Assembly (NCBI GenBank): GCA_028289425.1
Contig: JANQPL010000009.1
Location: 388,961-452,960 of the forward strand
Source: Alphaproteobacteria bacterium
GTDB taxonomy: Bacteria; Pseudomonadota; Alphaproteobacteria; JANQMY01
Direction: 5' to 3'
Length of the DNA stretch: 64,000 nucleotides
Both the position numbers and the translations under genes were made by a program. Positions 1-64,000 of the stretch are shown piece by piece (positions within the stretch are counted from its first letter, which is position 1; each line of letters starts with the position of its first letter). The notes below the pieces were generated by a model, which searched no databases, was not told the DNA's origin, and saw only the letters and a list, made by a program, of their open reading frames with translations.

Positions 1-273
1 GCCGGTGGTGCGTGCGCCTGAAAGCCCGGGACGCTTTTTCAGATGCGGATGCCAGCCCGAACCGAAATTGGTGGCATCTCGCATGAGCACGAAGGCGATG
101 CGGGTCTCTGCATCGCCCACATTGGTCAATGTCGGATCGTGACTTGCTTGCTCATGGCGCAGCGCCACTTGTTCCAGATAAGGTTCCAGACGCTCTTCGT
201 TCAGCCGAACCCATTTTGTTTCTGGCGCTATCGCGGCGACAGAAGCGCGCAAGGTGTCCTGATACGAGGTCAT
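1..273 (-). CDS. Conserved protein, N-terminal part, queuosine-salvage (DUF2419) like
   Basis: Partial gene: the first 91 residues are present and the frame stays open to the window edge. The segment LMRDATNFGSGWHPHLKKRP with a following PGLSG resembles, from memory, the conserved DA-NFGSG-P-LRKRPG-SG block of bacterial Q_salvage/DUF2419 proteins, which release queuine from queuosine 5'-phosphate for tRNA modification. The start ATG overlaps the stop of the upstream Nudix regulator by 4 nt (ATGA), so the two are co-transcribed and probably translationally coupled. Only the N-terminus is visible, so catalytic residues cannot be checked. The family call is tentative; the reading frame is secure. 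Confidence 0.55.
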   Translation of the reverse strand, partial: MTSYQDTLRASVAAIAPETKWVRLNEERLEPYLEQVALRHEQASHDPTLTNVGDAETRIAFVLMRDATNFGSGWHPHLKKRPGLSGARTTG

Positions 274-917
274 AGGCCGCCCTCTTCCAACGAATACAGT
301 TTCGCGGGGCGATGGGCGCCGCGGCGCTCTTCACCCGTTTCCTGCAAGATTCCCTCTTTGTGGAGCCAAGAGCGGAAATTACGCTTGTCCAATGGCTCAC
401 CGATGATTTGTTCGAACACGGACTGCGCTTCCGCCAGAGTGAAACTGTCCGGAAGAAGGGAAAAGACGGCTTGAGATTGGTAGAGGTCATCGGTCAAACG
501 TGTCCGCGCTGTGTCGATAATCTTGGCGTGGTCAAACGCCAGCTTCGGCAGTTTGTCCATCGGCACCCAGGCTGCCTCACGGGCATCGCTGCCGGCTGTG
601 ACCGTCAGACCATCGGTTCGGACCAGCGCCATATAGGCCACGGAGATGACATCTCCGCGCGGATCCCGACCGGGTTTGGAAAACGTGCCCAATGGCTTTA
701 AATGCCGCAATTCGATTCCGGTTTCTTCCGCGAGTTCCCGTTCCGCGCATTGTTCCAGGGTCTCACCTTTTTCAAGAAAACCGCCCGGCAAGGCCCAATG
801 CCCTTTGAAGGGGGAATTGCCCCGCCGGATCAAAAGGATCTTGAGCCTGGTGTCTTCGAGCGCAAATACCACCAGATCTGCGGCAAGCGCGAACATATCC
901 ACGTGACGTAAGCCCAT
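270..917 (-). CDS. NrtR-family transcriptional regulator: Nudix domain plus winged helix
   Basis: A 215-residue protein with an N-terminal Nudix fold and a C-terminal winged-helix region (about residues 150-215), the architecture of NrtR-type regulators. These bind ADP-ribose-like or other nucleotide ligands and repress nearby operons. The Nudix box is complete at residues 46-68 (G-x5-E-x7-REL-x-EE-x-GI), so hydrolase activity is possible; in many NrtR proteins it has decayed. A perfect 8-bp inverted repeat lies 8 bp upstream of the ATG, the expected place for autoregulation. The downstream coupled gene looks like a queuosine-salvage protein, so the ligand may be a nucleotide of that pathway rather than NAD; this is inference. 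Confidence 0.8.
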   Translation of the reverse strand: MGLRHVDMFALAADLVVFALEDTRLKILLIRRGNSPFKGHWALPGGFLEKGETLEQCAERELAEETGIELRHLKPLGTFSKPGRDPRGDVISVAYMALVRTDGLTVTAGSDAREAAWVPMDKLPKLAFDHAKIIDTARTRLTDDLYQSQAVFSLLPDSFTLAEAQSVFEQIIGEPLDKRNFRSWLHKEGILQETGEERRGAHRPAKLYSLEEGGL

Positions 918-924
918 GTCTACT

Positions 925-943
925 TAGTGTTATATTAACACTA
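925..943. promoter_or_regulatory. Palindromic operator, probable NrtR autoregulatory site
   Basis: Perfect inverted repeat TAGTGTTA-TAT-TAACACTA (8-bp arms, 3-bp spacer) centred 17 bp upstream of the Nudix regulator start codon. Length, symmetry and AT-rich centre fit a dimeric winged-helix repressor site. The assignment to NrtR is by position only. Confidence 0.6.
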
Positions 944-1053
944 TGTTGTCAAGCACAATCGGACGCCGTACTTCGACCGCGCCCTGATGGCATTTGGCGA
1001 GGTTCGGTGTATATGTGTTGGGCTTGACCGCCTTAAAAGAAACTGAGTCTTGA

Positions 1054-2088
1054 ATGTTACGCTTCCTGCTTGCTTCCTTCTTTCTTATCGCAACGCCTGC
1101 CTTTGCCGATACCTGGACAACCATTCAACCGGGCGGCGACACGCTGTGTTCGACCGGCACGCCCTATCAGTTCCATATGCGGAAGGGCGATCCAAAAAAG
1201 CTGATGGTATTCTTCAACGGTGGCGGCGCCTGCTGGTCTGGGAACAATTGCGACGTGAAGACGGACCCGACCACCTATCGTCCGTATGCAGATGGTGAAG
1301 GGAACGACCCACGCACTCGCGACGGCGCCTTCGCGCTGGACAATCCGGAAAATCCGTTCAAAGGCTGGACGCAGATCTTCGTCCCTTATTGCACGGGCGA
1401 CATACATTTGGGTACGAAGGATCACACCTACACCAAAGCGGACGGGATACAGATTGTTGTTCACCATAGGGGCCGAATAAATGCCCAATCAGCGCTCGAC
1501 CATATCTACCAGAATGTGTCAGCGCCCGAGACAGTGTTCGTGTCCGGCGGCAGCGCTGGCGCGGTCTCGTCACCCTATTACGCGGCCGTGCTGGCGAATC
1601 ACTATCCCGATGCGTCTATCATTCACTTCGGCGGTGGCGGCGGTGGGTACAAAATAGCGCCACAAACCCAGATCTGGACAGATTGGGGTGTGTTCCATGA
1701 CCTGCCCGACTGGGTCGACACCCAAAAATATACGCCGGAGAACACAACCTTTAACGCGCTTTACGCCATGGCAGGGGATGCTTTTCCACGCATAAGGTTT
1801 CATCAGTACAACAATGCTTTTGACCAAGTGCAGGAAGATTTTTCCACCATGCTGGGCGCAAGCGACACGCTTCTTCAACCGCTTGAGGCGAACCTTGCGG
1901 AAATCAAATCCGCTGTCCCTTACTTCCGCAGCTACATTGCACCCGGGGATTTCCACACACTGTTGAGATATACGGAACTTTATACGACCACGTCGGATGG
2001 CGTGCGGACCGTGGACTGGGTGCGGGATGTGGCGGCCGGGAAAGAAGTGCGGGACGTTTCGTGCGGCACAGCCGAGGCGTGCCAATAA
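1054..2088 (+). CDS. Secreted pectinacetylesterase/NOTUM-family hydrolase
   Basis: A 344-residue exported serine hydrolase of the pectinacetylesterase (NOTUM-like) family. Residues 1-18 form a Sec signal peptide ending ...PAFA-DT. The oxyanion-hole segment FFNGGGACW lies at residues 53-61, the nucleophile is Ser167 in GGSAGA, and His301 in GDFHTLL with Asp257 as a possible acid completes a triad. Several paired cysteines suit a periplasmic or extracellular enzyme. The substrate could be an O-acetylated polysaccharide or another ester; bacterial members are poorly characterised. It is monocistronic, and ends 5 nt before the convergent acetyltransferase gene. Confidence 0.75.
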   Translation: MLRFLLASFFLIATPAFADTWTTIQPGGDTLCSTGTPYQFHMRKGDPKKLMVFFNGGGACWSGNNCDVKTDPTTYRPYADGEGNDPRTRDGAFALDNPENPFKGWTQIFVPYCTGDIHLGTKDHTYTKADGIQIVVHHRGRINAQSALDHIYQNVSAPETVFVSGGSAGAVSSPYYAAVLANHYPDASIIHFGGGGGGYKIAPQTQIWTDWGVFHDLPDWVDTQKYTPENTTFNALYAMAGDAFPRIRFHQYNNAFDQVQEDFSTMLGASDTLLQPLEANLAEIKSAVPYFRSYIAPGDFHTLLRYTELYTTTSDGVRTVDWVRDVAAGKEVRDVSCGTAEACQ

Positions 2089-2093
2089 TGGAC

Positions 2094-2555
2094 TCACAAT
2101 TCGAGAGTCATGAAAACGCTGGCAGCATCCTCTTCATAATCCGCAAAGGGCGGGCAATAGGTAAAACCGTGGCGTTCGTAAAGCGCCCGCGCCGGCCGAA
2201 AGGCCTCTTGTGATCCGGTTTCCAAGTTAAGACGCACGTAATGCCGATGCCGCGCTTCGCTAAGAATGTGCTTCAGCATGGCAGCGCCCACGCCCTGGCC
2301 ACGGGCAGCAGCGGCCGTGTGCATCGACTTGATTTCACCGTGTTTGGCGTCAATCTCTTTTAGAGCACCGCATCCAAGCAACACCCCGTCACGCCGCCCG
2401 GTCCAGAATGTAACCTCGGGAGCGCGCAGTTCGTCTACCTCAAGCGCGTGTATGCTTTCCGGCGGCGATACCTGGTGCATCAGCGACAGGTGCCGCTCCA
2501 AGAGGGCGATGACTTCAGGACCGTCGACGGTGTCTTCCGTGATAGCGAGCGACAT
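2094..2555 (-). CDS. GNAT-family N-acetyltransferase
   Basis: A 153-residue GNAT acyltransferase. The acetyl-CoA pyrophosphate-binding motif A is clear (R85-GQGVG-A), and the C-terminal ARALYERHGF segment is typical of motif B in small-molecule acetyltransferases. I chose the second in-frame ATG (MSLAITED), which begins the conserved domain; the seven residues before it look like leader. The acceptor substrate cannot be inferred. It lies downstream of the peroxiredoxin gene on the same strand, but a strong terminator separates them, so it is probably transcribed on its own. Confidence 0.75.
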   Translation of the reverse strand: MSLAITEDTVDGPEVIALLERHLSLMHQVSPPESIHALEVDELRAPEVTFWTGRRDGVLLGCGALKEIDAKHGEIKSMHTAAAARGQGVGAAMLKHILSEARHRHYVRLNLETGSQEAFRPARALYERHGFTYCPPFADYEEDAASVFMTLEL

Positions 2556-2604
2556 GAACCAACCAAAGCACAACAAAGCCGAGGGTCAGGATGCCATTCG
2601 GAGC

Positions 2605-2641
2605 AAAATAAAAAAAGCCCCGCCGGTTTAGCGGGGCTTTT
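2605..2641 (-). terminator. Rho-independent terminator of the peroxiredoxin gene
   Basis: Read on the minus strand: an 11-bp perfect stem (AAAAGCCCCGC / GCGGGGCTTTT, plus-strand arms 2613-2623 and 2631-2641) with a 7-nt loop, followed by a T-rich run (A-rich on the plus strand from about 2605). It sits 20 bp after the stop codon at 2661. Confidence 0.9.
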
Positions 2642-2660
2642 CTGACATATGACGGCCTGT

Positions 2661-3305
2661 CTAGAGCGACTTCATGACCGCCAGTGTTTCCGCCGGTTCG
2701 GGGCGCCTGGTGTAATCCGGGTTCACTTCCGAATAGCGCACCACGCCTGACGTATCGATGACGAACCGGGCCGGCATGGGCAGCGACCAACTATCGTCTC
2801 CGCTAAATTTTGGCAGTTCGATGCCGCCGCCGGCATAGATCTTCTTCAATTGCGGAGGAAGCACGAATTTTAGGTTCAGTTGATCCGTGTAAGAATTTTC
2901 CGCATCAAACAGAATATCGAAGCCGTAGCCCTTTTCCTGAATGAGCTTGAGATTGATGTCGGGCATTTGCGGGCTGACCGCCACCAGCGATCCGCCAAGC
3001 CCCTTAATGTCTTCGAGAATGTCCTGCAGAGCATCCAGCTCCAGCTTGCAGTACGGTCACCAGGACCCCCGGTAGATTGTCAGCATGAGGGGGCCACGGG
3101 CCAGAAGGTCGGCACTGTCGATCACGTCCCCATTCTGGTTGGGCAGCTTGAACGCCGGCAATGCATCGCCAGTTTTCGTGACCCGTTCCACCTGACCGCT
3201 ATTGGCGAGATCCTCGGTCGCGTCATGCATGATTTTCGCGACCTCGGCCGGGAAGCGTTTCGCCGCTGCCTCTCGCATTTCAGTGAGTTTTTCCGCGAGA
3301 CTCAT
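2661..3305 (-). CDS. Peroxiredoxin-like selenoprotein candidate (AhpC/TSA fold, in-frame TGA at residue 83)
   Basis: Two open segments (3305-3060 and 3056-2661) read in one frame, separated by a single TGA at 3059-3057. Joined, they give a 214-residue AhpC/TSA peroxiredoxin-like protein of normal family length. The TGA falls in YRGSW-[TGA]-PYCKLEL, where relatives have YRG-WCPYC, so it replaces exactly the peroxidatic Cys of the CxxC motif (residues 83 and 86). Both flanks are intact, with no frameshift. This is the pattern of UxxC selenoproteins, and peroxiredoxin-like proteins are among known bacterial selenoprotein families. A SECIS-like hairpin follows, and a selenate-type ABC transporter diverges from it. 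The alternative is a nonsense mutation. Gene finders would split it. SelA, SelB, SelD and tRNA-Sec are not in the window. Confidence 0.78.
3024..3051 (-). promoter_or_regulatory. bSECIS-like stem-loop just downstream of the in-frame TGA
   Basis: In the mRNA, starting 5 nt after the TGA, CTGCA pairs with TGCAG (plus-strand 3047-3051 with 3024-3028), a C is bulged, then AGC pairs with GCT, closing an 11-nt loop with G residues at its second and third positions. The apical loop begins about 14 nt after the TGA, close to the range expected for bacterial SECIS elements, which also carry a bulge and loop G. The fold was drawn by eye, with no energy calculation. Confidence 0.45.
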
Positions 3306-3426
3306 GAGATGTCCTTTCGTGGAAGAGGAACCTCAAACTAGGCGCAACCATGCAGCCATGTCCAGAGCCCGCGCGGTCAAATCACGCGCCACCGTGTTGC
3401 AATTTTTGCTCTCGTAAATGTGATTG

Positions 3427-3495
3427 GGGTTCGCCGACGGTTGCATCCGGCGATCGGTTTGGGCAAAGTCGCCGGATTGACTGAAACCCTGAACC
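3427..3495 (+). promoter_or_regulatory. Structured leader of the selenate-type transporter operon
   Basis: The 210-bp divergent region 3306-3515 has no convincing gene. Within it, ATCCGGCGA (3445-3453) pairs with TCGCCGGAT (3469-3477), a 9-bp perfect hairpin with a 15-nt loop. An upstream TCGCCG (3431-3436) can alternatively pair with CGGCGA inside the first arm (3448-3453), and GGTTC (3428-3432) can pair with GAACC (3491-3495). Mutually exclusive helices 20 bp ahead of a GTG start could form a switch; it could equally be an operator for a protein. Confidence 0.35.
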
Positions 3496-3515
3496 ATTTG
3501 AGAGGATAGAATGTC

Positions 3516-4418
3516 GTGATTACCCCACATGCCGACCAGTTGGGTCGAAGGTTGCGTCAACGCCTGCTAACGTTGGCAAGCGCATTTGTGGTCTTGGGCT
3601 TGAGTGCCTCTGTCGCTGTCGCCGAGACGTTCGTTTTCACCGCCATCCCTGACCAAGACGAATCCCGCCTGAAAGCGCGCTTCGGCAAAGTCTCTGAGTA
3701 TCTCGCCAAAGAACTGAACGTGGACGTTCAGTACATTCCCGTAAAATCCTACGCTGCGGCTGTTACCGCCTTTCGAAACAACCAGGTGCAACTTGCCTGG
3801 TTCGGCGGTCTGTCGGGTGTGCGCGCCCGTCTCGCGGTAGAGGGTTCCAGAGCTATCGCCCAAGGCGAGGAAGATCCCTACTTCCATACCTATTTCATCG
3901 CCCATGAAAGCGTCGATCTGGACGCCTCGGAAGAGTTTCCCGCTGCTATTGCCGGCCGCACGTTCACCTTTGGCTCCAAGGGATCCACCTCAGGCCGGCT
4001 CATGCCCGAGTTCCATATTCGGGAACAGTTTGGCAAGGCGCCCGATGAAGTGTTTTCCCGCGTGGGATTTAGCGGCGATCATTCCCGCACCATCGCGCTC
4101 GTTGAATCAGGTGCCTATGAAATCGGCGCCGTAAACTTCAAAGTATGGGAAAACGAAGTCGCACTGGGCGACGTGGACACATCAAAGGTTCGCGTCATTT
4201 GGAAAACGCCGCCCTATCCGGATTATCAATGGACCATCCGGGGCGATGTGGATGAAAGATTTGGCGAAGGCTTCTCCGAACGCGTAACGGCTGTCCTGCT
4301 GGGGATTTCGGATAAGGAAATTCTTGACGCCTTTCCACGAAGCAAATTCGTGCCCGCTCAAAACGATGATTACAAGCAGATCCTCGACGTGGCACGGCAG
4401 GTGGACCTGCTTGAGTGA
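3516..4418 (+). CDS. ABC transporter substrate-binding protein, PhnD-like, putative selenate type
   Basis: A 300-residue periplasmic binding protein with a Sec signal peptide (cleavage after about residue 36, ASVAVA-ET). The fold is phosphate/phosphonate-binding (PhnD-like). Segments such as FVFTAIPDQDE, YIPVKSYAAAVTAFRNNQV, WFGGLSGV and TFGSKGSTSGRLMPE match, from memory, the clade annotated as putative selenate ABC transporter binding proteins. The start is GTG with AGAGGA about 9 nt upstream; an ATG five bases earlier is followed at once by a stop. The stop overlaps the ATPase GTG start by 4 nt. The divergent selenoprotein candidate supports selenium oxyanion uptake, but phosphonate-like or other oxyanions remain possible. 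Confidence 0.8.
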   Translation: MITPHADQLGRRLRQRLLTLASAFVVLGLSASVAVAETFVFTAIPDQDESRLKARFGKVSEYLAKELNVDVQYIPVKSYAAAVTAFRNNQVQLAWFGGLSGVRARLAVEGSRAIAQGEEDPYFHTYFIAHESVDLDASEEFPAAIAGRTFTFGSKGSTSGRLMPEFHIREQFGKAPDEVFSRVGFSGDHSRTIALVESGAYEIGAVNFKVWENEVALGDVDTSKVRVIWKTPPYPDYQWTIRGDVDERFGEGFSERVTAVLLGISDKEILDAFPRSKFVPAQNDDYKQILDVARQVDLLE

Positions 4419-5074
4419 CCTTAATCTCACTGAGGTCTGAAGCCATTGGCTACAACGGTGAGGCTGTTCTGAAAAACGTCAGCCTCACCATCGAGGAAGG
4501 CGAGACAATCGTATTTGTCGGCGAAAGCGGCGCCGGCAAATCGACGCTGCTTGCGCACCTCAATCGCTTATGCGGGAGTCGAAGCGCGCTGATCCCGCAA
4601 GAGCTGGGATTGGCCGACAATCTGTCGGTCTTCCACAATGTCTATATGGGCCGGCTTGACCGCTATAGCTTTCTGACCAATCTGCGCAATCTGGTTTGGC
4701 CTGCGGATCCGTTCGTTGGTGATATACGACAAACCCTTAGGACACTGAGCCTTGAGGAAAAAATGCCCGACCTGCCTACGGAACTGTCGGGCGGTCAGCG
4801 GCAGCGCGTGGCCATCGGGCGCGCCCTTTTTAAAAGCGCCGACATACTTATTGCGGACGAACCGGTCTCAGCCCTTGATGAAAAACTGGGGCGAGATGTG
4901 CTCGACATATTGGTCGGCGCTCATAAGACCACCCTCCTTGCCTTGCATGACGTGGAAGCGGCACGCCACATTGGCGACCGCCTGGTGGGTCTGAAAGAAG
5001 GCCGGTTGGTGTTCGACAAACCACCGAACCAAGTCTCAAGCGCGGAGCTACAAGACCTATACGAGCGCGGCTAG
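4415..5074 (+). CDS. ABC transporter ATPase, PhnC-like
   Basis: A 219-residue ATP-binding subunit that powers the transporter formed with the neighbouring binding protein and permease. Walker A is GESGAGKS (residues 36-43), the ABC signature LSGGQ is at 124-128, and Walker B ILIADE is at 144-149 with a D-loop SALD. It starts with GTG overlapping the previous stop (GTGA). It is shorter than typical PhnC proteins (about 260 residues), with a compressed region between Walker A and the Q-loop (PQELGL). The permease ATG follows the stop with no gap, so all three subunits are translationally linked. Confidence 0.88.
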   Translation: MTLISLRSEAIGYNGEAVLKNVSLTIEEGETIVFVGESGAGKSTLLAHLNRLCGSRSALIPQELGLADNLSVFHNVYMGRLDRYSFLTNLRNLVWPADPFVGDIRQTLRTLSLEEKMPDLPTELSGGQRQRVAIGRALFKSADILIADEPVSALDEKLGRDVLDILVGAHKTTLLALHDVEAARHIGDRLVGLKEGRLVFDKPPNQVSSAELQDLYERG

Positions 5075-6583
5075 ATGAGGACGTTTAGCTTCGCCTCGCC
5101 ACTGGGCGTCACGCTTGGCCTAATCGCGGTTACTCTATTCATTCTGCCATCGGCGGACTTGGCGATCATTGCTATCGATCCATGGACCGAAATGCGACGC
5201 TTCGGCCTTGGATTGCTCACACCCGATTTCACTCATACCGGCGAACTTATCGAAGCAATCGCCCTGACCCTGGCGTTTGCATTCTTGGGACTGGTGGTTA
5301 GCAACGTGGCCGGATTCTTCCTGTCGTTGGTCTTCCAATACCGGTTTATCCAGGTGATATGCGCCATCATTCGGTCGGTACACGAACTGTTCTGGGCACT
5401 GATTTTCCTGCAATTCTTCGGATTGTCGCCACTGACCGGCTTGCTTGCCATTGGCCTGCCTTATTCCGCGATCTTTGCCAAAGTCTATGCCGAGATTGCT
5501 GAAGAAACGCCCTCACCGTCGGCGGCAATGGTGGACGCAAGGGCCGGCCCGCTTAACCGATACCTGTATGGTCGCCTGCCTGATCTTTGGCCGAGATTCA
5601 AAACCTATTCGCTCTACCGGCTCGAATGCGGCATTCGTTCCAGTGCCGTGCTGGGGTTTGTTGGTCTGCCGACATTAGGATTCTATTTAGAAACCGCATT
5701 CAGCGAGGGCAAGTATTCGGAAGTATCTGCACTCTTAATCCTCTTCTACATTTTGATCGCCACGATCCGCACCTGGGTGCGATTGTGGACATTGCCAATT
5801 CTCGGACTCGGCGCCCTCGTCATCCTTCCCTGGGGAGTCGTCGACATTGAAGCGTCCAACGTTGCGCGCTTTTTCACCCAAGACATCGTTCCAAGCCCAT
5901 TGAAGCAGGAAGGTGTAGGGCTCGCAGGGCTTGCCCCATGGTTCAATCATTTATTCTTTGAACAGATTATTCCGGGCGCCGTCGCGACCATTCAGGTGAC
6001 CATGTTGGCCCTGGTCGCAACGGGCGCGCTGGCGATGATCCAATTCCCCTGGATATCGCCGCAGTTCCTGGGTCCCGTTGGCCGCACCGCCGGCCATGTG
6101 GGCTTGGTGATCTTGCGATCGACGCCCGAATATCTCTTGGCGTTTTTGCTGCTCCAATTTTGGGGACCATCCATGTTGCCTGCGGTGGTAGCCCTTGCGC
6201 TTCACAATGGCGCGATTATCGGCCACCTGGTGGGCCGGCAGACGGAGACCATAACGCTGCGCCCCGACCTGCCGCGCCGCCGCACCGATCTTTATTTCTA
6301 TGAAGTGATGCCGCGGGTCTATCCGCAGCTTCTGGCTTTCTTGTTCTATCGGTGGGAGGTGATCATGCGCGAGACAGCCGTGTTCGGCATGTTGGGCGTG
6401 GCGACGCTGGGATTTTATGTGGACAGCGCCTTTGCCGAACTGCGCATTGACAGGGCAATGGTTCTGATCGCCGCCACAGCGATCCTCAACATAGCCATCG
6501 ACCAAATCTCACGCTGGCTCAGATCCGTTGCGCGGCGCTCAAACGACTTGACGGTTTCGCGCCCAGGGCTTCAACTGGCCTAA
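5075..6583 (+). CDS. ABC transporter permease, fused double PhnE-like domains
   Basis: A 502-residue integral membrane protein formed by two tandem PhnE-type permease domains, roughly residues 1-250 and 270-500. Each half carries the same pattern: SVHELFWALIFLQFFGL with LPYSAIFAKVYAE and a GLPTLGFYLETAF segment in the first, and RSTPEYLLAFLLLQFWG with HNGAIIGHL and a GVATLGFYVDSAF segment in the second. The fusion supplies both halves of the translocation pore in one chain, so no second permease gene is needed. It starts right after the ATPase stop (TAG-ATG). The cognate binding protein points to import of selenate or a similar oxyanion. Confidence 0.85.
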   Translation: MRTFSFASPLGVTLGLIAVTLFILPSADLAIIAIDPWTEMRRFGLGLLTPDFTHTGELIEAIALTLAFAFLGLVVSNVAGFFLSLVFQYRFIQVICAIIRSVHELFWALIFLQFFGLSPLTGLLAIGLPYSAIFAKVYAEIAEETPSPSAAMVDARAGPLNRYLYGRLPDLWPRFKTYSLYRLECGIRSSAVLGFVGLPTLGFYLETAFSEGKYSEVSALLILFYILIATIRTWVRLWTLPILGLGALVILPWGVVDIEASNVARFFTQDIVPSPLKQEGVGLAGLAPWFNHLFFEQIIPGAVATIQVTMLALVATGALAMIQFPWISPQFLGPVGRTAGHVGLVILRSTPEYLLAFLLLQFWGPSMLPAVVALALHNGAIIGHLVGRQTETITLRPDLPRRRTDLYFYEVMPRVYPQLLAFLFYRWEVIMRETAVFGMLGVATLGFYVDSAFAELRIDRAMVLIAATAILNIAIDQISRWLRSVARRSNDLTVSRPGLQLA

Positions 6584-6600
6584 ACGGCTGGAGAAACCCC

Positions 6601-7614
6601 ATGCATCCCTTGCGCTTCGGCGTTTGCTACGACTTTCGCAATCCGCCCGATTCCGGGTTCAGCAACCAAACGCTCTATCAAGAAGTGTTGGAACAGGTGA
6701 AATGGCTGGACCAGATCGGCGCCGAGCTGGTTTGGTTTACCGAGCACCACTTTATCGATGACGGCTATTTGCCGAGCTTCGTGCCGGTGGCCGGCGCCAT
6801 GGCTTCCATCACGCGAAACGTTCGCTTCGGTACGGATATCTGCCTCATGCCCTTTAATCACCCGGTACGTCTGGCCGAAGACTTAGCCGTGTTGGACAAC
6901 ATCTCCGGCGGCCGCGTGGAATTGGGCTTGGGCATGGGCTATGCGCCGCATGAGTTTCGCGGTTTCGGGTTGCCCGTAAGCCGGCGCGTCTCGCTGATGA
7001 ATGAAGGCATCGAAGTGTTGCAACGCTGTTTTGAGGGCGAGAAGTTCAGCTTTCACGGCAAGCGCTACGATTTCGATGATGTGATCATCACGCCTGGCTA
7101 TGTGCAAGAAGGCGGACCACCGCTCTTCGTTGCCTCCATGTCGGAGGCTGGTTCCCGGCGCGTTGCCCATTACGACACCCACTTCCTGCCCCAAGGCCAA
7201 AAAGCACAAACGTTCGATACTTGGGTCAACACGTTAAAAGCCGACGGGCGCAACCCGGCGGATTACCGCGTCGGCATCATCCGTAGCATTCAGGTGACGG
7301 AGGAAGACAGCCCGGAACTCGCGCTGGTCAAAGCGGCGGAACGCTACCGGGTGAAACTCTATCGGCGCTTCTTTGAAGAGAGCGGACAACAGGGATTTGG
7401 CGGTGACGGCGAACCTGTCAATCAGCGCCTGATTGCCGGAGACGTGGACCATTGTGTCCGCGAACTGACGGAGTTCATCACCACATTCGGTATGACGGAC
7501 ATTGTCACCATGGCGGTCCCGCCCGGCATGCGCCCCGCCCAAATGGCGGACAGTTTAGAAGCACTGTTCACCAAAGTGGTGCCGAGGGTGAAGGCCGCGA
7601 TTGCCGAGCGATAG
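6601..7614 (+). CDS. LLM-class flavin-dependent oxidoreductase (bacterial luciferase-like)
   Basis: A 337-residue TIM-barrel protein of the luciferase-like monooxygenase superfamily. Typical segments are WFTEHHF (FMN-binding His pair), RFGTDICLMPFNHPVRLAEDLAVLDNIS (split here across positions about 79-106) and GMGYAPHEF. Such enzymes use reduced flavin to oxidise alkanesulfonates, alkanes, aldehydes or other small molecules. It lies 17 bp after the permease stop on the same strand, so it is probably the last gene of the transporter operon, which suggests that it acts on the imported compound or on an organic sulfur or selenium derivative. No flavin reductase lies nearby. Confidence 0.8.
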   Translation: MHPLRFGVCYDFRNPPDSGFSNQTLYQEVLEQVKWLDQIGAELVWFTEHHFIDDGYLPSFVPVAGAMASITRNVRFGTDICLMPFNHPVRLAEDLAVLDNISGGRVELGLGMGYAPHEFRGFGLPVSRRVSLMNEGIEVLQRCFEGEKFSFHGKRYDFDDVIITPGYVQEGGPPLFVASMSEAGSRRVAHYDTHFLPQGQKAQTFDTWVNTLKADGRNPADYRVGIIRSIQVTEEDSPELALVKAAERYRVKLYRRFFEESGQQGFGGDGEPVNQRLIAGDVDHCVRELTEFITTFGMTDIVTMAVPPGMRPAQMADSLEALFTKVVPRVKAAIAER

Positions 7615-7625
7615 GGTGGGTGTAA

Positions 7626-7735
7626 AAAACCGCTCATCCCGGACGAGCGACCAAAGGGAGCGCAGATCCGGGATCTCCGAAGGAACTGTTTGAGATCCCG
7701 GCTTGCGCTAACGCGCAGCCGGGATGAGCGGTTTT
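7626..7735. repeat. Nested inverted-repeat element between convergent genes
   Basis: Outer arms AAAACCGCTCATCCCGG (7626-7642) and its exact complement CCGGGATGAGCGGTTTT (7719-7735) enclose a second hairpin, CCGGGATCTC (7668-7677) with GAGATCCCGG (7692-7701). GCGC-containing flanks can extend the inner stem. The CCGGGAT core recurs in all arms. The form is like the dispersed REP/BIME-type palindromes of many proteobacteria. It lies between two convergent genes and, with T and A runs at both ends, may act as a bidirectional terminator. Confidence 0.75.
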
Positions 7736-7748
7736 GGTTTGAGGGAGA

Positions 7749-9317
7749 TTACGCGTCCCCCACCCATTCCCCATAGAGCTTGTGGAAGTGGCGCAGTTTG
7801 AGTTCGTTGTAATCGGCCAAGCGGAGATTTTCCCGGGCCGTTGCTTTCAAACCTTCATACACAAAAGGCAGATTGCGCAGATCTTGATTAAAAATCATAG
7901 CCAACATGCCGAGTTCCGGCGCCTCGGTCCAATCCGAATCCGCATCTAACCAATGGATTTCCGACACCGGCGTATAGTTCCCGTCTTCCGGAATGGGGCT
8001 TAGATACATGCATTCCATAATGCATTCTTCGTGATTATCTCCGTTGGGGCGGAAACGGTAGTTGATTGGATTGAACGATCCCCACGGGTGCCAATTGGGA
8101 AACAGTGTGAAGAAAATGGAAGCCGACAACTCCACATCCGGAATATCGTCCGCCATGGTCGGCAGTGTTTCTTTGAGCGCTTGGCGCTGCAATTCCGCAC
8201 CAATAGCCCGCGGCGATGCCCCCTCGCCCAACTTTTCAGCAGCCATCTTTTGCAGTTCATCCGCGGTCGCCGGCTGTGGCAACCGAACTTCGTCAAGCTG
8301 TTGACCGCTTACCCAGAGGCACAAATGCGGATTGGCGTCCTTCAAATCGCCCGCAATCCATTCCGCATTGGAGGTAAACGTGCCGGTTTCACCTTTCGCC
8401 GTGGTGACTTGGACCCTGCCGTTCCCCAAATCTTCGTAAAGCCAGCCGGTCAGAGGATGACGAAGACGCGAGATATTGTCGTTTGGCAGCGGTTCCCATT
8501 CCGGCATGGTTTGCGCTTCCAGTGCGCCACATCGAATGGCGCGGGAATAGTTGCCGAACGCATCATATTTCGTGCACAGATCGTTCGGCCCACCCGTCAA
8601 AATTTGTGGGTGAGTCATGAGCACATGGTAGGATTCCATAAAGGCTTCCTGAACGACCTTCCAGTTCGCGCGGATGATCTTTGCTACGTGTACGGATTTG
8701 TAGCGCCGTTCAAAGGGCAAGAACTCGAAATGGGTGTCCAGATCGCCCACATATTTTTCAAGCGGCTCGCAATCGGGATCGGGATTGATGAAAATGAACC
8801 GCCCCCAACGGCCAACTTTTACTTCCGGCAACGACTCTTCGTCCTTTTTGAGCCCGTTATAGTCATGGGCACACGGAACGACCTTAAGAGACCCGTCTAG
8901 ATTCCATGTCCAGCCATGAAACGGGCAGCGAAGCTCGGGTAACCCTTTACCGCGGGCCTCGCGAAGCTTTCGGCCACGGTGAAGGCACGCATTGTAGTAG
9001 GCTTTATATTCATCCTCCGCGACACGCACGATGAGGAACGATTTCGTCGCGATGTCATAGGGCACCACGTCGCCCACATTTGGAAAATCGTCTTCATGGG
9101 CGGCCATCTGCCAAACCCGGCTCCACAAGCGTTCCTTTTCCCGCTCGTGATACTCCCGCGAAATGTACCGAGCAACCGGCACCAATGCCGGCCCCGGTTC
9201 CAGCGGCGCATTCCGCCGAAAGGCCGGAATGATTTTGTCCGCATTCGTATCCGCATCGAGCATTTTTTCGAATGCGTCATCCATTGTGGTGACAGCAGCG
9301 CGTGCCGTAGACGACAT
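7749..9317 (-). CDS. Rieske aromatic ring-hydroxylating oxygenase, alpha subunit
   Basis: A 522-residue catalytic subunit of a Rieske non-haem iron oxygenase. The [2Fe-2S] site is C111-x-H113 and C131-x2-H134 (CLHRG ... CPFHGW). The mononuclear iron ligands include His231 and His236 in SYHVLMTHP, with the acidic ligand further on. I chose the ATG at 9317, which has GGGAGA 9 nt upstream, over an in-frame ATG 32 codons earlier. It is related to a second Rieske gene at 48.2-49.6 kb, which belongs to a catabolic cluster. No reductase or ferredoxin partner is adjacent. The substrate is unknown; it may dealkylate or hydroxylate a hydrophobic compound. It is 200 bp downstream of soxA but is probably a separate unit. 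Confidence 0.88.
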   Translation of the reverse strand: MSSTARAAVTTMDDAFEKMLDADTNADKIIPAFRRNAPLEPGPALVPVARYISREYHEREKERLWSRVWQMAAHEDDFPNVGDVVPYDIATKSFLIVRVAEDEYKAYYNACLHRGRKLREARGKGLPELRCPFHGWTWNLDGSLKVVPCAHDYNGLKKDEESLPEVKVGRWGRFIFINPDPDCEPLEKYVGDLDTHFEFLPFERRYKSVHVAKIIRANWKVVQEAFMESYHVLMTHPQILTGGPNDLCTKYDAFGNYSRAIRCGALEAQTMPEWEPLPNDNISRLRHPLTGWLYEDLGNGRVQVTTAKGETGTFTSNAEWIAGDLKDANPHLCLWVSGQQLDEVRLPQPATADELQKMAAEKLGEGASPRAIGAELQRQALKETLPTMADDIPDVELSASIFFTLFPNWHPWGSFNPINYRFRPNGDNHEECIMECMYLSPIPEDGNYTPVSEIHWLDADSDWTEAPELGMLAMIFNQDLRNLPFVYEGLKATARENLRLADYNELKLRHFHKLYGEWVGDA

Positions 9318-9524
9318 GGTCACGTTCTCCCTACAGATCGTGTCGTTGGAAATGTTGTTCCTATTTTGGGCGGAAAATGGCTGTACGAGCAAGCCGAGAG
9401 TCACACAATCCAAGGCAAATTTTGAGGTTGCTGGGCTTCTTCGGAAGCGAACTTCATAAATTGTTTCACGATGGAACGACAGCTTGGCAAAATTACCGTG
9501 ACGCGAAACTTGCCTGCACCAATG

Positions 9525-10331
9525 TCAGCGCCGCACTGATGGCGTTTCCAAAGTCAAGCGGGACGCCCTCCACGCCAAATAGAGCTCCAGATCCACATAC
9601 TCCTGCGCTCCGAACGGCAGCGGCTCCGCCCGCACGCCCTTGTCGCAATTGCGTAATCGTCTGTGTAAAGAGCCAATGGTTTGCCATTCGAATCGATAAG
9701 CGGGATAGCCGTTGCCATGCCCCTGACTCAAGCGGTCGCCACGCAGCATCTGCCCCCAATTCCATTCATGGCAATGATGGCAGGCCAAGTTCATCTGACC
9801 TTTTCGCGCGTAGTAGTAATCCCGGCCCGCTTCAAAATGAGACTGCGCTGTACCGTCTGTTTTTGCGTTGAAGGGCTGGCCCCGCGATTGGTGTGCAACA
9901 TACGCTGTCATTGCCAGCAGATCTTCTGACTCATAGCTAAGCGGCTCCGCCTGTTGGTGGCGTTCGCGGCAAAGATTGATGCGTTGTTCGATATTAATGA
10001 GCTGCCCGGTTTTTTCGTCCACGGATGGATATCGGGCGGCCGCGCCTTTGATGCTTCGAACGGTGTCCGTATGGCAAGTTGTACATGCTCTATCATTCTT
10101 GCCCGCCTTTTCAGAGAACAACGCCGCCCCTTTGTCGACCCATAGAAAGCCGGGATTCGCGAAATCATCGTCTTGCAAAGCACGCGTGTCTTCGGATTGG
10201 AAATCGTAGCCGGATTTCAAATCCGCATCGTCGATCGCACGCTCTGTCGGCGACTGCGCCACCACACCCGTTATTGTGAAAACCAACACGCCGGCGCCAA
10301 TGAGGCTCGCGATGACCGCACGCAGCGTCAT
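9525..10331 (-). CDS. soxA: SoxA, sulfur-oxidation dihaem cytochrome c
   Basis: A 268-residue exported dihaem cytochrome, catalytic half of the SoxAX complex that attaches thiosulfate or related sulfur to the SoxY cysteine in the periplasm. After a signal anchor (residues 1-25), haem sites are CTTCH (83-87) and CHHCH (184-188). The SoxA hallmark SLHRRLRNC ends in Cys229, the residue that carries the active-site persulfide and haem ligand. The segment NWG-x-GD-SQGH-NG-P-YR-EWQ is typical of SoxA. Its ATG overlaps the soxZ stop by 4 nt (ATGA), so it is the last gene of the Sox operon. Confidence 0.93.
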   Translation of the reverse strand: MTLRAVIASLIGAGVLVFTITGVVAQSPTERAIDDADLKSGYDFQSEDTRALQDDDFANPGFLWVDKGAALFSEKAGKNDRACTTCHTDTVRSIKGAAARYPSVDEKTGQLINIEQRINLCRERHQQAEPLSYESEDLLAMTAYVAHQSRGQPFNAKTDGTAQSHFEAGRDYYYARKGQMNLACHHCHEWNWGQMLRGDRLSQGHGNGYPAYRFEWQTIGSLHRRLRNCDKGVRAEPLPFGAQEYVDLELYLAWRASRLTLETPSVRR

Positions 10332-10645
10332 GTCACCTCAATTGAGGCTGTCTCTCGGGTGACGACGCCGTTCTGATCGGTCCACACGAATTCGAGTTCG
10401 CCGCTAACGGTGGCAACCGTGTGGAAGGTGATAAAGGGGTTTGCCGAAATGGCAGGAAAAAGCTCCGCACGGAACACGGTTTGACCGTCATAGACGCATC
10501 TAAATTCCTTCAGAATGTCACGAGGGATGACCTCCCCGAACGCGTCTCGCCGAAACCCGCTTTCCATCTGGTGGGAAATCAGTGTCTTGATTTCGATCAC
10601 ATCGCCTCTTTTGGCGGATTGGGGAACGGAGAGTCGTACTGTCAT
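10328..10645 (-). CDS. soxZ: SoxZ, sulfur-compound chelating subunit
   Basis: A 105-residue immunoglobulin-like protein that forms the SoxYZ carrier heterodimer. Diagnostic segments are KRGDVIEIKTLISHQMESG, FPAISANPFITF and the C-terminal ETASIEV. No signal peptide is present, as expected, because SoxZ is co-exported with Tat-dependent SoxY. I chose the ATG at 10645 (MTVRLSVP) with GAGGG 7 nt upstream over an ATG 15 codons earlier that would overlap soxY. It is 10 bp after soxY and overlaps soxA. Confidence 0.93.
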   Translation of the reverse strand: MTVRLSVPQSAKRGDVIEIKTLISHQMESGFRRDAFGEVIPRDILKEFRCVYDGQTVFRAELFPAISANPFITFHTVATVSGELEFVWTDQNGVVTRETASIEVT

Positions 10646-10655
10646 CGTCTTGCCC

Positions 10656-11117
10656 TCACCCCAGATCGATGCAAGCTGCGATGGTGACAATCACCTTCGC
10701 GTAGCCCGCCCACAAGGTTCCATCATTCATCTCCGCCAGCGCCAGGACCCTTTGGCTGTCCGCCAAACGAATGCGCGTCGCCACCCGCGCACGGCCGGCA
10801 CGTGGGCCCAGATAGAATTTTGCTATGTTCGGCAGCGGATTTTCCGGCGAGAAGATTTGAATGGATGTGACGTGGTCTTCATCCGTCATCGGACTATCCA
10901 CCTCCACATCCAAGGGCACCGAATTGCCGTTTTCCGACAACACAGGGATTTTCAAGGTCACGCGGCCTTCCTGATATGTTTTACCCGGAAAAGACTCGCG
11001 CACGGCTCTTTCAAGATCTTCGGGCTCGGCCCGCAGCGGGATCGGCACTAGTTGAACCACCAGCGCGCCCGCGCCGCCGAGCACGAACCCGCGGCGATCT
11101 GGGGTGATCATGCTCAT
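10656..11117 (-). CDS. soxY: SoxY, sulfur carrier protein with atypical C-terminus
   Basis: A 153-residue Tat-exported carrier (DRRGFVLGGAGAL near the N-terminus) that holds sulfur intermediates on a C-terminal swinging cysteine. The core matches SoxY (SIQIFSPENPLPNIAKFYLGP, RVATRIRLADSQRVLALAEM). Known SoxY proteins end in GGCGG; here the end is VTIAACIDLG, so the carrier Cys149 is kept but its flanking glycines are replaced and two residues are added. The ATG overlaps the soxX stop (ATGA). The unusual arm may alter partner access or indicate a SoxY working with other enzymes; no soxB is in the window. Confidence 0.9.
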   Translation of the reverse strand: MSMITPDRRGFVLGGAGALVVQLVPIPLRAEPEDLERAVRESFPGKTYQEGRVTLKIPVLSENGNSVPLDVEVDSPMTDEDHVTSIQIFSPENPLPNIAKFYLGPRAGRARVATRIRLADSQRVLALAEMNDGTLWAGYAKVIVTIAACIDLG

Positions 11118-11575
11118 TCGGGAGCCTCCTTCAAACTCGCCAAATAGGCCACCACGTCCTCCACCTCCTGTGCGGTCAAAATGGGCTTCCCTTGAAACGG
11201 CGGATCCACCTGCCGCAGTCCTTTCACACGATAATAGGCCGGCATGACTGTGTCAGCACTGAGACGTGTTTGGTCGACCACCCGAAAGCGCAACTGCCCG
11301 GCCGTCAACGAGGATCCAATGGCCGATAAATCCGGGCCAATTGTGCCGTGAAACGGATCCTCAATGGAAGAAACCGAATGACACAGCAGGCAGTGGCCGC
11401 GGTCCCGATCGATGAAGGCGGCGCGTCCGGCAGCGGCATCACCGGCGGCGCCCGTCAGCGAATTCGGGATGGAATCTTCAACAATGTCATAAGGCAGAAG
11501 GTCCGCGCCTTCCAACGGCGCAGTCAACCCTGCCAAGATCGCCACGCACCAATAGCTGCGCCCAAGCAATCGCAT
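11114..11575 (-). CDS. soxX: SoxX, sulfur-oxidation monohaem cytochrome c
   Basis: A 153-residue exported cytochrome c, electron-accepting partner of SoxA. The haem motif CLLCH is at residues 62-66, followed by the SoxX-type segment GTIGPDLSAIGSSLT, then VMPAYYRV with the axial methionine and a C-terminal LTAQEVEDVVAYLASL helix. The N-terminus (MRLLGRSYWCVAILAGL) is a signal peptide. The start at 11575 lies 4 bp after the fccB stop; an in-frame ATG seven codons upstream is an alternative. The stop overlaps the soxY start. Confidence 0.9.
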   Translation of the reverse strand: MRLLGRSYWCVAILAGLTAPLEGADLLPYDIVEDSIPNSLTGAAGDAAAGRAAFIDRDRGHCLLCHSVSSIEDPFHGTIGPDLSAIGSSLTAGQLRFRVVDQTRLSADTVMPAYYRVKGLRQVDPPFQGKPILTAQEVEDVVAYLASLKEAPE

Positions 11576-11579
11576 GCCC

Positions 11580-12863
11580 TTACCCAAACACCTCATGGGT
11601 GATGATCCTAAACCAATCATCGGCATATTGCGCTTCGAGCACCCGGTTCTGTTGGGGCGCATCGATCGGGCTTACGCCGCCGGACCCTACAACCTCTTTA
11701 AGCATTGTGCCGTCCGGCTTGAACACGCCGGCGATGGAAATCCCGTAATCCGGTCCGATGATGCTGTAGCAGGTATTGGCAAGTGTGGTCGCCAGCGCTT
11801 CATTGCCGTTTAGCAACCGGGCCACTTGAATGGCGCACACCTTAGCCTGGGCATTGGCGGAGAAGGCCGATTTCGGCATGGCGTTCGCAATAGATGCATC
11901 CCCCAACACATGGATGTCGGGCTGCAGTGGAGATTCAAAACTGATGGGATCGATGGGGCACCATCCTGACGCGTCGGCAACACCCGCCCGTTCGGCGATG
12001 ACGCCCGCCTTTTGCGGCGGAATGATGTTGGCAACGGCGGGTGTGTAGCTGTCGAAGTCTGTATTGACCGTTCCCGATTTGGCGTCGACGGACACAACTT
12101 GTCCGCCAGCGGACAATCCGACCCATTCGATCATGTCACCGTAAAGCGCGTCCCACCCCTGTTGGAAAAGTCCTTGTTTGGAGAACTTGTCCTTGGCATC
12201 CAAGATCAGCAGCTTGGACTTTGGCTTATACACTTTCAAATAGTGGGCGATCATGCTGGCCCGCTCGTAAGGACCTGGCGGACACCGGAACGGATTGTCG
12301 GGTGCCCCGATCACCACCAAGCCGCCATCATCCATAGCCTCGAGTTGATCCTTTAAAAGCGCGGTTTGCGGGCCTGCTTTCCAGGCGTGAGGCATTTGTT
12401 CCGTGGCCGCTTCATCATAGCCCGGTAGCGCCCCCCAATTTAGGTCGATGCCTGGCGCCAAAAGCAATCGGTCATAGGCGAATTCACCACTCGATTCTGT
12501 CCGAACGACTTTACCGGCGGCATCCACATCGATGGCTCGGTCGGTGACCACCCGAACACCACTTGCCTCGACACCTTGGTATGTGAAGGTTTGGTCATCA
12601 AGCTCGCGCATACCGGCAAACACCAGATTGCTGAACGGACAGGCCACATAGGATCTGTCCTGCTCGATGAGCGTTACCTCGATCGTAGGGTCGGCGGCAC
12701 GCAGGAAGCGGGCAAATGTGGCACCGCCGAACCCCCCGCCGACCACCACAACACGCGCCTTCGTTTCGCTTGCAAGTAATGCCGGCGCCGCAGCAGCAAA
12801 TGCCGCCGACGCGCCACTGGCCGCAAGCATGCGGCGGCGGGTTAAGGCATAAGATCGGGTCAT
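11580..12863 (-). CDS. fccB: FccB/SoxF, sulfide dehydrogenase flavoprotein
   Basis: A 427-residue FAD subunit of flavocytochrome c sulfide dehydrogenase. It has a Tat signal (RRRMLAASG, residues 9-17), an FAD-binding VVVGGGFGGA (39-48), the characteristic SYVACPFSN with redox Cys75, and a second redox cysteine in WCPIDP. In Sox clusters the orthologue SoxF enhances sulfur oxidation. It oxidises sulfide in the periplasm and passes electrons to a c-type cytochrome; the small cytochrome gene 6 bp upstream is the natural partner. It sits between that gene and soxX in the operon. Confidence 0.9.
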   Translation of the reverse strand: MTRSYALTRRRMLAASGASAAFAAAAPALLASETKARVVVVGGGFGGATFARFLRAADPTIEVTLIEQDRSYVACPFSNLVFAGMRELDDQTFTYQGVEASGVRVVTDRAIDVDAAGKVVRTESSGEFAYDRLLLAPGIDLNWGALPGYDEAATEQMPHAWKAGPQTALLKDQLEAMDDGGLVVIGAPDNPFRCPPGPYERASMIAHYLKVYKPKSKLLILDAKDKFSKQGLFQQGWDALYGDMIEWVGLSAGGQVVSVDAKSGTVNTDFDSYTPAVANIIPPQKAGVIAERAGVADASGWCPIDPISFESPLQPDIHVLGDASIANAMPKSAFSANAQAKVCAIQVARLLNGNEALATTLANTCYSIIGPDYGISIAGVFKPDGTMLKEVVGSGGVSPIDAPQQNRVLEAQYADDWFRIITHEVFG

Positions 12864-12869
12864 GATGCG

Positions 12870-13172
12870 CTACTCCGCCTTTGTGCCAAGGTATTCGGCA
12901 ATGATACCGATTTCCTCCGCCGTGTAACCACGCGCGATCCGGTTCATGAGCGTTACATCATCGTCGGTCTGGAAACCAGTCAACAGATCTCGGATTTGAT
13001 CTGCCGAATACCCGTCGAGCTTCGGAATGGATGTGTCCACATCGCCGCCCGTATGGCACCCCGAACAGCTCGCGGACAGGAGCGCCGCCGCGCCCGTCGA
13101 CGCATCAGACGCAAGCGCGCCTGACACGCCCAACGAGACGCTGAGCAACGCCCCCACAACAACCCCGCGCAT
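12870..13172 (-). CDS. Small periplasmic cytochrome c (SoxE/FccA-like or Mo-hydroxylase partner)
   Basis: A 100-residue monohaem cytochrome with a signal peptide (MRGVVVGALLSVSLGVSG) and CSGCH at residues 36-40. An axial Met is likely in TLMNRIARGYT. The start at 13172 lies one base after the stop of the molybdenum hydroxylase large subunit, and fccB begins 6 bp downstream. It could serve FccB (as FccA/SoxE does), or accept electrons from the molybdenum hydroxylase, whose relatives often have a cytochrome c subunit; possibly both. Confidence 0.85.
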   Translation of the reverse strand: MRGVVVGALLSVSLGVSGALASDASTGAAALLSASCSGCHTGGDVDTSIPKLDGYSADQIRDLLTGFQTDDDVTLMNRIARGYTAEEIGIIAEYLGTKAE

Positions 13173-13173
13173 G

Positions 13174-15354
13174 TTACAGGTCCCTGAGGTTCTGGTCCCC
13201 AATTGGCAAATTGCGCACGCGCTTGCCCGTCGCCGCGAATATGGCATTGATGACGGCAGGAGGTGCCACAGCGATGGTGGGCTCGCCCACGCCGCCCCAG
13301 AAGCCGCCGGACGGCATCACAATCGTTTCCACATCGGGCATTTCTTCCATCATCAACGTTCGATAGGTATCGAAGTTGGTCTGTTCGATCTGCCCATCCT
13401 TTGCCGAGATTTCACCATGCAGCATTGCCGATAATCCGTAGACGAAGGATCCTTCGACCTGTGCTTCGATTTGCTGGGGATTGACCGCGTAACCAGGGTC
13501 CGTTGCCGCGACGATGCGGTGCATTTTTAGCTGCCCGTCATCCGATACGGTCACCTCTGCGCAAGCGGCCGTATACGCACCGAAAGAGTAGTAGAACGAA
13601 AGGCCCCGTGAGAGCCCGTCCTTCTTACCCCATCCCGAACGCTCCGCCACAGCATTCAAGACGGCCTGCGCTTCAGGGCTGTCTTTCAGATAAGCCAATC
13701 TGAATTCCAACGGATCGCGCCCAGCCGCATGGGCAAACTCGTCCAACGCGCAATCCAGATAGATTGCGTTTTGGTTCGCGTTCACGCCCCGCCAGAACCC
13801 TGGCCGGATCGGTGGATTGCGCATGGCATGGTCAAACAACAAATTGTCGAAGGTGTATTTGATGGTCTGATCTTCCAAGCGCGGATTGAGGCCCGACGGG
13901 GCCAGTCCTTGGAATGTGGCCAAGTCAAGCCCGTTGATCAGCGCCTCCGGCAGAATGCCCGCCAGGATCGATTGACCGGAAATCCGCAAATGTATGCCGG
14001 TGAGATTTCCGTCGGAATCCAGCGCACCGCGTATCCGGCCCCGCGTTGTCGGATGGTAGAAGTCCTGCTGCATGTCCTCTTCGCGGCTCCACAGCAGTTT
14101 GACCGGCGTCCCCGGCATTGTTTTCGCGATCGTCACGGCTTGGGTGACATAGTCGCCAACGCCCCGGCGCCCGAAGCCGCCGCCCAAATGCAATTTATAG
14201 ACATCACATTTTTCGATGGGCAGTCCGGATGCTTCAACCGCTGCCGCCAAGGCGGCTTCGCCATTTTGCGTCGGACACCAGACCTCGCACTTGTCCTCTG
14301 TCCAAATGGCTGTTGCATTCATGGGCTCCATGCAGGCATGGCTTTGGTGAGGTACGCGGTAGGTTGCCTCCACCACTTGCGCTGCGCTCGCAAAAGCGGC
14401 TTCCACATCGCCGGCCTTGTTTCCCACGAATTCCGTTTCGGCGGTCATGCCTTCAATAAGGTCTGCCTCGAATTCCGCACTGGAGAAATCGGCGTCGCCG
14501 CCTTCCCACTCGATGGGCATTTGCTCTAAGGCCGAATTCGCCCGCCACCAGGTGTCCGCCACCACGGCAACGGTGGCGTCACCAAGCTGCATGACCTTCT
14601 TAACGCCCGGCAGCGATGCCACTGCATCCGCATCGAAACTTTTGAGTTTGCCATTGCGCACCGGTGCCGTCTTCACAGACGCATTGACCATGCCGTCAAA
14701 TTGGACATCGGCCCCATAGACTTGCTTGCCCGTCAGCTTATCCAGCGTATCAAGCCGCTTGACCGGCTGACCGATAATTGTCCAGTCCTTGGGATCTTTG
14801 AGCGGAACGTCCGTCGGCGGCGTAAGCTGGGCCGCCGCTGCCGCAACCGCGCCATAGGTTGTGGTTCGACCGCTGCCCTGATGGGTGATGACACTTTTGG
14901 CAGCGCTACATTCGGAAGCAGACACGCCCCATTCGTTTGCCGCCGCTTCGATGAGCATCATGCGCGCGGCAGCGCCGCCTTCGCGAACATATTGCTCGCT
15001 TGCCCGAATGCCGCGGCTGCCGCCCGTAGCAAAATCGCTCCAGATGCGGTCGCGGGCAACGTTTTGCCCGGGTGTCGGATACTCCGTGGTCACTTTCGAC
15101 CAATCAGCTTCCAGTTCCTCAGCAACCAGTTGCGCTAAACCGGTCAGCGTGCCTTGCCCCATTTCGGAGCGGGCGATGCGCACGATCACCGTGTCATCGG
15201 GCTCAATCACCACCCAGGCATTTACTTCCGGCGTTGCCGACGCAGCTTTTGCCGTACCGAGCGGCAGGGCAAAACCGAGTGAAAGTCCAGCGCCGGCCGC
15301 GGAGGCCCCGACGATGAAGTGGCGGCGCGATAGATCAAGCGTTGATGTTGTCAT
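13174..15354 (-). CDS. Molybdopterin-binding large subunit of an isoquinoline 1-oxidoreductase-like dehydrogenase
   Basis: A 726-residue xanthine oxidase-family molybdenum subunit of the IorB type. It starts with a Tat signal (LSRRHFIVGASAAGAG). IorB-like blocks include RIARSEMGQGTLTGLAQLVAEEL (residues about 44-66, quoted in part), the LHLGGGFGRRG molybdopterin loop, and a C-terminal GGFWGGVGEPTIAVAPPAV region with the GE pair that activates substrate water. It is exported folded with its 2Fe-2S partner and oxidises an aldehyde or N-heterocycle in the periplasm. GGAG precedes the chosen ATG; longer N-terminal extensions are unlikely. Its presence at the head of a Sox operon is unusual. Confidence 0.88.
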   Translation of the reverse strand: MTTSTLDLSRRHFIVGASAAGAGLSLGFALPLGTAKAASATPEVNAWVVIEPDDTVIVRIARSEMGQGTLTGLAQLVAEELEADWSKVTTEYPTPGQNVARDRIWSDFATGGSRGIRASEQYVREGGAAARMMLIEAAANEWGVSASECSAAKSVITHQGSGRTTTYGAVAAAAAQLTPPTDVPLKDPKDWTIIGQPVKRLDTLDKLTGKQVYGADVQFDGMVNASVKTAPVRNGKLKSFDADAVASLPGVKKVMQLGDATVAVVADTWWRANSALEQMPIEWEGGDADFSSAEFEADLIEGMTAETEFVGNKAGDVEAAFASAAQVVEATYRVPHQSHACMEPMNATAIWTEDKCEVWCPTQNGEAALAAAVEASGLPIEKCDVYKLHLGGGFGRRGVGDYVTQAVTIAKTMPGTPVKLLWSREEDMQQDFYHPTTRGRIRGALDSDGNLTGIHLRISGQSILAGILPEALINGLDLATFQGLAPSGLNPRLEDQTIKYTFDNLLFDHAMRNPPIRPGFWRGVNANQNAIYLDCALDEFAHAAGRDPLEFRLAYLKDSPEAQAVLNAVAERSGWGKKDGLSRGLSFYYSFGAYTAACAEVTVSDDGQLKMHRIVAATDPGYAVNPQQIEAQVEGSFVYGLSAMLHGEISAKDGQIEQTNFDTYRTLMMEEMPDVETIVMPSGGFWGGVGEPTIAVAPPAVINAIFAATGKRVRNLPIGDQNLRDL

Positions 15355-15365
15355 GTTCCTGCTCC

Positions 15366-15818
15366 TCACGCTTTCTTCGCGGCCATATGGATAGCTTTGC
15401 GGACACGGACGAATGTGCCGCATCGGCAGACATTGGTCATTTCCGCGTTGATATCTTCGTCGGTCGGTTCCGGATTGCTGTCGACCAGCGCCGCTGCCGC
15501 CATAATCATGCCCGTCTGACAATAGCCGCATTGGGGGACGTCCAACTCCGCCCAGGCCTGTTGAACCGGGTGGGAGCCGTCCGGCGACAGACCTTCAATG
15601 GTCGTGATCTTGTCGGTTTCGGAGAGCGAGTCGACGGGCAACACACAAGACCGTGTCGCCACACCGTCAATGTGAACCGTGCACGCACCGCACGCGGCAA
15701 CGCCGCAGCCATATTTGGTTCCGGTGAGACCGAGCTGTTCCCTCAGCGCCCACAATAGCGGCGTACCGTCTTCGACATCCACGTCGACGGTTTTGCCGTT
15801 CACGTTTAACTTTGCCAT
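15366..15818 (-). CDS. [2Fe-2S] small subunit of the molybdenum hydroxylase (IorA-like)
   Basis: A 150-residue iron-sulfur subunit with two [2Fe-2S] clusters. The plant-type cluster uses Cys38, Cys43, Cys46 and Cys58; the second uses Cys97, Cys100, Cys131 and Cys133 (QCGYCQTGM and CRCGT). It passes electrons from the molybdenum centre in the next gene to an external acceptor, probably the cytochrome c encoded third. It has no signal of its own and is exported with the Tat substrate large subunit. First gene of the leftward operon that continues through fccB and soxXYZA. Confidence 0.92.
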
Positions 15819-16447
15819 GCCTCACTCACCTTTGCTGATACAGCGCACCGAGAAGTCGGTCGCTAGGTAAACCACTGATTACAATATTAAGAGCGACTCC
15901 ATGGAATCTGCAAATGCAGAATCCGAACATTGATTGGCAATTCGGCACCTGTCGTTACAACAGCGCTGCAATTTTCTTGTTGTTGTTTGACGACAACCGA
16001 TGAAAGTCGGCGCGCACTTCATCGATCAGCCCGTCGATAAAACTGCGTACAACGACGCATACGCGATCTTCTTTGCGACAAACCGCGAAAACGTACCAGC
16101 ACTTAGCACCGGACGAGAAAAAGGCACGACTAAATCGCTTGCAGAGGGTGTATCCCACAAAAATTCGCGGCTGCCCCAAACATCTGGCGGAGCACAGCGG
16201 CGCTGATGGAGATGTCCCAGCGATCAAACGCAGTATGGGGACGATCCTGCCCGAGCGATTTTGTTACCATCACGGTTGCGATATTTAACGCTTTGCGGAA
16301 CGTACCTGCTCTGGTGCGGCTGGGAGTGGCCGCGATCACAGTTCCTTTGGGCTGGGGGTTGCCACCCCGCGCCGACAAAACTCCCCGAAATTGGCAGAAT
16401 CTTATACAAATCAGCCCTAGTCTTGCGGACCAATCTTGGAGGTTTCC
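15819..16447. other. Divergent promoter region between the Mo-hydroxylase/Sox operon and putA
   Basis: About 630 bp with no convincing gene: short open frames on both strands have no recognisable domains and poor composition. It must hold the promoters for the leftward IorA-to-SoxA operon and rightward putA. No regulator gene is present. GGAGG at 16438-16442 is the putA ribosome-binding site. Confidence 0.6.
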
Positions 16448-19400
16448 ATGACTGACGAATCCGGGCCGGGGCGCGACCTTGAACGACTGGCAGCGGAAAT
16501 CCATCAGCACAAATTTGCCGATGAAGACGAGCTGGCCACCGCCTTGCTCAATTCGTATCGGGACACGATTGGCCAGCGCCGCGACATCGCAGAAGGTGCC
16601 GAAGCGCTCGTGGAGGCCATTCGGGCCCGCCAATCAGAGCAGCCACTGCTGGACGCATTCCTGCAGGAGTTCGGCCTGTCCAACGAAGAAGGCATCGCGC
16701 TCATGTGCCTGGCGGAAGCCTTGTTGCGGGTGCCCGATCAGGAGACCGCCGACGAATTGATTGCGGACAAAGTGCTTTCCGGCGATTGGTCCGAACATGT
16801 AGGACAAGCGGAGTCCCTGTTTGTCAACGCGTCCACATGGGCGCTGATGTTGACGGGACAAGTCATCTCCCTCGACCCATCGCTCACCCTCAATCCTCAA
16901 AAATGGTTCGGCAGCTTGGTCAACCGTGCCGGCACGCCGGTCATCCGAAATGCCATGTACGGCGCCATGCGCATTCTGGGAAGCGAATTCGTCCTTGGTC
17001 AGACGATCGAGGAAGCCATAAAGCGCGGCCGGAAGGAATTCGGTCCTGACTCCGTCTACTCTTTCGATATGCTGGGTGAAGGGGCACGCGACCAAAGGGC
17101 GGCGGAGCGTTACTTTGAGGCCTATTCACACGCGATAGATGCCGTCGCTGCGATGGATCATGGGTCTCAGACCAACCAGTTATCCAGCGTATCCATCAAA
17201 CTGTCGGCGCTTCACCCTAGATACGAGTTCTCGCAATGGGACCGTGTTCGGTCCGAGCTGGGCGATCGCTTGCTGGCGCTCGCCGATAGAGCCGCGCAAG
17301 GCGGGATCGCCTTGACCATTGATGCCGAAGAAGCCGACCGCTTGGAGATGTCGCTGAACCTGTTCGAACAAGTGGCGCGCGCGCCGGGGCTGAAAGACTG
17401 GCAAGGACTGGGCTTAGCCGTCCAAGCCTATGGCAAGCGTGCACTTCCCACACTTCGCTGGCTTGCCGAATTGGCGCAACAAACGAAGCGCAAGATTCCG
17501 GTACGCTTGGTGAAGGGCGCCTATTGGGATACGGAAATCAAACACGCTCAAGAGATGGGTCTGCCGGATTTCCCTGTCTTCACCCGCAAAGCCACAACGG
17601 ATATTTCATACTTGGTGTGCGCGAGAGAAATGTTGGCGCATCGCGACATGTTGTACTCGCAATTCGCGACTCACAATGCGCATACCCTGGTTGCCGTCCT
17701 GGCGATGGCGGGCGGTTTTCGCGATTTTGAATTCCAGCGCCTTCATGGCATGGGCGAACTTCTTTACGACCAAGCACAAAAATCATTTCCGGATTTGCCC
17801 CCGGTCCGCATCTACGCACCCTGCGGCGGACACGAGGATCTTTTGGCTTATTTGGTGCGACGGCTGCTGGAAAACGGCGCCAATAGCTCCTTCGTCAACC
17901 GTTTCATGGATCTGGACATCCCTGCCGCACAGGTGGTGCAGGATCCGGCCGACAGGTTGGCCGCGCGGGAAACCATACGCCACGACATGATTCGTCAGCC
18001 TAAGGAATTATATGGTGCAGGGCGAAAAAACTCGGAAGGCCTGGACCTTACTGGCGCCTCGACCGTCGACCCATTGTTGGTTGAGATGGACAGGCTTAAA
18101 TCTATGCGCTGGTCGGCGGCCCCGATCATCGCCGGCGAAACGCTCGCTGGAACACCGTACAAGGTTCTCAATCCCGCCGATCATGGCGATGAGGTGGGGA
18201 CCGTATGGTGGGCAGAGCCCGCGCATATCCGCCAAGCGTTTGACGTTGCAAAGACAGCACAGCCGGCTTGGGATGCCCGCAAGGGAGCCGCCCGCGCCGT
18301 AATTCTTGAGAACGCGGCCGCGCTTCTTGAGGAAAATCGAGAAAGCTTTGTCAGTCTACTGATTAGAGAGGCCGGCAAATGCTATCCGGACGCCATCTCG
18401 GAAATCAGGGAAGCCGCCGATTTCTGCCGCTATTATGCATCGCAAGCGCGTTTGCATTTCGAAGAACCGCAAAATTTGTTGGGACCCACCGGTGAGTCCA
18501 ATCAATTAAGTTTGCATGGGCGGGGCGTGTTCGTCTGCATAAGCCCTTGGAATTTTCCGCTGGCTATTTTCCTCGGGCAAGTCACGGCAGCGCTTGCCGC
18601 CGGGAATGCCGTAATCGCCAAACCGGCGGAGCAAACGCCGATCATCGCCCATGAGGCCGTGCGCCTGTTGTTGGATGCGGGCGTGCCTGGCGACGTGCTG
18701 CACTTTGTTCCGGGCGACGGTGCGGTCGGGGGCATGCTGACGGCAGATGATATGACCGACGGCGTCGCTTTTACCGGCGGCACAGACACCGCCCAAATTA
18801 TCAACAGATCGCTCGCCGAAAGATCCGGCCCCATCGCACCGTTGATTGCGGAGACCGGCGGCCAAAACGTCATGATCGTTGACTCGACCGCATTGATTGA
18901 ACAAGTGACGGACGATGTTATTCGTTCGGCCTTCATGAGCGCCGGCCAGCGGTGCTCGGCTTTGCGCGTGCTTTACGTTCATGAGAGCGTTGCAGACAAA
19001 ACCCGTGACCTGATTTGCGGCGCCATGAATGAACTGAGGATCGGCAATCCAGGGATGTTCCATACGGATATCGGGCCGGTTATCGATCAGGCAGCCGCGG
19101 ACGACTTGCGGGCACATATTGCGCAGATGTCGACGCAAGCCCGTTTTAAACACACAACGCCGATGTCGGATGAATGCCAGTCGGGAACATTCGTCTCGCC
19201 GCATCTTTTCGAAATCTCGTCCATTCGCGACCTGACCAAGGAGAATTTTGGCCCCATTCTCCACTTCATAAGATTCAACAACGACAGTTTGCCCAACCAC
19301 ATGGCTGAGATCCACGCGACCGGCTACGGCCTTACGTTCGGCATCCACTCTCGTATCGAGTCCCAATCGAATGCGCTCTTTCAACAACAACGGGCTGGCA

Positions 19401-19585
19401 ACACCTATGTCAATCGCAACATGATTGGCGCCGTCGTCGGCGTCCAGCCGTTTGGCGGGCACGGCTTGTCAGGGACCGGGCCAAAAGCCGGCGGCCCCCA
19501 TTATCTCCCCCGGTTCGGGATGGAGAAAACACTGACCATCAACACTATGGCCTCGGGCGGCAATGCGGATTTGCTGCGCCTTTGA
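16448..19585 (+). CDS. putA: PutA, bifunctional proline dehydrogenase / glutamate-semialdehyde dehydrogenase
   Basis: A 1045-residue enzyme that oxidises proline to glutamate: an N-terminal FAD proline dehydrogenase barrel (about residues 130-450, with SIKLSALHPRYE, RLVKGAYWD, FATHNAHT) passes P5C to a C-terminal NAD aldehyde dehydrogenase domain (about 530-1010, with ISPWNFPLAIF, TGG, catalytic Cys836 in SAGQRCSALRV). The N-terminal ribbon-helix-helix DNA-binding domain is absent, so it is not its own repressor. The start is the ATG at 16448, 5 nt after GGAGG; a TTG four codons upstream overlaps that site and is rejected. Membrane-associated; electrons go to quinone. Confidence 0.95.
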   Translation: MTDESGPGRDLERLAAEIHQHKFADEDELATALLNSYRDTIGQRRDIAEGAEALVEAIRARQSEQPLLDAFLQEFGLSNEEGIALMCLAEALLRVPDQETADELIADKVLSGDWSEHVGQAESLFVNASTWALMLTGQVISLDPSLTLNPQKWFGSLVNRAGTPVIRNAMYGAMRILGSEFVLGQTIEEAIKRGRKEFGPDSVYSFDMLGEGARDQRAAERYFEAYSHAIDAVAAMDHGSQTNQLSSVSIKLSALHPRYEFSQWDRVRSELGDRLLALADRAAQGGIALTIDAEEADRLEMSLNLFEQVARAPGLKDWQGLGLAVQAYGKRALPTLRWLAELAQQTKRKIPVRLVKGAYWDTEIKHAQEMGLPDFPVFTRKATTDISYLVCAREMLAHRDMLYSQFATHNAHTLVAVLAMAGGFRDFEFQRLHGMGELLYDQAQKSFPDLPPVRIYAPCGGHEDLLAYLVRRLLENGANSSFVNRFMDLDIPAAQVVQDPADRLAARETIRHDMIRQPKELYGAGRKNSEGLDLTGASTVDPLLVEMDRLKSMRWSAAPIIAGETLAGTPYKVLNPADHGDEVGTVWWAEPAHIRQAFDVAKTAQPAWDARKGAARAVILENAAALLEENRESFVSLLIREAGKCYPDAISEIREAADFCRYYASQARLHFEEPQNLLGPTGESNQLSLHGRGVFVCISPWNFPLAIFLGQVTAALAAGNAVIAKPAEQTPIIAHEAVRLLLDAGVPGDVLHFVPGDGAVGGMLTADDMTDGVAFTGGTDTAQIINRSLAERSGPIAPLIAETGGQNVMIVDSTALIEQVTDDVIRSAFMSAGQRCSALRVLYVHESVADKTRDLICGAMNELRIGNPGMFHTDIGPVIDQAAADDLRAHIAQMSTQARFKHTTPMSDECQSGTFVSPHLFEISSIRDLTKENFGPILHFIRFNNDSLPNHMAEIHATGYGLTFGIHSRIESQSNALFQQQRAGNTYVNRNMIGAVVGVQPFGGHGLSGTGPKAGGPHYLPRFGMEKTLTINTMASGGNADLLRL

Positions 19586-19592
19586 TCAAAAC

Positions 19593-19609
19593 CCTAAGAA
19601 TCTCTTAGG
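19593..19609. promoter_or_regulatory. Inverted repeat after putA
   Basis: CCTAAGA-ATC-TCTTAGG, a perfect 7-bp inverted repeat 8 bp past the putA stop. No T-run follows, so it is a poor intrinsic terminator; an operator for the next gene or a transcript-end stabiliser is equally possible. Confidence 0.4.
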
Positions 19610-19724
19610 ATTCCGTTCACCATAGGGTAGTTTGTACATGTGAGGTTCAGCTGAGACATATTATTGCCTTGATAACGGCTTTCGATTTGCCGTGACCCTC
19701 ACCAGTTCGGTGATCAAATAAGGG

Positions 19725-19740
19725 CAGCGCCATGGCGCTG
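19725..19740. promoter_or_regulatory. Perfect 16-bp palindrome upstream of the small acidic protein
   Basis: CAGCGCCATGGCGCTG is self-complementary over all 16 bases and lies 9 bp before the ATG of the small gene at 19750. It may form a hairpin in the leader or bind a dimeric regulator. Confidence 0.35.
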
Positions 19741-19749
19741 TAGCCACTC

Positions 19750-20019
19750 ATGAGTTCGCATAGTCAGTTTATCAGTGTCGGGCTTCTCGGTGCCCTGGCG
19801 CTCGGCGTAGCAATCATCATGATTTCGGCCGCCGTCACACCAACGTCCGAGACAATTACCGAGGTCGTTCCGCCAACTCAATCCATCGCCGACCAAACAT
19901 CTGATGAGGCAGCGGACAGTATGGAAGATCAGCTCGACGAAGACATCGAAGTCGCCGTCGAAGCCGACGGTGACGAAGAATTCGAAGTGGACGCCGACCT
20001 AGCAGACGATGAAAACTAA
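19750..20019 (+). CDS. Small membrane-anchored or exported acidic protein, unknown function
   Basis: An 89-residue open frame. Residues 1-10 are polar, 11-29 are a hydrophobic helix (LLGALALGVAIIMISAA), then the chain is strongly acidic (residues 45-89 hold many D and E with few basic residues). This could be a single-pass membrane protein with an acidic periplasmic tail or a cleaved secreted acidic peptide. No known family recognised. The ribosome-binding site is weak (no clear GGAG), which lowers confidence. It lies between putA and a convergent cytochrome b561 gene. Confidence 0.5.
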   Translation: MSSHSQFISVGLLGALALGVAIIMISAAVTPTSETITEVVPPTQSIADQTSDEAADSMEDQLDEDIEVAVEADGDEEFEVDADLADDEN

Positions 20020-20111
20020 CGCAGCGCGTTCTTTGAGAATGTTGCGGGCATAACCCAAATCGGATGATCCGGGTTCCGCAAACTCAGTTAGACTTATCGA
20101 AAAGCCCAAGT

Positions 20112-20663
20112 CTACCCGGCTTGCTTTGCACTTCTCCAGAATCTCAGCATACGCGTCGTCGACCCATCGCGCGCGACTACCAGGTGGTAAAGCGCCGCCA
20201 ATACGTGAACTATGATAAGAGCGATAATGGCATTGGTGATGAATTCATGGATGCCCCGGAAGAATAGAAACGTGTCTTTCTCCCCATTGCCATCGCCAAA
20301 AGCGAAGAGACCAAACGGCGCGACCACGGAATCGGCGTTCATGGCGCTCAACATTCCTGACAAGATCAACGTGCCAATCAATACATAAAGCCCCCAATGG
20401 GCGGCATGCGCTGCCAGCTTTTGCCATTCGGGCATCTCCTCCGGCAATGGCGGCGCCCCGTACCGTACCCTTAAAAAGATCCTTAGGACAAACAAGACGG
20501 CGACAATCATGCCAAGTTGGGAGTGATCAATCCGCGACTCAATACGGTCGGCATCTTCCAGAAAGCCGCCAAACTTTTGAGCGACGTTGAGGTCCAGAAT
20601 AATCAGTATGGCCATCAACCAGTGCACTACTTTTTGGCTGACCTGATAATCAATTCTTGGCAT
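20112..20663 (-). CDS. Cytochrome b561
   Basis: A 183-residue four-helix di-haem b membrane protein of the bacterial b561 family, which carries electrons between quinol and periplasmic partners or scavenges superoxide. Haem-ligating histidines appear in VVHWLMA, IDHSQLGM, AHAAHWGLYVL and IIVHVLAALYHLVV. The start MPRIDYQVSQKVVHW is conserved in the family; a preceding ATG four codons upstream has no better ribosome-binding site. It is monocistronic, about 70 bp downstream of a short-chain dehydrogenase gene on the same strand. Confidence 0.85.
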   Translation of the reverse strand: MPRIDYQVSQKVVHWLMAILIILDLNVAQKFGGFLEDADRIESRIDHSQLGMIVAVLFVLRIFLRVRYGAPPLPEEMPEWQKLAAHAAHWGLYVLIGTLILSGMLSAMNADSVVAPFGLFAFGDGNGEKDTFLFFRGIHEFITNAIIALIIVHVLAALYHLVVARDGSTTRMLRFWRSAKQAG

Positions 20664-20736
20664 GTCACTCCCCATTTGCTTTTGTTGCGTTACGGCCCCT
20701 CAACGACTGAGGAGCCGCACCGGCAGCGCGGTGCCG

Positions 20737-21564
20737 TTAGTCGTCGTCGCCTGCCTCGTATTTTTCGGCGATTTGGGCGCCAAATTGCGCGATGAGCTCA
20801 AACAGTTTTTCCGGATCGGATTGGCGCAGTTTAGCCATGTCCAACTCTCCGCCCTTGGCAAAAATCAGTTCCGGTACATTGTTCGAAACGGCTTCCAGGA
20901 TCGCTTTTGCGCAATCCATCGGATCGTCACCCGCGTCAATGACTGAGTCCGATTTGCCGCGCTGTCCGCCATCGGCAGTGAACGCATTGCGGGACACATC
21001 GGTCGCCACCGAACCCGGCAAAACATTCGTGACATTGATGTTATGGCGGAGCGATACTTCAGCACGCAGAGCATCCATGTAACCGATCAAACCATGTTTG
21101 GCGGCGGCGTAAGCAGTCCGAAGCGGCGGCCCAATGCGCCCCGCGACGGAGCTGATGGCAATGATATGCGCACCGCCGGCCTCCACCATTTTGGGTAGCT
21201 GCAATTGGGTCAACCAAATTGGGGCGATCAAATCGATATTGATAAGATCGGTGTAGACCTGAGGTTTGGTGTTAATCGCTAGGCTGCGCTGGCTGACACC
21301 CGCATTGTTGGCAAGAACGTCGACGCGCCCTTTCCACGTCCACGCCTCGTCAACCTTCGACTGAAGCACATCGTAATCCGTCACCTCGAACGGGAGGATC
21401 AACGTGTCGGTGGAGATCTCCGTGGCCACCTTCTTCAGCGCGTCTTCCCGCCGCCCGGACAAAACGATGTGTGCCCCTTCTGCGGCAAAGCTTCTAGCGA
21501 GCGCCGCGCCTATCCCGGACGAGGCCCCCGTGATCCATACGATCTTGTTTTGAAATTTCGGCAT
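20737..21564 (-). CDS. Short-chain dehydrogenase/reductase
   Basis: A 275-residue classical SDR oxidoreductase. The NAD(P)-binding TGASSGIG is at residues 12-19, NNAG follows, and the catalytic residues are Ser in AISSVAG and Tyr/Lys in RTAYAAAKHG. An Arg in LSGRREDAL suggests NADP preference. The sequence resembles the DHRS7-like group acting on lipids, steroids or retinoids. It lies 35 bp downstream of the HxlR regulator gene on the same strand and may be controlled by it. The substrate is unknown. Confidence 0.85.
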   Translation of the reverse strand: MPKFQNKIVWITGASSGIGAALARSFAAEGAHIVLSGRREDALKKVATEISTDTLILPFEVTDYDVLQSKVDEAWTWKGRVDVLANNAGVSQRSLAINTKPQVYTDLINIDLIAPIWLTQLQLPKMVEAGGAHIIAISSVAGRIGPPLRTAYAAAKHGLIGYMDALRAEVSLRHNINVTNVLPGSVATDVSRNAFTADGGQRGKSDSVIDAGDDPMDCAKAILEAVSNNVPELIFAKGGELDMAKLRQSDPEKLFELIAQFGAQIAEKYEAGDDD

Positions 21565-21599
21565 GGCGTTCTCCCTGAATGTCTAAGTTTGTCCTGTGT

Positions 21600-22106
21600 C
21601 TAGGATCCGCCATTTTTGCTTGCCGACAAAGCAGACTTTTCAAGTTTGTTCTTGGTTTCTTGACTGGCGGCCGGCCCGGGAATCGCAGCAATCTCTGTCA
21701 GTTCCAGGACATTACCCTTACTATCCCGCGGCAAAATTGCCTCTAGAGGGCGCTGCCCGGCGCGGTCAACAAGCAGAACCGGCTCATTCCCGGCCCCAAA
21801 CACATGCTCGTTACCCCATTGATACATGGCAACAAGAATAGGCAGCAGGGTCTTGCCCTTGGCCGTCAGCACATAGGCATACCGCGTGCCGTTGGCGCCG
21901 ACGTCTTCCCGCTGCAAAATCCCCTGCTCGACCAGATATCCAAGACGCTCACTCAGCAGATTCTTCGCAATTCCCGTATTGCGCTGCATTTCGCTGAATC
22001 TGGTGTTGCCGTAAAAGGCCTCGCGCACAATCAGCCAGGTCCAATTGTCCCCAAACGTATTGAGAATGCGCGCGATCGGACAATCATGTTTGTGCTGTCG
22101 GGCCAT
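21600..22106 (-). CDS. HxlR-family winged-helix transcriptional regulator
   Basis: A 168-residue DNA-binding protein. The HxlR domain starts at CPIARILNTFGDNWTWLIVRE and includes RFSEMQRNTGIAKNLLSERL, the recognition helix, and the wing AYVLTAKGKTLLP. A Cys near the start of the domain (HDCPIARI) is the residue used for redox or electrophile sensing in several HxlR members. An extra C-terminal segment of about 60 residues follows. The start at MARQHKHD is chosen by family fit; an ATG 22 codons upstream would overlap the direct repeats that may be its operator. Confidence 0.85.
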   Translation of the reverse strand: MARQHKHDCPIARILNTFGDNWTWLIVREAFYGNTRFSEMQRNTGIAKNLLSERLGYLVEQGILQREDVGANGTRYAYVLTAKGKTLLPILVAMYQWGNEHVFGAGNEPVLLVDRAGQRPLEAILPRDSKGNVLELTEIAAIPGPAASQETKNKLEKSALSASKNGGS

Positions 22107-22145
22107 GAGGCGCTCGGATTTGCTGAGTTCCAATTTGGTCTTGAT

Positions 22146-22183
22146 ATTAAACCAAAAACATTTAGTAGTCAAATTAAACCAAA
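22146..22183. promoter_or_regulatory. Direct repeats, probable HxlR operator
   Basis: ATTAAACCAAA occurs twice exactly (22146-22156 and 22173-22183), 27 bp apart, in the divergent region between the HxlR gene and the URO-D-like gene. The position suits control of both. Confidence 0.5.
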
Positions 22184-22245
22184 CAGGTCATGCTTACGCG
22201 AAAAAGGTCCGACAAGGAATGAGACCGGCCATGGGAGGAAAAGCC

Positions 22246-23232
22246 ATGAATCATAAGGAGCGGATGCGCGCCGTCTTGAATGGTCGTCCGGTGGATCGGC
22301 TGCCCGTTTCGACCTGGGGCCATGACTTCCTTCGCGAATGGTCTGCTGATGAATTGGCCGCGCACACGATCGAACGGCAGCGCAAATATGACTATGACTT
22401 CGTGAAACTCAATCCGCGCTGGACGATGTTCGCCGAGCCCTGGGGAAACACATATGAGCCGCCCACGGAACAAAAGTTCCCGCGGCTCGTCCATAAGATC
22501 GTCAACGATGCACGAGACATTGCCAAGGTTCCGGTCGTATCGTCAGATCACCCCGTTTTTTTGGAACACGTCGACGCCCTGAAACAGGTCGGGACTTCCA
22601 TTGGGGATGATGTGGACATTCTTGTGACCATCTTTTCGCCCTTATCCGTTCTCGGTCTGCTTTGCGGTGGCGTTGGCGAACCGCTCAACACTTATGCAAA
22701 AAAAGCGCCTGAAGAGGTCCACAAGGCACTCGATCATATCACCACAACGTTGGAAGGACATGTGCGAGATCTTTTGGATGCGGGCGCAAGCGGCGTGTTC
22801 TTTGCTGCCCTGCAATGGACCAGCTTGGATGTGTGTGACCCCGAATTCTACGACACTTTCGGCCGCCCCTATGACTTGCGTGTGCTCAAAACGGCGCGCA
22901 GCGCGCCAATGAATATGCTGCATGTCTGCGGCAACAACATCGCTCTGGAACGGTTTTTTAATTACCCCACGCAGATCGTCAATTGGGACAATTTTGGTCC
23001 CGGCAACGACACGCTCGCCGAGGCGTCTGCGAAGACAGAAAAAATCGTCGCCGGCGGCATTCCACACCGCAGTTTCCACAAGATGTCACATGACGAACTA
23101 CGTCAGCTTACGGAGGGTGTACTGCAAAATACCGGCCAAAACGTCATCCTTGCAGGAGGCTGCGGGGTCGGCGCCTTGGTTTCCGATGACGTGCGGAGGT
23201 CAGTGGTTGAAATCGCCGACTCCCTGACATAG
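22246..23232 (+). CDS. Uroporphyrinogen decarboxylase-fold protein, MtaA/CmuA-like methyltransferase type
   Basis: A 328-residue URO-D-fold protein. The start MNHKERMRAVLNGRPVDRLP is typical of URO-D-like corrinoid methyltransferases and not of HemE. The zinc ligands expected in MtaA/CmuA-type enzymes are visible: H and C in MLHVCGNN and a C in LAGGCGVG near the C-terminus. It may therefore move a methyl group between a corrinoid or substrate and an acceptor; no corrinoid protein gene is adjacent. GGGAGG lies 7 nt before the chosen ATG. It is divergent from the HxlR regulator and shares its repeats. Substrate unknown. Confidence 0.8.
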   Translation: MNHKERMRAVLNGRPVDRLPVSTWGHDFLREWSADELAAHTIERQRKYDYDFVKLNPRWTMFAEPWGNTYEPPTEQKFPRLVHKIVNDARDIAKVPVVSSDHPVFLEHVDALKQVGTSIGDDVDILVTIFSPLSVLGLLCGGVGEPLNTYAKKAPEEVHKALDHITTTLEGHVRDLLDAGASGVFFAALQWTSLDVCDPEFYDTFGRPYDLRVLKTARSAPMNMLHVCGNNIALERFFNYPTQIVNWDNFGPGNDTLAEASAKTEKIVAGGIPHRSFHKMSHDELRQLTEGVLQNTGQNVILAGGCGVGALVSDDVRRSVVEIADSLT

Positions 23233-23262
23233 TCGCCGAGGTTCCGGGCGAGACGGCGATAG

Positions 23263-25686
<2,424 letters not shown>

Positions 25687-25706
25687 TCGGCCTTCGAAAC
25701 CAACGA

Positions 25707-25740
25707 CTGCCCCATTTCAGCAGGAATGGGGCAGTTTCTT
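25707..25740 (+). terminator. Rho-independent terminator of katG
   Basis: Stem CTGCCCCATT (25707-25716) with AATGGGGCAG (25725-25734), an 8-nt loop and TTTCTT after it, 20 bp past the katG stop. Confidence 0.88.
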
Positions 25741-25927
25741 ATGTGCACTCCGGAGAACACGAGGCAAATGGGTCGAGTATCGCGTTCGGCTTTCGCTGCG
25801 CGAGCGTTTTTCCTTCCCAGGATCAGATGTGCTTAAGTAACTTAACTGATTCGAAATTTGTTTGCCTTTGGCTGTGATCTCATGGTGCGTCGCCGCTGAC
25901 GCCCCTCAACATCGGAGAAACGAAGAG

Positions 25928-26473
25928 ATGAAGAAGGTAGGATTGGTTTTGTCGACTCTTGTGGCCTTTGCGCTTAGCGCCACATCCGCATTTGCGGCAA
26001 ACGTTTACGATATGCTGAAGGCCGACCCTCAATTCTCCATGCTCTCGCAGATTATCGATGCGAGCGACATCAAGTTTCGGTATGTGGAGGGGACGATCAC
26101 GGTGTTCGCCCCAACAGATGAGGCGCTGAAACGCCAACCAAGCGGCGTTGACGACATGATGACTGCCTCCAACCCGACCGTGAAAGAAAATGCCCGCGCC
26201 CTGCTGCTCTATCAGATCATCAAGGGCAGGCATACGCCGGAAACGCTTTCCGGTACTGTGACCGAGGTTTCGACTCTGCAGCGTAACAAAGTGCGGATCG
26301 ACGGCACACAAACCCCAATCCGATATGGCGGGCAGTTTGGCGCCAATATTGCCGGCGCGGCTATTGAGGCCTCGAACGGCGTTATCATTCCAGTCGACGC
26401 GCTACCCATTCATTTCTTCACGGAAATGGACCCGCCGGAGGGTCAAACGGAAGCATCGGGCGCACTCAATTGA
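25928..26473 (+). CDS. Secreted fasciclin (FAS1) domain protein
   Basis: A 181-residue exported protein: signal peptide MKKVGLVLSTLVAFALSATSAFA, then one FAS1 domain with the H1 motif ITVFAPTDEALKR and the H2-like ending VIIPVDALPI. FAS1 domains mediate adhesion or surface interactions. A short tail follows. GGAGAAACGAAGAG precedes the ATG. It is 240 bp from katG with a terminator between, so it is probably transcribed alone. Confidence 0.85.
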   Translation: MKKVGLVLSTLVAFALSATSAFAANVYDMLKADPQFSMLSQIIDASDIKFRYVEGTITVFAPTDEALKRQPSGVDDMMTASNPTVKENARALLLYQIIKGRHTPETLSGTVTEVSTLQRNKVRIDGTQTPIRYGGQFGANIAGAAIEASNGVIIPVDALPIHFFTEMDPPEGQTEASGALN

Positions 26474-26919
26474 TTGAGATGCCACGCGACTGCTAACAGG
26501 CACTACTGCCTTCAACTTGAAACGGCTCACCGGCACGAGAATTCAATTCGTCGCCGGCGAGAAATGCCGCTATTGAGGCAGTTTCCTCTCGCGCGGCTAA
26601 GCGACGCAAGGGCTGAAGCAAAAGCGTAGATAGGCGAATTATCAGTACAAGAATAAAAAATCGAATTGCACCCGACTTTGTGCGACGGCTATGCGCCGAT
26701 GGCGGCTTGCCCACCCCCGGTCAAAAACTTAATCGATAGGCCGGCGCCTGCTCGAGAAAAAAGCGTCGCTGATCACGAAAAGCTTTCCCGCCCCGTGACG
26801 CCTGCCGCACGTGCCACCTTAAAATGCAGGCTACAGCTTTATCGCGTGACATATGGTGTCCGTTTGTGCATCTTGTCGTCGCAATCTACTGCGTCCACGG
26901 AAAAATTGACTCTTAAGTA
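26474..26919. other. Intergenic region before the aryl polyene cluster
   Basis: About 445 bp without a supportable gene. Two short open frames (26493-26714 minus, 26666-26920 plus) have no domain, no good ribosome-binding site and unusual composition; the second ends in a TAATG overlap with the glycosyltransferase start, which I take as chance. From here to about 42.7 kb the DNA is visibly more AT-rich than before. Confidence 0.5.
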
Positions 26920-27666
26920 ATGAACTCCCCCACCAGAGTTTTTGTCGTTATTCCCGCCTATAACGAAGTGCAAACCATCAGGTCGATCGCCGCCGGTGCG
27001 TTAGATTACGTCTCGGATGTGATCGTCGTCGATGACGGTTCAAGTGATGAGACCGTCGCGGCACTCAACGGGCTTCGAGTAAGCGTACATCGCCATGACA
27101 AGAACTTGGGAAAGGCAGCAGCCATCGCTTCGGGGTTCCGTGCCGCCTTCAGTTCGGGGGCATCGGACGTCATAACAATTGACGGAGATGGCCAGCACCC
27201 TCCGAGCTTGATTCCGAGATTCTTGGAGGCACGCGATCGGCATCAAGGTCAACTCTTGATTGGAAACCGTCTGGATCAAAAAGAGAAATTTCCAACCCAC
27301 CGATATCTTTCTATTGTTTTCGCAGACTATTGGATTTCGAAAGCCGCTCGGCGGAAAATCAGAGATACTCAGTGTGGGATCAGACTCTATTCAAAGGAAC
27401 TTTACGATCTTGTTGCTCAGCACTTGCCGACGAACAACAAATTTACTTTTGAAAGCGAAGTCTTGATCGAAGCCGCAAGAAACGGGTTCGAAATAATACC
27501 GATTGACGTGCCGGCGATCTATTTCGGAGGTGACGGTAGAAATAGCCACATACAGCCGGGACGTGATGTGACCAGGACCGTTGTTATGGTGACAAAAAAA
27601 ATACTATTTCCGAAAAGCGCACGACCTGCGGCACCGAAAAGGCTGCAAGACGACTCCGACGGATAA
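26920..27666 (+). CDS. Family 2 glycosyltransferase of the aryl polyene cluster
   Basis: A 248-residue GT-A fold glycosyltransferase of the dolichol-phosphate mannosyltransferase/ApeJ-like type. It starts with VFVVIPAYNEVQTI, has DDGSSD, then the DGDGQHPP metal-binding motif and a DTQCGIRLYS segment typical of this group. In aryl polyene clusters a GT2 enzyme is thought to help attach the polyene to its lipid or sugar anchor in the cytoplasm. No transmembrane helix is evident. It faces the rest of the cluster and is followed by a lipoprotein gene on the same strand. Confidence 0.82.
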   Translation: MNSPTRVFVVIPAYNEVQTIRSIAAGALDYVSDVIVVDDGSSDETVAALNGLRVSVHRHDKNLGKAAAIASGFRAAFSSGASDVITIDGDGQHPPSLIPRFLEARDRHQGQLLIGNRLDQKEKFPTHRYLSIVFADYWISKAARRKIRDTQCGIRLYSKELYDLVAQHLPTNNKFTFESEVLIEAARNGFEIIPIDVPAIYFGGDGRNSHIQPGRDVTRTVVMVTKKILFPKSARPAAPKRLQDDSDG

Positions 27667-27730
27667 TAATTTGTGGTGCAATTCGCACAAGGCTGCTACT
27701 CTTAGGCGAAGATAATTGTGGAGGCGGGCC

Positions 27731-28162
27731 ATGAGTCTTGTTTTTCAGCCAGAAAACCGAACACGTTTGTTAGTGTTGACCGTGATTGCATCAATCATGT
27801 TTGGCTGTGCCGGGCGGGTGTACACACCAACTGACGTGCCAATAAAGGTTCCGGAAACGGTCACGCTGCTTGAGTTCGGTGAAAATTTCGCGCGGGCGGC
27901 TGAACAATTGGCATGGCAGACGGAAGTCAAAGAAGCCGGGGTTGTACTGGCAACGCGTCGATGGGGTGGATCTGGAAACAAGCACAATATGACTGTACGA
28001 GTGAATTACGATAGGGAAAAATTCAGCATCAACTATGTCAACAGCAAGCTGTTGGGATACAACGGCGAACGCATTCATGGCAGCTACAGAAGATTTGTCC
28101 GCCAACTTGAAGGTATAATTGTCGCTGAGGCGGAACGACTTGACCTTTACGCGAGAGAGTAA
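27731..28162 (+). CDS. Small lipoprotein, possibly ApeN-like
   Basis: A 143-residue protein with a lipoprotein signal (hydrophobic LLVLTVIASIMFGC-AG, lipobox Cys near residue 26). The mature part has no domain I recognise. GGAGG lies upstream of the ATG at 27731; an ATG five codons earlier lacks one. Aryl polyene clusters commonly contain a small lipoprotein (ApeN), and this position, next to the glycosyltransferase and convergent with the cluster, would suit that role; sequence evidence for orthology was not tested. Confidence 0.65.
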   Translation: MSLVFQPENRTRLLVLTVIASIMFGCAGRVYTPTDVPIKVPETVTLLEFGENFARAAEQLAWQTEVKEAGVVLATRRWGGSGNKHNMTVRVNYDREKFSINYVNSKLLGYNGERIHGSYRRFVRQLEGIIVAEAERLDLYARE

Positions 28163-28194
28163 GGCGACGCGGACGTTAGACTGCCGGCGCGACT

Positions 28195-28953
28195 CTACGG
28201 TTTCAGCGCAAGCGGTTTGATCGCCGAGTATTCACTGAACATTCCCAGCGCGACATTACGGTTTATGGCGTCGAAACCCGTGTCGGACAAAACGGATTGA
28301 ACCGTCTCCGGCGGGACACAATTCTCGACAGTGTCCCAGAAGTAAGCATATAGCTGGGCCGAATCTCTTCCCACAGACGAGATCCTAGCCGCAAGAGGGA
28401 CGATGTTCTTCATATAAATCCGCAGCGCCGCCCGCCGCAACCGCCCGTCCGGTACCGTCAAATCGATGATGAGCAGTCGGCCCCCGGGTTTCAGAACGCG
28501 TTTGTACTCATGAAATGCGCTGGAAAGATCCGAAACATGCCGCACAGCAAAGCTCATACATACGAAGTCGAATTCATCCCCGTTGAAGGGAAGGGCTTCC
28601 GCAGTCCCGGCGATTGGCCGAACAACGCGCCTCTTCGAACGTGCGACTTCAAGCATGCCGACACTCGGATCAAGGCCGTATACGGCCCCTGAACTGCCAA
28701 CGATCTCTTCGGCAATCCGCGAAATCCATCCCGTGCCGCATGCGACATCTAGGACACGCATTCCCGGCTGAATGCCGGCACGCCTCAAGGCGTCTCTGCG
28801 GTAGCGCACGTCGGTTCCAAATGACATAAAACCATTGACCGCGTCATAGACAGGCGCTGACTGGTCGAACATGCGATTGATCGCTCCGGCGCGCGTGTCG
28901 TCGGAATCATAATAGTCGGCAAGAGTTGGGTGTGGTCGATACGGCTTCTGCAT
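28195..28953 (-). CDS. SAM-dependent methyltransferase (UbiE/MenG-like), probable aryl head-group methylase
   Basis: A 252-residue class I methyltransferase. VLDVACGTGWISR is motif I, GLDPSVGML motif II, and FDFVCMSFAVRHVSD and LKPGGRLLIIDLT follow, all close to UbiE/MenG C-methyltransferases. In aryl polyene clusters a methyltransferase of this kind methylates the aromatic ring. It is 87 bp downstream of the FabG-type reductase on the same strand and is the last gene of the leftward cluster. A general role in quinone biosynthesis is possible but the location argues for the pigment. Confidence 0.82.
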   Translation of the reverse strand: MQKPYRPHPTLADYYDSDDTRAGAINRMFDQSAPVYDAVNGFMSFGTDVRYRRDALRRAGIQPGMRVLDVACGTGWISRIAEEIVGSSGAVYGLDPSVGMLEVARSKRRVVRPIAGTAEALPFNGDEFDFVCMSFAVRHVSDLSSAFHEYKRVLKPGGRLLIIDLTVPDGRLRRAALRIYMKNIVPLAARISSVGRDSAQLYAYFWDTVENCVPPETVQSVLSDTGFDAINRNVALGMFSEYSAIKPLALKP

Positions 28954-29040
28954 CTGGTTCGATCAACGCCTATTGAGTTATTCTTCTTAAGGGTGCGTAG
29001 CCTGCCGACAGCGAAGAACGCAACGATGTATTGGGCATAG

Positions 29041-29766
29041 CTAGCCGATCCCTCCGCTGACGCTAACGATTTGTCCGTTTATGTATCCGGACTTTTCCGA
29101 AGCGAGAAACCCCACCAAATTAGCGACGTCCTCGGGCGTACCTGCCTTTCTTGCAGGCACAAGGCTCTCGATGAGTTCCTTATCGAACTTCTTCATCGTT
29201 TCTTCAGTCGCGATAATCCCCGGAGCAACAGCATTGGCCGTGATGCCTCTTGATGCAACCTCATGTACCAAGGACTTTATAGCGCCATGTAGACCCGCCT
29301 TGGCCGCTGCATAGTTCGTCTGACCGCGATTTCCGATTATTCCGGAAATTGACGAAACGCCGATTATCCTTCCCCATCTGGTCCGGATCATCGGCAAAAG
29401 AAATGGCTTCACAACATTGAAGAACCCATTGAGCGATGTGTCGACAACTTCATACCAATCTTCCGTTTTCATACCCGCGAGCGGCGCGTCCCGATGAAAG
29501 CCGGCGTTGGACACGAGCACCTGAATTGGCCCGTCGTCGAGAATCACGTCTGCTGCTTCTGTCACCTCTTTTGCGTCGGTCACATCAAAGGTGACCGAAG
29601 AAGCAGTACCGCCGCTCCCACGTATTTTCTCAACGAGCTGTTCGGCCGCCGAACGGTTCGAATGAGCATGAACAACGACTTCAAACCCCGACGAGGCAAG
29701 TTCCCGGCATATGGCACCACCGATCGCCCCACTACCGCCCGTGACGAGTGCTCTTTTGGCGCTCAT
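29041..29766 (-). CDS. 3-oxoacyl-ACP reductase, FabG-like (ApeQ type)
   Basis: A 241-residue SDR ketoreductase: TGGSGAIGGAI at the N-terminus, NAG, catalytic Ser in GVSSISG and Tyr/Lys in NYAAAKAGLHG, C-terminal VSGGIG. It reduces the beta-keto group formed in each elongation round of the polyene chain. Its ATG overlaps the dehydratase stop by 4 nt. The ketoreductase-dehydratase-CLF-ketosynthase order is that of aryl polyene clusters, which favours ApeQ over a housekeeping FabG. Confidence 0.87.
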   Translation of the reverse strand: MSAKRALVTGGSGAIGGAICRELASSGFEVVVHAHSNRSAAEQLVEKIRGSGGTASSVTFDVTDAKEVTEAADVILDDGPIQVLVSNAGFHRDAPLAGMKTEDWYEVVDTSLNGFFNVVKPFLLPMIRTRWGRIIGVSSISGIIGNRGQTNYAAAKAGLHGAIKSLVHEVASRGITANAVAPGIIATEETMKKFDKELIESLVPARKAGTPEDVANLVGFLASEKSGYINGQIVSVSGGIG

Positions 29767-30176
29767 TGAAAAAACACCCCGGCTTGACCCTCGACTACTC
29801 TATCTTGGTCGCTCATAAAGCAAAACTCGTACGCGCAGCTCTTGGCGGTTTTCATGATCAAATGCACTTCGGCCGTACACGCTGCTTCTTCACTCGCGAG
29901 AAAGCGCGAATGGATCTTAATGTTTCGCAAACTTGCCAGGAGGCCGCCGCGCGCCGCTTCATCCGAGATTAGGGCTCCGTGCAAAGCCATCGCTTGCGCA
30001 CAAATCTCGATGCAGCAAAGCGCTGGCATGCGTCCATTCACCAATAACGGATTGCGTTCAAGGAAGTCGCCCCGAACCGCACCCTTTAGAAACTCATCCC
30101 CCCAATCAACGATCCGATCAATAAAAACCATCTCGCCGGAATGAGGCAGTAAGTTGCTGATCGGGCCGGTCATCAT
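29763..30176 (-). CDS. Hotdog-fold 3-hydroxyacyl-ACP dehydratase, ApeP-like
   Basis: A 137-residue protein with the opening LLPHSGEMVFIDRIVDW typical of ApeP/COG4706-type dehydratases of aryl polyene and flexirubin systems. It removes water from the 3-hydroxyacyl chain so that double bonds are kept, giving the conjugated polyene. Both ends overlap its neighbours by 4 nt (ATGA). A second, smaller dehydratase of the ApeI type is encoded at 36 kb, and the two probably work as a pair. Confidence 0.82.
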   Translation of the reverse strand: MMTGPISNLLPHSGEMVFIDRIVDWGDEFLKGAVRGDFLERNPLLVNGRMPALCCIEICAQAMALHGALISDEAARGGLLASLRNIKIHSRFLASEEAACTAEVHLIMKTAKSCAYEFCFMSDQDRVVEGQAGVFFQ

Positions 30177-30970
30177 GGCGCCGTTACCTCAAGTGACAAA
30201 AATGTGTTTCTACCCAGCGGAATGCTAGTCCGCGCTGGCTTTGAGCTGGCCACACACTCAAGCAACAACAGACTGTCTGCAGCCGGATTTTTACTCAGCA
30301 GCTCTTGGATGACATTAGCGTTCGGCAGCTTGGCACCGTTATTCTTTGTGTCGGTGGCCGCATGCCCGATCTTGGCTTCAGACGTCGCCACCGGTTGAGG
30401 CGTCAGCAAGATCGAGGCACCCATGGGAAACGCAATCGAATAAGTAGCATCTAGTGGCGGCGGAAAGGGGTGTTCATAGCAGACCAGTAGGCAGGGCCTC
30501 TTCGTTGCATTCACCTGCACCATTGCCTTAAGCAACCCCATACCGAAGGTGTTTCGCCCTGCGGCAATGCTTGTCGTCGGCTGCTTGTTTCCATGGCCGA
30601 TCGTCCAGTATCCGGCCGGCGCATTATGAACGGAGTTGTGAAAGTCAGTGGGCGACACAAGTTTTTCAGAGGTGGAGAGTTGATTGAGCAAACGCGTTAC
30701 GACATGCGTATCGCCGGTGGAATTGGCAAAGACGCTGCATAAGTCGGACACCTCGAATGGGGATTGCTCGACAGCCTCTTCAGCAACTCGAAGTGCCAAG
30801 CGCACGGTAGGACTGCAGCGGCGCCTTTCCCTCGCACTGAGAATGCGCGGCGCCGCGATTTCCGGTTCGTCAAAAATCCACGCCGCCTTGCCGGTCAGTG
30901 TTTGCCTGGCTTGCTTCCAACCGTGCAAGCCAGGCCCTTCCACACCCAGTCCTGAGATCCAAATGTTCAT
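30173..30970 (-). CDS. Beta-ketoacyl synthase chain-length factor, ApeC-like
   Basis: A 265-residue ketosynthase-like protein with only the N-terminal thiolase-fold part and no active-site cysteine where one would be expected. The segment NSVHNAPAGYWTIG matches the conserved SVHNA-AG block of the ketosynthase-like chain-length factors of aryl polyene clusters. It forms a heterodimer with the ketosynthase in the next gene and sets chain length. Overlaps both neighbours by 4 nt. Confidence 0.82.
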   Translation of the reverse strand: MNIWISGLGVEGPGLHGWKQARQTLTGKAAWIFDEPEIAAPRILSARERRRCSPTVRLALRVAEEAVEQSPFEVSDLCSVFANSTGDTHVVTRLLNQLSTSEKLVSPTDFHNSVHNAPAGYWTIGHGNKQPTTSIAAGRNTFGMGLLKAMVQVNATKRPCLLVCYEHPFPPPLDATYSIAFPMGASILLTPQPVATSEAKIGHAATDTKNNGAKLPNANVIQELLSKNPAADSLLLLECVASSKPARTSIPLGRNTFLSLEVTAP

Positions 30971-32148
30971 CTCTTGCCCAGCACCAGCGAACAGTTATTA
31001 CCACCGAACCCAAATGAATTGGTTATTGCGTAGTTTCCCTCCATCTGTCGGCTCTCGGTCAGAACGGAAAGCGACAAGTCGGGATCTATGTTTTCAATGT
31101 TTTTGTTTGCAGGCTTGACGTTGTTTGCAAGCGCCTCTGCCGTAAGGATGATCTCAAGTATACCTGCGGCGCCAAGGGCATGACCGGTCCAGCCTTTCGT
31201 CGAGCTGCAGGCCTGGCCCGAACCGAAGACGGCGTTGATTGCAAGATCTTCTGAGCGGTCGTTCGCCTTGCTGCCGGTGCCGTGAAGATTGATGTAGGCG
31301 ATTTCATCGGGGTCGAGATTAGCTTGGTTCAGAGCAGCCCGCATCGCCGCCGCCGCACCACTCCCGTCCGGGTCCGGCGACGACATGTGGTAAGCGTCAG
31401 AACTTTCACCATAACCCAAGATACAAATTTGGCTGTCGATCGACGGTTTCTCCAGCAAGGCGAAGCCACCGGCCTCTCCAATTGAAATACCATCCCGATC
31501 CCGATCGTTTGGCCTGCAAGGTTTGGCCGAAAGAAGTTGCAGGGAATTAAATCCGCACAATGACATCCAACACAGTGTGTCAACGCCACCAACCACGGCC
31601 GCATCGACGAAGCCCGCATCAATAAGCTGATGGGCATCGGCAACCACTTTTGCGCTCGACGAACAAGCAGTAGAGACCGTGTATGTGGGCCCCACCAGAC
31701 CCAATGCGGCTGCGACAAAATCGGCCAATGATGAGTGGGCCTGAGTGGTCTCGAATTTGAAGCCTTTTGGCAATGGACGGTCTTCGTCGGCCCGTTCGAC
31801 GAAGGCGAATTCGGCTTCCTGAATGCCGGAGCTTGTCGTTCCGACAACCACCGCAATTCTATTGGCGCCATATTTTGCTACGGCATCGGCCACCTTTTTC
31901 GAGAAGAGATCCGTGTCCAATGTCAGAGCGGCAAGACGGTTATTGCGGCAATTGAACTCGCGCAACCCACGGCTAAGAGCGTACTCATCGAGCGCACTCA
32001 CACGCCCGATATAAGTATCCAGATTGGCACCATCAAAATCGCAGTGGGTCAGGCCGTCCAGGGAGTTGGTTATTGCATGCCAGGTATCTTTGGTTCCAAG
32101 CCCAATGGCCGAGGCACAGGTATATCCAGTTAGAGATAACAGCGTCAT
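30967..32148 (-). CDS. 3-oxoacyl-ACP synthase (aryl polyene ketosynthase)
   Basis: A 393-residue ketosynthase with the complete catalytic triad: Cys162 in VSTACSSSAK, His289 in LHGTGSKAND, His323 in KGWTGHALGAAG. It elongates the aryl starter with malonyl-ACP in partnership with the chain-length factor downstream. The C-terminal SFGFGGNNCSLVLG is typical. It corresponds to ApeO or ApeR; only one catalytic ketosynthase gene is seen here whereas characterised clusters have two. Overlaps the exporter gene and the chain-length factor by 4 nt. Confidence 0.9.
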   Translation of the reverse strand: MTLLSLTGYTCASAIGLGTKDTWHAITNSLDGLTHCDFDGANLDTYIGRVSALDEYALSRGLREFNCRNNRLAALTLDTDLFSKKVADAVAKYGANRIAVVVGTTSSGIQEAEFAFVERADEDRPLPKGFKFETTQAHSSLADFVAAALGLVGPTYTVSTACSSSAKVVADAHQLIDAGFVDAAVVGGVDTLCWMSLCGFNSLQLLSAKPCRPNDRDRDGISIGEAGGFALLEKPSIDSQICILGYGESSDAYHMSSPDPDGSGAAAAMRAALNQANLDPDEIAYINLHGTGSKANDRSEDLAINAVFGSGQACSSTKGWTGHALGAAGILEIILTAEALANNVKPANKNIENIDPDLSLSVLTESRQMEGNYAITNSFGFGGNNCSLVLGKR

Positions 32149-34490
32149 GTAATGCGATCTTTTTCATCTTTTGCAAAAAAGGCTGTCATCGCAATAAGCG
32201 ATATCGCTGTTCCGACAGCTACGGTAAAGCCAATGCCACTTAATACCGGCGTGCTTGAAAATGACATTACAAAGAATACCGCAACCGAAGTCGATGCGCA
32301 GACAAGGACCGCGAACAGAGTGCGCGAGCGCCCCTCATCATCACGCGTTTCCCTGCTTAGAAACAGAGCGTAGTCCAAGCTCAGCCCCAAAACCAATATA
32401 AGCGATATAATGTGAAATGGTGAAAGCAGCTCGCCTGCCAACACCAGAACACTCACGGTGAGAGCCATTGCGATCGTTATTGCAAATGCCATTCGAAACG
32501 CTCTTGCTGGATTTAACGCCGCGAAAATACCTATTGCGGCAAGTATGACACCGACCCCTAACCAGCCTAGAGACTCGGCCCTATAGTTGGCCATCAAATT
32601 TTCGCTTTCTCGCTTCAGGTCGATATAGTGTAGGCCACGGGTTTGAATGCGTTCGACTTCTTCTTCGATCGCCGCCGCGTTTTCAACGTCATTTAACAGA
32701 ACGAGCCCGACCCAAGAGCCAGGTTCTTCTTCAAACAATGTGGCCCTCAACTGAGCATGCAATATGGGTATGCTATTGAAATCGGCAACGCGCACATATC
32801 GGCCCGATTTGGCGTCCGCTATGGCCGCCAAAAAGCGATCGAACGCCTGTGGACGAACGCCTGTGTCGGACAATGCGGCTAGGATGTTGGCACGAACGAT
32901 CTCCGGAGATGGCAATGCCGTCGCTCTGCTGCGCTGCTTTTGAATACTTGGCAACATCTGCGCGGTCATTCTAAACCCACCCAAATCCCCCGATTTCACG
33001 AGTTGGTCGAGTCTTGGAGCAAGACGTTCCTGCTTACGCAGCACCCGTTCCTGCGTATCCGCTTCTACAATTATCATCCGCCGAACATCAGAGGCGCCAA
33101 GCTCTCCGCGGAGGCGGCGGTCAACGGCCACAAGCTCTGGCGATACGGGACTTAGTCTACTTAAGTCGTCAGTGAAGACACTCTTCTCGTTAAGCGTCAA
33201 ATAAGCGACCGAGAAAATTGCGAGCGCGAACAAACCAATCTGAGTCGGAAGAGCAAGGACCGTCCCGCGACCTAGCGCCCGCGGCAACTCCGGCGTCGAT
33301 TGCTTCGGCACTAGTATTGTCGGTAGTATTGTTTGTGTAATGATGGCTGCTGTGGCAATTCCAACAACGGCAAAAACACCGAGTTGGGCAAGGCCGGGAA
33401 AACTCGATACCGACATAGGAGCCAACGCAATCGCTGTCGACGCCGCACCAAGTGTCAGCGGGCTTCTGATTTCGTTAAGGGCACGCCACCTCGACTTATT
33501 GCCATCAAGGTGTGACGCCACATGAATCGGATAGTCCACGGAAATCGCGGTCAGCGTCGCCCCGAATGTGAATGCGATCCCGTGAATACTGCCAAACAGC
33601 CACTGGACAACGCCGGCACCGGCAACAACGCCCCCCACCAAAGGAACACCAAAACACAGAACGACTTCCCACGACCGAAATGCCAAGCGGATCACAGCAA
33701 CTAAGATCAGAGACGAAATCACGCTGATCAGCATGGCTTCGGACTGTATTGACGAACTAGCCGTTCGGGCGAATACGCTCGCACCGGACATTTGTATTGC
33801 CATATCGTCCGACGCACGCAGTTGCTCGAACTCAGCTTCCATATAGTCGAGAGCGGCAACCTGCTGAGAGCCACTAATGGCGTCGGAGCTGATGTTTCCA
33901 ACCAACAGGGCGGCGGATAAATCGTCGGAGAACCAAACTCCGTCATAGGTCGTTGGTCCCTCACCAACCAAGAGGGTATCAACGGTAGCAGCGATGTGTC
34001 CGATCGGGTCACGGAAGAATAATCGCGCCAGCGGCTGGTCCGAAATCGACTTCAACTCTTCGAGCGCATTTTCTAGTCCAGCCCGGATGTTTTTCGTTTC
34101 GAACGCAGATGCCTTGATGTCGGGTCCAAGCAATAAGTACCGGTCGAGCAGGAAATCTAACTCGTCCGACTCCAGAGGAATGCTTCCGTTTATGGCAAAC
34201 TCGAAGTGATCCGACTGTCTTAGCGACTCAACGACGAGTGCGCTCGTTTCCGCAAGATCCTCGGGTGTCCCTCCCGTCAACGCAACGAAGACGAAATTGG
34301 ACGACGGTCCGGAATTCATCTGACTGACCGCCAGCTGCATTTTCCGGTCAGACGTTTCAGGCTGAAAAAAACTAAGATCAGACACGAATGTAGAGTTTTG
34401 GACGAGTGCAAAAATGCCCCCACCAAGTCCGGCCAATACAACGGCGAACAATGTCCTCTGAAACACCCGCATCCAATTCAGCTTGATCAT
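32145..34490 (-). CDS. MMPL/RND-family exporter, ApeM-like
   Basis: A 781-residue inner-membrane transporter with the two-fold repeat of the MMPL/SSD type: TM1 near the N-terminus, a large periplasmic domain (about residues 35-240), five helices (about 245-400) with FTFGATLTAISVDYPIHV, then a second periplasmic domain and a matching helix block with LVLGLSLDYALFLSRE. In aryl polyene clusters this protein carries the finished product towards the outer membrane together with a LolA-like carrier, encoded immediately upstream. It overlaps both neighbours by 4 nt. Confidence 0.88.
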   Translation of the reverse strand: MIKLNWMRVFQRTLFAVVLAGLGGGIFALVQNSTFVSDLSFFQPETSDRKMQLAVSQMNSGPSSNFVFVALTGGTPEDLAETSALVVESLRQSDHFEFAINGSIPLESDELDFLLDRYLLLGPDIKASAFETKNIRAGLENALEELKSISDQPLARLFFRDPIGHIAATVDTLLVGEGPTTYDGVWFSDDLSAALLVGNISSDAISGSQQVAALDYMEAEFEQLRASDDMAIQMSGASVFARTASSSIQSEAMLISVISSLILVAVIRLAFRSWEVVLCFGVPLVGGVVAGAGVVQWLFGSIHGIAFTFGATLTAISVDYPIHVASHLDGNKSRWRALNEIRSPLTLGAASTAIALAPMSVSSFPGLAQLGVFAVVGIATAAIITQTILPTILVPKQSTPELPRALGRGTVLALPTQIGLFALAIFSVAYLTLNEKSVFTDDLSRLSPVSPELVAVDRRLRGELGASDVRRMIIVEADTQERVLRKQERLAPRLDQLVKSGDLGGFRMTAQMLPSIQKQRSRATALPSPEIVRANILAALSDTGVRPQAFDRFLAAIADAKSGRYVRVADFNSIPILHAQLRATLFEEEPGSWVGLVLLNDVENAAAIEEEVERIQTRGLHYIDLKRESENLMANYRAESLGWLGVGVILAAIGIFAALNPARAFRMAFAITIAMALTVSVLVLAGELLSPFHIISLILVLGLSLDYALFLSRETRDDEGRSRTLFAVLVCASTSVAVFFVMSFSSTPVLSGIGFTVAVGTAISLIAMTAFFAKDEKDRIT

Positions 34491-35074
34491 AGCAGCTCTG
34501 TGATGCTCATCTTCGTAATCGTTCCATCAGCTTCGTTCATCGTAAATGTCAGCAACGTAAAGTCCTGCCCACGCAGTTCGATCTTCTCGATACGGCGTTT
34601 CATCCTTCTGTTAATTGGGGTGAGAAGCATTCGCCACTCTTGTTTTTCTCCACTGAACTCGACCGTAAACTTCTCTTCCATCAGGGCGAGATTGCCACCC
34701 AAAGTTCCTTTCAGACCAATTCCGATGGCTTCAAGCGGTGGCGCAAACCGAACTGGAAACGACCTTACCCGATCAGAGCCCGCTTTTTGGGAAGAAGCCC
34801 TCGTCCCATCGATTGTGAAGATCTCCGCCGTCGGCGTTTCGACGCTCATCTGAAGAAAATCGGGCGGAGCAAACTTTAGTGTCCCCGTGGACACAATTGG
34901 GTCTTCGACCTCAGGAAGTTGCTTCTCCTGAACAAATGTAGCCTGCACCTCGCCCAACTTGCTTCTGTGGTCGAGAAAAGCACTCAAACTCCACGGCGTT
35001 TCAGAAGCAGCAAGTGGCGTCGGCGATGGAACCAGCGCCACGACGCACAACAACACAATCAACCTAACCAGCAT
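34487..35074 (-). CDS. LolA-like outer-membrane carrier, ApeL type
   Basis: A 195-residue exported protein with a signal peptide (MLVRLIVLLCVVALVPS) and a LolA-like fold: GEVQATFVQEKQLPEVEDPIV, TGTLKFAPPDFLQMSVETP and a late TFTMNEADGTITKM strand. It probably shuttles the hydrophobic polyene across the periplasm between the MMPL exporter and the outer membrane. The ATG at 35074 overlaps the acyltransferase stop by 11 nt; frames extending further upstream lie inside the acyltransferase gene and are rejected. Confidence 0.83.
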   Translation of the reverse strand: MLVRLIVLLCVVALVPSPTPLAASETPWSLSAFLDHRSKLGEVQATFVQEKQLPEVEDPIVSTGTLKFAPPDFLQMSVETPTAEIFTIDGTRASSQKAGSDRVRSFPVRFAPPLEAIGIGLKGTLGGNLALMEEKFTVEFSGEKQEWRMLLTPINRRMKRRIEKIELRGQDFTLLTFTMNEADGTITKMSITELL

Positions 35075-35966
35075 TCGACTTTGCCCCCCAGAAATCATAG
35101 AAGTTGAACCAATTAAGTGGTGCCTGGCGTGCATAATGCTCAAGCCGCCGGGCATACTTGCCAACCCAATATTTCGTTTTTTCAATACCGGAACGTCTTT
35201 CGATATCGATCCGGTCTGCGAACTCCTCGAAAAAGATCTCATACTTGCCATTGCCCTTTGCTAAGGCGACAAAGAAGACCACAGGCACTCGCATTACGCT
35301 GGCGAGAAGGAAGGGTCCAACCGGAAACCGAGCCCGATCGCCTAAGAAATCAATTTCGATCAGCTTGTCTTTGTGGATGTCGCGATCGGCCAAAAGGCCG
35401 ATGGCTCCGCCGGAATCGAGAAACGCTTTCGCTACCAGCAGACTGTTCGGTTCACCGAGTTCGATCACATTTTTCCGAACATCGGATCCAACTGCACTAA
35501 ACACTGCATCCAGATGTTCCGAATTCTCGACATGCATCAGCGCCTTTACATGCGCGTTGGCTTTGTACGCAAGCGCGCGTGGCGCCTCAAAGCTCCCCAA
35601 ATGGGCGCCTAAGAGAATATGCCCCTGATTGTCGCGCCGTAGCTTGTCGACCACTTCCATTCCCTCGACCACAAGCTCGAACTCTTCGTAACGTCCCGCG
35701 AGCAAAAATGGTCGGTCAAGAAGCGTTTCGGCATAAAGAAAGAAATGCCTAAAGACGTCGACGAGACCGACATCTGGGCCCTGGACACGGCGTAGGTATT
35801 GGAGTGAAGCTGTCTTTCGATCTTTCGTGAAGATCAAAAAATAGAGGCAGATCGGAAATAGCAGCGCATAGCCAAATTTTCGGCCAAGCCGCAACACAAG
35901 TTTCGTCATTAGACGGACCAGTGCTGGGCTACCGCGCTCCCCCTGCTCTTTCCACGAGCCACTCAC
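35064..35966 (-). CDS. Lysophospholipid acyltransferase family protein (LpxL/HtrB-like)
   Basis: A 300-residue membrane-associated acyltransferase with the catalytic HLGSFEA (H-x4-acidic motif, HLGSFE) and a later DRDIHKDK segment, as in LpxL/HtrB-like proteins. An N-terminal hydrophobic stretch (YALLFPICLYFLIF) anchors it. In aryl polyene systems a protein of this family (ApeD or the acyltransferase part of ApeJ) joins the polyene or fatty acids to the lipid anchor. Stop overlaps the LolA-like start; start overlaps the ApeI-like dehydratase by 4 nt. Confidence 0.82.
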   Translation of the reverse strand: MSGSWKEQGERGSPALVRLMTKLVLRLGRKFGYALLFPICLYFLIFTKDRKTASLQYLRRVQGPDVGLVDVFRHFFLYAETLLDRPFLLAGRYEEFELVVEGMEVVDKLRRDNQGHILLGAHLGSFEAPRALAYKANAHVKALMHVENSEHLDAVFSAVGSDVRKNVIELGEPNSLLVAKAFLDSGGAIGLLADRDIHKDKLIEIDFLGDRARFPVGPFLLASVMRVPVVFFVALAKGNGKYEIFFEEFADRIDIERRSGIEKTKYWVGKYARRLEHYARQAPLNWFNFYDFWGAKSNAG

Positions 35967-36274
35967 CGGAACTCTCTTTCTCTGACATTTAGAATTGTAA
36001 CCAACACGTTTTCTCCGTGGACGGTTGCCGTCAGTCGTAACGTCTTTTCGTCAATGCGCTGAACGCTCAGAGCGCAAACATCCAAAGGCCGAACGGGTTT
36101 GAGGAATTTTGCCGACGTGACAGAGTCGACCCGAACAGCTTCCACTTTCTCTATTTCGTCAACCGCCGACGCTAACAGGAGTGCGCCGGGCACCAGAGGG
36201 TCCCCAGGAAAATGCCCCTGAAAAGCTGGGTGTCCTTCGTCGAACTCAAGCAGCATAGCCTTACGTCCCGTCAT
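35963..36274 (-). CDS. Small hotdog dehydratase, ApeI-like (FabZ family)
   Basis: A 103-residue hotdog protein with the FabA/FabZ active-site segment HPAFQGHFPGDPLVPGALL (His21 in the GHFPG motif). It dehydrates the 3-hydroxyacyl-ACP intermediates, probably together with the ApeP-like protein. It is shorter than FabZ (about 150) as is usual for this cluster type. Overlaps both neighbours by ATGA. Confidence 0.85.
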   Translation of the reverse strand: MTGRKAMLLEFDEGHPAFQGHFPGDPLVPGALLLASAVDEIEKVEAVRVDSVTSAKFLKPVRPLDVCALSVQRIDEKTLRLTATVHGENVLVTILNVREREFR

Positions 36275-37599
36275 TTACCCGTTTTTGCCGTCGCTATTTT
36301 TCTCAGATGTTCCATCGACACCTTTCCCACGGCATTTCGGGGTAGCGCGTCAAGCACCACCACCTGCCTTGGCACGAGGACAGGGTCTACATGCCGTCGG
36401 AGGAACTCCTTGATTTTTTCTCTTTTACAGCCGTCGCCAACAACAAAAACTGCGGTGCGTGGCGTCATCGCCTTCGAAGACTGAGGTTGAAGAATGAACT
36501 TGCAGTCCTCCACCCCGTCCATACGTAAAAGGACTTGCCTCAAGCCTTCCAGCGATGCGCGCTTTCCCCCGACCTTAACCATGTCGGAACTACGGCCAAT
36601 CAAATCGAAATGCCGTTCGCCCCGTATCGCTATGATATCGTCGAGCTGAACGTCTTCTTTCAAAAACGCCGCTTGAACGAACGTGCGTTCGCCTTCGCTG
36701 CGCAGCGACATGTCATCTCGCAATGCCCACGCGCTGTCTTTTGTTGTCCATCGAGTCGCCACGAATCCAGACTCTGTACATCCGTAGATCTCAAGGATCT
36801 TTGTCGCAAACCGCTTCTCAAAACGCATCGCCATAGCTTGGTCGAGCGGCGCCGTTGCACAAACCGTCAGTTCTACCGGCGGCAGTTCCAGCCGTGTGTC
36901 CAAGAGAGCTCGAATATGCAGCGGCGTCGTAACAAAGCATCGCGGGCCCGCCAAAGACGCCAAGCCCTGAGATATTTCAGCAGGAAAATGGCCACGCTTC
37001 GAAAAAACACGCGCCATCCCCATGAGAGCGGGCATGAGCGACGTCTCGATCCCATAGCTATGCTGGGGAGGCACTGTGGAGAATACGGAGTATTTCGACG
37101 CAACGAACGCCTTCGGGAGGGCCCGCTTAAGGGATTGCCCGCCCGCAACCAAGCCGGCCCAGCTTTTGGAAACAGCAAGAGGATTTCCAGTGGACCCGGA
37201 GGTAAATGCGATCAGTACACGGCGGCTCCCCGGGATTCGGTCAAGAATTTGTTCTAGTTCTTGGCCCGTTTGCGCTGACGGCGCCGTAGCATGATTTGTT
37301 TTTTCGGGCACGCCGATGTCGGTTATCAGCTTGCAACCTTGATATTGACTCTCTAAGTACTCCAGGTGCTTCGTGGTATGGTCGCCAGGAAACAGACTTA
37401 CCTTGTTCGCCATCAAAGCAGCCAAGAAGGCCGTCACAAAGCACCGAAAATCCTCACAAGCGTTAATGACGTAAGAAACGTCACCAAGCGTTGTCGCCAT
37501 GGTTTTGGCGCCGTGAAGGATACTTTCGCGATCCACAAGAGGCGGCGATGGCCCGCTCGCTTTTTCTACCGTCCCGCTGTGCACTCTGTTCGTCCGCAT
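36271..37599 (-). CDS. AMP-dependent ligase, ApeH-like, activates the aryl starter
   Basis: A 442-residue ANL-superfamily adenylating enzyme. Motifs: LIAFTSGSTGNPLAVSKSW (P-loop), EIYGCTESG, and the C-terminal RRNAVGKVS-like segment LPRNAVGKVSMEH with the catalytic Lys. In aryl polyene pathways it loads the aromatic acid (usually 4-hydroxycinnamate or 4-hydroxybenzoate type) on the ACP. The chosen ATG at 37599 shares its A with the stop of the membrane-protein gene (TAATG). No gene for making the aromatic acid is visible in the window. Confidence 0.87.
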   Translation of the reverse strand: MRTNRVHSGTVEKASGPSPPLVDRESILHGAKTMATTLGDVSYVINACEDFRCFVTAFLAALMANKVSLFPGDHTTKHLEYLESQYQGCKLITDIGVPEKTNHATAPSAQTGQELEQILDRIPGSRRVLIAFTSGSTGNPLAVSKSWAGLVAGGQSLKRALPKAFVASKYSVFSTVPPQHSYGIETSLMPALMGMARVFSKRGHFPAEISQGLASLAGPRCFVTTPLHIRALLDTRLELPPVELTVCATAPLDQAMAMRFEKRFATKILEIYGCTESGFVATRWTTKDSAWALRDDMSLRSEGERTFVQAAFLKEDVQLDDIIAIRGERHFDLIGRSSDMVKVGGKRASLEGLRQVLLRMDGVEDCKFILQPQSSKAMTPRTAVFVVGDGCKREKIKEFLRRHVDPVLVPRQVVVLDALPRNAVGKVSMEHLRKIATAKTGK

Positions 37600-38273
37600 T
37601 ACGATTTGTTTGTCCTTCCCGCAGGTCCATTGGCGCTGGTGTGTATCCACGCGCGAGGATCAGACATAATTCTCAAAGTTCGAACGGGGTGTGCCCGCCC
37701 CTCTTTGCCGTGAATCAATGCTCGATAGACATGTTCGCCAAAGAACAGCCCTAGCATGATGGCGGGAGCGCCAAACACGGCAAAAAATGTCCATGTGGCC
37801 AGGCTGGCAACGAACGGCAGTGCGGCCGTCCAAATCAACAAGAGTACGAATAAGATGGTCCAGATGGCCGTTAGCCGACGGGTGTAGGTTGACCAGCCGC
37901 CAGAAACCTGTCCGGCTTCAATTCTTCTAAATCTAGTGATTACAGGTTCCTGCCCGGGCAACAACGACCGGCCGAAATAAAGCGCCAAAAATCCGTAGAG
38001 GAACAAAGGCGGCAAGTATGAAACCAAGTAAGCGAACTCTACGCCGAGCAGCATCGCGACCAACGCACCGGTTAGTATGAGACATCCACTTGCCCACACC
38101 GCCAGCAGGTCTTTTGATGCACCGTCCAACCAGGCAGCGCACAGATTAACCGCGGCAATGGCAACAAGTATGCCAACAAACAGTTCGTGCGCGTCGCGGA
38201 GTGCCGCAACCTGCAGTGGCACAAAAAAGAGGACCGACAAGGCCCTAAGCAAAGACCCCCGACTCCAAGTCAT
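37599..38273 (-). CDS. Integral membrane protein, COG4648/ApeG-like
   Basis: A 224-residue membrane protein with six or more hydrophobic helices, including LLRALSVLFFVPLQVA, LFVGILVAIAAVNLCAAW, LVSYLPPLFLYGFLALYFG and a C-terminal region GLFFGEHVYRALIHG. The size, position (between the ACP and adenylation genes) and segments such as PPLFLYGFLALYFGRSL match the ApeG membrane protein of aryl polyene clusters, whose role is not known. Three bp after the ACP stop. Confidence 0.78.
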   Translation of the reverse strand: MTWSRGSLLRALSVLFFVPLQVAALRDAHELFVGILVAIAAVNLCAAWLDGASKDLLAVWASGCLILTGALVAMLLGVEFAYLVSYLPPLFLYGFLALYFGRSLLPGQEPVITRFRRIEAGQVSGGWSTYTRRLTAIWTILFVLLLIWTAALPFVASLATWTFFAVFGAPAIMLGLFFGEHVYRALIHGKEGRAHPVRTLRIMSDPRAWIHTSANGPAGRTNKS

Positions 38274-38276
38274 CGA

Positions 38277-38552
38277 TCAAGCGTTAGTTGCTTCGCCAGC
38301 CCGCGCACGGTTGACAAAAGCCGTCAACGAACGAACGGACGCGAAGATTTCTACATTCGCCTCGTCGTCCGCTAGGATTTCCACGCCATATCGCTTCGCG
38401 AGTTCCAGTGATAGCTCTAGAGCATCGATGGAATCCAGCGCCAACCCTTCGTTGAACAACGCTTCGTCAAAGTCGATTTCCGACGGAGATTCCTCCAACA
38501 GAAGGGTTTCCACAATCAGTTCAGCAATCTCTATGGGTTGTATTTCGGCCAT
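38277..38552 (-). CDS. Acyl carrier protein of the aryl polyene synthase
   Basis: A 91-residue ACP. Phosphopantetheine attachment is Ser41 in GLALDSIDALEL. The acidic composition is typical. Aryl polyene clusters usually have two ACPs (ApeE and ApeF); only this one is here. First gene of the leftward core operon; the 212 bp upstream (38553-38764) hold no gene and should carry a promoter, unless the halogenase transcript reads through. Confidence 0.9.
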   Translation of the reverse strand: MAEIQPIEIAELIVETLLLEESPSEIDFDEALFNEGLALDSIDALELSLELAKRYGVEILADDEANVEIFASVRSLTAFVNRARAGEATNA

Positions 38553-38764
38553 GTCGCCCCCCGACGAACGAAGTATCTATTTCCATTATTCTGAGCCACA
38601 TCAGTTGGACATGCAACAGTCGCATGAGACGCCAACGGCTCAACCAGGGCTCACTGATGGCACACTTATTCGGTCGGCCGGCCGGTCAGATTCCGCTGGT
38701 CAACACTCAGCTTTGACGCGAGTCATTAGCCGAGGGAACGACAAGCCTGACCAAAGGCCAAATG

Positions 38765-40060
38765 TTATAACAAACGGCTATTGGTTGGTTGCTTGGCTCC
38801 AAAAACCGCCCGATACCATTCCAAAACGACGAACAGGCATTTAAAAGCGAAGAGCCTAGCCCGAAAGTCGATGTCGCCGGCATATCGGCCACTTAGCAGC
38901 GAAATTACAGCGGATCGTATTTGAAACCGATTATTGGTGGACATGAAAAGGGTTTTCATACTTGGTTCCATGAAGCGATAGATGAACCAGGAGAACGTCT
39001 TCAACATTGACCTCACCTCCGCCTCATGGCGTCTTAAGGCCCGAATACCCGACGAACGATCGGCTAAATAGATATCCACTGCCTCCCCGATCGAACTCCC
39101 GCTTCGCATCGCGACGAAAACGCCGGTGGAAAAAACCGGATCGATGAATGCGAATGCATCCCCCACCAACGCAAATCGGTCGCCGAATAGCTTGTTCGAC
39201 GAGTAGGAAAAATTCCCGGTAGAACGCATTTGGCCATCGCGGATCGCGTTCGTCATCCGCGCTTTAAGCGCAGGGTTTGCTTCAACGCCTTGTTGAAATT
39301 TGCTTTCAATCGATCCCGGGCTGGCTTTTAAGAAATTCGGTTTGGCCACCATGCCGACGCTGGTAATTTCGCGGCTAATTGGAATCAACCAGAACCAGCC
39401 GTGCTCAAACCAATAAATGCTTATGTTGCCTTCGTCTTCGCCGGAACGCCATTGGACATTTCGAAAGTGAGAGAAGATTGCCGCGCTTTCGTGCTGACGA
39501 TTTCGTTCCCAAAGCCCAAAGCGCCGCGACAAGAATGTGTCGCGTCCGGACGCGTCGATGACAAATCTTGCGGCATGCCGGTTCACTGCCCCATCTGCGT
39601 CTTTGGTCACAACCTCCACGTAATCGGGGTTCGAGAAATCGCAGTCCTGAACTGAATAACTTTCAAAAACGTCGACACCTTTTTCTTGCGCATTTCTGAG
39701 CAATAGGTGATCAAATTCGGACCGGCGGACTTGATAGGCATGTTTGAACTGGGGTGTCAGCGCCTCGGCAAACCTGAATGAAACGTGGGCTTCGGATGTC
39801 AGTGTGGTGAAGTCCGCTCCAGGCTTCAGGACGCCAATGTCTTGCACTGAATCGAGCACGCCCAACTCTTCAAAGATTTCGAGGTTTTGTGGAAGCAGCG
39901 ACTCACCAATATGGAACCGCGGGTGCTGCGTTTGTTCAAACAGCTTCACCGATCGCCCAAGTTTGGAGAGCTTGGTTGCGGCTGTCGAACCCGCCGGCCC
40001 ACCGCCGATGACCGCAACATCAACAATTCTTTCAGCGGATTGTCCGTTAGTGCAACTCAT
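38765..40060 (-). CDS. Flavin-dependent halogenase-type oxidoreductase
   Basis: A 431-residue FAD enzyme. GGGPAGSTAA (residues 19-28) binds FAD. WxWxIP, the signature that distinguishes flavin halogenases from ordinary monooxygenases, is exact (WFWLIP, 222-227). Lys79 in GVLKPGADF is at the place of the chloramine-forming lysine. LVGDAFAFIDPVFSTGV follows, typical of phenol or pyrrole halogenases. It lies at the head of the aryl polyene cluster, as in xanthomonadin clusters whose pigments are brominated. It probably halogenates the aryl head. The start at 40060 (MSCTNGQ) is chosen over an ATG five codons upstream. Confidence 0.83.
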   Translation of the reverse strand: MSCTNGQSAERIVDVAVIGGGPAGSTAATKLSKLGRSVKLFEQTQHPRFHIGESLLPQNLEIFEELGVLDSVQDIGVLKPGADFTTLTSEAHVSFRFAEALTPQFKHAYQVRRSEFDHLLLRNAQEKGVDVFESYSVQDCDFSNPDYVEVVTKDADGAVNRHAARFVIDASGRDTFLSRRFGLWERNRQHESAAIFSHFRNVQWRSGEDEGNISIYWFEHGWFWLIPISREITSVGMVAKPNFLKASPGSIESKFQQGVEANPALKARMTNAIRDGQMRSTGNFSYSSNKLFGDRFALVGDAFAFIDPVFSTGVFVAMRSGSSIGEAVDIYLADRSSGIRALRRHEAEVRSMLKTFSWFIYRFMEPSMKTLFMSTNNRFQIRSAVISLLSGRYAGDIDFRARLFAFKCLFVVLEWYRAVFGAKQPTNSRLL

Positions 40061-40215
40061 CCCAATTAACCACAAAAGAAGCGAGATTGGCCATGTATCA
40101 ATGAATGGGGCGAAATCCCTTGCTTCCGCAACTTAAGGGGAAATAATCTGAAAGCACAAGCGAAGTCGGCAGTTCGCCGGGTGCTCACGGGTTGCGTAAC
40201 GATCGGAGAACAGGA

Positions 40216-41214
40216 TTGAACAAGAATGAGGTCAAAGAGCTTCTTGGGGTGCGTGGCGCGGAACAAGAAGCTCTCTTTCGATTGGCCCGGGGGCTAAGGA
40301 GGCAACACTTTGGCGATCAAGCAGTGGTTCGCGGTGTTGTGGAGGTAACCAGCGCCTGCGTGAGGAGTTGCACATACTGTCCGATGCGCGTTGAAAACCA
40401 GTTCGGTCGCTACCTTCTGACGTCTGACGAGCTTGTAGAGTCTGCGAGACGCGTTTTTGCTTCCGGCGTCCCTGTGTTGTCTATCCAAGGCGGAGAAATC
40501 CCAAAAACAACCAAAATCGTGGGCGAAGCGATAAGGCGGATTCGGGATGAGCTCGGCCACCAATTGGAGATTCTGCTTGTGTTGGGGGATAAGTCCCACG
40601 ATGAATATCGTCATCTTAAGGATGTGGGCGCCGACAGTTATATTCTGAAGTTCGAAACCTCAATAGAAGAACTGCATGAGCGTCATCGCTTTTATCCGTT
40701 GGCGGACAGGGTGGCGGCGATAAAGAGCCTCACCGATCTGAATTTCAAAGTAGGTTCGGGCACGATTGTGGGCTTGCCGGGCCAGACTGTCGAGCAGCTC
40801 GCCGATGATCTGATGTTTGCCCGATCGCTCGGTCTCGACATGTGCAGCGCGTCGCCATTCATTCCGGCTAAAAACACCCCACTGGCAAATGAACCAATGG
40901 GCGATTTTCAAACGACGTTGAACGCGATCGCAGTGACGCGAATATTGCTCCCGAAATCGCTGATACCTGCGGTTAGCGCATTGCAGAAATACCAAGCCGG
41001 CGGACAGGTGGCGGGGCTCGACGCCGGTGCTAATGTGATCACGGTGAATTTCACACCTAACAAAGATCAATCGGATTATCCTATCTACGGCGCGGATCGG
41101 TTTGTTGTCGGCCTGAGACACGCAATTCACACGTTAAAGCGTGGTGGACTGGCGTCGGGACTGATTGATGACGCAAACACTATAAGAGGGTCACTTGCCG
41201 AAGCATGCACATGA
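40216..41214 (+). CDS. Radical SAM enzyme, BioB/HydE/PylB-like
   Basis: A 332-residue radical SAM protein: Cys48, Cys52 and Cys55 form the CxxxCxxC cluster site (TSACVRSCTYCPMR). SIQGGE, KFETS and GTIVGLPGQT are typical of the BioB/HydE/PylB branch, and a C-terminal BATS-like segment (INV-like VITVNFTP) is present. I chose the TTG at 40216, 6 nt after GGAGAACAGG, over a TTG eight codons upstream with no such site. It diverges from the halogenase across a 155-bp gap. No hydrogenase or biotin genes are near, so a role in making or modifying the pigment starter is plausible but untested. Confidence 0.78.
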   Translation: MNKNEVKELLGVRGAEQEALFRLARGLRRQHFGDQAVVRGVVEVTSACVRSCTYCPMRVENQFGRYLLTSDELVESARRVFASGVPVLSIQGGEIPKTTKIVGEAIRRIRDELGHQLEILLVLGDKSHDEYRHLKDVGADSYILKFETSIEELHERHRFYPLADRVAAIKSLTDLNFKVGSGTIVGLPGQTVEQLADDLMFARSLGLDMCSASPFIPAKNTPLANEPMGDFQTTLNAIAVTRILLPKSLIPAVSALQKYQAGGQVAGLDAGANVITVNFTPNKDQSDYPIYGADRFVVGLRHAIHTLKRGGLASGLIDDANTIRGSLAEACT

Positions 41215-41323
41215 GTCCGTCAGAAAGCATGTCTTAGAACAAGAAAAATGGTCTGCGCCGAATGCGGGAATTCGTTCAAACCATAATGCTCATTACCTGT
41301 ACCTGCACAAAAATGCTGCGCAA

Positions 41324-42268
41324 ATGACAGCGACTCCTGTTACCGAAAGTTTAGCTCGCCAAACTGAAAACCCGGAAGGCTTTGTCGAGTATTTTCCAAA
41401 CTCGGTCGTGCAGCGAGAGCCGATAAAAATGCCGGATGGGTATGAGACGCAGCTCTACGCCTGGCAGCCCACAGAAAAACCCAAAGCGGTTGTCATTGGA
41501 CTTCACGGCATTAATGACTATGGAATGGCCTTCGATCTACCGGCCAACGTTTGGTTAGCACACGGAGTATCAACCATATCGGTCGACCAACGCGGTTATG
41601 GATGCACGCAGGGCCGAGGGGCATGGCATGGTCAGGACAAGATGGTGCGCGACATTGGGCACGTGACGGATCTTGTCCATCAACGCCACCCTGATGTTCC
41701 CTTGTTCCTGCTTGGCGAAAGCATGGGTGCCTCACTTGCAATACTATTCGCGGAATCTGCCGCAGAGCAGCGTTTCACAGGATTTATCCTTTCGTCCCCG
41801 CCAATGCTTGGACAAAGTACTTTGGGCGCGCTCATAATGAATGCCATCGCCTTTGGTGCTATGGTCGCACCAAACCTACGCTTCGGCTTTTCGCTGGAAA
41901 AATCGACGGCAACGGACAATCGCCGCCTCCTTAAGCTGCTAAATAGAGACCCGTTTTTCAATCGGAAAACGAAACTCGGAACGCTGCGGCGTGTCGGTGA
42001 GATGTTGCAGAACGCCACCGCGGCTGCACACAATCTCGATGTTCCATTTTTAGTTCTACTCGGCAAACGCGACCGCCGAATAGATCGGCGGTTGGCCCAG
42101 AAGCTATTCACGGAAAAATCTCGACGTCAGGCCGGCCGAAGCTCTGTGTTGGTTTACGAAGACGGTTTTCATCTTCTCTTCAGAGATCATGGTCGGGCAT
42201 TGCCAATCTCCGATACGGCCGCTTGGATTTTGGAAACTCTGGACAAGAACCCAGAACGCACGGGTTAG
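41324..42268 (+). CDS. Alpha/beta hydrolase, monoacylglycerol-lipase-like
   Basis: A 314-residue serine hydrolase. Nucleophile Ser133 in LLGESMGASL, acid Asp250 or Asp254 in LLGKRDRRID, and His283 in DGFHLLF make the triad; HGINDYG is the oxyanion region. A cap domain lies at about residues 160-235. It resembles lysophospholipase/monoacylglycerol lipase proteins (PldB-like). The start is uncertain: a TTG at 41195, with GAGGG upstream, would overlap the radical SAM gene by 20 nt and add 43 residues. It is probably in one operon with that gene. Confidence 0.78.
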   Translation: MTATPVTESLARQTENPEGFVEYFPNSVVQREPIKMPDGYETQLYAWQPTEKPKAVVIGLHGINDYGMAFDLPANVWLAHGVSTISVDQRGYGCTQGRGAWHGQDKMVRDIGHVTDLVHQRHPDVPLFLLGESMGASLAILFAESAAEQRFTGFILSSPPMLGQSTLGALIMNAIAFGAMVAPNLRFGFSLEKSTATDNRRLLKLLNRDPFFNRKTKLGTLRRVGEMLQNATAAAHNLDVPFLVLLGKRDRRIDRRLAQKLFTEKSRRQAGRSSVLVYEDGFHLLFRDHGRALPISDTAAWILETLDKNPERTG

Positions 42269-42765
42269 TTCGTCTCCATTTCAGCTGTTGAATCGAAACG
42301 GAGAACGCATGCTTGGCCGTCATTTCAGATGGTTCTGAACGACGCCCTGCGGCAGGCTTGCCAATCTTGCACTTCCCGTGAGTCGGACATTAACCAGGCC
42401 GAGGACATGCCGTACCCACTCGGTCCAAGTCTGTTGCCGACGCCTCCGGCATAAACAGTCACCTCTGTGTTCGAGCCGGACACAGAATCTAGAAAGTGGT
42501 GGAAGCAGTCCTCCGCGACCCCGTCTCTGTGGTTTACGGAGAAGAATTCCCTGATAACGCCGCATCTACTGGGAAATTTGGCGCTCCAGAAGCATCCGTA
42601 GGGGCTCTCGAGTCGTTTTTTTCGGCAGAGTTAATCGCGAGTACAGCCAAATTCCCTAGATCCAAAAACAGGGAATCTTGCCCTTCGAACAGGGAAATTA
42701 AATGGGCAAACACGGAGCCAACAGTGCCAGCGTCAATCGGCACCCTTTGAAAACAGATAGGATAG
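42269..42765. other. Gene-free region between the pigment and catabolic clusters
   Basis: About 500 bp with no supportable gene. It separates an AT-richer stretch from the catabolic region. Short repeats of the type ACAGGGAA (near 42668 and 42689, with a complementary TTCCCT near 42651) can form weak hairpins; overlapping open frames on both strands show no domain. It may be degenerate intergenic material or a decayed mobile remnant. Confidence 0.45.
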
Positions 42766-43500
42766 CTACCGGTGCACGCCACCAACTTGACCTGCATTTT
42801 TTTGCTCTAATGCATGCGCCGGCAGGCGGCTCAAGATCCACACATTCATCGCGCCCCACGAAACCGCCATCGCCGTGAAGGCGATGAACACAGGCGATCG
42901 GAAGAACGGATCGACGAACCAAAGAGCACCCTGGAATGATAACATGATGCACATATTGCTGTATTCAAGCAGATAAGACTGTCCGCGCCGTGATTGTCTG
43001 CGCAGCATTAACGCCGTGCTGAAGGGCATCGCCCAAAACGCTGTGATCGGGAACGAGATCAAATACAGGTCGTCAACGAGGGCGACTTTCACCAGGTACC
43101 ACAAGACGCCGATGGCCAATGTGCAAAGACAAACCAAACCGGCAAATTGTTGCGGTGTCGCCCACGGCGCCAACTCTTCACGTCCATATTTGATGAACAT
43201 GCCGACAAGGGTGATTTCAATTGCGGTAGTAAACACCAAGGCCACCCACCACGCCTTGACCCACCAATGATCATATACGTTGAACCACAGATCGTATTGC
43301 AGCACGAAAATGAGGTCGTGCATGGCGAACCACCCAACAGCTGCTAAGGGGGCGGAATAGGCAGCATGCAGCCGGGTGAGCCGAAAAGATTCAATCAGAA
43401 AAACAAACGTCGCTCCCGCAGCGCCCGCAAAAAAGAGTAAAACGAACAAGACGTTTTGGTCGATCGATTGCAAGGCAAGCTGCGGGTCGTAAGTCATCAC
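42766..43500 (-). CDS. Seven-helix membrane protein, unknown family (copy 1)
   Basis: A 244-residue integral membrane protein with about seven helices. It is a paralogue of the protein at 44355-45101: both carry HDL...D.WF.VYDHW near residues 60-80, then a helix with Glu and the KYGREE loop near 105-112, and a late DPFFRSP segment before the last helix. The conserved acidic residues close to membrane boundaries suggest an enzyme or transporter rather than structural protein. I do not recognise the family. Last gene of the leftward catabolic operon, 30 bp after the enoyl-CoA hydratase. Confidence 0.75.
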   Translation of the reverse strand: MMTYDPQLALQSIDQNVLFVLLFFAGAAGATFVFLIESFRLTRLHAAYSAPLAAVGWFAMHDLIFVLQYDLWFNVYDHWWVKAWWVALVFTTAIEITLVGMFIKYGREELAPWATPQQFAGLVCLCTLAIGVLWYLVKVALVDDLYLISFPITAFWAMPFSTALMLRRQSRRGQSYLLEYSNMCIMLSFQGALWFVDPFFRSPVFIAFTAMAVSWGAMNVWILSRLPAHALEQKNAGQVGGVHR

Positions 43501-43530
43501 AAAGGCATCCCTAGCGTGTTTTCCACTTCC

Positions 43531-44313
43531 CTACTCCGCTTGGCGCTTTGCTAGGAATTTCTCGACCGCATTCAAATGGAATTTTTCATTCATGCTGAGC
43601 GCCTCGTAGGCCATGCCCGCATCCATCACGGCGTGCATTTCACGTTTCAGGCCAAGATTGGTGACTGCCTTGGTCCACGCGATCGCTTCCGTGGCACCAT
43701 TGGCAAGGCGCGCTGCGATTTTGTCCACGGTTTCATCCAGTCGATCCGTCGAACAAACCCGATTGATCAGCCCAATGTCTTTTGCCTCTCGCGCATCGAC
43801 CAAATCGCCCAGAAGCAGCGCCTCTTTAGCCCGCGCATAGCCCACCAGATACGGCCAGATAAGGCATCCTCCATCGCCAGCAACCAGTCCGACGCGGACA
43901 TGAGGGTCCCCGATCTTTGCGTTTTCATCAGCGACGATGATGTCGCAAAGCAACGCGACCGAAGCACCCAGACCAATTGCATCTCCATTCAGTCGGCAAA
44001 TGATCGGTTTTTCGGCTTCCAATAGGCTGTAGACAATCCTTTTGCCTTGAATGTTTTGGACGGCGTAGCGAGACGTATCTTCGCCCAGGCGCTCCATCAT
44101 GGAGACATCGCCACCTGCACAAAAGGCGCGACCAGCGCCCGTGAGAATGACGACGTCACATTCCCGATCGACCGATACATCATAGAAAACTTGAGCCAGC
44201 TCGTGATGCAGTTGCTCATCAACCGCATTGAGCTTGTCGGGGCGGTTTAGCGTCGCACGTAAGATTCGACCCTCGCGCTCGAACTTAATGCACTTATATG
44301 AGGAGTAATCCAT
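43531..44313 (-). CDS. Enoyl-CoA hydratase/isomerase family protein
   Basis: A 260-residue crotonase-fold protein: RPDKLNAVDEQL, oxyanion-hole GAGRAFCAGGDVSM and NGDAIGLGASVALLCDI. In standard hydratases the first catalytic Glu lies in a PE[VI] segment; here the corresponding stretch reads DPHVRVGLVAGDGG, so that Glu is apparently replaced and an Asp follows. The enzyme may therefore be an isomerase or a specialised lyase rather than a plain hydratase. It lies between the two seven-helix membrane protein genes. Confidence 0.85.
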   Translation of the reverse strand: MDYSSYKCIKFEREGRILRATLNRPDKLNAVDEQLHHELAQVFYDVSVDRECDVVILTGAGRAFCAGGDVSMMERLGEDTSRYAVQNIQGKRIVYSLLEAEKPIICRLNGDAIGLGASVALLCDIIVADENAKIGDPHVRVGLVAGDGGCLIWPYLVGYARAKEALLLGDLVDAREAKDIGLINRVCSTDRLDETVDKIAARLANGATEAIAWTKAVTNLGLKREMHAVMDAGMAYEALSMNEKFHLNAVEKFLAKRQAE

Positions 44314-44354
44314 TTGCCCATTCCTTTTCTGTCATCTCGAGGAGCGGCTCGCGC

Positions 44355-45101
44355 CTACGCAACAGATGCGAGCGTTTTCGGATTTTTTTGAACGTCGAAT
44401 TCTTTGCTTGGAAGTTGGCGGATGACCCAAATCGTAGCGGCGGCCCACAACACCGTAACAACACCCAATCCGATCCAAGCTGGGCTTCGGAAGAACGGAT
44501 CAAGCGGCCACACGGCAAGCCACCAGCAGATTGTCATGCCAATATAGGCGTACCAGGCAATTTCGGTCTGCCCCAAAGACGATCCGCGCCGAGCCATCAT
44601 GGGGATGACAAGGGGCAAGCAGAACCAAACAGTCCAGCCAAAGCTGAAGAACCAAAGTTCATCCGCAAGGACCGATTTGACGCCGACCCAAATGATTGTA
44701 ACGCCCGCGAGCGCAGCAAAAATAATAGCGACGTAAGCTGGCTGCGACACCTGGGGAAGGATTTCTTCTCTGCCATACTTCAGAGTCTGGTAGAAAAAAA
44801 TAATCTCAAGGATGTTTGTCACCACGAGGCCCGCAAAGAAGAGCTGCATGAACCAATGGTCATAAACGAAGAACCATTTATCGAACATCAGCAAGTAATG
44901 AAGATCGTGGGGAATGAAGACGAGCGTGCACACCAAGGGCATGGTGAAAATCTTGTGCTTGAAGCCTTGGTAAACAGCGATGCCAAAATAGGTGAAATTG
45001 CAAATGAGCGAAAACGCACCGAGTACAAGTAGACGCGGCACGTTCGCGTCGATGTTCGCGAACACACGGGAAACGTCGTAAATCGCCATCGCATCGGTCA
45101 T
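44355..45101 (-). CDS. Seven-helix membrane protein, unknown family (copy 2)
   Basis: A 248-residue membrane protein paralogous to the one at 42766-43500: shared HDL, VYDHWF, ILEIIFFYQTLKYGREE, and WPLDPFFRSPAW near the C-terminus. Seven hydrophobic helices are evident. The pair flanks an enoyl-CoA hydratase and follows a MarR regulator, so both are probably needed for the pathway, for example in substrate uptake or as membrane-bound enzymes. Not recognised as a known family. MTDAMA or MAIYD could be the start; 14 bp after the marR-type gene. Confidence 0.75.
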   Translation of the reverse strand: MTDAMAIYDVSRVFANIDANVPRLLVLGAFSLICNFTYFGIAVYQGFKHKIFTMPLVCTLVFIPHDLHYLLMFDKWFFVYDHWFMQLFFAGLVVTNILEIIFFYQTLKYGREEILPQVSQPAYVAIIFAALAGVTIIWVGVKSVLADELWFFSFGWTVWFCLPLVIPMMARRGSSLGQTEIAWYAYIGMTICWWLAVWPLDPFFRSPAWIGLGVVTVLWAAATIWVIRQLPSKEFDVQKNPKTLASVA

Positions 45102-45115
45102 TTTTGTCTCCCGAG

Positions 45116-45652
45116 CTAATCCCCGCGCTCTTCAAATATCGTTTTCAAGTTGTGCTTCATTGTGGAGAGGACGTGGATCGCCACATCCAGATCTTCCTGA
45201 TCGATGCCAGCGATAATCTGATCATTTGCCGGCGCGGCGATTTCCGTCATGCCCTGCAGCTTTTTAAGGCCTTTGTCTGTGAGCATGACGTGTTTCGCCC
45301 GTGCATCATCCGGCGCTGGCACACGGGCCACCAGCCCGGTTTTTTCCAGCGCCTGCACCAGCGTGCCGACAGAGGCTTTCCCCATATCCAGCACCCGGCC
45401 CAGCTCCACTTGGCTGAGCGTGCGGGTGCGATTACGCGCTAAATTGGCAAGCACCCACCATTGCGAGCGGGTAACGCCGTGGGGCTTTAGGGTTTGATCG
45501 ATCAACGTCTTGCGCATGCGCGACACGTCGTGAATATGAAAAGCAACGCGATACGGGCTGCGTTCGAAAATATCGTCCTGAAGCTGCGCTGCCCGCTCGA
45601 CCGCTTTCTCCGGTGCTACCCTGGGCGTTGCCTTCCGTGTTTGCTTTGGCAT
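45116..45652 (-). CDS. MarR-family transcriptional regulator
   Basis: A 178-residue winged-helix regulator: VTRSQWWVLANLARN, LSQVELGRVLDMGKASVGTLVQALEKTGLV (recognition helix; quoted in segments), wing with DDARAKHVMLTDKG. An N-terminal basic extension precedes the domain. MarR proteins of catabolic operons are commonly relieved by an acyl-CoA or aromatic ligand. It is embedded in the leftward operon and is the only regulator in the catabolic region, so it is the natural candidate to bind the triple palindromes at 49669-49734. Confidence 0.88.
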   Translation of the reverse strand: MPKQTRKATPRVAPEKAVERAAQLQDDIFERSPYRVAFHIHDVSRMRKTLIDQTLKPHGVTRSQWWVLANLARNRTRTLSQVELGRVLDMGKASVGTLVQALEKTGLVARVPAPDDARAKHVMLTDKGLKKLQGMTEIAAPANDQIIAGIDQEDLDVAIHVLSTMKHNLKTIFEERGD

Positions 45653-45683
45653 TCACATACTTCCTTTTATTCTGCGCACAAAT

Positions 45684-46142
45684 TCAACCACGCGCCGGCA
45701 ATCGTACAGTGTATTCCGCCGGCGTCGTCTTGCCCACGCGATCATTCTCAAGCCACACGTCCAGCTTGATCAGATGCTCTCCTTCATCGGTGACGAACTT
45801 TTCGACCACCTTTCCCTTGGCAGAAACCGTGTCGCCATTCATGTTCATGTCGCGCATTTGAAACGAGAACTTCTTGACCCAGCCTTCAAGGCCGATCCAA
45901 TCGGTCACAGCACGCGACAGCATGCCGGCCGTCCATCCGGTATTGTAGAAAATGCCCTCGTGCCCGCTATCGATGGCATAGTCCGGATCGTGATGAATGC
46001 GGCTCCAATCCTGGGAGCCGTGGACCTGCCGCGCCATAGTTGTCCAATCAAGCGCCATGGAGAAGCCCGGCAGTACATCGTCGACGGCCACATCGTCCCA
46101 ATAAAGGACTTTCGAAAAGTCTCGCGTTCGCATCGTGGTCAT
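45684..46142 (-). CDS. MaoC-family dehydratase, hotdog domain
   Basis: A 152-residue MaoC-like protein with QDWSRIHHDPDYA, the hydratase-2 motif (Asp and His catalytic pair). It pairs with the adjacent MaoC-N-like protein, whose stop overlaps its ATG (ATGA), to make a two-subunit enoyl-CoA hydratase as known in actinobacterial steroid pathways. The partner has the non-catalytic hotdog. It would hydrate an unsaturated acyl-CoA with a bulky side group. Confidence 0.83.
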   Translation of the reverse strand: MTTMRTRDFSKVLYWDDVAVDDVLPGFSMALDWTTMARQVHGSQDWSRIHHDPDYAIDSGHEGIFYNTGWTAGMLSRAVTDWIGLEGWVKKFSFQMRDMNMNGDTVSAKGKVVEKFVTDEGEHLIKLDVWLENDRVGKTTPAEYTVRLPARG

Positions 46143-46738
46143 GCCGCCTGCCTTCTTGCTTCGTCTTGTTTGATCTGCTTCGGCGAGCGGTGAACAAGCG
46201 TTGTATTATGCCAAACAGCGACTGGCTCGTTGTTTTGATTGAAGAAGGTCATCGCTGATTTGATCCAGATGGATTTGTCATCCATCTTGATGGGCTTCAT
46301 GAAGACGTCCGTCACCGCCTGTTCCGCCCGCAACCAATCGCCCACGCGGATGGGAGCAAAGAACTCCCACTCCGTTCCCATATTGATGCCCCGGTCACCC
46401 GGTGTGGGCACACCGAGTGTAAAGAACGGACGTTTGGGTTTGTTGGTTTCCGCTCCATCTTTTGGCGGTTTCGGCGCTTTGGGCCATGGACCGCCGGCTG
46501 CGAAATAAGTGGGCAATAAGGAGGGAGGAACGATCACGTCCCCATAGGGCCCGGTGTCGTTCGCGAAATCCGGATCGAGGAACAAAGGATTGCTGTCACC
46601 GGTCATGTGGCAATGACGGCGGATCGGATCATATTCAACCGGAAACCGCCCCGTCGTGCGCGCGACCACCTTACCGATCCACTCAGACCGGACAGCGTCG
46701 ATATCATACTCATCCGGGTGTATACGATCGCTCATCAA
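46139..46738 (-). CDS. FAS1-type dehydratase, MaoC N-terminal hotdog protein
   Basis: A 199-residue hotdog protein of the FAS1_DH_region/MaoC_dehydrat_N type: WIGKVVARTTGRFPVEYDPIRRHCHMTGDSNPLF is the family opening (quoted in parts), then VPPSLLPTYF and WEFFAPIRVGDWLRAEQ. It forms the structural half of a heteromeric hydratase with the MaoC protein encoded downstream, with which it overlaps by 4 nt. Ten bp after the thiolase gene. Confidence 0.8.
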   Translation of the reverse strand: MMSDRIHPDEYDIDAVRSEWIGKVVARTTGRFPVEYDPIRRHCHMTGDSNPLFLDPDFANDTGPYGDVIVPPSLLPTYFAAGGPWPKAPKPPKDGAETNKPKRPFFTLGVPTPGDRGINMGTEWEFFAPIRVGDWLRAEQAVTDVFMKPIKMDDKSIWIKSAMTFFNQNNEPVAVWHNTTLVHRSPKQIKQDEARRQAA

Positions 46739-46747
46739 CGACTGTCC

Positions 46748-48223
46748 TTAACTTGCGAAGCGGAACGCTCCATCCTGCATCTCTACTTTTCGGCCACAGA
46801 TTTCTTCGGCTTCCATCATGCTCATGTCTGCCGCGGTTTCGGTGTAGGCAATGCTTCGCTTATTGTCTGGCAGGTCCACGATAACGATGCCGCGTTTGGG
46901 CTGTTTTCGTTCGTACATCACCGTATAGCCGGCCACGATCGCCTCGCCTGAATAGTCTGGCACCACATCACGGCGTTGGGCCTGCCGTGCTACCTCGTCG
47001 GTGACGTCCATAAACTGATAGCCATTGGGACTGGGGTCGGCGCCCCAGATGGCGAACCCTTGTTTGGTGAGAACCCCCGAAACGGTGGTCACCATGCCGC
47101 GGCTTGTTGGATTCGAGCGAATATGCTCCGCAAGCTGACCGGTTGCATGAAGAACAAAGCTGTTAAACGGGCCCCCCGCAAAGGGCATTGCCCCCGTAAA
47201 GCTCCAATCGAGCGTGCTGGGAATGCCTGCTTCAGCTGCATAAACATCCTGAGCAATGGGAAAGCAGGTGTAGAGCTCCAAGAAGTCGAGCTCTTCCGGC
47301 TTCATATCTGCAGCCTTGAACGCAGCACGTCCCGCCAATTCCGCGCCGGGACACCGATGCAGCTCCTCTCTCGCGGTGAGATTGATCATGTGATTGGCTT
47401 CGGTGAAGACTTGGGGGAACACCCACTTCTCACGCGGCACGCCAAGCCGTTCCGCCTCAGCCACAGAACAAAACAGCAAGGCGGAGGCCTGATCTATATT
47501 CCACGAACTGTTGTGCAGCTTCGTATAGGGAAAGGCGAGCATGCTGTTTTTGGTACTGCTGTCGCGGATAAAGTCAGCAGAAAATGACGTGTCGTTCCAC
47601 CCTTGCGGATTGTTCGCGGCCATTTCGCTAAAGCGGCTGTACAGAGCCGCCATCTGATCGCGGCGTTCATCGATGGTTTGTCCGTGGGCGTACCGGAATG
47701 CATTGTCAATGATCGCGTAATAGCCGACGGGCATGCGCCCGAGCCCACTGTCCTTCTCGTAGTCCGGCTGCATTTCGTCATGGGGCTTGAGAACGACATC
47801 AGCAAGGTCCGTGCTCACTGTATCTTCAAGTTCAATACCCTCTATGCCGGCACGCAGAAGCCGATAGCCCGCCTCGCCGCCGACGACCATCGCTTTGCTG
47901 AATTCGCCACGCGCGATTGACGTGCACGCATCGCTAATGATGGTTTGCTGAGACACACCCGGAAGCGCGCTAATGGATTCCACGTTGGGCGCGCCGACCC
48001 CATCGCCAATGAGCTTACCGGGATTCCGGTAACGCCAACGGCCTACAGGTACATAGATCTTCTCGAGGTCAGTTAGGAAATCGGTGGAGCCCGCATCCGC
48101 GCCCGCGGCCTTTGCTGCATCGATCATGAGGGCAATGGGTTCTTTGGCTTTTCTTGGGTCTTCTTCTTTCTGCTGGATGAGGCCGACGCCCACCAGCACC
48201 GGCGCATTCGGATCAACGGTCAT
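46748..48223 (-). CDS. Thiolase-superfamily acetyl-CoA acetyltransferase
   Basis: A 491-residue thiolase-like protein of the type found in sterol and cyclic-compound degradation (COG0183, SCP2-thiolase-like). Opens with PVLVGVGLIQQKEEDP; CTSIARGEFSKAMVVGGEAG, LDFLELYTCFPIAQ and SGVLTKQGFAIWG follow. The long C-terminal extension with VTDEVARQAQRRDVVP is common in this subgroup. The ATG at 48223 overlaps the Rieske gene stop by 11 nt; a longer version would lie inside that gene. It probably splits a 3-oxoacyl-CoA. Confidence 0.82.
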   Translation of the reverse strand: MTVDPNAPVLVGVGLIQQKEEDPRKAKEPIALMIDAAKAAGADAGSTDFLTDLEKIYVPVGRWRYRNPGKLIGDGVGAPNVESISALPGVSQQTIISDACTSIARGEFSKAMVVGGEAGYRLLRAGIEGIELEDTVSTDLADVVLKPHDEMQPDYEKDSGLGRMPVGYYAIIDNAFRYAHGQTIDERRDQMAALYSRFSEMAANNPQGWNDTSFSADFIRDSSTKNSMLAFPYTKLHNSSWNIDQASALLFCSVAEAERLGVPREKWVFPQVFTEANHMINLTAREELHRCPGAELAGRAAFKAADMKPEELDFLELYTCFPIAQDVYAAEAGIPSTLDWSFTGAMPFAGGPFNSFVLHATGQLAEHIRSNPTSRGMVTTVSGVLTKQGFAIWGADPSPNGYQFMDVTDEVARQAQRRDVVPDYSGEAIVAGYTVMYERKQPKRGIVIVDLPDNKRSIAYTETAADMSMMEAEEICGRKVEMQDGAFRFAS

Positions 48224-49616
48224 CTTTTTGTCCGGCCGCCAGATATTTGTCGAGCGTCTTATGAAAATGACGAATCCGGATTTCCTGGTAGTCTCCCAGC
48301 GTGACGCCTTCTTTGGCTGTTTTGAGACCCCGTTGGATGCGGTGCAGATTCCCCATGTCTTGTTCAAAGACCGGAGAGATCTGACTAAGCTCCGGTGCAT
48401 CCGTGAAGGGATCGTCCGGCCCCAGTTCACGCCGCGGAACGGGATCGGGCCGAGGGCCATCATCAGGCACAGGATGCAGCAACTGTGCTTCCATCAGGCA
48501 TTTATCCGGATCGTTCCCATAAGGACGGAATCGGTAGACCAACGGCAGAGCCGGCGTCAGCCATGGGCAGAAGTTTGGAAACAAGAAGTATTGCGTTGAA
48601 TCGACCAGTTCCGTCACCGTTAAGTGAGAAAGATCAGCGCCAAACGTTTCTTTCATCTGCGCCTTTAGGAGTTCGGCCAGAGCATGGCGCGCTGACGGTG
48701 CTTTCGGTGCCTCCACACCCTCCGCGCGCGCCTCGGTCCCCACGCCAAAGACAAGCATGGAGGTGATCTCCTCATCGCTCGGCGGATTCTCCATGTGCGG
48801 GCTTGGAATACCGGACCACGTGAGCAGACGACTGACATTGTCCCCCCATACATCGTATTTCGTGTTGGAATCGCCGGTGAAAGGCAAGGCCTGCGGATGC
48901 GTTTGAACCACATGATAAGCTTCCAGGAACGCCTCCAGCGCCACCTTCCAATTGCAATTAAGCTGACGCTGAACATTTGCGGTGAGGGAGCGGTTTTCGA
49001 GCGGCCACCGTTCGAAATGGGATGGCAGCACTCCCAAATAGCTTTCGAGACTGTCCGCATCGGGATCGAGGTTGATGAAAACGAATCCACCCCACGTGCC
49101 CACCTTGACCGAGGACAGTTTGTATCCTTCATCGATGACTTCCGGAAAATCCCAGCGACAGGGAATGCTTTGAAGCTTTCCGTCAAGATCCCAGGTCCAC
49201 CCATGAAATGGACACCGAATGCGGCTCATGTTTCCGCGGGTGCCACTCTCCCTCAGCTGTGTCCCGCGATGCCGGCACGCATTTAGGAAAGCATCTATTG
49301 TCTGGTCTTTACTACGGACAACGATGACGGAGAAATCGCCGATATCGTGAACGACATAGTCGCCAATCTTGGGTATCTCTTCCTCACGACAAGCCATCTG
49401 CCACACCTTGGTCCACATATGTTTCATCTCAAGGTCGTGGAATTCTTGTGAGGTGTAGCGGTTCGGGGCCAAGGTCGCGTTGCCAAGGGATTCATAAGAA
49501 TCCTCCCTTAGAAAACTTGGAGGATTATCGCCGTCGAGTCGAAACACTTCGTCCGCGCTAGGCCCAATGCTTCGCCCACTGGTCTGCTCAGCGGATTTTG
49601 CGTGTGACATGGCCAA
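48213..49616 (-). CDS. Rieske aromatic ring-hydroxylating oxygenase, alpha subunit (second copy)
   Basis: A 467-residue Rieske oxygenase. [2Fe-2S] ligands are Cys114, His116, Cys135 and His138 (ACRHRG ... CPFHGW). Mononuclear iron ligands include His235 and His240 in AYHVVQTHP. It is a paralogue of the Rieske gene at 7749-9317 (same spacing, shared VWQMA and PFHGWTW segments), about 55 residues shorter. It is the first gene of the leftward operon with the thiolase and MaoC genes and probably makes the first hydroxylation. It is preceded by the triple palindrome. No reductase or ferredoxin is adjacent. Confidence 0.9.
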   Translation of the reverse strand: MAMSHAKSAEQTSGRSIGPSADEVFRLDGDNPPSFLREDSYESLGNATLAPNRYTSQEFHDLEMKHMWTKVWQMACREEEIPKIGDYVVHDIGDFSVIVVRSKDQTIDAFLNACRHRGTQLRESGTRGNMSRIRCPFHGWTWDLDGKLQSIPCRWDFPEVIDEGYKLSSVKVGTWGGFVFINLDPDADSLESYLGVLPSHFERWPLENRSLTANVQRQLNCNWKVALEAFLEAYHVVQTHPQALPFTGDSNTKYDVWGDNVSRLLTWSGIPSPHMENPPSDEEITSMLVFGVGTEARAEGVEAPKAPSARHALAELLKAQMKETFGADLSHLTVTELVDSTQYFLFPNFCPWLTPALPLVYRFRPYGNDPDKCLMEAQLLHPVPDDGPRPDPVPRRELGPDDPFTDAPELSQISPVFEQDMGNLHRIQRGLKTAKEGVTLGDYQEIRIRHFHKTLDKYLAAGQKDDR

Positions 49617-49668
49617 GACCCTCTTGCATTGCCGTTATCTATGGCATCCAATTTCGGAAGCTTTAATC

Positions 49669-49734
49669 GTATGCCTCCATACTTTTATCGTATGCTTACA
49701 TACTATGTCAATTTCGTTTAGTATGTCGTCATAC
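49669..49734. promoter_or_regulatory. Three phased GTATG-N4-CATAC operators
   Basis: GTATGCCTCCATAC (49669-49682), GTATGCTTACATAC (49690-49703) and GTATGTCGTCATAC (49721-49734) are three copies of one inverted repeat with 5-bp arms and 4-bp spacer. Their starts are 21 and 31 bp apart, i.e. two and three helical turns, so all sites face the same side of the helix. They lie between divergent genes, 53 bp from the Rieske ATG and 33 bp from the SnoaL-like ATG. A MarR-type dimer is the likely binder. Confidence 0.78.
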
Positions 49735-49766
49735 TATCTCCTGAAACCATGTTAAAGGCAGGTCTC

Positions 49767-50171
49767 ATGGTCGATTCCCCCAACAAGCAATTGGCACGCG
49801 CATTTCTGAACGCCTTATCAAAGGGCGATGTGGATGCTATGTCGAAAATCATCTCACCGGACATCGAAGCTGTGGCTACCGGGACGTCTGTTTTATCCGC
49901 GCAACGCGATTATGCCGCCGTGCTGGAAGCTGTCGCCAGCCTTAAGCAGGCCACCAAAGACGGCATTGCCGTGGACATTGTCAGCCTCACCGAAGAAGAA
50001 GACCGGATCGTTTGTGAGTGGAAGGGATCTTCCGAGCTCGTCACCGGCACGCCTTACAACAATGAGTACGTTTTCATCTTCTACGTCAAAGACGGAAAGG
50101 TTCGTCGGATGACCGAGTACATGGACACGAAATTGGCTGACGACGTCATGGGTCCACTGTTGGCCGGTTGA
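49767..50171 (+). CDS. SnoaL/NTF2-like fold protein
   Basis: A 134-residue cone-shaped NTF2-like protein: RAFLNALSKGDVDAMSKIISPDIEA, YNNEYVFIFYVKDGKVRRMTEYMDTKLADDV are typical of ketosteroid isomerase/SnoaL/limonene epoxide hydrolase relatives (quoted in segments). Such proteins act as isomerases, cyclases or hydrolases on cyclic substrates. ATG at 49767 with AGGCAGG upstream is preferred over the ATG six codons earlier. It is divergent from the Rieske operon under the same triple palindrome. Confidence 0.8.
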   Translation: MVDSPNKQLARAFLNALSKGDVDAMSKIISPDIEAVATGTSVLSAQRDYAAVLEAVASLKQATKDGIAVDIVSLTEEEDRIVCEWKGSSELVTGTPYNNEYVFIFYVKDGKVRRMTEYMDTKLADDVMGPLLAG

Positions 50172-50273
50172 TCAAGCATCTCCAATGAATTTCACAAGAG
50201 CATTCGCAAAAGAAATTTCTGGGACCTCCCGGAGCTTGCAGTCTCAAAAACATGATTGGTGAGGATAATCGCC

Positions 50274-50597
50274 ATGACCGACAAATCACTGATGGATCAG
50301 GACATCCAAGAATGTCCGTGGCCATTTTATAAGGAACTGAGAGACGAAGCCCCCATCTATATGGATCCTCAATTGGGATGCGCTGAGATCAGCTGTTATG
50401 AAGATGTGGTCCAAGCTCCGCGGTCGCCTCAGATCTTTTCCAGCAAAATGGGCCTCCCCTTTCCCGTAGTGGAGCGCCGTATCTATTCTCCGTATGCGGA
50501 TGGACTAGGAGCAACCTGCGGCAGGTCAGCTTTCGTGACGATGATCAACGCGCTACCTTTCGGTCGGAGTCCAAACTCGTGCGTGCTTCTTTGTTAA
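50274..50597 (+). pseudogene. Remnant of a cytochrome P450 gene (N-terminal fragment)
   Basis: The first 60 codons read as the start of a P450 (CPWPFYKELRDEAPIYMDP, YEDVVQAPRSPQIFSSKMG), as in bacterial CYP families. After about codon 75 the match is lost, and no I-helix, ExxR or haem-Cys motif follows in any frame before the next gene. About 325 bp remain of a gene of normally 1200 bp. It is on the plus strand behind the SnoaL-like gene. A complete P450 gene is encoded at the window's end. Confidence 0.6.
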
Positions 50598-50725
50598 ACT
50601 TCGCCAAATCGCTGAACTCTTACCGTTCTCCGCACGTCATGGAGCGGATAGGCTTGAGTCATGACCCAGCCACGCCTTGGAGCATGTCAGCGGCGGACCT
50701 TCAAAATCGGGGCTGCGTTAACCGC

Positions 50726-51940
50726 TCACCCCGCAGCCCGAACCTTTCCAGCCTGTCCTGACGAGAAAGAAGGAATTATTTCTGCGCCAAACCTTCTCGT
50801 GCTGGAAAGAATATTCTCGTGACTCAAACCACCATACTGGTGCATGCACAGCAATCTATCGAAACCGCAGTCCCGAAACTTCTCAACCTTTTTTCGGCAC
50901 GTCGCAGCATCACCGATTATGACCGAATCAATGTCCTTAACTGCTTCGTAGATTTCTTCATTCGATAACTCTTGTCCAGCCAGTTCCCGTTTGATCAGCG
51001 CGACGGCTGGGTTTGGATCGTCCAAATCTTCTTCTACGGGCGCCTGATTTTCCACAACGTCCCAGCTTGTTTTAGACCGCGGATCCAAATTTCCCCGGAC
51101 AGTTTGGAAAAACAATTCGCGAGAAATGCCGTAGAGGCGTGGAACCGTCGCCACATACCAGATGGCCGCTTGAAGCGCCCCGCTTTCGATCGCCGCTTTT
51201 TCAGACTCGGCAACGTGAACAAAAGTGAAAACGCCGACTTGGTTGTTGATAAATTGTCCTGCGGGAGCGGAACACTCAACGATTGCCTTCTTGTAGATGT
51301 CAACCATGGCCGCAAGCGTTTCTACCGGTGTAAACAACGTCGTGCACAACATTCCGACACCCATTTCACCCGCACGCTCAAAGGAGGATGGGCTGGAACC
51401 CGTATGCCATATAGGCGGATGAGGTGTTTGTACCGGTTTGGGTTGAACGTTTTTGTCATCTAGCGACCAGCGATCAGATTTCCAGCTGAAAGATTCTTCA
51501 GTCCATGCCTTGGGAAGCATCTTCGTGACCTCAACAAGATCATTCAAAGCAGTTTCATCCCCGCCTTTGACTCCGAAGGTTTTCCACTCCATACCGCTTG
51601 ATCTCGCAAGACCGATATTCATCCGGCCGTTTGAAATATGGTCGAGCATAGCTGATCGTTCCGCCGATCGAAGCCAATGATTGATTTCGAGCGGGACCAA
51701 AATACCTGCATGTCCCAATCTTAACTTATTCGTCTCATGAGCGATAGCGGAAAGGATTAGTTCCGGACACGAACTATAGCTAAAATCCGCCGAGCAGTGG
51801 TGCTCGACCTGCCACCATCCCTCGTACCCAGCATCTTCAGAGACTTTGGCTTGTTCAACAGTCTCCTTGAGGAGTTGTCCAAAGCCCCCCTTCGAGTCAC
51901 AGTCTTTTTTCTGCACTTCCGTAAAAATATCAAACTTCAT
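50726..51940 (-). CDS. LLM-class flavin-dependent oxidoreductase (second copy)
   Basis: A 404-residue luciferase-like monooxygenase with GWWQVEHH (flavin His pair), LGHAGILVPLEINHWLRSAERSAMLDHISNGR and WHTGSSPSSFERAGEMGVG. It is longer than the copy at 6.6 kb and belongs to a different subgroup, similar to those found with steroid or terpenoid gene clusters. It needs reduced flavin; no reductase is adjacent. It is the most downstream of a long run of leftward genes from 64 kb to 50.7 kb. It may act as a Baeyer-Villiger-type or hydroxylating oxygenase. Confidence 0.85.
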   Translation of the reverse strand: MKFDIFTEVQKKDCDSKGGFGQLLKETVEQAKVSEDAGYEGWWQVEHHCSADFSYSSCPELILSAIAHETNKLRLGHAGILVPLEINHWLRSAERSAMLDHISNGRMNIGLARSSGMEWKTFGVKGGDETALNDLVEVTKMLPKAWTEESFSWKSDRWSLDDKNVQPKPVQTPHPPIWHTGSSPSSFERAGEMGVGMLCTTLFTPVETLAAMVDIYKKAIVECSAPAGQFINNQVGVFTFVHVAESEKAAIESGALQAAIWYVATVPRLYGISRELFFQTVRGNLDPRSKTSWDVVENQAPVEEDLDDPNPAVALIKRELAGQELSNEEIYEAVKDIDSVIIGDAATCRKKVEKFRDCGFDRLLCMHQYGGLSHENILSSTRRFGAEIIPSFSSGQAGKVRAAG

Positions 51941-51962
51941 GACGTTAACTCCTCGCTTTAAT

Positions 51963-52808
51963 TCAGTTCTCTTTATTCGATCGAACGGGATTGCGTTTTG
52001 CTAAGACAACCCTTTTTGCGTTTTCGTACAGATAATTCTCCAACACCTCCGGACGCAGCTTTGATTCAATATCCTGCGTTCCCTGCAAACACTTCGTCAT
52101 ATCCAAAACTGGGTGATCGGATGCCCACATCACCTTGTCTTTTCCGCGTGTATTTATGAAGTGGATGAGTTCGTCCGGCAGATACTTCGGCATCCAAGCC
52201 GACGTCATCATGTAGAGATTGGGATATTTGATCATTAGTCGGATCGCCGTACCCCACCAAGGGTCTGCCCCGTGGGTCATGATCAACCGCAGGTTCGGAA
52301 AATCCAAACAAACCCGGTCGATGTAGATCGGGTTCTGTACCTCTGCATCTAATCTCGGTCCCGGAATTCCAGTGAACAAGCTCAATGGCAGATCAAGTTC
52401 GAGGCATTTGGCATACAGAGGATAATAGTTCGGGTGCGTCGGTGCCTTACCCACATGGCTCGGCATCACGCGAGCCATTGTCACATTCTCGTTTTTCACC
52501 AAGTCTTCAACCGCCCATACGGCATCCATCAAATGGTCAACGTCGACGTACGCGCACAAGCTGAATCGATCCGGATGTTCCCGTGAAAACTCTAAAACAC
52601 GCTTCGAAGGTTTTTCCGGATCAATTGTCAGAACTCCATGCTCAACACCTGCGCTATCCATTTCTGCCAGAAGGCCGTCAATGGTACAGTCACGAAAGAA
52701 ATCCGCACCCTGCTTAAAATAAAATTCATTTACTTGCTGGGTGATGGGGTTTTGGGCGTGTTCTGTTGCGAAGTTTGGATTGATGAACAGGTCGATGGCT
52801 TTCTTCAT
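51963..52808 (-). CDS. Amidohydrolase-2 family protein (ACMSD-like), altered metal site
   Basis: A 281-residue TIM-barrel protein of the amidohydrolase-2/ACMSD superfamily. IMTHGADPWW and MWASDHPVLD are conserved. The usual N-terminal HxH metal ligands are not present: the start reads DLFINPNF, so the metal site is altered or absent. It may be a lyase, decarboxylase or hydrolase for a ring-cleavage product. The start at 52808 is by family fit; in-frame GTG codons upstream are alternatives. 50 bp after the SMP-30 gene. Confidence 0.78.
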   Translation of the reverse strand: MKKAIDLFINPNFATEHAQNPITQQVNEFYFKQGADFFRDCTIDGLLAEMDSAGVEHGVLTIDPEKPSKRVLEFSREHPDRFSLCAYVDVDHLMDAVWAVEDLVKNENVTMARVMPSHVGKAPTHPNYYPLYAKCLELDLPLSLFTGIPGPRLDAEVQNPIYIDRVCLDFPNLRLIMTHGADPWWGTAIRLMIKYPNLYMMTSAWMPKYLPDELIHFINTRGKDKVMWASDHPVLDMTKCLQGTQDIESKLRPEVLENYLYENAKRVVLAKRNPVRSNKEN

Positions 52809-52857
52809 TGTCACGTTCACATACTTCCCCAAGTTTGCGTTTCGCGTCCGTGCGACT

Positions 52858-53709
52858 TCACGGTCGACCTGCCCGCACAGCGGGGACTTCAATAGATTCA
52901 ATTCGCGAGCGCCGCTGCGAAACCATTTGTTCCGGCGTTCCATTGAAACTAGTCGTAATGTATAGATGGTGGCGGTCCGGACCGCCGAGCATGCACGCAA
53001 CGGGCATGTCCGCCGTCGGTTTTACTCGGTAGTGAACTTTTCCGCCGGCGGATATGCGCTGCACCTCACCCGACATCGGCAATGCCACCCACAACATTCC
53101 CTCGGCATCGAGACACATCCCGTCCGGGCCGGATTCCACCTCCGCCCAAATTTTCCGGTTGGCAAGCGAACCATCTTTCTGGATGTCGAATACTGAAATT
53201 CTGTTCGCCCTCGTTTCCGCGACATAGAGCGTTTTAGAGTCGTCCGAAATCACCATTCCGTTTGGGAAGACAAGATCCGCCGCGGCTACAATGACAGACC
53301 GGTCAGGTCGAACGCACGCCAACTTAGTGGGGCTCGGCGGCTTCTCTGGGTCCCAAGCAGCACCGAAGTTACCGACATAGGCGTGTCCTGCCTTGTCGAC
53401 GACCATATCGTTACAATGCCACGTAGCGATATGAGAAAGATCTGCATACTGAGTTAGATTATTGCCGTCGAACTTCATCAACTGCCGGTGTTGCATCGAA
53501 ACAATCAGCATGTCGCCACTAGGAAGCCATCCTAGTCCCGATGGTTCGCCGGGCACTTCGACAATTTTTGTTACTTTGTTGTCGGGTCCCAGGCGACATA
53601 CGCATCCATCATGGAAATCGGAAAACCAAAACGCACCATCGTGCCATCTTGGGCTTTCCGCGAACGTAAAACCGCTCGCAAGAACATCTGCTGTGCGAAG
53701 CTCCGTCAT
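52858..53709 (-). CDS. SMP-30/gluconolactonase family lactonase
   Basis: A 283-residue beta-propeller hydrolase. Metal ligands Glu18 (FAESPRW), Asn in VFPNGMVIS and Asp in SGPDGMCLD are present, as is YVGNFG. Members hydrolyse lactones, including those formed by Baeyer-Villiger oxidation of cyclic ketones, which would fit the luciferase-like monooxygenase downstream. The ATG overlaps the alcohol dehydrogenase stop by 4 nt. Confidence 0.85.
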   Translation of the reverse strand: MTELRTADVLASGFTFAESPRWHDGAFWFSDFHDGCVCRLGPDNKVTKIVEVPGEPSGLGWLPSGDMLIVSMQHRQLMKFDGNNLTQYADLSHIATWHCNDMVVDKAGHAYVGNFGAAWDPEKPPSPTKLACVRPDRSVIVAAADLVFPNGMVISDDSKTLYVAETRANRISVFDIQKDGSLANRKIWAEVESGPDGMCLDAEGMLWVALPMSGEVQRISAGGKVHYRVKPTADMPVACMLGGPDRHHLYITTSFNGTPEQMVSQRRSRIESIEVPAVRAGRP

Positions 53710-54788
53710 GACAAATCTCCAAACGCAATGACGGGCTTGATGACTTGTCCCGATTCTAGGCTCTCCAATGCGTCATTGATCTCATCCAGGGTGAATCGCC
53801 TTGAAATGAGCGGATCGAGATTAAGTTCACCGGACTCGATGAGGGCGACATATCGGTCAATGTCCACTTTGACGCGTGTTTCTCCCAACACGCTTGCAAC
53901 CAAACGCTTACCCGTCGTTAGAAAATCAGTTCCGGGAATATTTATAGAGGCGCCCAACTCCATCATTCCGACGAGCACGGTCGTGCCTCCGCGTCTGATC
54001 ATTTGAACGGCCTGAGCTGTCGTTTCCGGTTTCCCGACACATTCGAATGCGACGTCTGCTCCGCCGGAAGTCATCTCCAGGACGGTTTCAGGCGCCTGTT
54101 GTTCCGAAGCATTTAAACAATCTGTCGCACCCAGGGCTTTCGCGACGTCAAGTTTTCCCGGCGCGAGGTCAACGGCAATGATTCTGGTGGCACCGACGAT
54201 TCTTGCACCCTGGATCACAGAAAGGCCAACGGCTCCGCATCCAATGACAACCACACAATCGCCTGGCTTAATCGGTGCCGTGTGAAGTGCAGCTCCTAGT
54301 CCGGTTGAAACGCCGCAACCCAGTAATGTGGCCTGTTGTGGCGGCAGTGCCTTCGGCACTTGCACAAAAGAGTGTTCATGCCCGATTATTTCTTCCGCAA
54401 AGGCTCCAAAACCTCCCATGGTAAAAATGGGAGTGCCGTCTAGCGCCACCCGGTCCGGTCGGAGCGTCTGTTCCCCCGAACACAAGTAGGTGTCACCGCG
54501 ATTGCAAGAGGGGCAATATCCGCAATACCCGACCGGAAACCCGACGACGGAGTCTCCCGGTTTGAGGCGATGGACGCCAGCCCCAACTGCTTCGACCACG
54601 CCGGTAACTTCGTGCCCGATAACCGAGGGCACTGGAAACGGAAACAAACCTTGATGCATGGTCAGATCGGTGTGACAAACGCTGGCGGCCAATACCCTTA
54701 CGCGCACTTCGTTTTCAACCAAATTGCTGAGAGTTAGGTCAACAATTTCCAGCGGCTTCTTATATTTTGTTAGCAAGGCTGCTTTCAT
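53706..54788 (-). CDS. Zinc-dependent alcohol dehydrogenase
   Basis: A 360-residue medium-chain dehydrogenase. Catalytic zinc: Cys38 (SVCHTD) and His in IGHEVTG. Structural zinc cysteines: GYCGYCPSCNRGDTYLC. NAD-binding VVVIGCGAVGLSV and VDLAPGKLDVAKALGA with Asp specify NAD. It resembles the class III/benzyl-alcohol-like Zn-ADHs (GLGAALHTAPIKPGD). It oxidises an alcohol in the pathway, passing an aldehyde or ketone on. The start at MKAALLTK is typical. Confidence 0.9.
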   Translation of the reverse strand: MKAALLTKYKKPLEIVDLTLSNLVENEVRVRVLAASVCHTDLTMHQGLFPFPVPSVIGHEVTGVVEAVGAGVHRLKPGDSVVGFPVGYCGYCPSCNRGDTYLCSGEQTLRPDRVALDGTPIFTMGGFGAFAEEIIGHEHSFVQVPKALPPQQATLLGCGVSTGLGAALHTAPIKPGDCVVVIGCGAVGLSVIQGARIVGATRIIAVDLAPGKLDVAKALGATDCLNASEQQAPETVLEMTSGGADVAFECVGKPETTAQAVQMIRRGGTTVLVGMMELGASINIPGTDFLTTGKRLVASVLGETRVKVDIDRYVALIESGELNLDPLISRRFTLDEINDALESLESGQVIKPVIAFGDLS

Positions 54789-54802
54789 ATTATTGCTCTC
54801 AC

Positions 54803-56398
54803 CTAAACACCTTTTATGTCGATACCGGCTTTGACGCGGTCCCACTCGCGGGTCCTCGGCAATTCGCGCAATTTGGCTTTCTGTACACGCATTGTCGGTG
54901 TTTTGGGCAGTGCCTCGACCACTTCGAAGTAGCGCGGGACCATGAAACGGGGCATCGTCCGAGCACAGGCGCGAACGAGCTCCTCAAAGTCGATTTGCTC
55001 GCCTGGCGTGGGCACCAAAAACACTTTGATCTCGTCTTCGACGGCATCCGCAGCGACGGCAACCGCCGCACACTCCGCGACCGATTTGTGTGCGGCGATC
55101 TGCATCTCGACTTCGAATGAAGAAATATTTTCTCCGCTCTTTCGAATCGAGTCCTTCCTCCGGTCAATGAAGAAGTAGTTACCGCTCTCGTCCTTTCTGA
55201 AAACGTCTCCGGTGTGAAACCATCCACCGCGCCACGCTTCTTCGGTCGCGTCCGGGCGATTAAGGTAGCCGGCATTAAGTGTGTTCGGGGCTTTGGTGCG
55301 AACCAGCAGTTCACCCTCTTTTCCGACGGGCACGTCATTGTCATTCTTGTCGACCAGCCGGGCCTCATAGTGCGGCCAACCAACACGGAGCTTGCCGCAA
55401 CTTGCGGGATCTTGGACGGACCAACCTGCCACATTTATCGGCCCGCTCAGTTCGGTCATGCTGTAGCCGGTGGTGGTTACCACACCAAAACGCCGGTTAA
55501 ACTTTTCAAGGTTCGGAAGCAAGGGTGCCATCAACACAAACTTGAGAGGATGGTTACGATCCTGCTCGCTGGCGGGTTGACTGTTTATGAAATGTGCCAT
55601 CGCACCAACCATCATTGTGAAGGTGCATTTGTAGTTATCAATGTCCGCCCAAAACCGATCGGTTTTGAAAGACGGCCGCATTACAAACCGTCCGCCGAGT
55701 GATGCCATCAGTAAGGGCTGAGAACGCGCTCCCGCGTGGTTGCTCGCCCCGGTGTAATAGAAAACCTCGTCTTCACCAAAGACGGTTGTGTCGAATGCAA
55801 GCGCGTTTGCATTTAGTTGAGCCCAAGGAATCAGTGTACCTTTCGACGGGCCTGTGGTGCCGGACGTATAAAGCACACAGGCTATGTCTTCCGGCTTTGG
55901 AGCGCTGAAGTCATTGCGAGGGGACGCGTTCGCTAATAGGGCATCGCGATCGATCACTTCCATAGGTAGGGTGAATTCGTTGCTGCCCTGTCCAGCTAAA
56001 ATAACGACCTTTAGATGCTTCAGAGTTGGCGTCACCTCGGAAAGTTGAGGTAAGAATCGTCTGTCAATGACCAATGCCTTTGCGCGGCAATCATTGAGTG
56101 CATGCGTGAGCGACGCGCCGCGCAGCAGCGGACTGAGTGGAACTTCAACAGACCGGATCAATGCAGCGCCGAGCCAAACGTGCTGGCTATCGACGCAATT
56201 CTCCATTAGCGTCGCGACGAAATCGCCCTTACCAACTCCAACCGACGTAAGCGCAGCAGCCCAATTTGAGGAAAGTTGCAAAGCCTCTTCGTAAGTCAGT
56301 TGTTGTCCATCAACTTCCTGCATCCAGGTCTTATTGGGTACGCGTTCAGCGCCTAACCGTAGAACGTCGATATATGTACGGTCCGGATCGATCACCAA
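54803..56398 (-). CDS. AMP-dependent acyl-CoA synthetase (1)
   Basis: A 531-residue CoA ligase: YTSGTTGPSKG (P-loop), GYSMTELSGP, WFHTGDVF, RRKDSIRKSGENIS hinge and LPKTPTMRVQKAKLRE. The C-terminal catalytic Lys that is normally in a GK segment falls in MRVQKAK. It resembles crotonobetaine/carnitine-CoA or bile-acid-type ligases (CaiC/FadD-like). It activates a carboxylic acid substrate or intermediate. It starts about 20 bp after the thiolase-like gene. Confidence 0.87.
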   Translation of the reverse strand: MVIDPDRTYIDVLRLGAERVPNKTWMQEVDGQQLTYEEALQLSSNWAAALTSVGVGKGDFVATLMENCVDSQHVWLGAALIRSVEVPLSPLLRGASLTHALNDCRAKALVIDRRFLPQLSEVTPTLKHLKVVILAGQGSNEFTLPMEVIDRDALLANASPRNDFSAPKPEDIACVLYTSGTTGPSKGTLIPWAQLNANALAFDTTVFGEDEVFYYTGASNHAGARSQPLLMASLGGRFVMRPSFKTDRFWADIDNYKCTFTMMVGAMAHFINSQPASEQDRNHPLKFVLMAPLLPNLEKFNRRFGVVTTTGYSMTELSGPINVAGWSVQDPASCGKLRVGWPHYEARLVDKNDNDVPVGKEGELLVRTKAPNTLNAGYLNRPDATEEAWRGGWFHTGDVFRKDESGNYFFIDRRKDSIRKSGENISSFEVEMQIAAHKSVAECAAVAVAADAVEDEIKVFLVPTPGEQIDFEELVRACARTMPRFMVPRYFEVVEALPKTPTMRVQKAKLRELPRTREWDRVKAGIDIKGV

Positions 56399-56419
56399 TT
56401 TTCTCCCTATGCAGATCTT

Positions 56420-57574
56420 CTAATGTCTTGTCAGGATGAGGGCACTGTTCGGTGTAGCGGCGGCCGAGGCGACAAGTAGCGTCTCCACTTCCAGGATCTG
56501 ATTGATTGCTTCGCCTCGAAGCTGTCTGACCGCTTCACAAATATGGCTCATTCCGTGCAGGTACGCTTCACCCAAATGTCCGCCGTGCGTGTTGAGAGGA
56601 AGTGCGCCCCCTAATCTCAGTTGGCCGTCTGCAGCAAAGCCAGTTGCTTCTCCCGGCTCACAAAAACCGAACTGTTCCAACTGAAGAGCCACAAGCGGCG
56701 TGAAATGGTCGTACAACATTGCCGCATCGACGGTATTCACTTCAATGCCCGATTGTTCTTGGAGCTGACGAACCAAACCAGGAATCTCGGGTAGCTCGAG
56801 CATGTCTTCGCTCCAATATTGAGCAAGACCAATCTGGTCGAAGCCACAGCTTTGGGCACACGCCGCAACTTTGATCGGTACGCCGCAGAAGTCTTTTGCC
56901 CGTTCATCTGATGTGATCAGTATTGCAACCGCACCATCGGATTCTTGGCAGCAGTCAAAGCGTCTTAGAGGGTGACTTATCCAAGGGGCGTCCAGATACT
57001 CTTCGAGTGAAAGCGGCCTTTTGTAGTAGAATGCAGCGGGATTGGTTGCGGCATACTCTCTTGCCGTTAGCGCAAAGGGTGCGTATGCCGTGTCTGGTAG
57101 TCCAAACTTATGAAGATAATACTGTGCCGTCATACCGACCCGTGACGCCGGCGTCATCAAACCGACATTCACAAACAGCCTTTGATCGCCTGACTCCGGA
57201 GGCGGCACCAAATCGCCAGAACCGAAGCGTATCTTCGATGCTGTATTCAGGGAGCGATATGCGACAACTGATTTAGCAATGCCGCTTTTGATAGCCATTG
57301 CTGCCATTGCGATGGTTCCACATCCACCGCCACCGCCAAACGGAACCCGCGTAAAAAAGCGAAGGTCAGGCATTCCAATTTCCCGCCGAATGTCCAATTC
57401 GGACGTTTCATTCATGGTGAATGTGGAAAGCCCATCAACATCCTCTGGTGACGCACCGGCGTCGCGTAGACAGTCCGTAATTGCTTCGACAGCCAGCTGA
57501 AGCTCTGACCGGCCGGAATTTTTGGAAAAGTCGGTTGCCCCGATACCGACTATTGAAACCCCGCTCACCATCAC
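56420..57574 (-). CDS. Thiolase-fold lipid-transfer/retro-aldolase-like protein (Ltp2 type)
   Basis: A 384-residue thiolase-superfamily protein of the nonspecific lipid-transfer type: SIVGIGATDFSKNSGRSE opening, RVPFGGGGGCGTIAMAAMAI, and NTHGGHLGEAYLHGMSH. Members such as Ltp2 cleave side chains of steroid CoA thioesters as retro-aldolases together with a DUF35 OB-fold protein; the gene next upstream is such a protein and overlaps it by 4 nt. A Cys in GGGCG sits near the usual nucleophile region, so thiolase chemistry cannot be excluded. Confidence 0.84.
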   Translation of the reverse strand: MMVSGVSIVGIGATDFSKNSGRSELQLAVEAITDCLRDAGASPEDVDGLSTFTMNETSELDIRREIGMPDLRFFTRVPFGGGGGCGTIAMAAMAIKSGIAKSVVAYRSLNTASKIRFGSGDLVPPPESGDQRLFVNVGLMTPASRVGMTAQYYLHKFGLPDTAYAPFALTAREYAATNPAAFYYKRPLSLEEYLDAPWISHPLRRFDCCQESDGAVAILITSDERAKDFCGVPIKVAACAQSCGFDQIGLAQYWSEDMLELPEIPGLVRQLQEQSGIEVNTVDAAMLYDHFTPLVALQLEQFGFCEPGEATGFAADGQLRLGGALPLNTHGGHLGEAYLHGMSHICEAVRQLRGEAINQILEVETLLVASAAATPNSALILTRH

Positions 57575-57981
57575 GATGCGTCGCTCTGACCATCAGGTAT
57601 GAAGCAAAGAGGTGACGGCGACTCAGAATTGAAACTCGCAACAACGCGGCTGCCAATCAGCGGCGCCGGAGCCGTCCCTTTCAGAACACCCAGCATGCGC
57701 ACGCCTTCATCAAGCTCGACAAGGACGACGTGGTAGGGCTTTGTGAACGTCCCGATCAGGGGCTTTTCCACTCTTGTGTGCGAAACGACAACGCCCGTCC
57801 CGGCCGATTGCTCGATCGAATGTTCGAAGCTACCACACCGAGAACATGACATGCGAAATGGAAATCGCTTTTCGCCACATGAAAGGCAGTATTGAAACAC
57901 AAGCCGACCCCCACTCAACGACTCCCAATAGAAATCGCTTTGGTCCTTTATTACGGGAGCTGATGTGTCAGTCTGCGGCAT
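57571..57981 (-). CDS. DUF35 OB-fold protein with zinc ribbon
   Basis: A 136-residue protein: zinc-ribbon CLSCGEKRFPFRMSCSRC (two CxxC pairs) then an OB-fold (VVVSHTRVEKPLIGTFTKPYHVVLVELDEGVRML, quoted in parts). DUF35 proteins bind the acyl-CoA and form complexes with thiolase-like enzymes, as in the ChsH2-Ltp2 retro-aldolase. It overlaps the thiolase-like gene start by 4 nt. The ATG at 57981 follows the amidohydrolase stop by one base. Confidence 0.87.
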   Translation of the reverse strand: MPQTDTSAPVIKDQSDFYWESLSGGRLVFQYCLSCGEKRFPFRMSCSRCGSFEHSIEQSAGTGVVVSHTRVEKPLIGTFTKPYHVVLVELDEGVRMLGVLKGTAPAPLIGSRVVASFNSESPSPLCFIPDGQSDAS

Positions 57982-57982
57982 C

Positions 57983-59164
57983 TTAGATCTCGAACTTGAA
58001 CACCCGCTTGGCATTTTCGCCGAGAATTTTAGCGCGAGATTTTTCCGATAGACCCTGCATTTGCCGTTCAATCGATTCCGCCGAATGGGGCCAGCTTCCC
58101 TCTTGGTGCGGATAGTCATTCGCCCACAGCATGGCATCTGTGTAGCCAAATTTTTCGGCAAGCTCGATGCCTACGGCATCTTCTTGGAACGTCCCAAAGC
58201 ATTGCGTTTTGAGGTAGTGGCTCGGCAGCTCTTTGAGTTTTGGAAATGTCCACATGTGGTGTTTTTTGTACGCTTCATCCATGGCTATGCCGCACCATGG
58301 GAACCAACCAACACCACTCTCTACAGATACTACATTCAGATTTTCCCATCGTTCGAGAATCCCCGCGCTACAAACCATTGACATAACTTCAACCGACGGC
58401 GCGAGGGCGTGTGCGACGTAGTTTGTAACCGCCCCACCCTTACCGCGCGTGGTGCGCGGATCCTTGCCCGTGCCAACATGAATAGTGACTGGAAGTTCAG
58501 TCTCCGACAGACATGACCAAAAGCGATCATAGTCCTTGTTGTTGTAAGCGGCGTCTTGAGCAGAAGTGCCGCCATAAATTGGCTTAACCGGAATCGTAAC
58601 GCCTCGAAATCCTATAGATTTTACCCGTTCGATTTCCTCGACGGCTAGGTCAACATCCATTGTCGGAACAACGGCCATAGGCGACATACGGTCATTATAC
58701 GGACCATAGGTTTCCCACGCCCAGTCGTTGTAAGCGCGTGCTTGTGCAAACGCGAATTCGGGATCGCGCGTCGCAAAAATTACCAGGAACTTATTTGGAA
58801 AAATTATTTCTGCATCAACGCCATCACGTTCCTGGTCGAGGAGGCGTTCCTTGGGATCAGCCGTCACGGCATTGCGCTCCCGATCCTCTCCCTGGAGATC
58901 GCTATCGTCCATGTTCCAACGAGCTGGCTCCATGCCTTCCACGATATGCCACCGATTGCCGTCCTTATCGACTTCGACACGCGGCAACCGCTCGGAAAAT
59001 TTTTTATCGATTCGACCCTTCATCAGGTCTGACGGTTCGTTTGCGTGGGTATCGCAAGAGATCATGGTGTACTTGCTGTCGCTTGACGGCTGCACCGACT
59101 TAGCCCAACCGACAGCTCCCGGACTTTCAAGTCTCCATGCATTGTTCGTGTCAATCTTGTTCAT
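57983..59164 (-). CDS. Amidohydrolase-2 family protein
   Basis: A 393-residue TIM-barrel hydrolase (COG2159). It begins with ISCDTHANEPSDL (D-x-H-x-N in place of the usual HxH), has TIHVGTGKDPR, VESGVGWFPW and LWANDYPHQEG with the conserved metal Asp. Such proteins near degradative genes often decarboxylate or hydrolyse ring-cleavage products. It is a relative of, but not closely similar to, the amidohydrolase at 52 kb. The first ATG (MNKIDTNN) is used; the domain begins at about residue 33. Confidence 0.83.
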   Translation of the reverse strand: MNKIDTNNAWRLESPGAVGWAKSVQPSSDSKYTMISCDTHANEPSDLMKGRIDKKFSERLPRVEVDKDGNRWHIVEGMEPARWNMDDSDLQGEDRERNAVTADPKERLLDQERDGVDAEIIFPNKFLVIFATRDPEFAFAQARAYNDWAWETYGPYNDRMSPMAVVPTMDVDLAVEEIERVKSIGFRGVTIPVKPIYGGTSAQDAAYNNKDYDRFWSCLSETELPVTIHVGTGKDPRTTRGKGGAVTNYVAHALAPSVEVMSMVCSAGILERWENLNVVSVESGVGWFPWCGIAMDEAYKKHHMWTFPKLKELPSHYLKTQCFGTFQEDAVGIELAEKFGYTDAMLWANDYPHQEGSWPHSAESIERQMQGLSEKSRAKILGENAKRVFKFEI

Positions 59165-59225
59165 GACGGGCTCCTTCGGACATTCCTTTAATCACTTCGC
59201 AAACATCCTTTGCGCACTTGGTTCC

Positions 59226-60701
59226 TCAGACGTAGCGAATCACAACGCTTTTTTGCTCCGTATAGGCGTCGATAAAGGCATCGCCATGCTCGCGCCCAAC
59301 GCCTGATTTACCGTAACCGCCAAACGGCAGCGTTTCGTCTAATTCATGTATTGTGTTTACGTAGACGACCCCTGATCTGATCGCTTCGGTCAGCCGCATC
59401 GCCCTACTGACTTGCTGTGTCCAAACACTCGCCGACAGTCCGTACTCGGTGTCGTTTGCAATTCGTATGGCATCGTCTTCACTGTCAAACTCGATCACCG
59501 AAAGTACCGGGCCAAAAACCTCTTCCTGTGCAACACGATCTTTCGGCTTCACGTTCGTCAGAATGGTGGGTTCGACAAAAAACCCGCGACGGTCGATTTC
59601 TCCGCCTCCCGATGCAACGTGTGCCCCCTCACTTTGCGCCAAGGAGACATAACGCAGAATGTTTGCTTTTTGATCCCGCGAAATAATGGGACCTAGCATT
59701 TGGCCTTCCGCAGCCGGCCCCACAGGGAAGCCAGGACAGGCCGCCACCAGTGCTTCCGTAAACTGTTTCGCGATTGTCTTTTGAACTAAGACGCGCGTTC
59801 CTGCCGCGCACGCCTGTCCACTATTGATAAACCCACCCATCAAAGCGGCGGGCACAGCGCGTTCAAAATCCGCATCTTCAAAAATGATGGTTGGGCTCTT
59901 TCCGCCCAGCTCCAGGGTCAGGCGAGCCAGATTGTTCGAACTCGCTTCAACAATCTTGCGCGCAGCAGAAACACTCCCGGTAAACGCAATCTTTTTAACA
60001 CCGGGATGCCTAACAAGTGCAGCGCCCGTTTCAGGACCGCCTGTAATGACGTTTACGACCCCATCGGGAAGCCCTGCCTCCAGGAGCAGTTCACCGATGC
60101 GCAATGCGCCGAACGGTGTTTGTTCGGCAGGCTTCAGGACAACCGAATTGCCGCACGCTAATGCGGGAGCCAATTTCCAAACCGCCATCAGATTTGGCGC
60201 GTTCCAGGGAATAACCGCGCCGCACACACCAACCGGCTCGCGCCTTACTTGTGTATGCAGACCCGGCCTTTGTTGAGGCACGCGTCCATCGATTTTGGTA
60301 GGCCATCCGCTGTAGTGGTTCCAACACGACACACAGACATCGAACTCGGCTTCCGCCTGCCACAACGGCTTGCCGGAATCGATGACATCCAAAGCGATCA
60401 GTTCCTCCCGATTTTTGGCGAAGAGATCCGCCATACTCCTCAGAACCTGTTCTCGCGTCTTCGGCTCTTGTCCGCTCCACCGGTGGTCTTCGAACGCTGC
60501 GGTTGCAGCATCGACGGCTTGTCCCACATCGTCGGCGCTTAACTCGGATTGAGATCCAATTATTTCCTCTGTTGACGGATCAATTGACTCAATGCGCGCG
60601 GAACTCCCGATAGCGTTCAACTTCCCATTTATCAGGAAGCTACCGTCAAATTTGGCGGCCGTTCGCCGTGCCACGTCCTCAAAAGATGTCTGTGTTGACA
60701 T
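59226..60701 (-). CDS. Aldehyde dehydrogenase
   Basis: A 491-residue NAD(P) aldehyde dehydrogenase: IPWNAPNLMAVWKLAPALACGNSVVLKPAEQTP, TGSVSAARKI, catalytic Glu in LELGGKS, catalytic Cys in NSGQACAAGTR and EEVFGPVLSV (short segments cited). It is of the betaine/phenylacetaldehyde-type family. The start MSTQTSFEDVA at 60701 follows the pyridoxamine-oxidase-like gene by about 20 bp; the ATG 18 codons upstream lies inside that gene. It would oxidise the aldehyde formed by the alcohol dehydrogenase. Confidence 0.9.
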   Translation of the reverse strand: MSTQTSFEDVARRTAAKFDGSFLINGKLNAIGSSARIESIDPSTEEIIGSQSELSADDVGQAVDAATAAFEDHRWSGQEPKTREQVLRSMADLFAKNREELIALDVIDSGKPLWQAEAEFDVCVSCWNHYSGWPTKIDGRVPQQRPGLHTQVRREPVGVCGAVIPWNAPNLMAVWKLAPALACGNSVVLKPAEQTPFGALRIGELLLEAGLPDGVVNVITGGPETGAALVRHPGVKKIAFTGSVSAARKIVEASSNNLARLTLELGGKSPTIIFEDADFERAVPAALMGGFINSGQACAAGTRVLVQKTIAKQFTEALVAACPGFPVGPAAEGQMLGPIISRDQKANILRYVSLAQSEGAHVASGGGEIDRRGFFVEPTILTNVKPKDRVAQEEVFGPVLSVIEFDSEDDAIRIANDTEYGLSASVWTQQVSRAMRLTEAIRSGVVYVNTIHELDETLPFGGYGKSGVGREHGDAFIDAYTEQKSVVIRYV

Positions 60702-60718
60702 TATTGCATAATCTCTTT

Positions 60719-61204
60719 CTAACCGGCCAGCCTGGGCAATTTGCTGTGGTCCCAACTTATGATTCTTTCAACATCGACGATTGCACAAATGCGCTTGGGC
60801 GCCGTTGACTCCGGTGATGCTTTCCCCGTGATTTTTTGATCCGTATACGTTTTGTTTCGATCATGAATCGACTTCATGATGCGAAGGTTTTCTTCGCCTT
60901 CGTCTGCAAACCGCACACGTCCCTTTATGGACACGCCCCTGAGCTCTCCATAGGTATCGCCGTCCGCGAACAGGAGCGTTACCCTTGGATCGCGCCTCAA
61001 GTTCAACATTTTTTGGGAGCTCTCGTATGAATTGAAAGCCACTTTTCCGTCGACGACTGCGAACCAATTGGTTGTGAGATGAGGCGCGCCATCCTTGCCG
61101 ATTGTCGCAACATGCATATCGCGCTGGCGACCGATATAGTCCCAAACTTCCTTGTCGCTCATTCGAACGAGATCTCTCTGCTTTGACACTTCTTTTTCTC
61201 TCAA
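60719..61204 (-). CDS. PPOX-class flavin/F420-binding split-barrel protein
   Basis: A 161-residue FMN/F420 split-barrel protein of the pyridoxamine-phosphate-oxidase superfamily: MHVATIGKDGAPHLTTNWFAVVDG, FNSYESSQKMLNLRRDPRVTLLFADGD and RGVSIKGRVRF. Such proteins reduce or bind flavin-type cofactors. Its start overlaps the preceding stop by 4 nt. It may feed reduced cofactor to an oxygenase of the cluster or act on an unsaturated intermediate; the specific reaction is not known. Confidence 0.8.
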   Translation of the reverse strand: MREKEVSKQRDLVRMSDKEVWDYIGRQRDMHVATIGKDGAPHLTTNWFAVVDGKVAFNSYESSQKMLNLRRDPRVTLLFADGDTYGELRGVSIKGRVRFADEGEENLRIMKSIHDRNKTYTDQKITGKASPESTAPKRICAIVDVERIISWDHSKLPRLAG

Positions 61205-62835
61205 TCCGCCAAGTTATTAAGTTTTTCCACCAGAGCGCGCCGATCCACTTTGTCGGTCGGCAAAACAGGAATTTCGTCCGGTGTTAGCAACAAGATGCGC
61301 TTGGGCACCTTGAAGCTTGAAAGGGTCAATTTTAGTCTTTGTCGGATTAGGTCTTTTGTGACGTTGGCCTGCGGTGCCATAACCACCGCAGCAGCAACAA
61401 TTTGACCCCGTTTCGGGTCCGGCAAACCCGTCACGAAGCAATCCATCACGCCATCGATTTCTAATGCGGCGTTTCGGACCTCGGCGGGACTTACATTCGC
61501 GCCGGCCGTTTTCACCATGTCGCCTTTTCGGCCTTTAAAAAAATAGAATCCGTGCTGAATGAAGCCCAGATCACCCGTCGGAAAGAAGCCGTCGGACCGG
61601 AACGTTTCTTCCCGCTCTTTTTTGTTGTAGCCATGCATCACCGAGTAACCCCGGATGCACAATTCGCCCTCTTCGCCATCCGGCAACTTTTCACCGGTGT
61701 CGACGTCCACAATTATTTGTTCGACGCCGGGCGCAGGCTTCCCGTATGCGCCCCTCAAATACTCGGGCAACAACTCTTTTTCACAGTATGTATGCTGACC
61801 CGCAGTTTCGGTCATGCCGATGCCCGTTGCGGTCAGCCCGGGATCTTTGGGAACTGACTCGCCTTTGAGCAAAGGCGCCAGAATGCCGCCCCTGAGAGCA
61901 CTCAAATCTGTATCTGCAAACCTCGGTTCTTCCCGCATCGATTGGGCGAAATGCGGCCATCCAACCGCAATCGTGACGCGCTCTTTTTCAAGGTTGCTCA
62001 ACGTCTGTGGGGGATCAAATCGATCTTCTGTTACGAATGATGCACCGTTGAGGCACGCTGAGAGCAATCCGTTGATGAATCCCCCCGTCCAAAAAAACGG
62101 ACTTGGGTTGTAGACGATGTCGTTGGACGTGATTCCGTCGTTATCGCGGCCTATACCCGTCGCGCGGCGCAGAAGTCCGCCATGCGTATGAACTACGCCC
62201 TTCGGCGATGCGGAACTTCCCGACGTATACAGAATACACAATAGGTCTGCCGGGGTGACATTCCTTTCCACTGCCGCCAGCAAACCTTCATCTACGTCAC
62301 CGCCAAATTCTTCGAATGCGTCAAAGCCGATCGCCCATTTCGGCGTTTCGACGTTAGAATGCACAACAATCCGCCTCAAATACGGTGCCGCCGGCAATTG
62401 AAGTCCCGTCGCCATATCGGCCTCATTGCTGGCAAGTCCGGGCAACCCTTGTTCAAGACGTTCAACGAAGTGGTTGGTTAAGACACGATCTGTCGTTATC
62501 AGAATCTGAGCATCGCTGTGCCTAAGCTGCCAAGTAAGCTCCGATGCCTTCGAAAAGGTGTTGAGCGGAACGGCAACTGCCCCAATACGCGTGATTGCAA
62601 AAAAAGCTACGACGAAATTCACGCTATTTGGAAACAGAAAGGCCACGCGGCTTCCTTTTCCCACACTGCTTTTCAGTAATGCGCGGGCAAGTAAAGACGA
62701 CTCCTTTTCCACATCTGCGAAGGTGGCGCGACGCGACTTTTCAATAATCATTTCTCGCGTTCCGAAGCGGTCCGCAAGCGAATGAATCGCCCCCGCGCTG
62801 GTCGGATAGAAGTCGGTTTTGTCAGGAGCCAGCAT
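61201..62835 (-). CDS. AMP-dependent acyl-CoA synthetase (2)
   Basis: A 544-residue acyl-CoA ligase: YTSGSSASPKGVVH, GIGMTETAG, FPTGDLGF, KGRKGDMVKTAGANVSPAEV and the C-terminal LPTDKVDRRAL region. Catalytic Lys is probably that in TDKVDRR. It is similar in size to the first ligase at 54.8 kb but not closely alike, so the pathway likely activates more than one acid, or a substrate and a later intermediate. The ATG at 62835 follows the P450 stop by 25 bp. Confidence 0.87.
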   Translation of the reverse strand: MLAPDKTDFYPTSAGAIHSLADRFGTREMIIEKSRRATFADVEKESSLLARALLKSSVGKGSRVAFLFPNSVNFVVAFFAITRIGAVAVPLNTFSKASELTWQLRHSDAQILITTDRVLTNHFVERLEQGLPGLASNEADMATGLQLPAAPYLRRIVVHSNVETPKWAIGFDAFEEFGGDVDEGLLAAVERNVTPADLLCILYTSGSSASPKGVVHTHGGLLRRATGIGRDNDGITSNDIVYNPSPFFWTGGFINGLLSACLNGASFVTEDRFDPPQTLSNLEKERVTIAVGWPHFAQSMREEPRFADTDLSALRGGILAPLLKGESVPKDPGLTATGIGMTETAGQHTYCEKELLPEYLRGAYGKPAPGVEQIIVDVDTGEKLPDGEEGELCIRGYSVMHGYNKKEREETFRSDGFFPTGDLGFIQHGFYFFKGRKGDMVKTAGANVSPAEVRNAALEIDGVMDCFVTGLPDPKRGQIVAAAVVMAPQANVTKDLIRQRLKLTLSSFKVPKRILLLTPDEIPVLPTDKVDRRALVEKLNNLAD

Positions 62836-62860
62836 TGAAACTATTACCGAAGATCCTTTC

Positions 62861-64000
62861 CTAATGATCCTTGTGGGGAGCAATGTCGAAATTGATTGGA
62901 ATATGGGTGTATCCGTTGATCAAAAATCTCGCGCGCTTCAATGGACCGGCCAACTCGCACTCTTTGAGTCTTGGCAGCAGCTCCTGAAACATCGCGCGGA
63001 TCTGGCGGCGTGCCAGCTGCCTGCCGAGGCACACGTGTTCGCCAATGCCGAAGGCCAAGTGAGGATTTGGTTGGCGATCGATGCGGAACTCATGCGGCGA
63101 GTCAAAGAGGTCTTCGTCTCTGCTGGCCGATGGCCACATGACAGCAAGCACGTCACCTTCTTGAAACTCGACATCGCCAATTCGGACGTTTTGACGAACA
63201 TTGCGGCACATATGCCCCAAGGGCGACGTCCATCGGATCATCTCTTCGACCGCCAGCGGCAACAGATCCAAATTCTCGGTAAGACGGCGGCGCAGACCCG
63301 GCGCACGGATTAATTCGACGAGGCCGACGCCCATCACATTGCGGGTTGTCTCCACCCCTCCAAGAAGGATAAGGACCGCATGCATCACGACTTGCTCAAA
63401 ACTGAGGTCCCCATCATCTAACTGAGCGCGCGCCAATACAGAGACCAGATCGTCCTTCGGGTCCGTTTTCCGCGCGTCTACAAGCGGGCCAAAGATTTCC
63501 ATGAGCCCGCCTGCCGCAGCAGCGACCGACTCCGCGGCCGTCTCACCAAGTCGATATGTCGGGTCAGTAGACGCAGCGACGGCATTGGCGAACCTGAATG
63601 CTTCTTCCCAGTGTTCCTTCGGCAGCCCAAGAATTCTGCCTATGGCGCTAATCGAAAGCTCCTGCGCCGGCGCAACAAAGTCGCCACTCCCTTCACCGGA
63701 TCGCACAAAGTCATCAATTAGAAGACGCGCGGTTTCGGCTAGAAACTGGTCGTCATGCTGCATGATTTCAGCCATCTGAAATCGATGATCGACAAGAACT
63801 CGATGCGATTGATGATCGGGCGGGTCCATGTTGAGAAGACTTGGGATGTCGAAACCGACACCTACCAGCGCGCTTGAATCCGCCAGATTGAGGTTCAGAA
63901 CTCCAGCATTGCCGAATACGGTCGGCTGTGTCGAAATCTCACGTATGTCCCTATTTTTGCTGACCATCCAAAATTTGGGCAGATCTGGATGTTCGACGCG
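62861..64000 (-). CDS. Cytochrome P450, C-terminal part (truncated by window edge)
   Basis: A P450 whose 5' end lies outside the window; the frame stays open to base 64000, where the residues read RVEHPDLPKFWMVSK, the typical region before the C-helix. I-helix LILLGGVETTRN with GG-x-ETT, ExxR as EEMIRW, and haem-binding FGIGEHVCLGRQLAR with the Cys ligand are all intact. This is a class I bacterial P450, similar to the CYP124/125/142-type steroid and terpenoid hydroxylases. No ferredoxin is in view. It is probably the first enzyme of this operon. Confidence 0.9.
   Translation of the reverse strand, partial: RVEHPDLPKFWMVSKNRDIREISTQPTVFGNAGVLNLNLADSSALVGVGFDIPSLLNMDPPDHQSHRVLVDHRFQMAEIMQHDDQFLAETARLLIDDFVRSGEGSGDFVAPAQELSISAIGRILGLPKEHWEEAFRFANAVAASTDPTYRLGETAAESVAAAAGGLMEIFGPLVDARKTDPKDDLVSVLARAQLDDGDLSFEQVVMHAVLILLGGVETTRNVMGVGLVELIRAPGLRRRLTENLDLLPLAVEEMIRWTSPLGHMCRNVRQNVRIGDVEFQEGDVLAVMWPSASRDEDLFDSPHEFRIDRQPNPHLAFGIGEHVCLGRQLARRQIRAMFQELLPRLKECELAGPLKRARFLINGYTHIPINFDIAPHKDH

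Follow-up and report, generated by a model that had tools for sequence, protein, structure and literature searches.

A peroxiredoxin-like alphaproteobacterial gene with an in-frame UGA that is predicted to encode selenocysteine

Introduction

Does a TGA at the active site of a peroxiredoxin (Prx)-like gene mark a selenoprotein or a broken gene? The question is raised by a locus in a 64,000-nt stretch of alphaproteobacterial DNA (hereafter the window; G000:C19:388961-452960), in which the gene occupies positions 2661-3305 (G000:C19:391624-392265). The initial annotation of this gene took the TGA to be read as selenocysteine (Sec) and noted that Prx-like UxxC proteins occur among bacterial selenoproteins. 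The literature agrees on the latter point: proteins with UXXC in place of TXXU were described as 'Prx-like' from the Sargasso Sea (PMC1088965) and as 'Prx-like 1' (PF00578, UxxC) from the GOS data (PMC2398784), and the class is also called 'Prx-like thiol:disulfide oxidoreductase' (PMC13188914, PMC1794560). Here, the continuity of the gene, its homology, the Sec/Cys column, the Sec machinery and its co-occurrence with the TGA, selection past the UGA and synonymous constraint on a hairpin were computed. The explanation that we consider best, with a probability of about 0.93 for the whole, is that the gene encodes a Prx-like UxxC selenoprotein in which Sec83 would be inserted by SelA, SelB, SelD and tRNA-Sec and would serve thiol-redox chemistry.

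Results

Reading-frame translation of the window placed the gene on the minus strand (3305..2661), where it runs for 214 codons from an ATG (3305..3303) to a TAG (2663..2661); the forward-strand reading of 2661-3305 was rejected, as it is not the gene. The single in-frame TGA is codon 83 (3059..3057), in the motif IYRGSW-U-PYCKLEL, in which a UxxC with Sec first is present as UPYC. The segments on either side of the TGA are parts of one AhpC-TSA protein (Pfam PF00578, residues 46-191, E = 1.5e-21), with a score of 77 bits against a cut-off of 26. On the same strand, a Shine-Dalgarno-like AAAGGA, read from the sequence, lies 6 nt upstream of the ATG (3312..3317), and a strong intrinsic terminator with a 14-bp stem and a T-rich tail lies at 2611..2643. 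The initial annotation had described one gene broken only by a TGA, and this is borne out, the strand, which it left unstated, being minus. It was also right in expecting two fragments from standard gene callers: a plain ORF listing splits the gene into products of 82 aa (3305..3057) and 107 aa (2984..2661, GTG start). Ordinary ORF calling would split or lose the gene, which is caught by no NCBIfam model.

The TGA occupies exactly codon 83 in 16 orthologues from 15 genomes of the class (16/16 Sec forms), and all 99 Cys-form homologues have a Cys codon at this position (TGC in 75, TGT in 24), which is the first Cys of the WCPYC motif, as had been proposed. Residue 83 is never other than Cys or Sec, whereas Cys86 (TGC, 3048..3050, minus strand) is replaced by Gly in two of the 99 Cys forms. 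Sec83 is accordingly the most probable catalytic nucleophile, though not at the classical peroxidatic position of peroxiredoxins. In profile alignments to solved structures, residue 83 coincides with the Thr/Ser of the TxxC motif in peroxiredoxins (5epf, 2ywn and 2cx3) and with the first of the two CxxC cysteines in ResA, whereas the peroxidatic Cys of the peroxiredoxins is matched by Cys86, the putative resolving partner of Sec83. The strict peroxiredoxin pattern PxxxTxxC, with the peroxidatic Cys/Sec last, is thus not matched, residue 83 being at the Thr/Ser position. The conserved active-site Arg of peroxiredoxins is absent from the protein; in the alignments with 2ywn and 3hjp, both involving weak second domains, its place is taken by Pro178 (2772..2774, minus strand), which is nearly invariant among homologues and aligns with a Pro in ResA, at the thioredoxin-type (cis-)Pro position. 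The earlier placement of the TGA at the peroxidatic cysteine is therefore the one part of the initial annotation that finds no support. An AlphaFold model (pLDDT 93.4) has the BCP/PrxQ peroxiredoxins as its nearest folds, followed by ResA. As judged from these comparisons, the active site is thioredoxin-like and the scaffold peroxiredoxin-like.

The protein may alternatively be a strict Sec peroxidase, in which Sec83 would itself be peroxidatic, being oxidised to a selenenic acid that is then resolved by Cys86. The AhpC-TSA family and the Prx fold agree with this, as do the annotation of the Cys relatives as 'peroxiredoxin-like family protein' and the invariance of residue 83 beside an occasional Gly at 86, which makes residue 83 catalytic; however, that residue lies on the Thr/Ser of TxxC and off the peroxidatic Cys, Pro178 stands in place of the Prx Arg as in ResA, and the literature names the class for thiol:disulfide oxidoreduction, so that we hold a strict peroxidase to be conceivable but somewhat doubtful. 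Chemistry of the thiol/selenol oxidoreductase type is quite likely, and we lean slightly towards a disulfide reductase rather than a dedicated peroxidase.

The genes selA, selB and selD and a tRNA-Sec with a UCA anticodon were all found on the contig that carries the Prx-like gene. The NCBIfam scores of selA (580.9 bits), selB (299.8) and selD (368.3) are all above their cut-offs, the tRNA-Sec (C19:381372-381461) scores 83.2 bits, and about 5.6 kb separate the end of selB (C19:384159-386012) from the Prx-like gene. Both selB and tRNA-Sec, on whose presence the initial annotation had made its reading depend, are thus near the gene. tRNA-Sec is present in each of the 15 TGA genomes but in only 4 of the 20 that are Cys-only (Fisher p = 1.9e-6, a value that is only indicative because the genomes are related). 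The selD gene has an in-frame TGA of its own at the active-site position (L009:5597-5599, plus strand; AGUAGK), so SelD itself is likely a selenoprotein; a plain ORF call places its start downstream of this TGA.

Folding and synonymous constraint point to a candidate bacterial SECIS (bSECIS) hairpin 3′ of the UGA (3021..3054, minus strand). Its core stem, GAGC(UGGAU)GCUC, lies at 3041-3029 with the apical loop at 3037-3033; the loop begins 19 nt past the UGA and has a G at position 2, and the 45-nt element has an MFE of -12.0 kcal/mol. These values satisfy every published bSECIS limit (loop 3-9 nt, stem 4-16 bp, spacing 16-37 nt, MFE <= -7.5, and a G in the first two loop bases; PMC13188914). 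Sec forms have a synonymous-codon identity of 0.73 across codons 84-94 versus 0.42 elsewhere, the corresponding values for alphaproteobacterial Cys forms being 0.53 and 0.44. GCT stands at codon 92 in 15/16 Sec forms versus 4/99 Cys forms, and codons 89-90 are GAG and CTG in all 16 Sec forms versus 39 and 49, respectively, of the 99 Cys forms. Shared ancestry partly confounds the synonymous constraint. Measured against synonymous shuffles, stability has a mean z of -1.29 in Sec forms versus -0.35 in Cys forms (Mann-Whitney p = 7e-4), and the window hairpin is more stable than its shuffles (45 nt, p 0.013). No excess stability was seen for the window hairpin when 54 nt were compared with dinucleotide shuffles (z 0.04), or in some of the Sec orthologues (G357, G057, G067 and one G297 copy). 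In its registered position the helix is paired in 87.5% of cells, compared with 30-48% when slid; changes within it are one-sided only, with no two-sided covariation. An Rfam scan around the gene gave only sub-threshold chance matches.

A UGA in this position might also act as a selenium sensor, giving Sec when selenium is present and truncation or Cys insertion when it is not. Truncation at codon 82 would take away the active site, but no sign of regulation beyond ordinary Sec dependence is seen in the sequence, and we consider a sensor very unlikely.

The Sec forms are otherwise intact: apart from the TGA, none of the 16 orthologues is interrupted by a stop or a frameshift. One of them, at 85% identity, comes from an independent same-genus assembly, so that a sequencing error is very unlikely. 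For the pair formed by the window gene and this same-genus orthologue, dN/dS (NG86) is 0.115/2.18 before the TGA and 0.097/1.22 after it, and the other pairs with computable dS show the same pattern; strong purifying selection acts on the codons downstream of the TGA. A single branch (support 86/56, present in 90% of bootstrap trees) separates the Sec forms from all others in a 62-protein tree; one Sec/Cys switch therefore suffices, the tree giving no direction. In one genome (G297, L128) the Sec-form gene is duplicated in tandem, with the TGA in both copies.

It follows from the recurrence of the TGA in all 16 orthologues, the intact frames, the selection past the TGA and the presence of tRNA-Sec in every TGA genome that a pseudogene or sequencing error, i.e., an ordinary Cys-form gene with an acquired TGA, is extremely improbable, even though a change of TGC or TGT to TGA takes a single base and accidents of this kind seem to have befallen two Cys-form relatives. 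These relatives, in L028 (G035) and L146 (G313), each carry one in-frame TAG, at W173 and Y78, respectively. Both genomes have a tRNA-Sec, and that of G313, the one checked, has the normal UCA anticodon; we judge the two TAGs to be sequencing error or decay. Reassignment of TGA to one of the standard amino acids (Trp, for instance) throughout the genome would also keep frames open under readthrough but has a negligible probability, since the 40 long ORFs of the window end in TGA (15), TAG (13) and TAA (12), which means that TGA is not reassigned, the homologues carry Cys rather than Trp at codon 83, and a dedicated tRNA-Sec is encoded together with SelB.

Elsewhere in the window, the next in-frame TGA candidates by codon usage score about half as high as the Prx-like gene and were rejected, one being an ordinary gene boundary and the other two having no coding support. 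At 37599-38576 (minus strand), the TGA that closes an ACP-like gene is followed by a gene whose start is in the same frame, an ordinary boundary that mimics an in-frame TGA.

Two more selenoprotein genes adjoin the tRNA-Sec (G000:C19:379189-381201, minus strand; L009:3190-5202). One encodes an AhpD-related protein with CFYU (NF041238, 422 bits, cut-off 175) and the other a second Prx-like protein, with HWUPYC, which looks membrane-anchored; neighbouring Prx-like and AhpD-like selenoprotein genes have been noted earlier (including PMC2398784). In G092, a genome placed in a different family from that of the window, one locus holds a 528-aa protein, AhpD(U), Prx-like(U), tRNA-Sec, selD, selA, selB and the orthologue of the window's Prx-like gene, the last about 270 bp after selB and convergent with it. 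The 528-aa protein is conserved, has a thioredoxin-like N-terminus and no Pfam match, and lies with the Sec locus in both genomes (L009:1599-3185 and L186:6496-8076, both minus strand). Selenoprotein candidates in the window's genome number at least nine: six of the AhpC/TSA type, two of the AhpD type, and SelD. Four further AhpC-TSA genes have an active-site TGA (G000 C19:370757, C14:54119, C3:577347 and C15:58281, with the motifs VWUPPC, SWUGC, PYUGC and FWUPPC, respectively), and a second NF041238 AhpD-type gene with an in-frame TGA lies at G000:C1:185729-186781 (minus strand). No TGA was found in formate-dehydrogenase-like genes of this genome.

Discussion

The Sec/Cys column, the nearby machinery, the co-occurrence with tRNA-Sec, the selection downstream and the hairpin all support the original proposal that the TGA is read as Sec, and UGA codon 83 is very probably so decoded; in nearly all of the computations the gene behaves as a genuine selenoprotein gene. 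We infer the Sec insertion itself, the substrate and the reductant. In the proposed mechanism, SelA would make Sec on tRNA-Sec(UCA) with selenophosphate supplied by SelD, and SelB would bring the Sec-tRNA to codon 83, aided by the bSECIS hairpin just 3′ of it. From its place at the N-terminal end of the first active-site helix, Sec83 would then attack a disulfide or a peroxide; the intermediate may be resolved by Cys86 as an Se-S bond, and thioredoxin or a small thiol may serve for recycling. The 214-residue protein is probably cytoplasmic.

On the basis of domain and motif, the gene fits a known class, the Prx-like (PF00578, UxxC) selenoproteins, and would represent no new phenomenon. It shares with the GOS and Sargasso Sea proteins the AhpC-TSA domain, a UxxC with Sec first, abundant Cys homologues and a bSECIS after the UGA, but unlike them it belongs to an alphaproteobacterial group with a helical N-terminus of about 40 residues. 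This group passes no NCBIfam cut-off; for the SelL-related redox protein model (NF040769), the window protein reaches 24.3 bits versus the 120 needed. The Cys-form 'peroxiredoxin-like family protein' of Burkholderia, Cupriavidus, Bradyrhizobium and Rhizobium has 42-49% full-length identity to it and the same WCPYC site; however, residue 83 is Cys in these proteins and the codons after it are little constrained. Sec peroxiredoxins of the PrxU type (TxxU) have the AhpC-TSA fold in common with the window protein, in which Sec lies three residues earlier, at the Thr position, and the Prx Arg is lacking; the NCBIfam PrxU model did not match it at E <= 0.001, and matched its HWUPYC paralogue weakly. 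Thiol:disulfide oxidoreductases of the ResA/TlpA type are alike in that the first Cys of CxxC corresponds to residue 83 and the cis-Pro to Pro178. Unlike them, the window protein has no signal peptide or membrane anchor apparent by eye, its C-terminal region is Prx-like, and additional helices are present at its N-terminus.

The block of AhpD(CFYU), Prx-like(U), tRNA-Sec, selD(U), selA, selB and the window's Prx-like(U) gene is common to genomes of two families. It might, as a speculative and rather doubtful proposal, function as one unit, a thiol-redox pathway dependent on selenium by which alphaproteobacteria that lack a selenocysteine formate dehydrogenase maintain the Sec trait. In the window's genome, the Sec trait is carried by thiol-redox proteins and not by formate dehydrogenase. 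With the gene described here, a known selenoprotein class gains a well-supported alphaproteobacterial clade, and its matched Sec and Cys orthologues allow testing of why Sec is retained.
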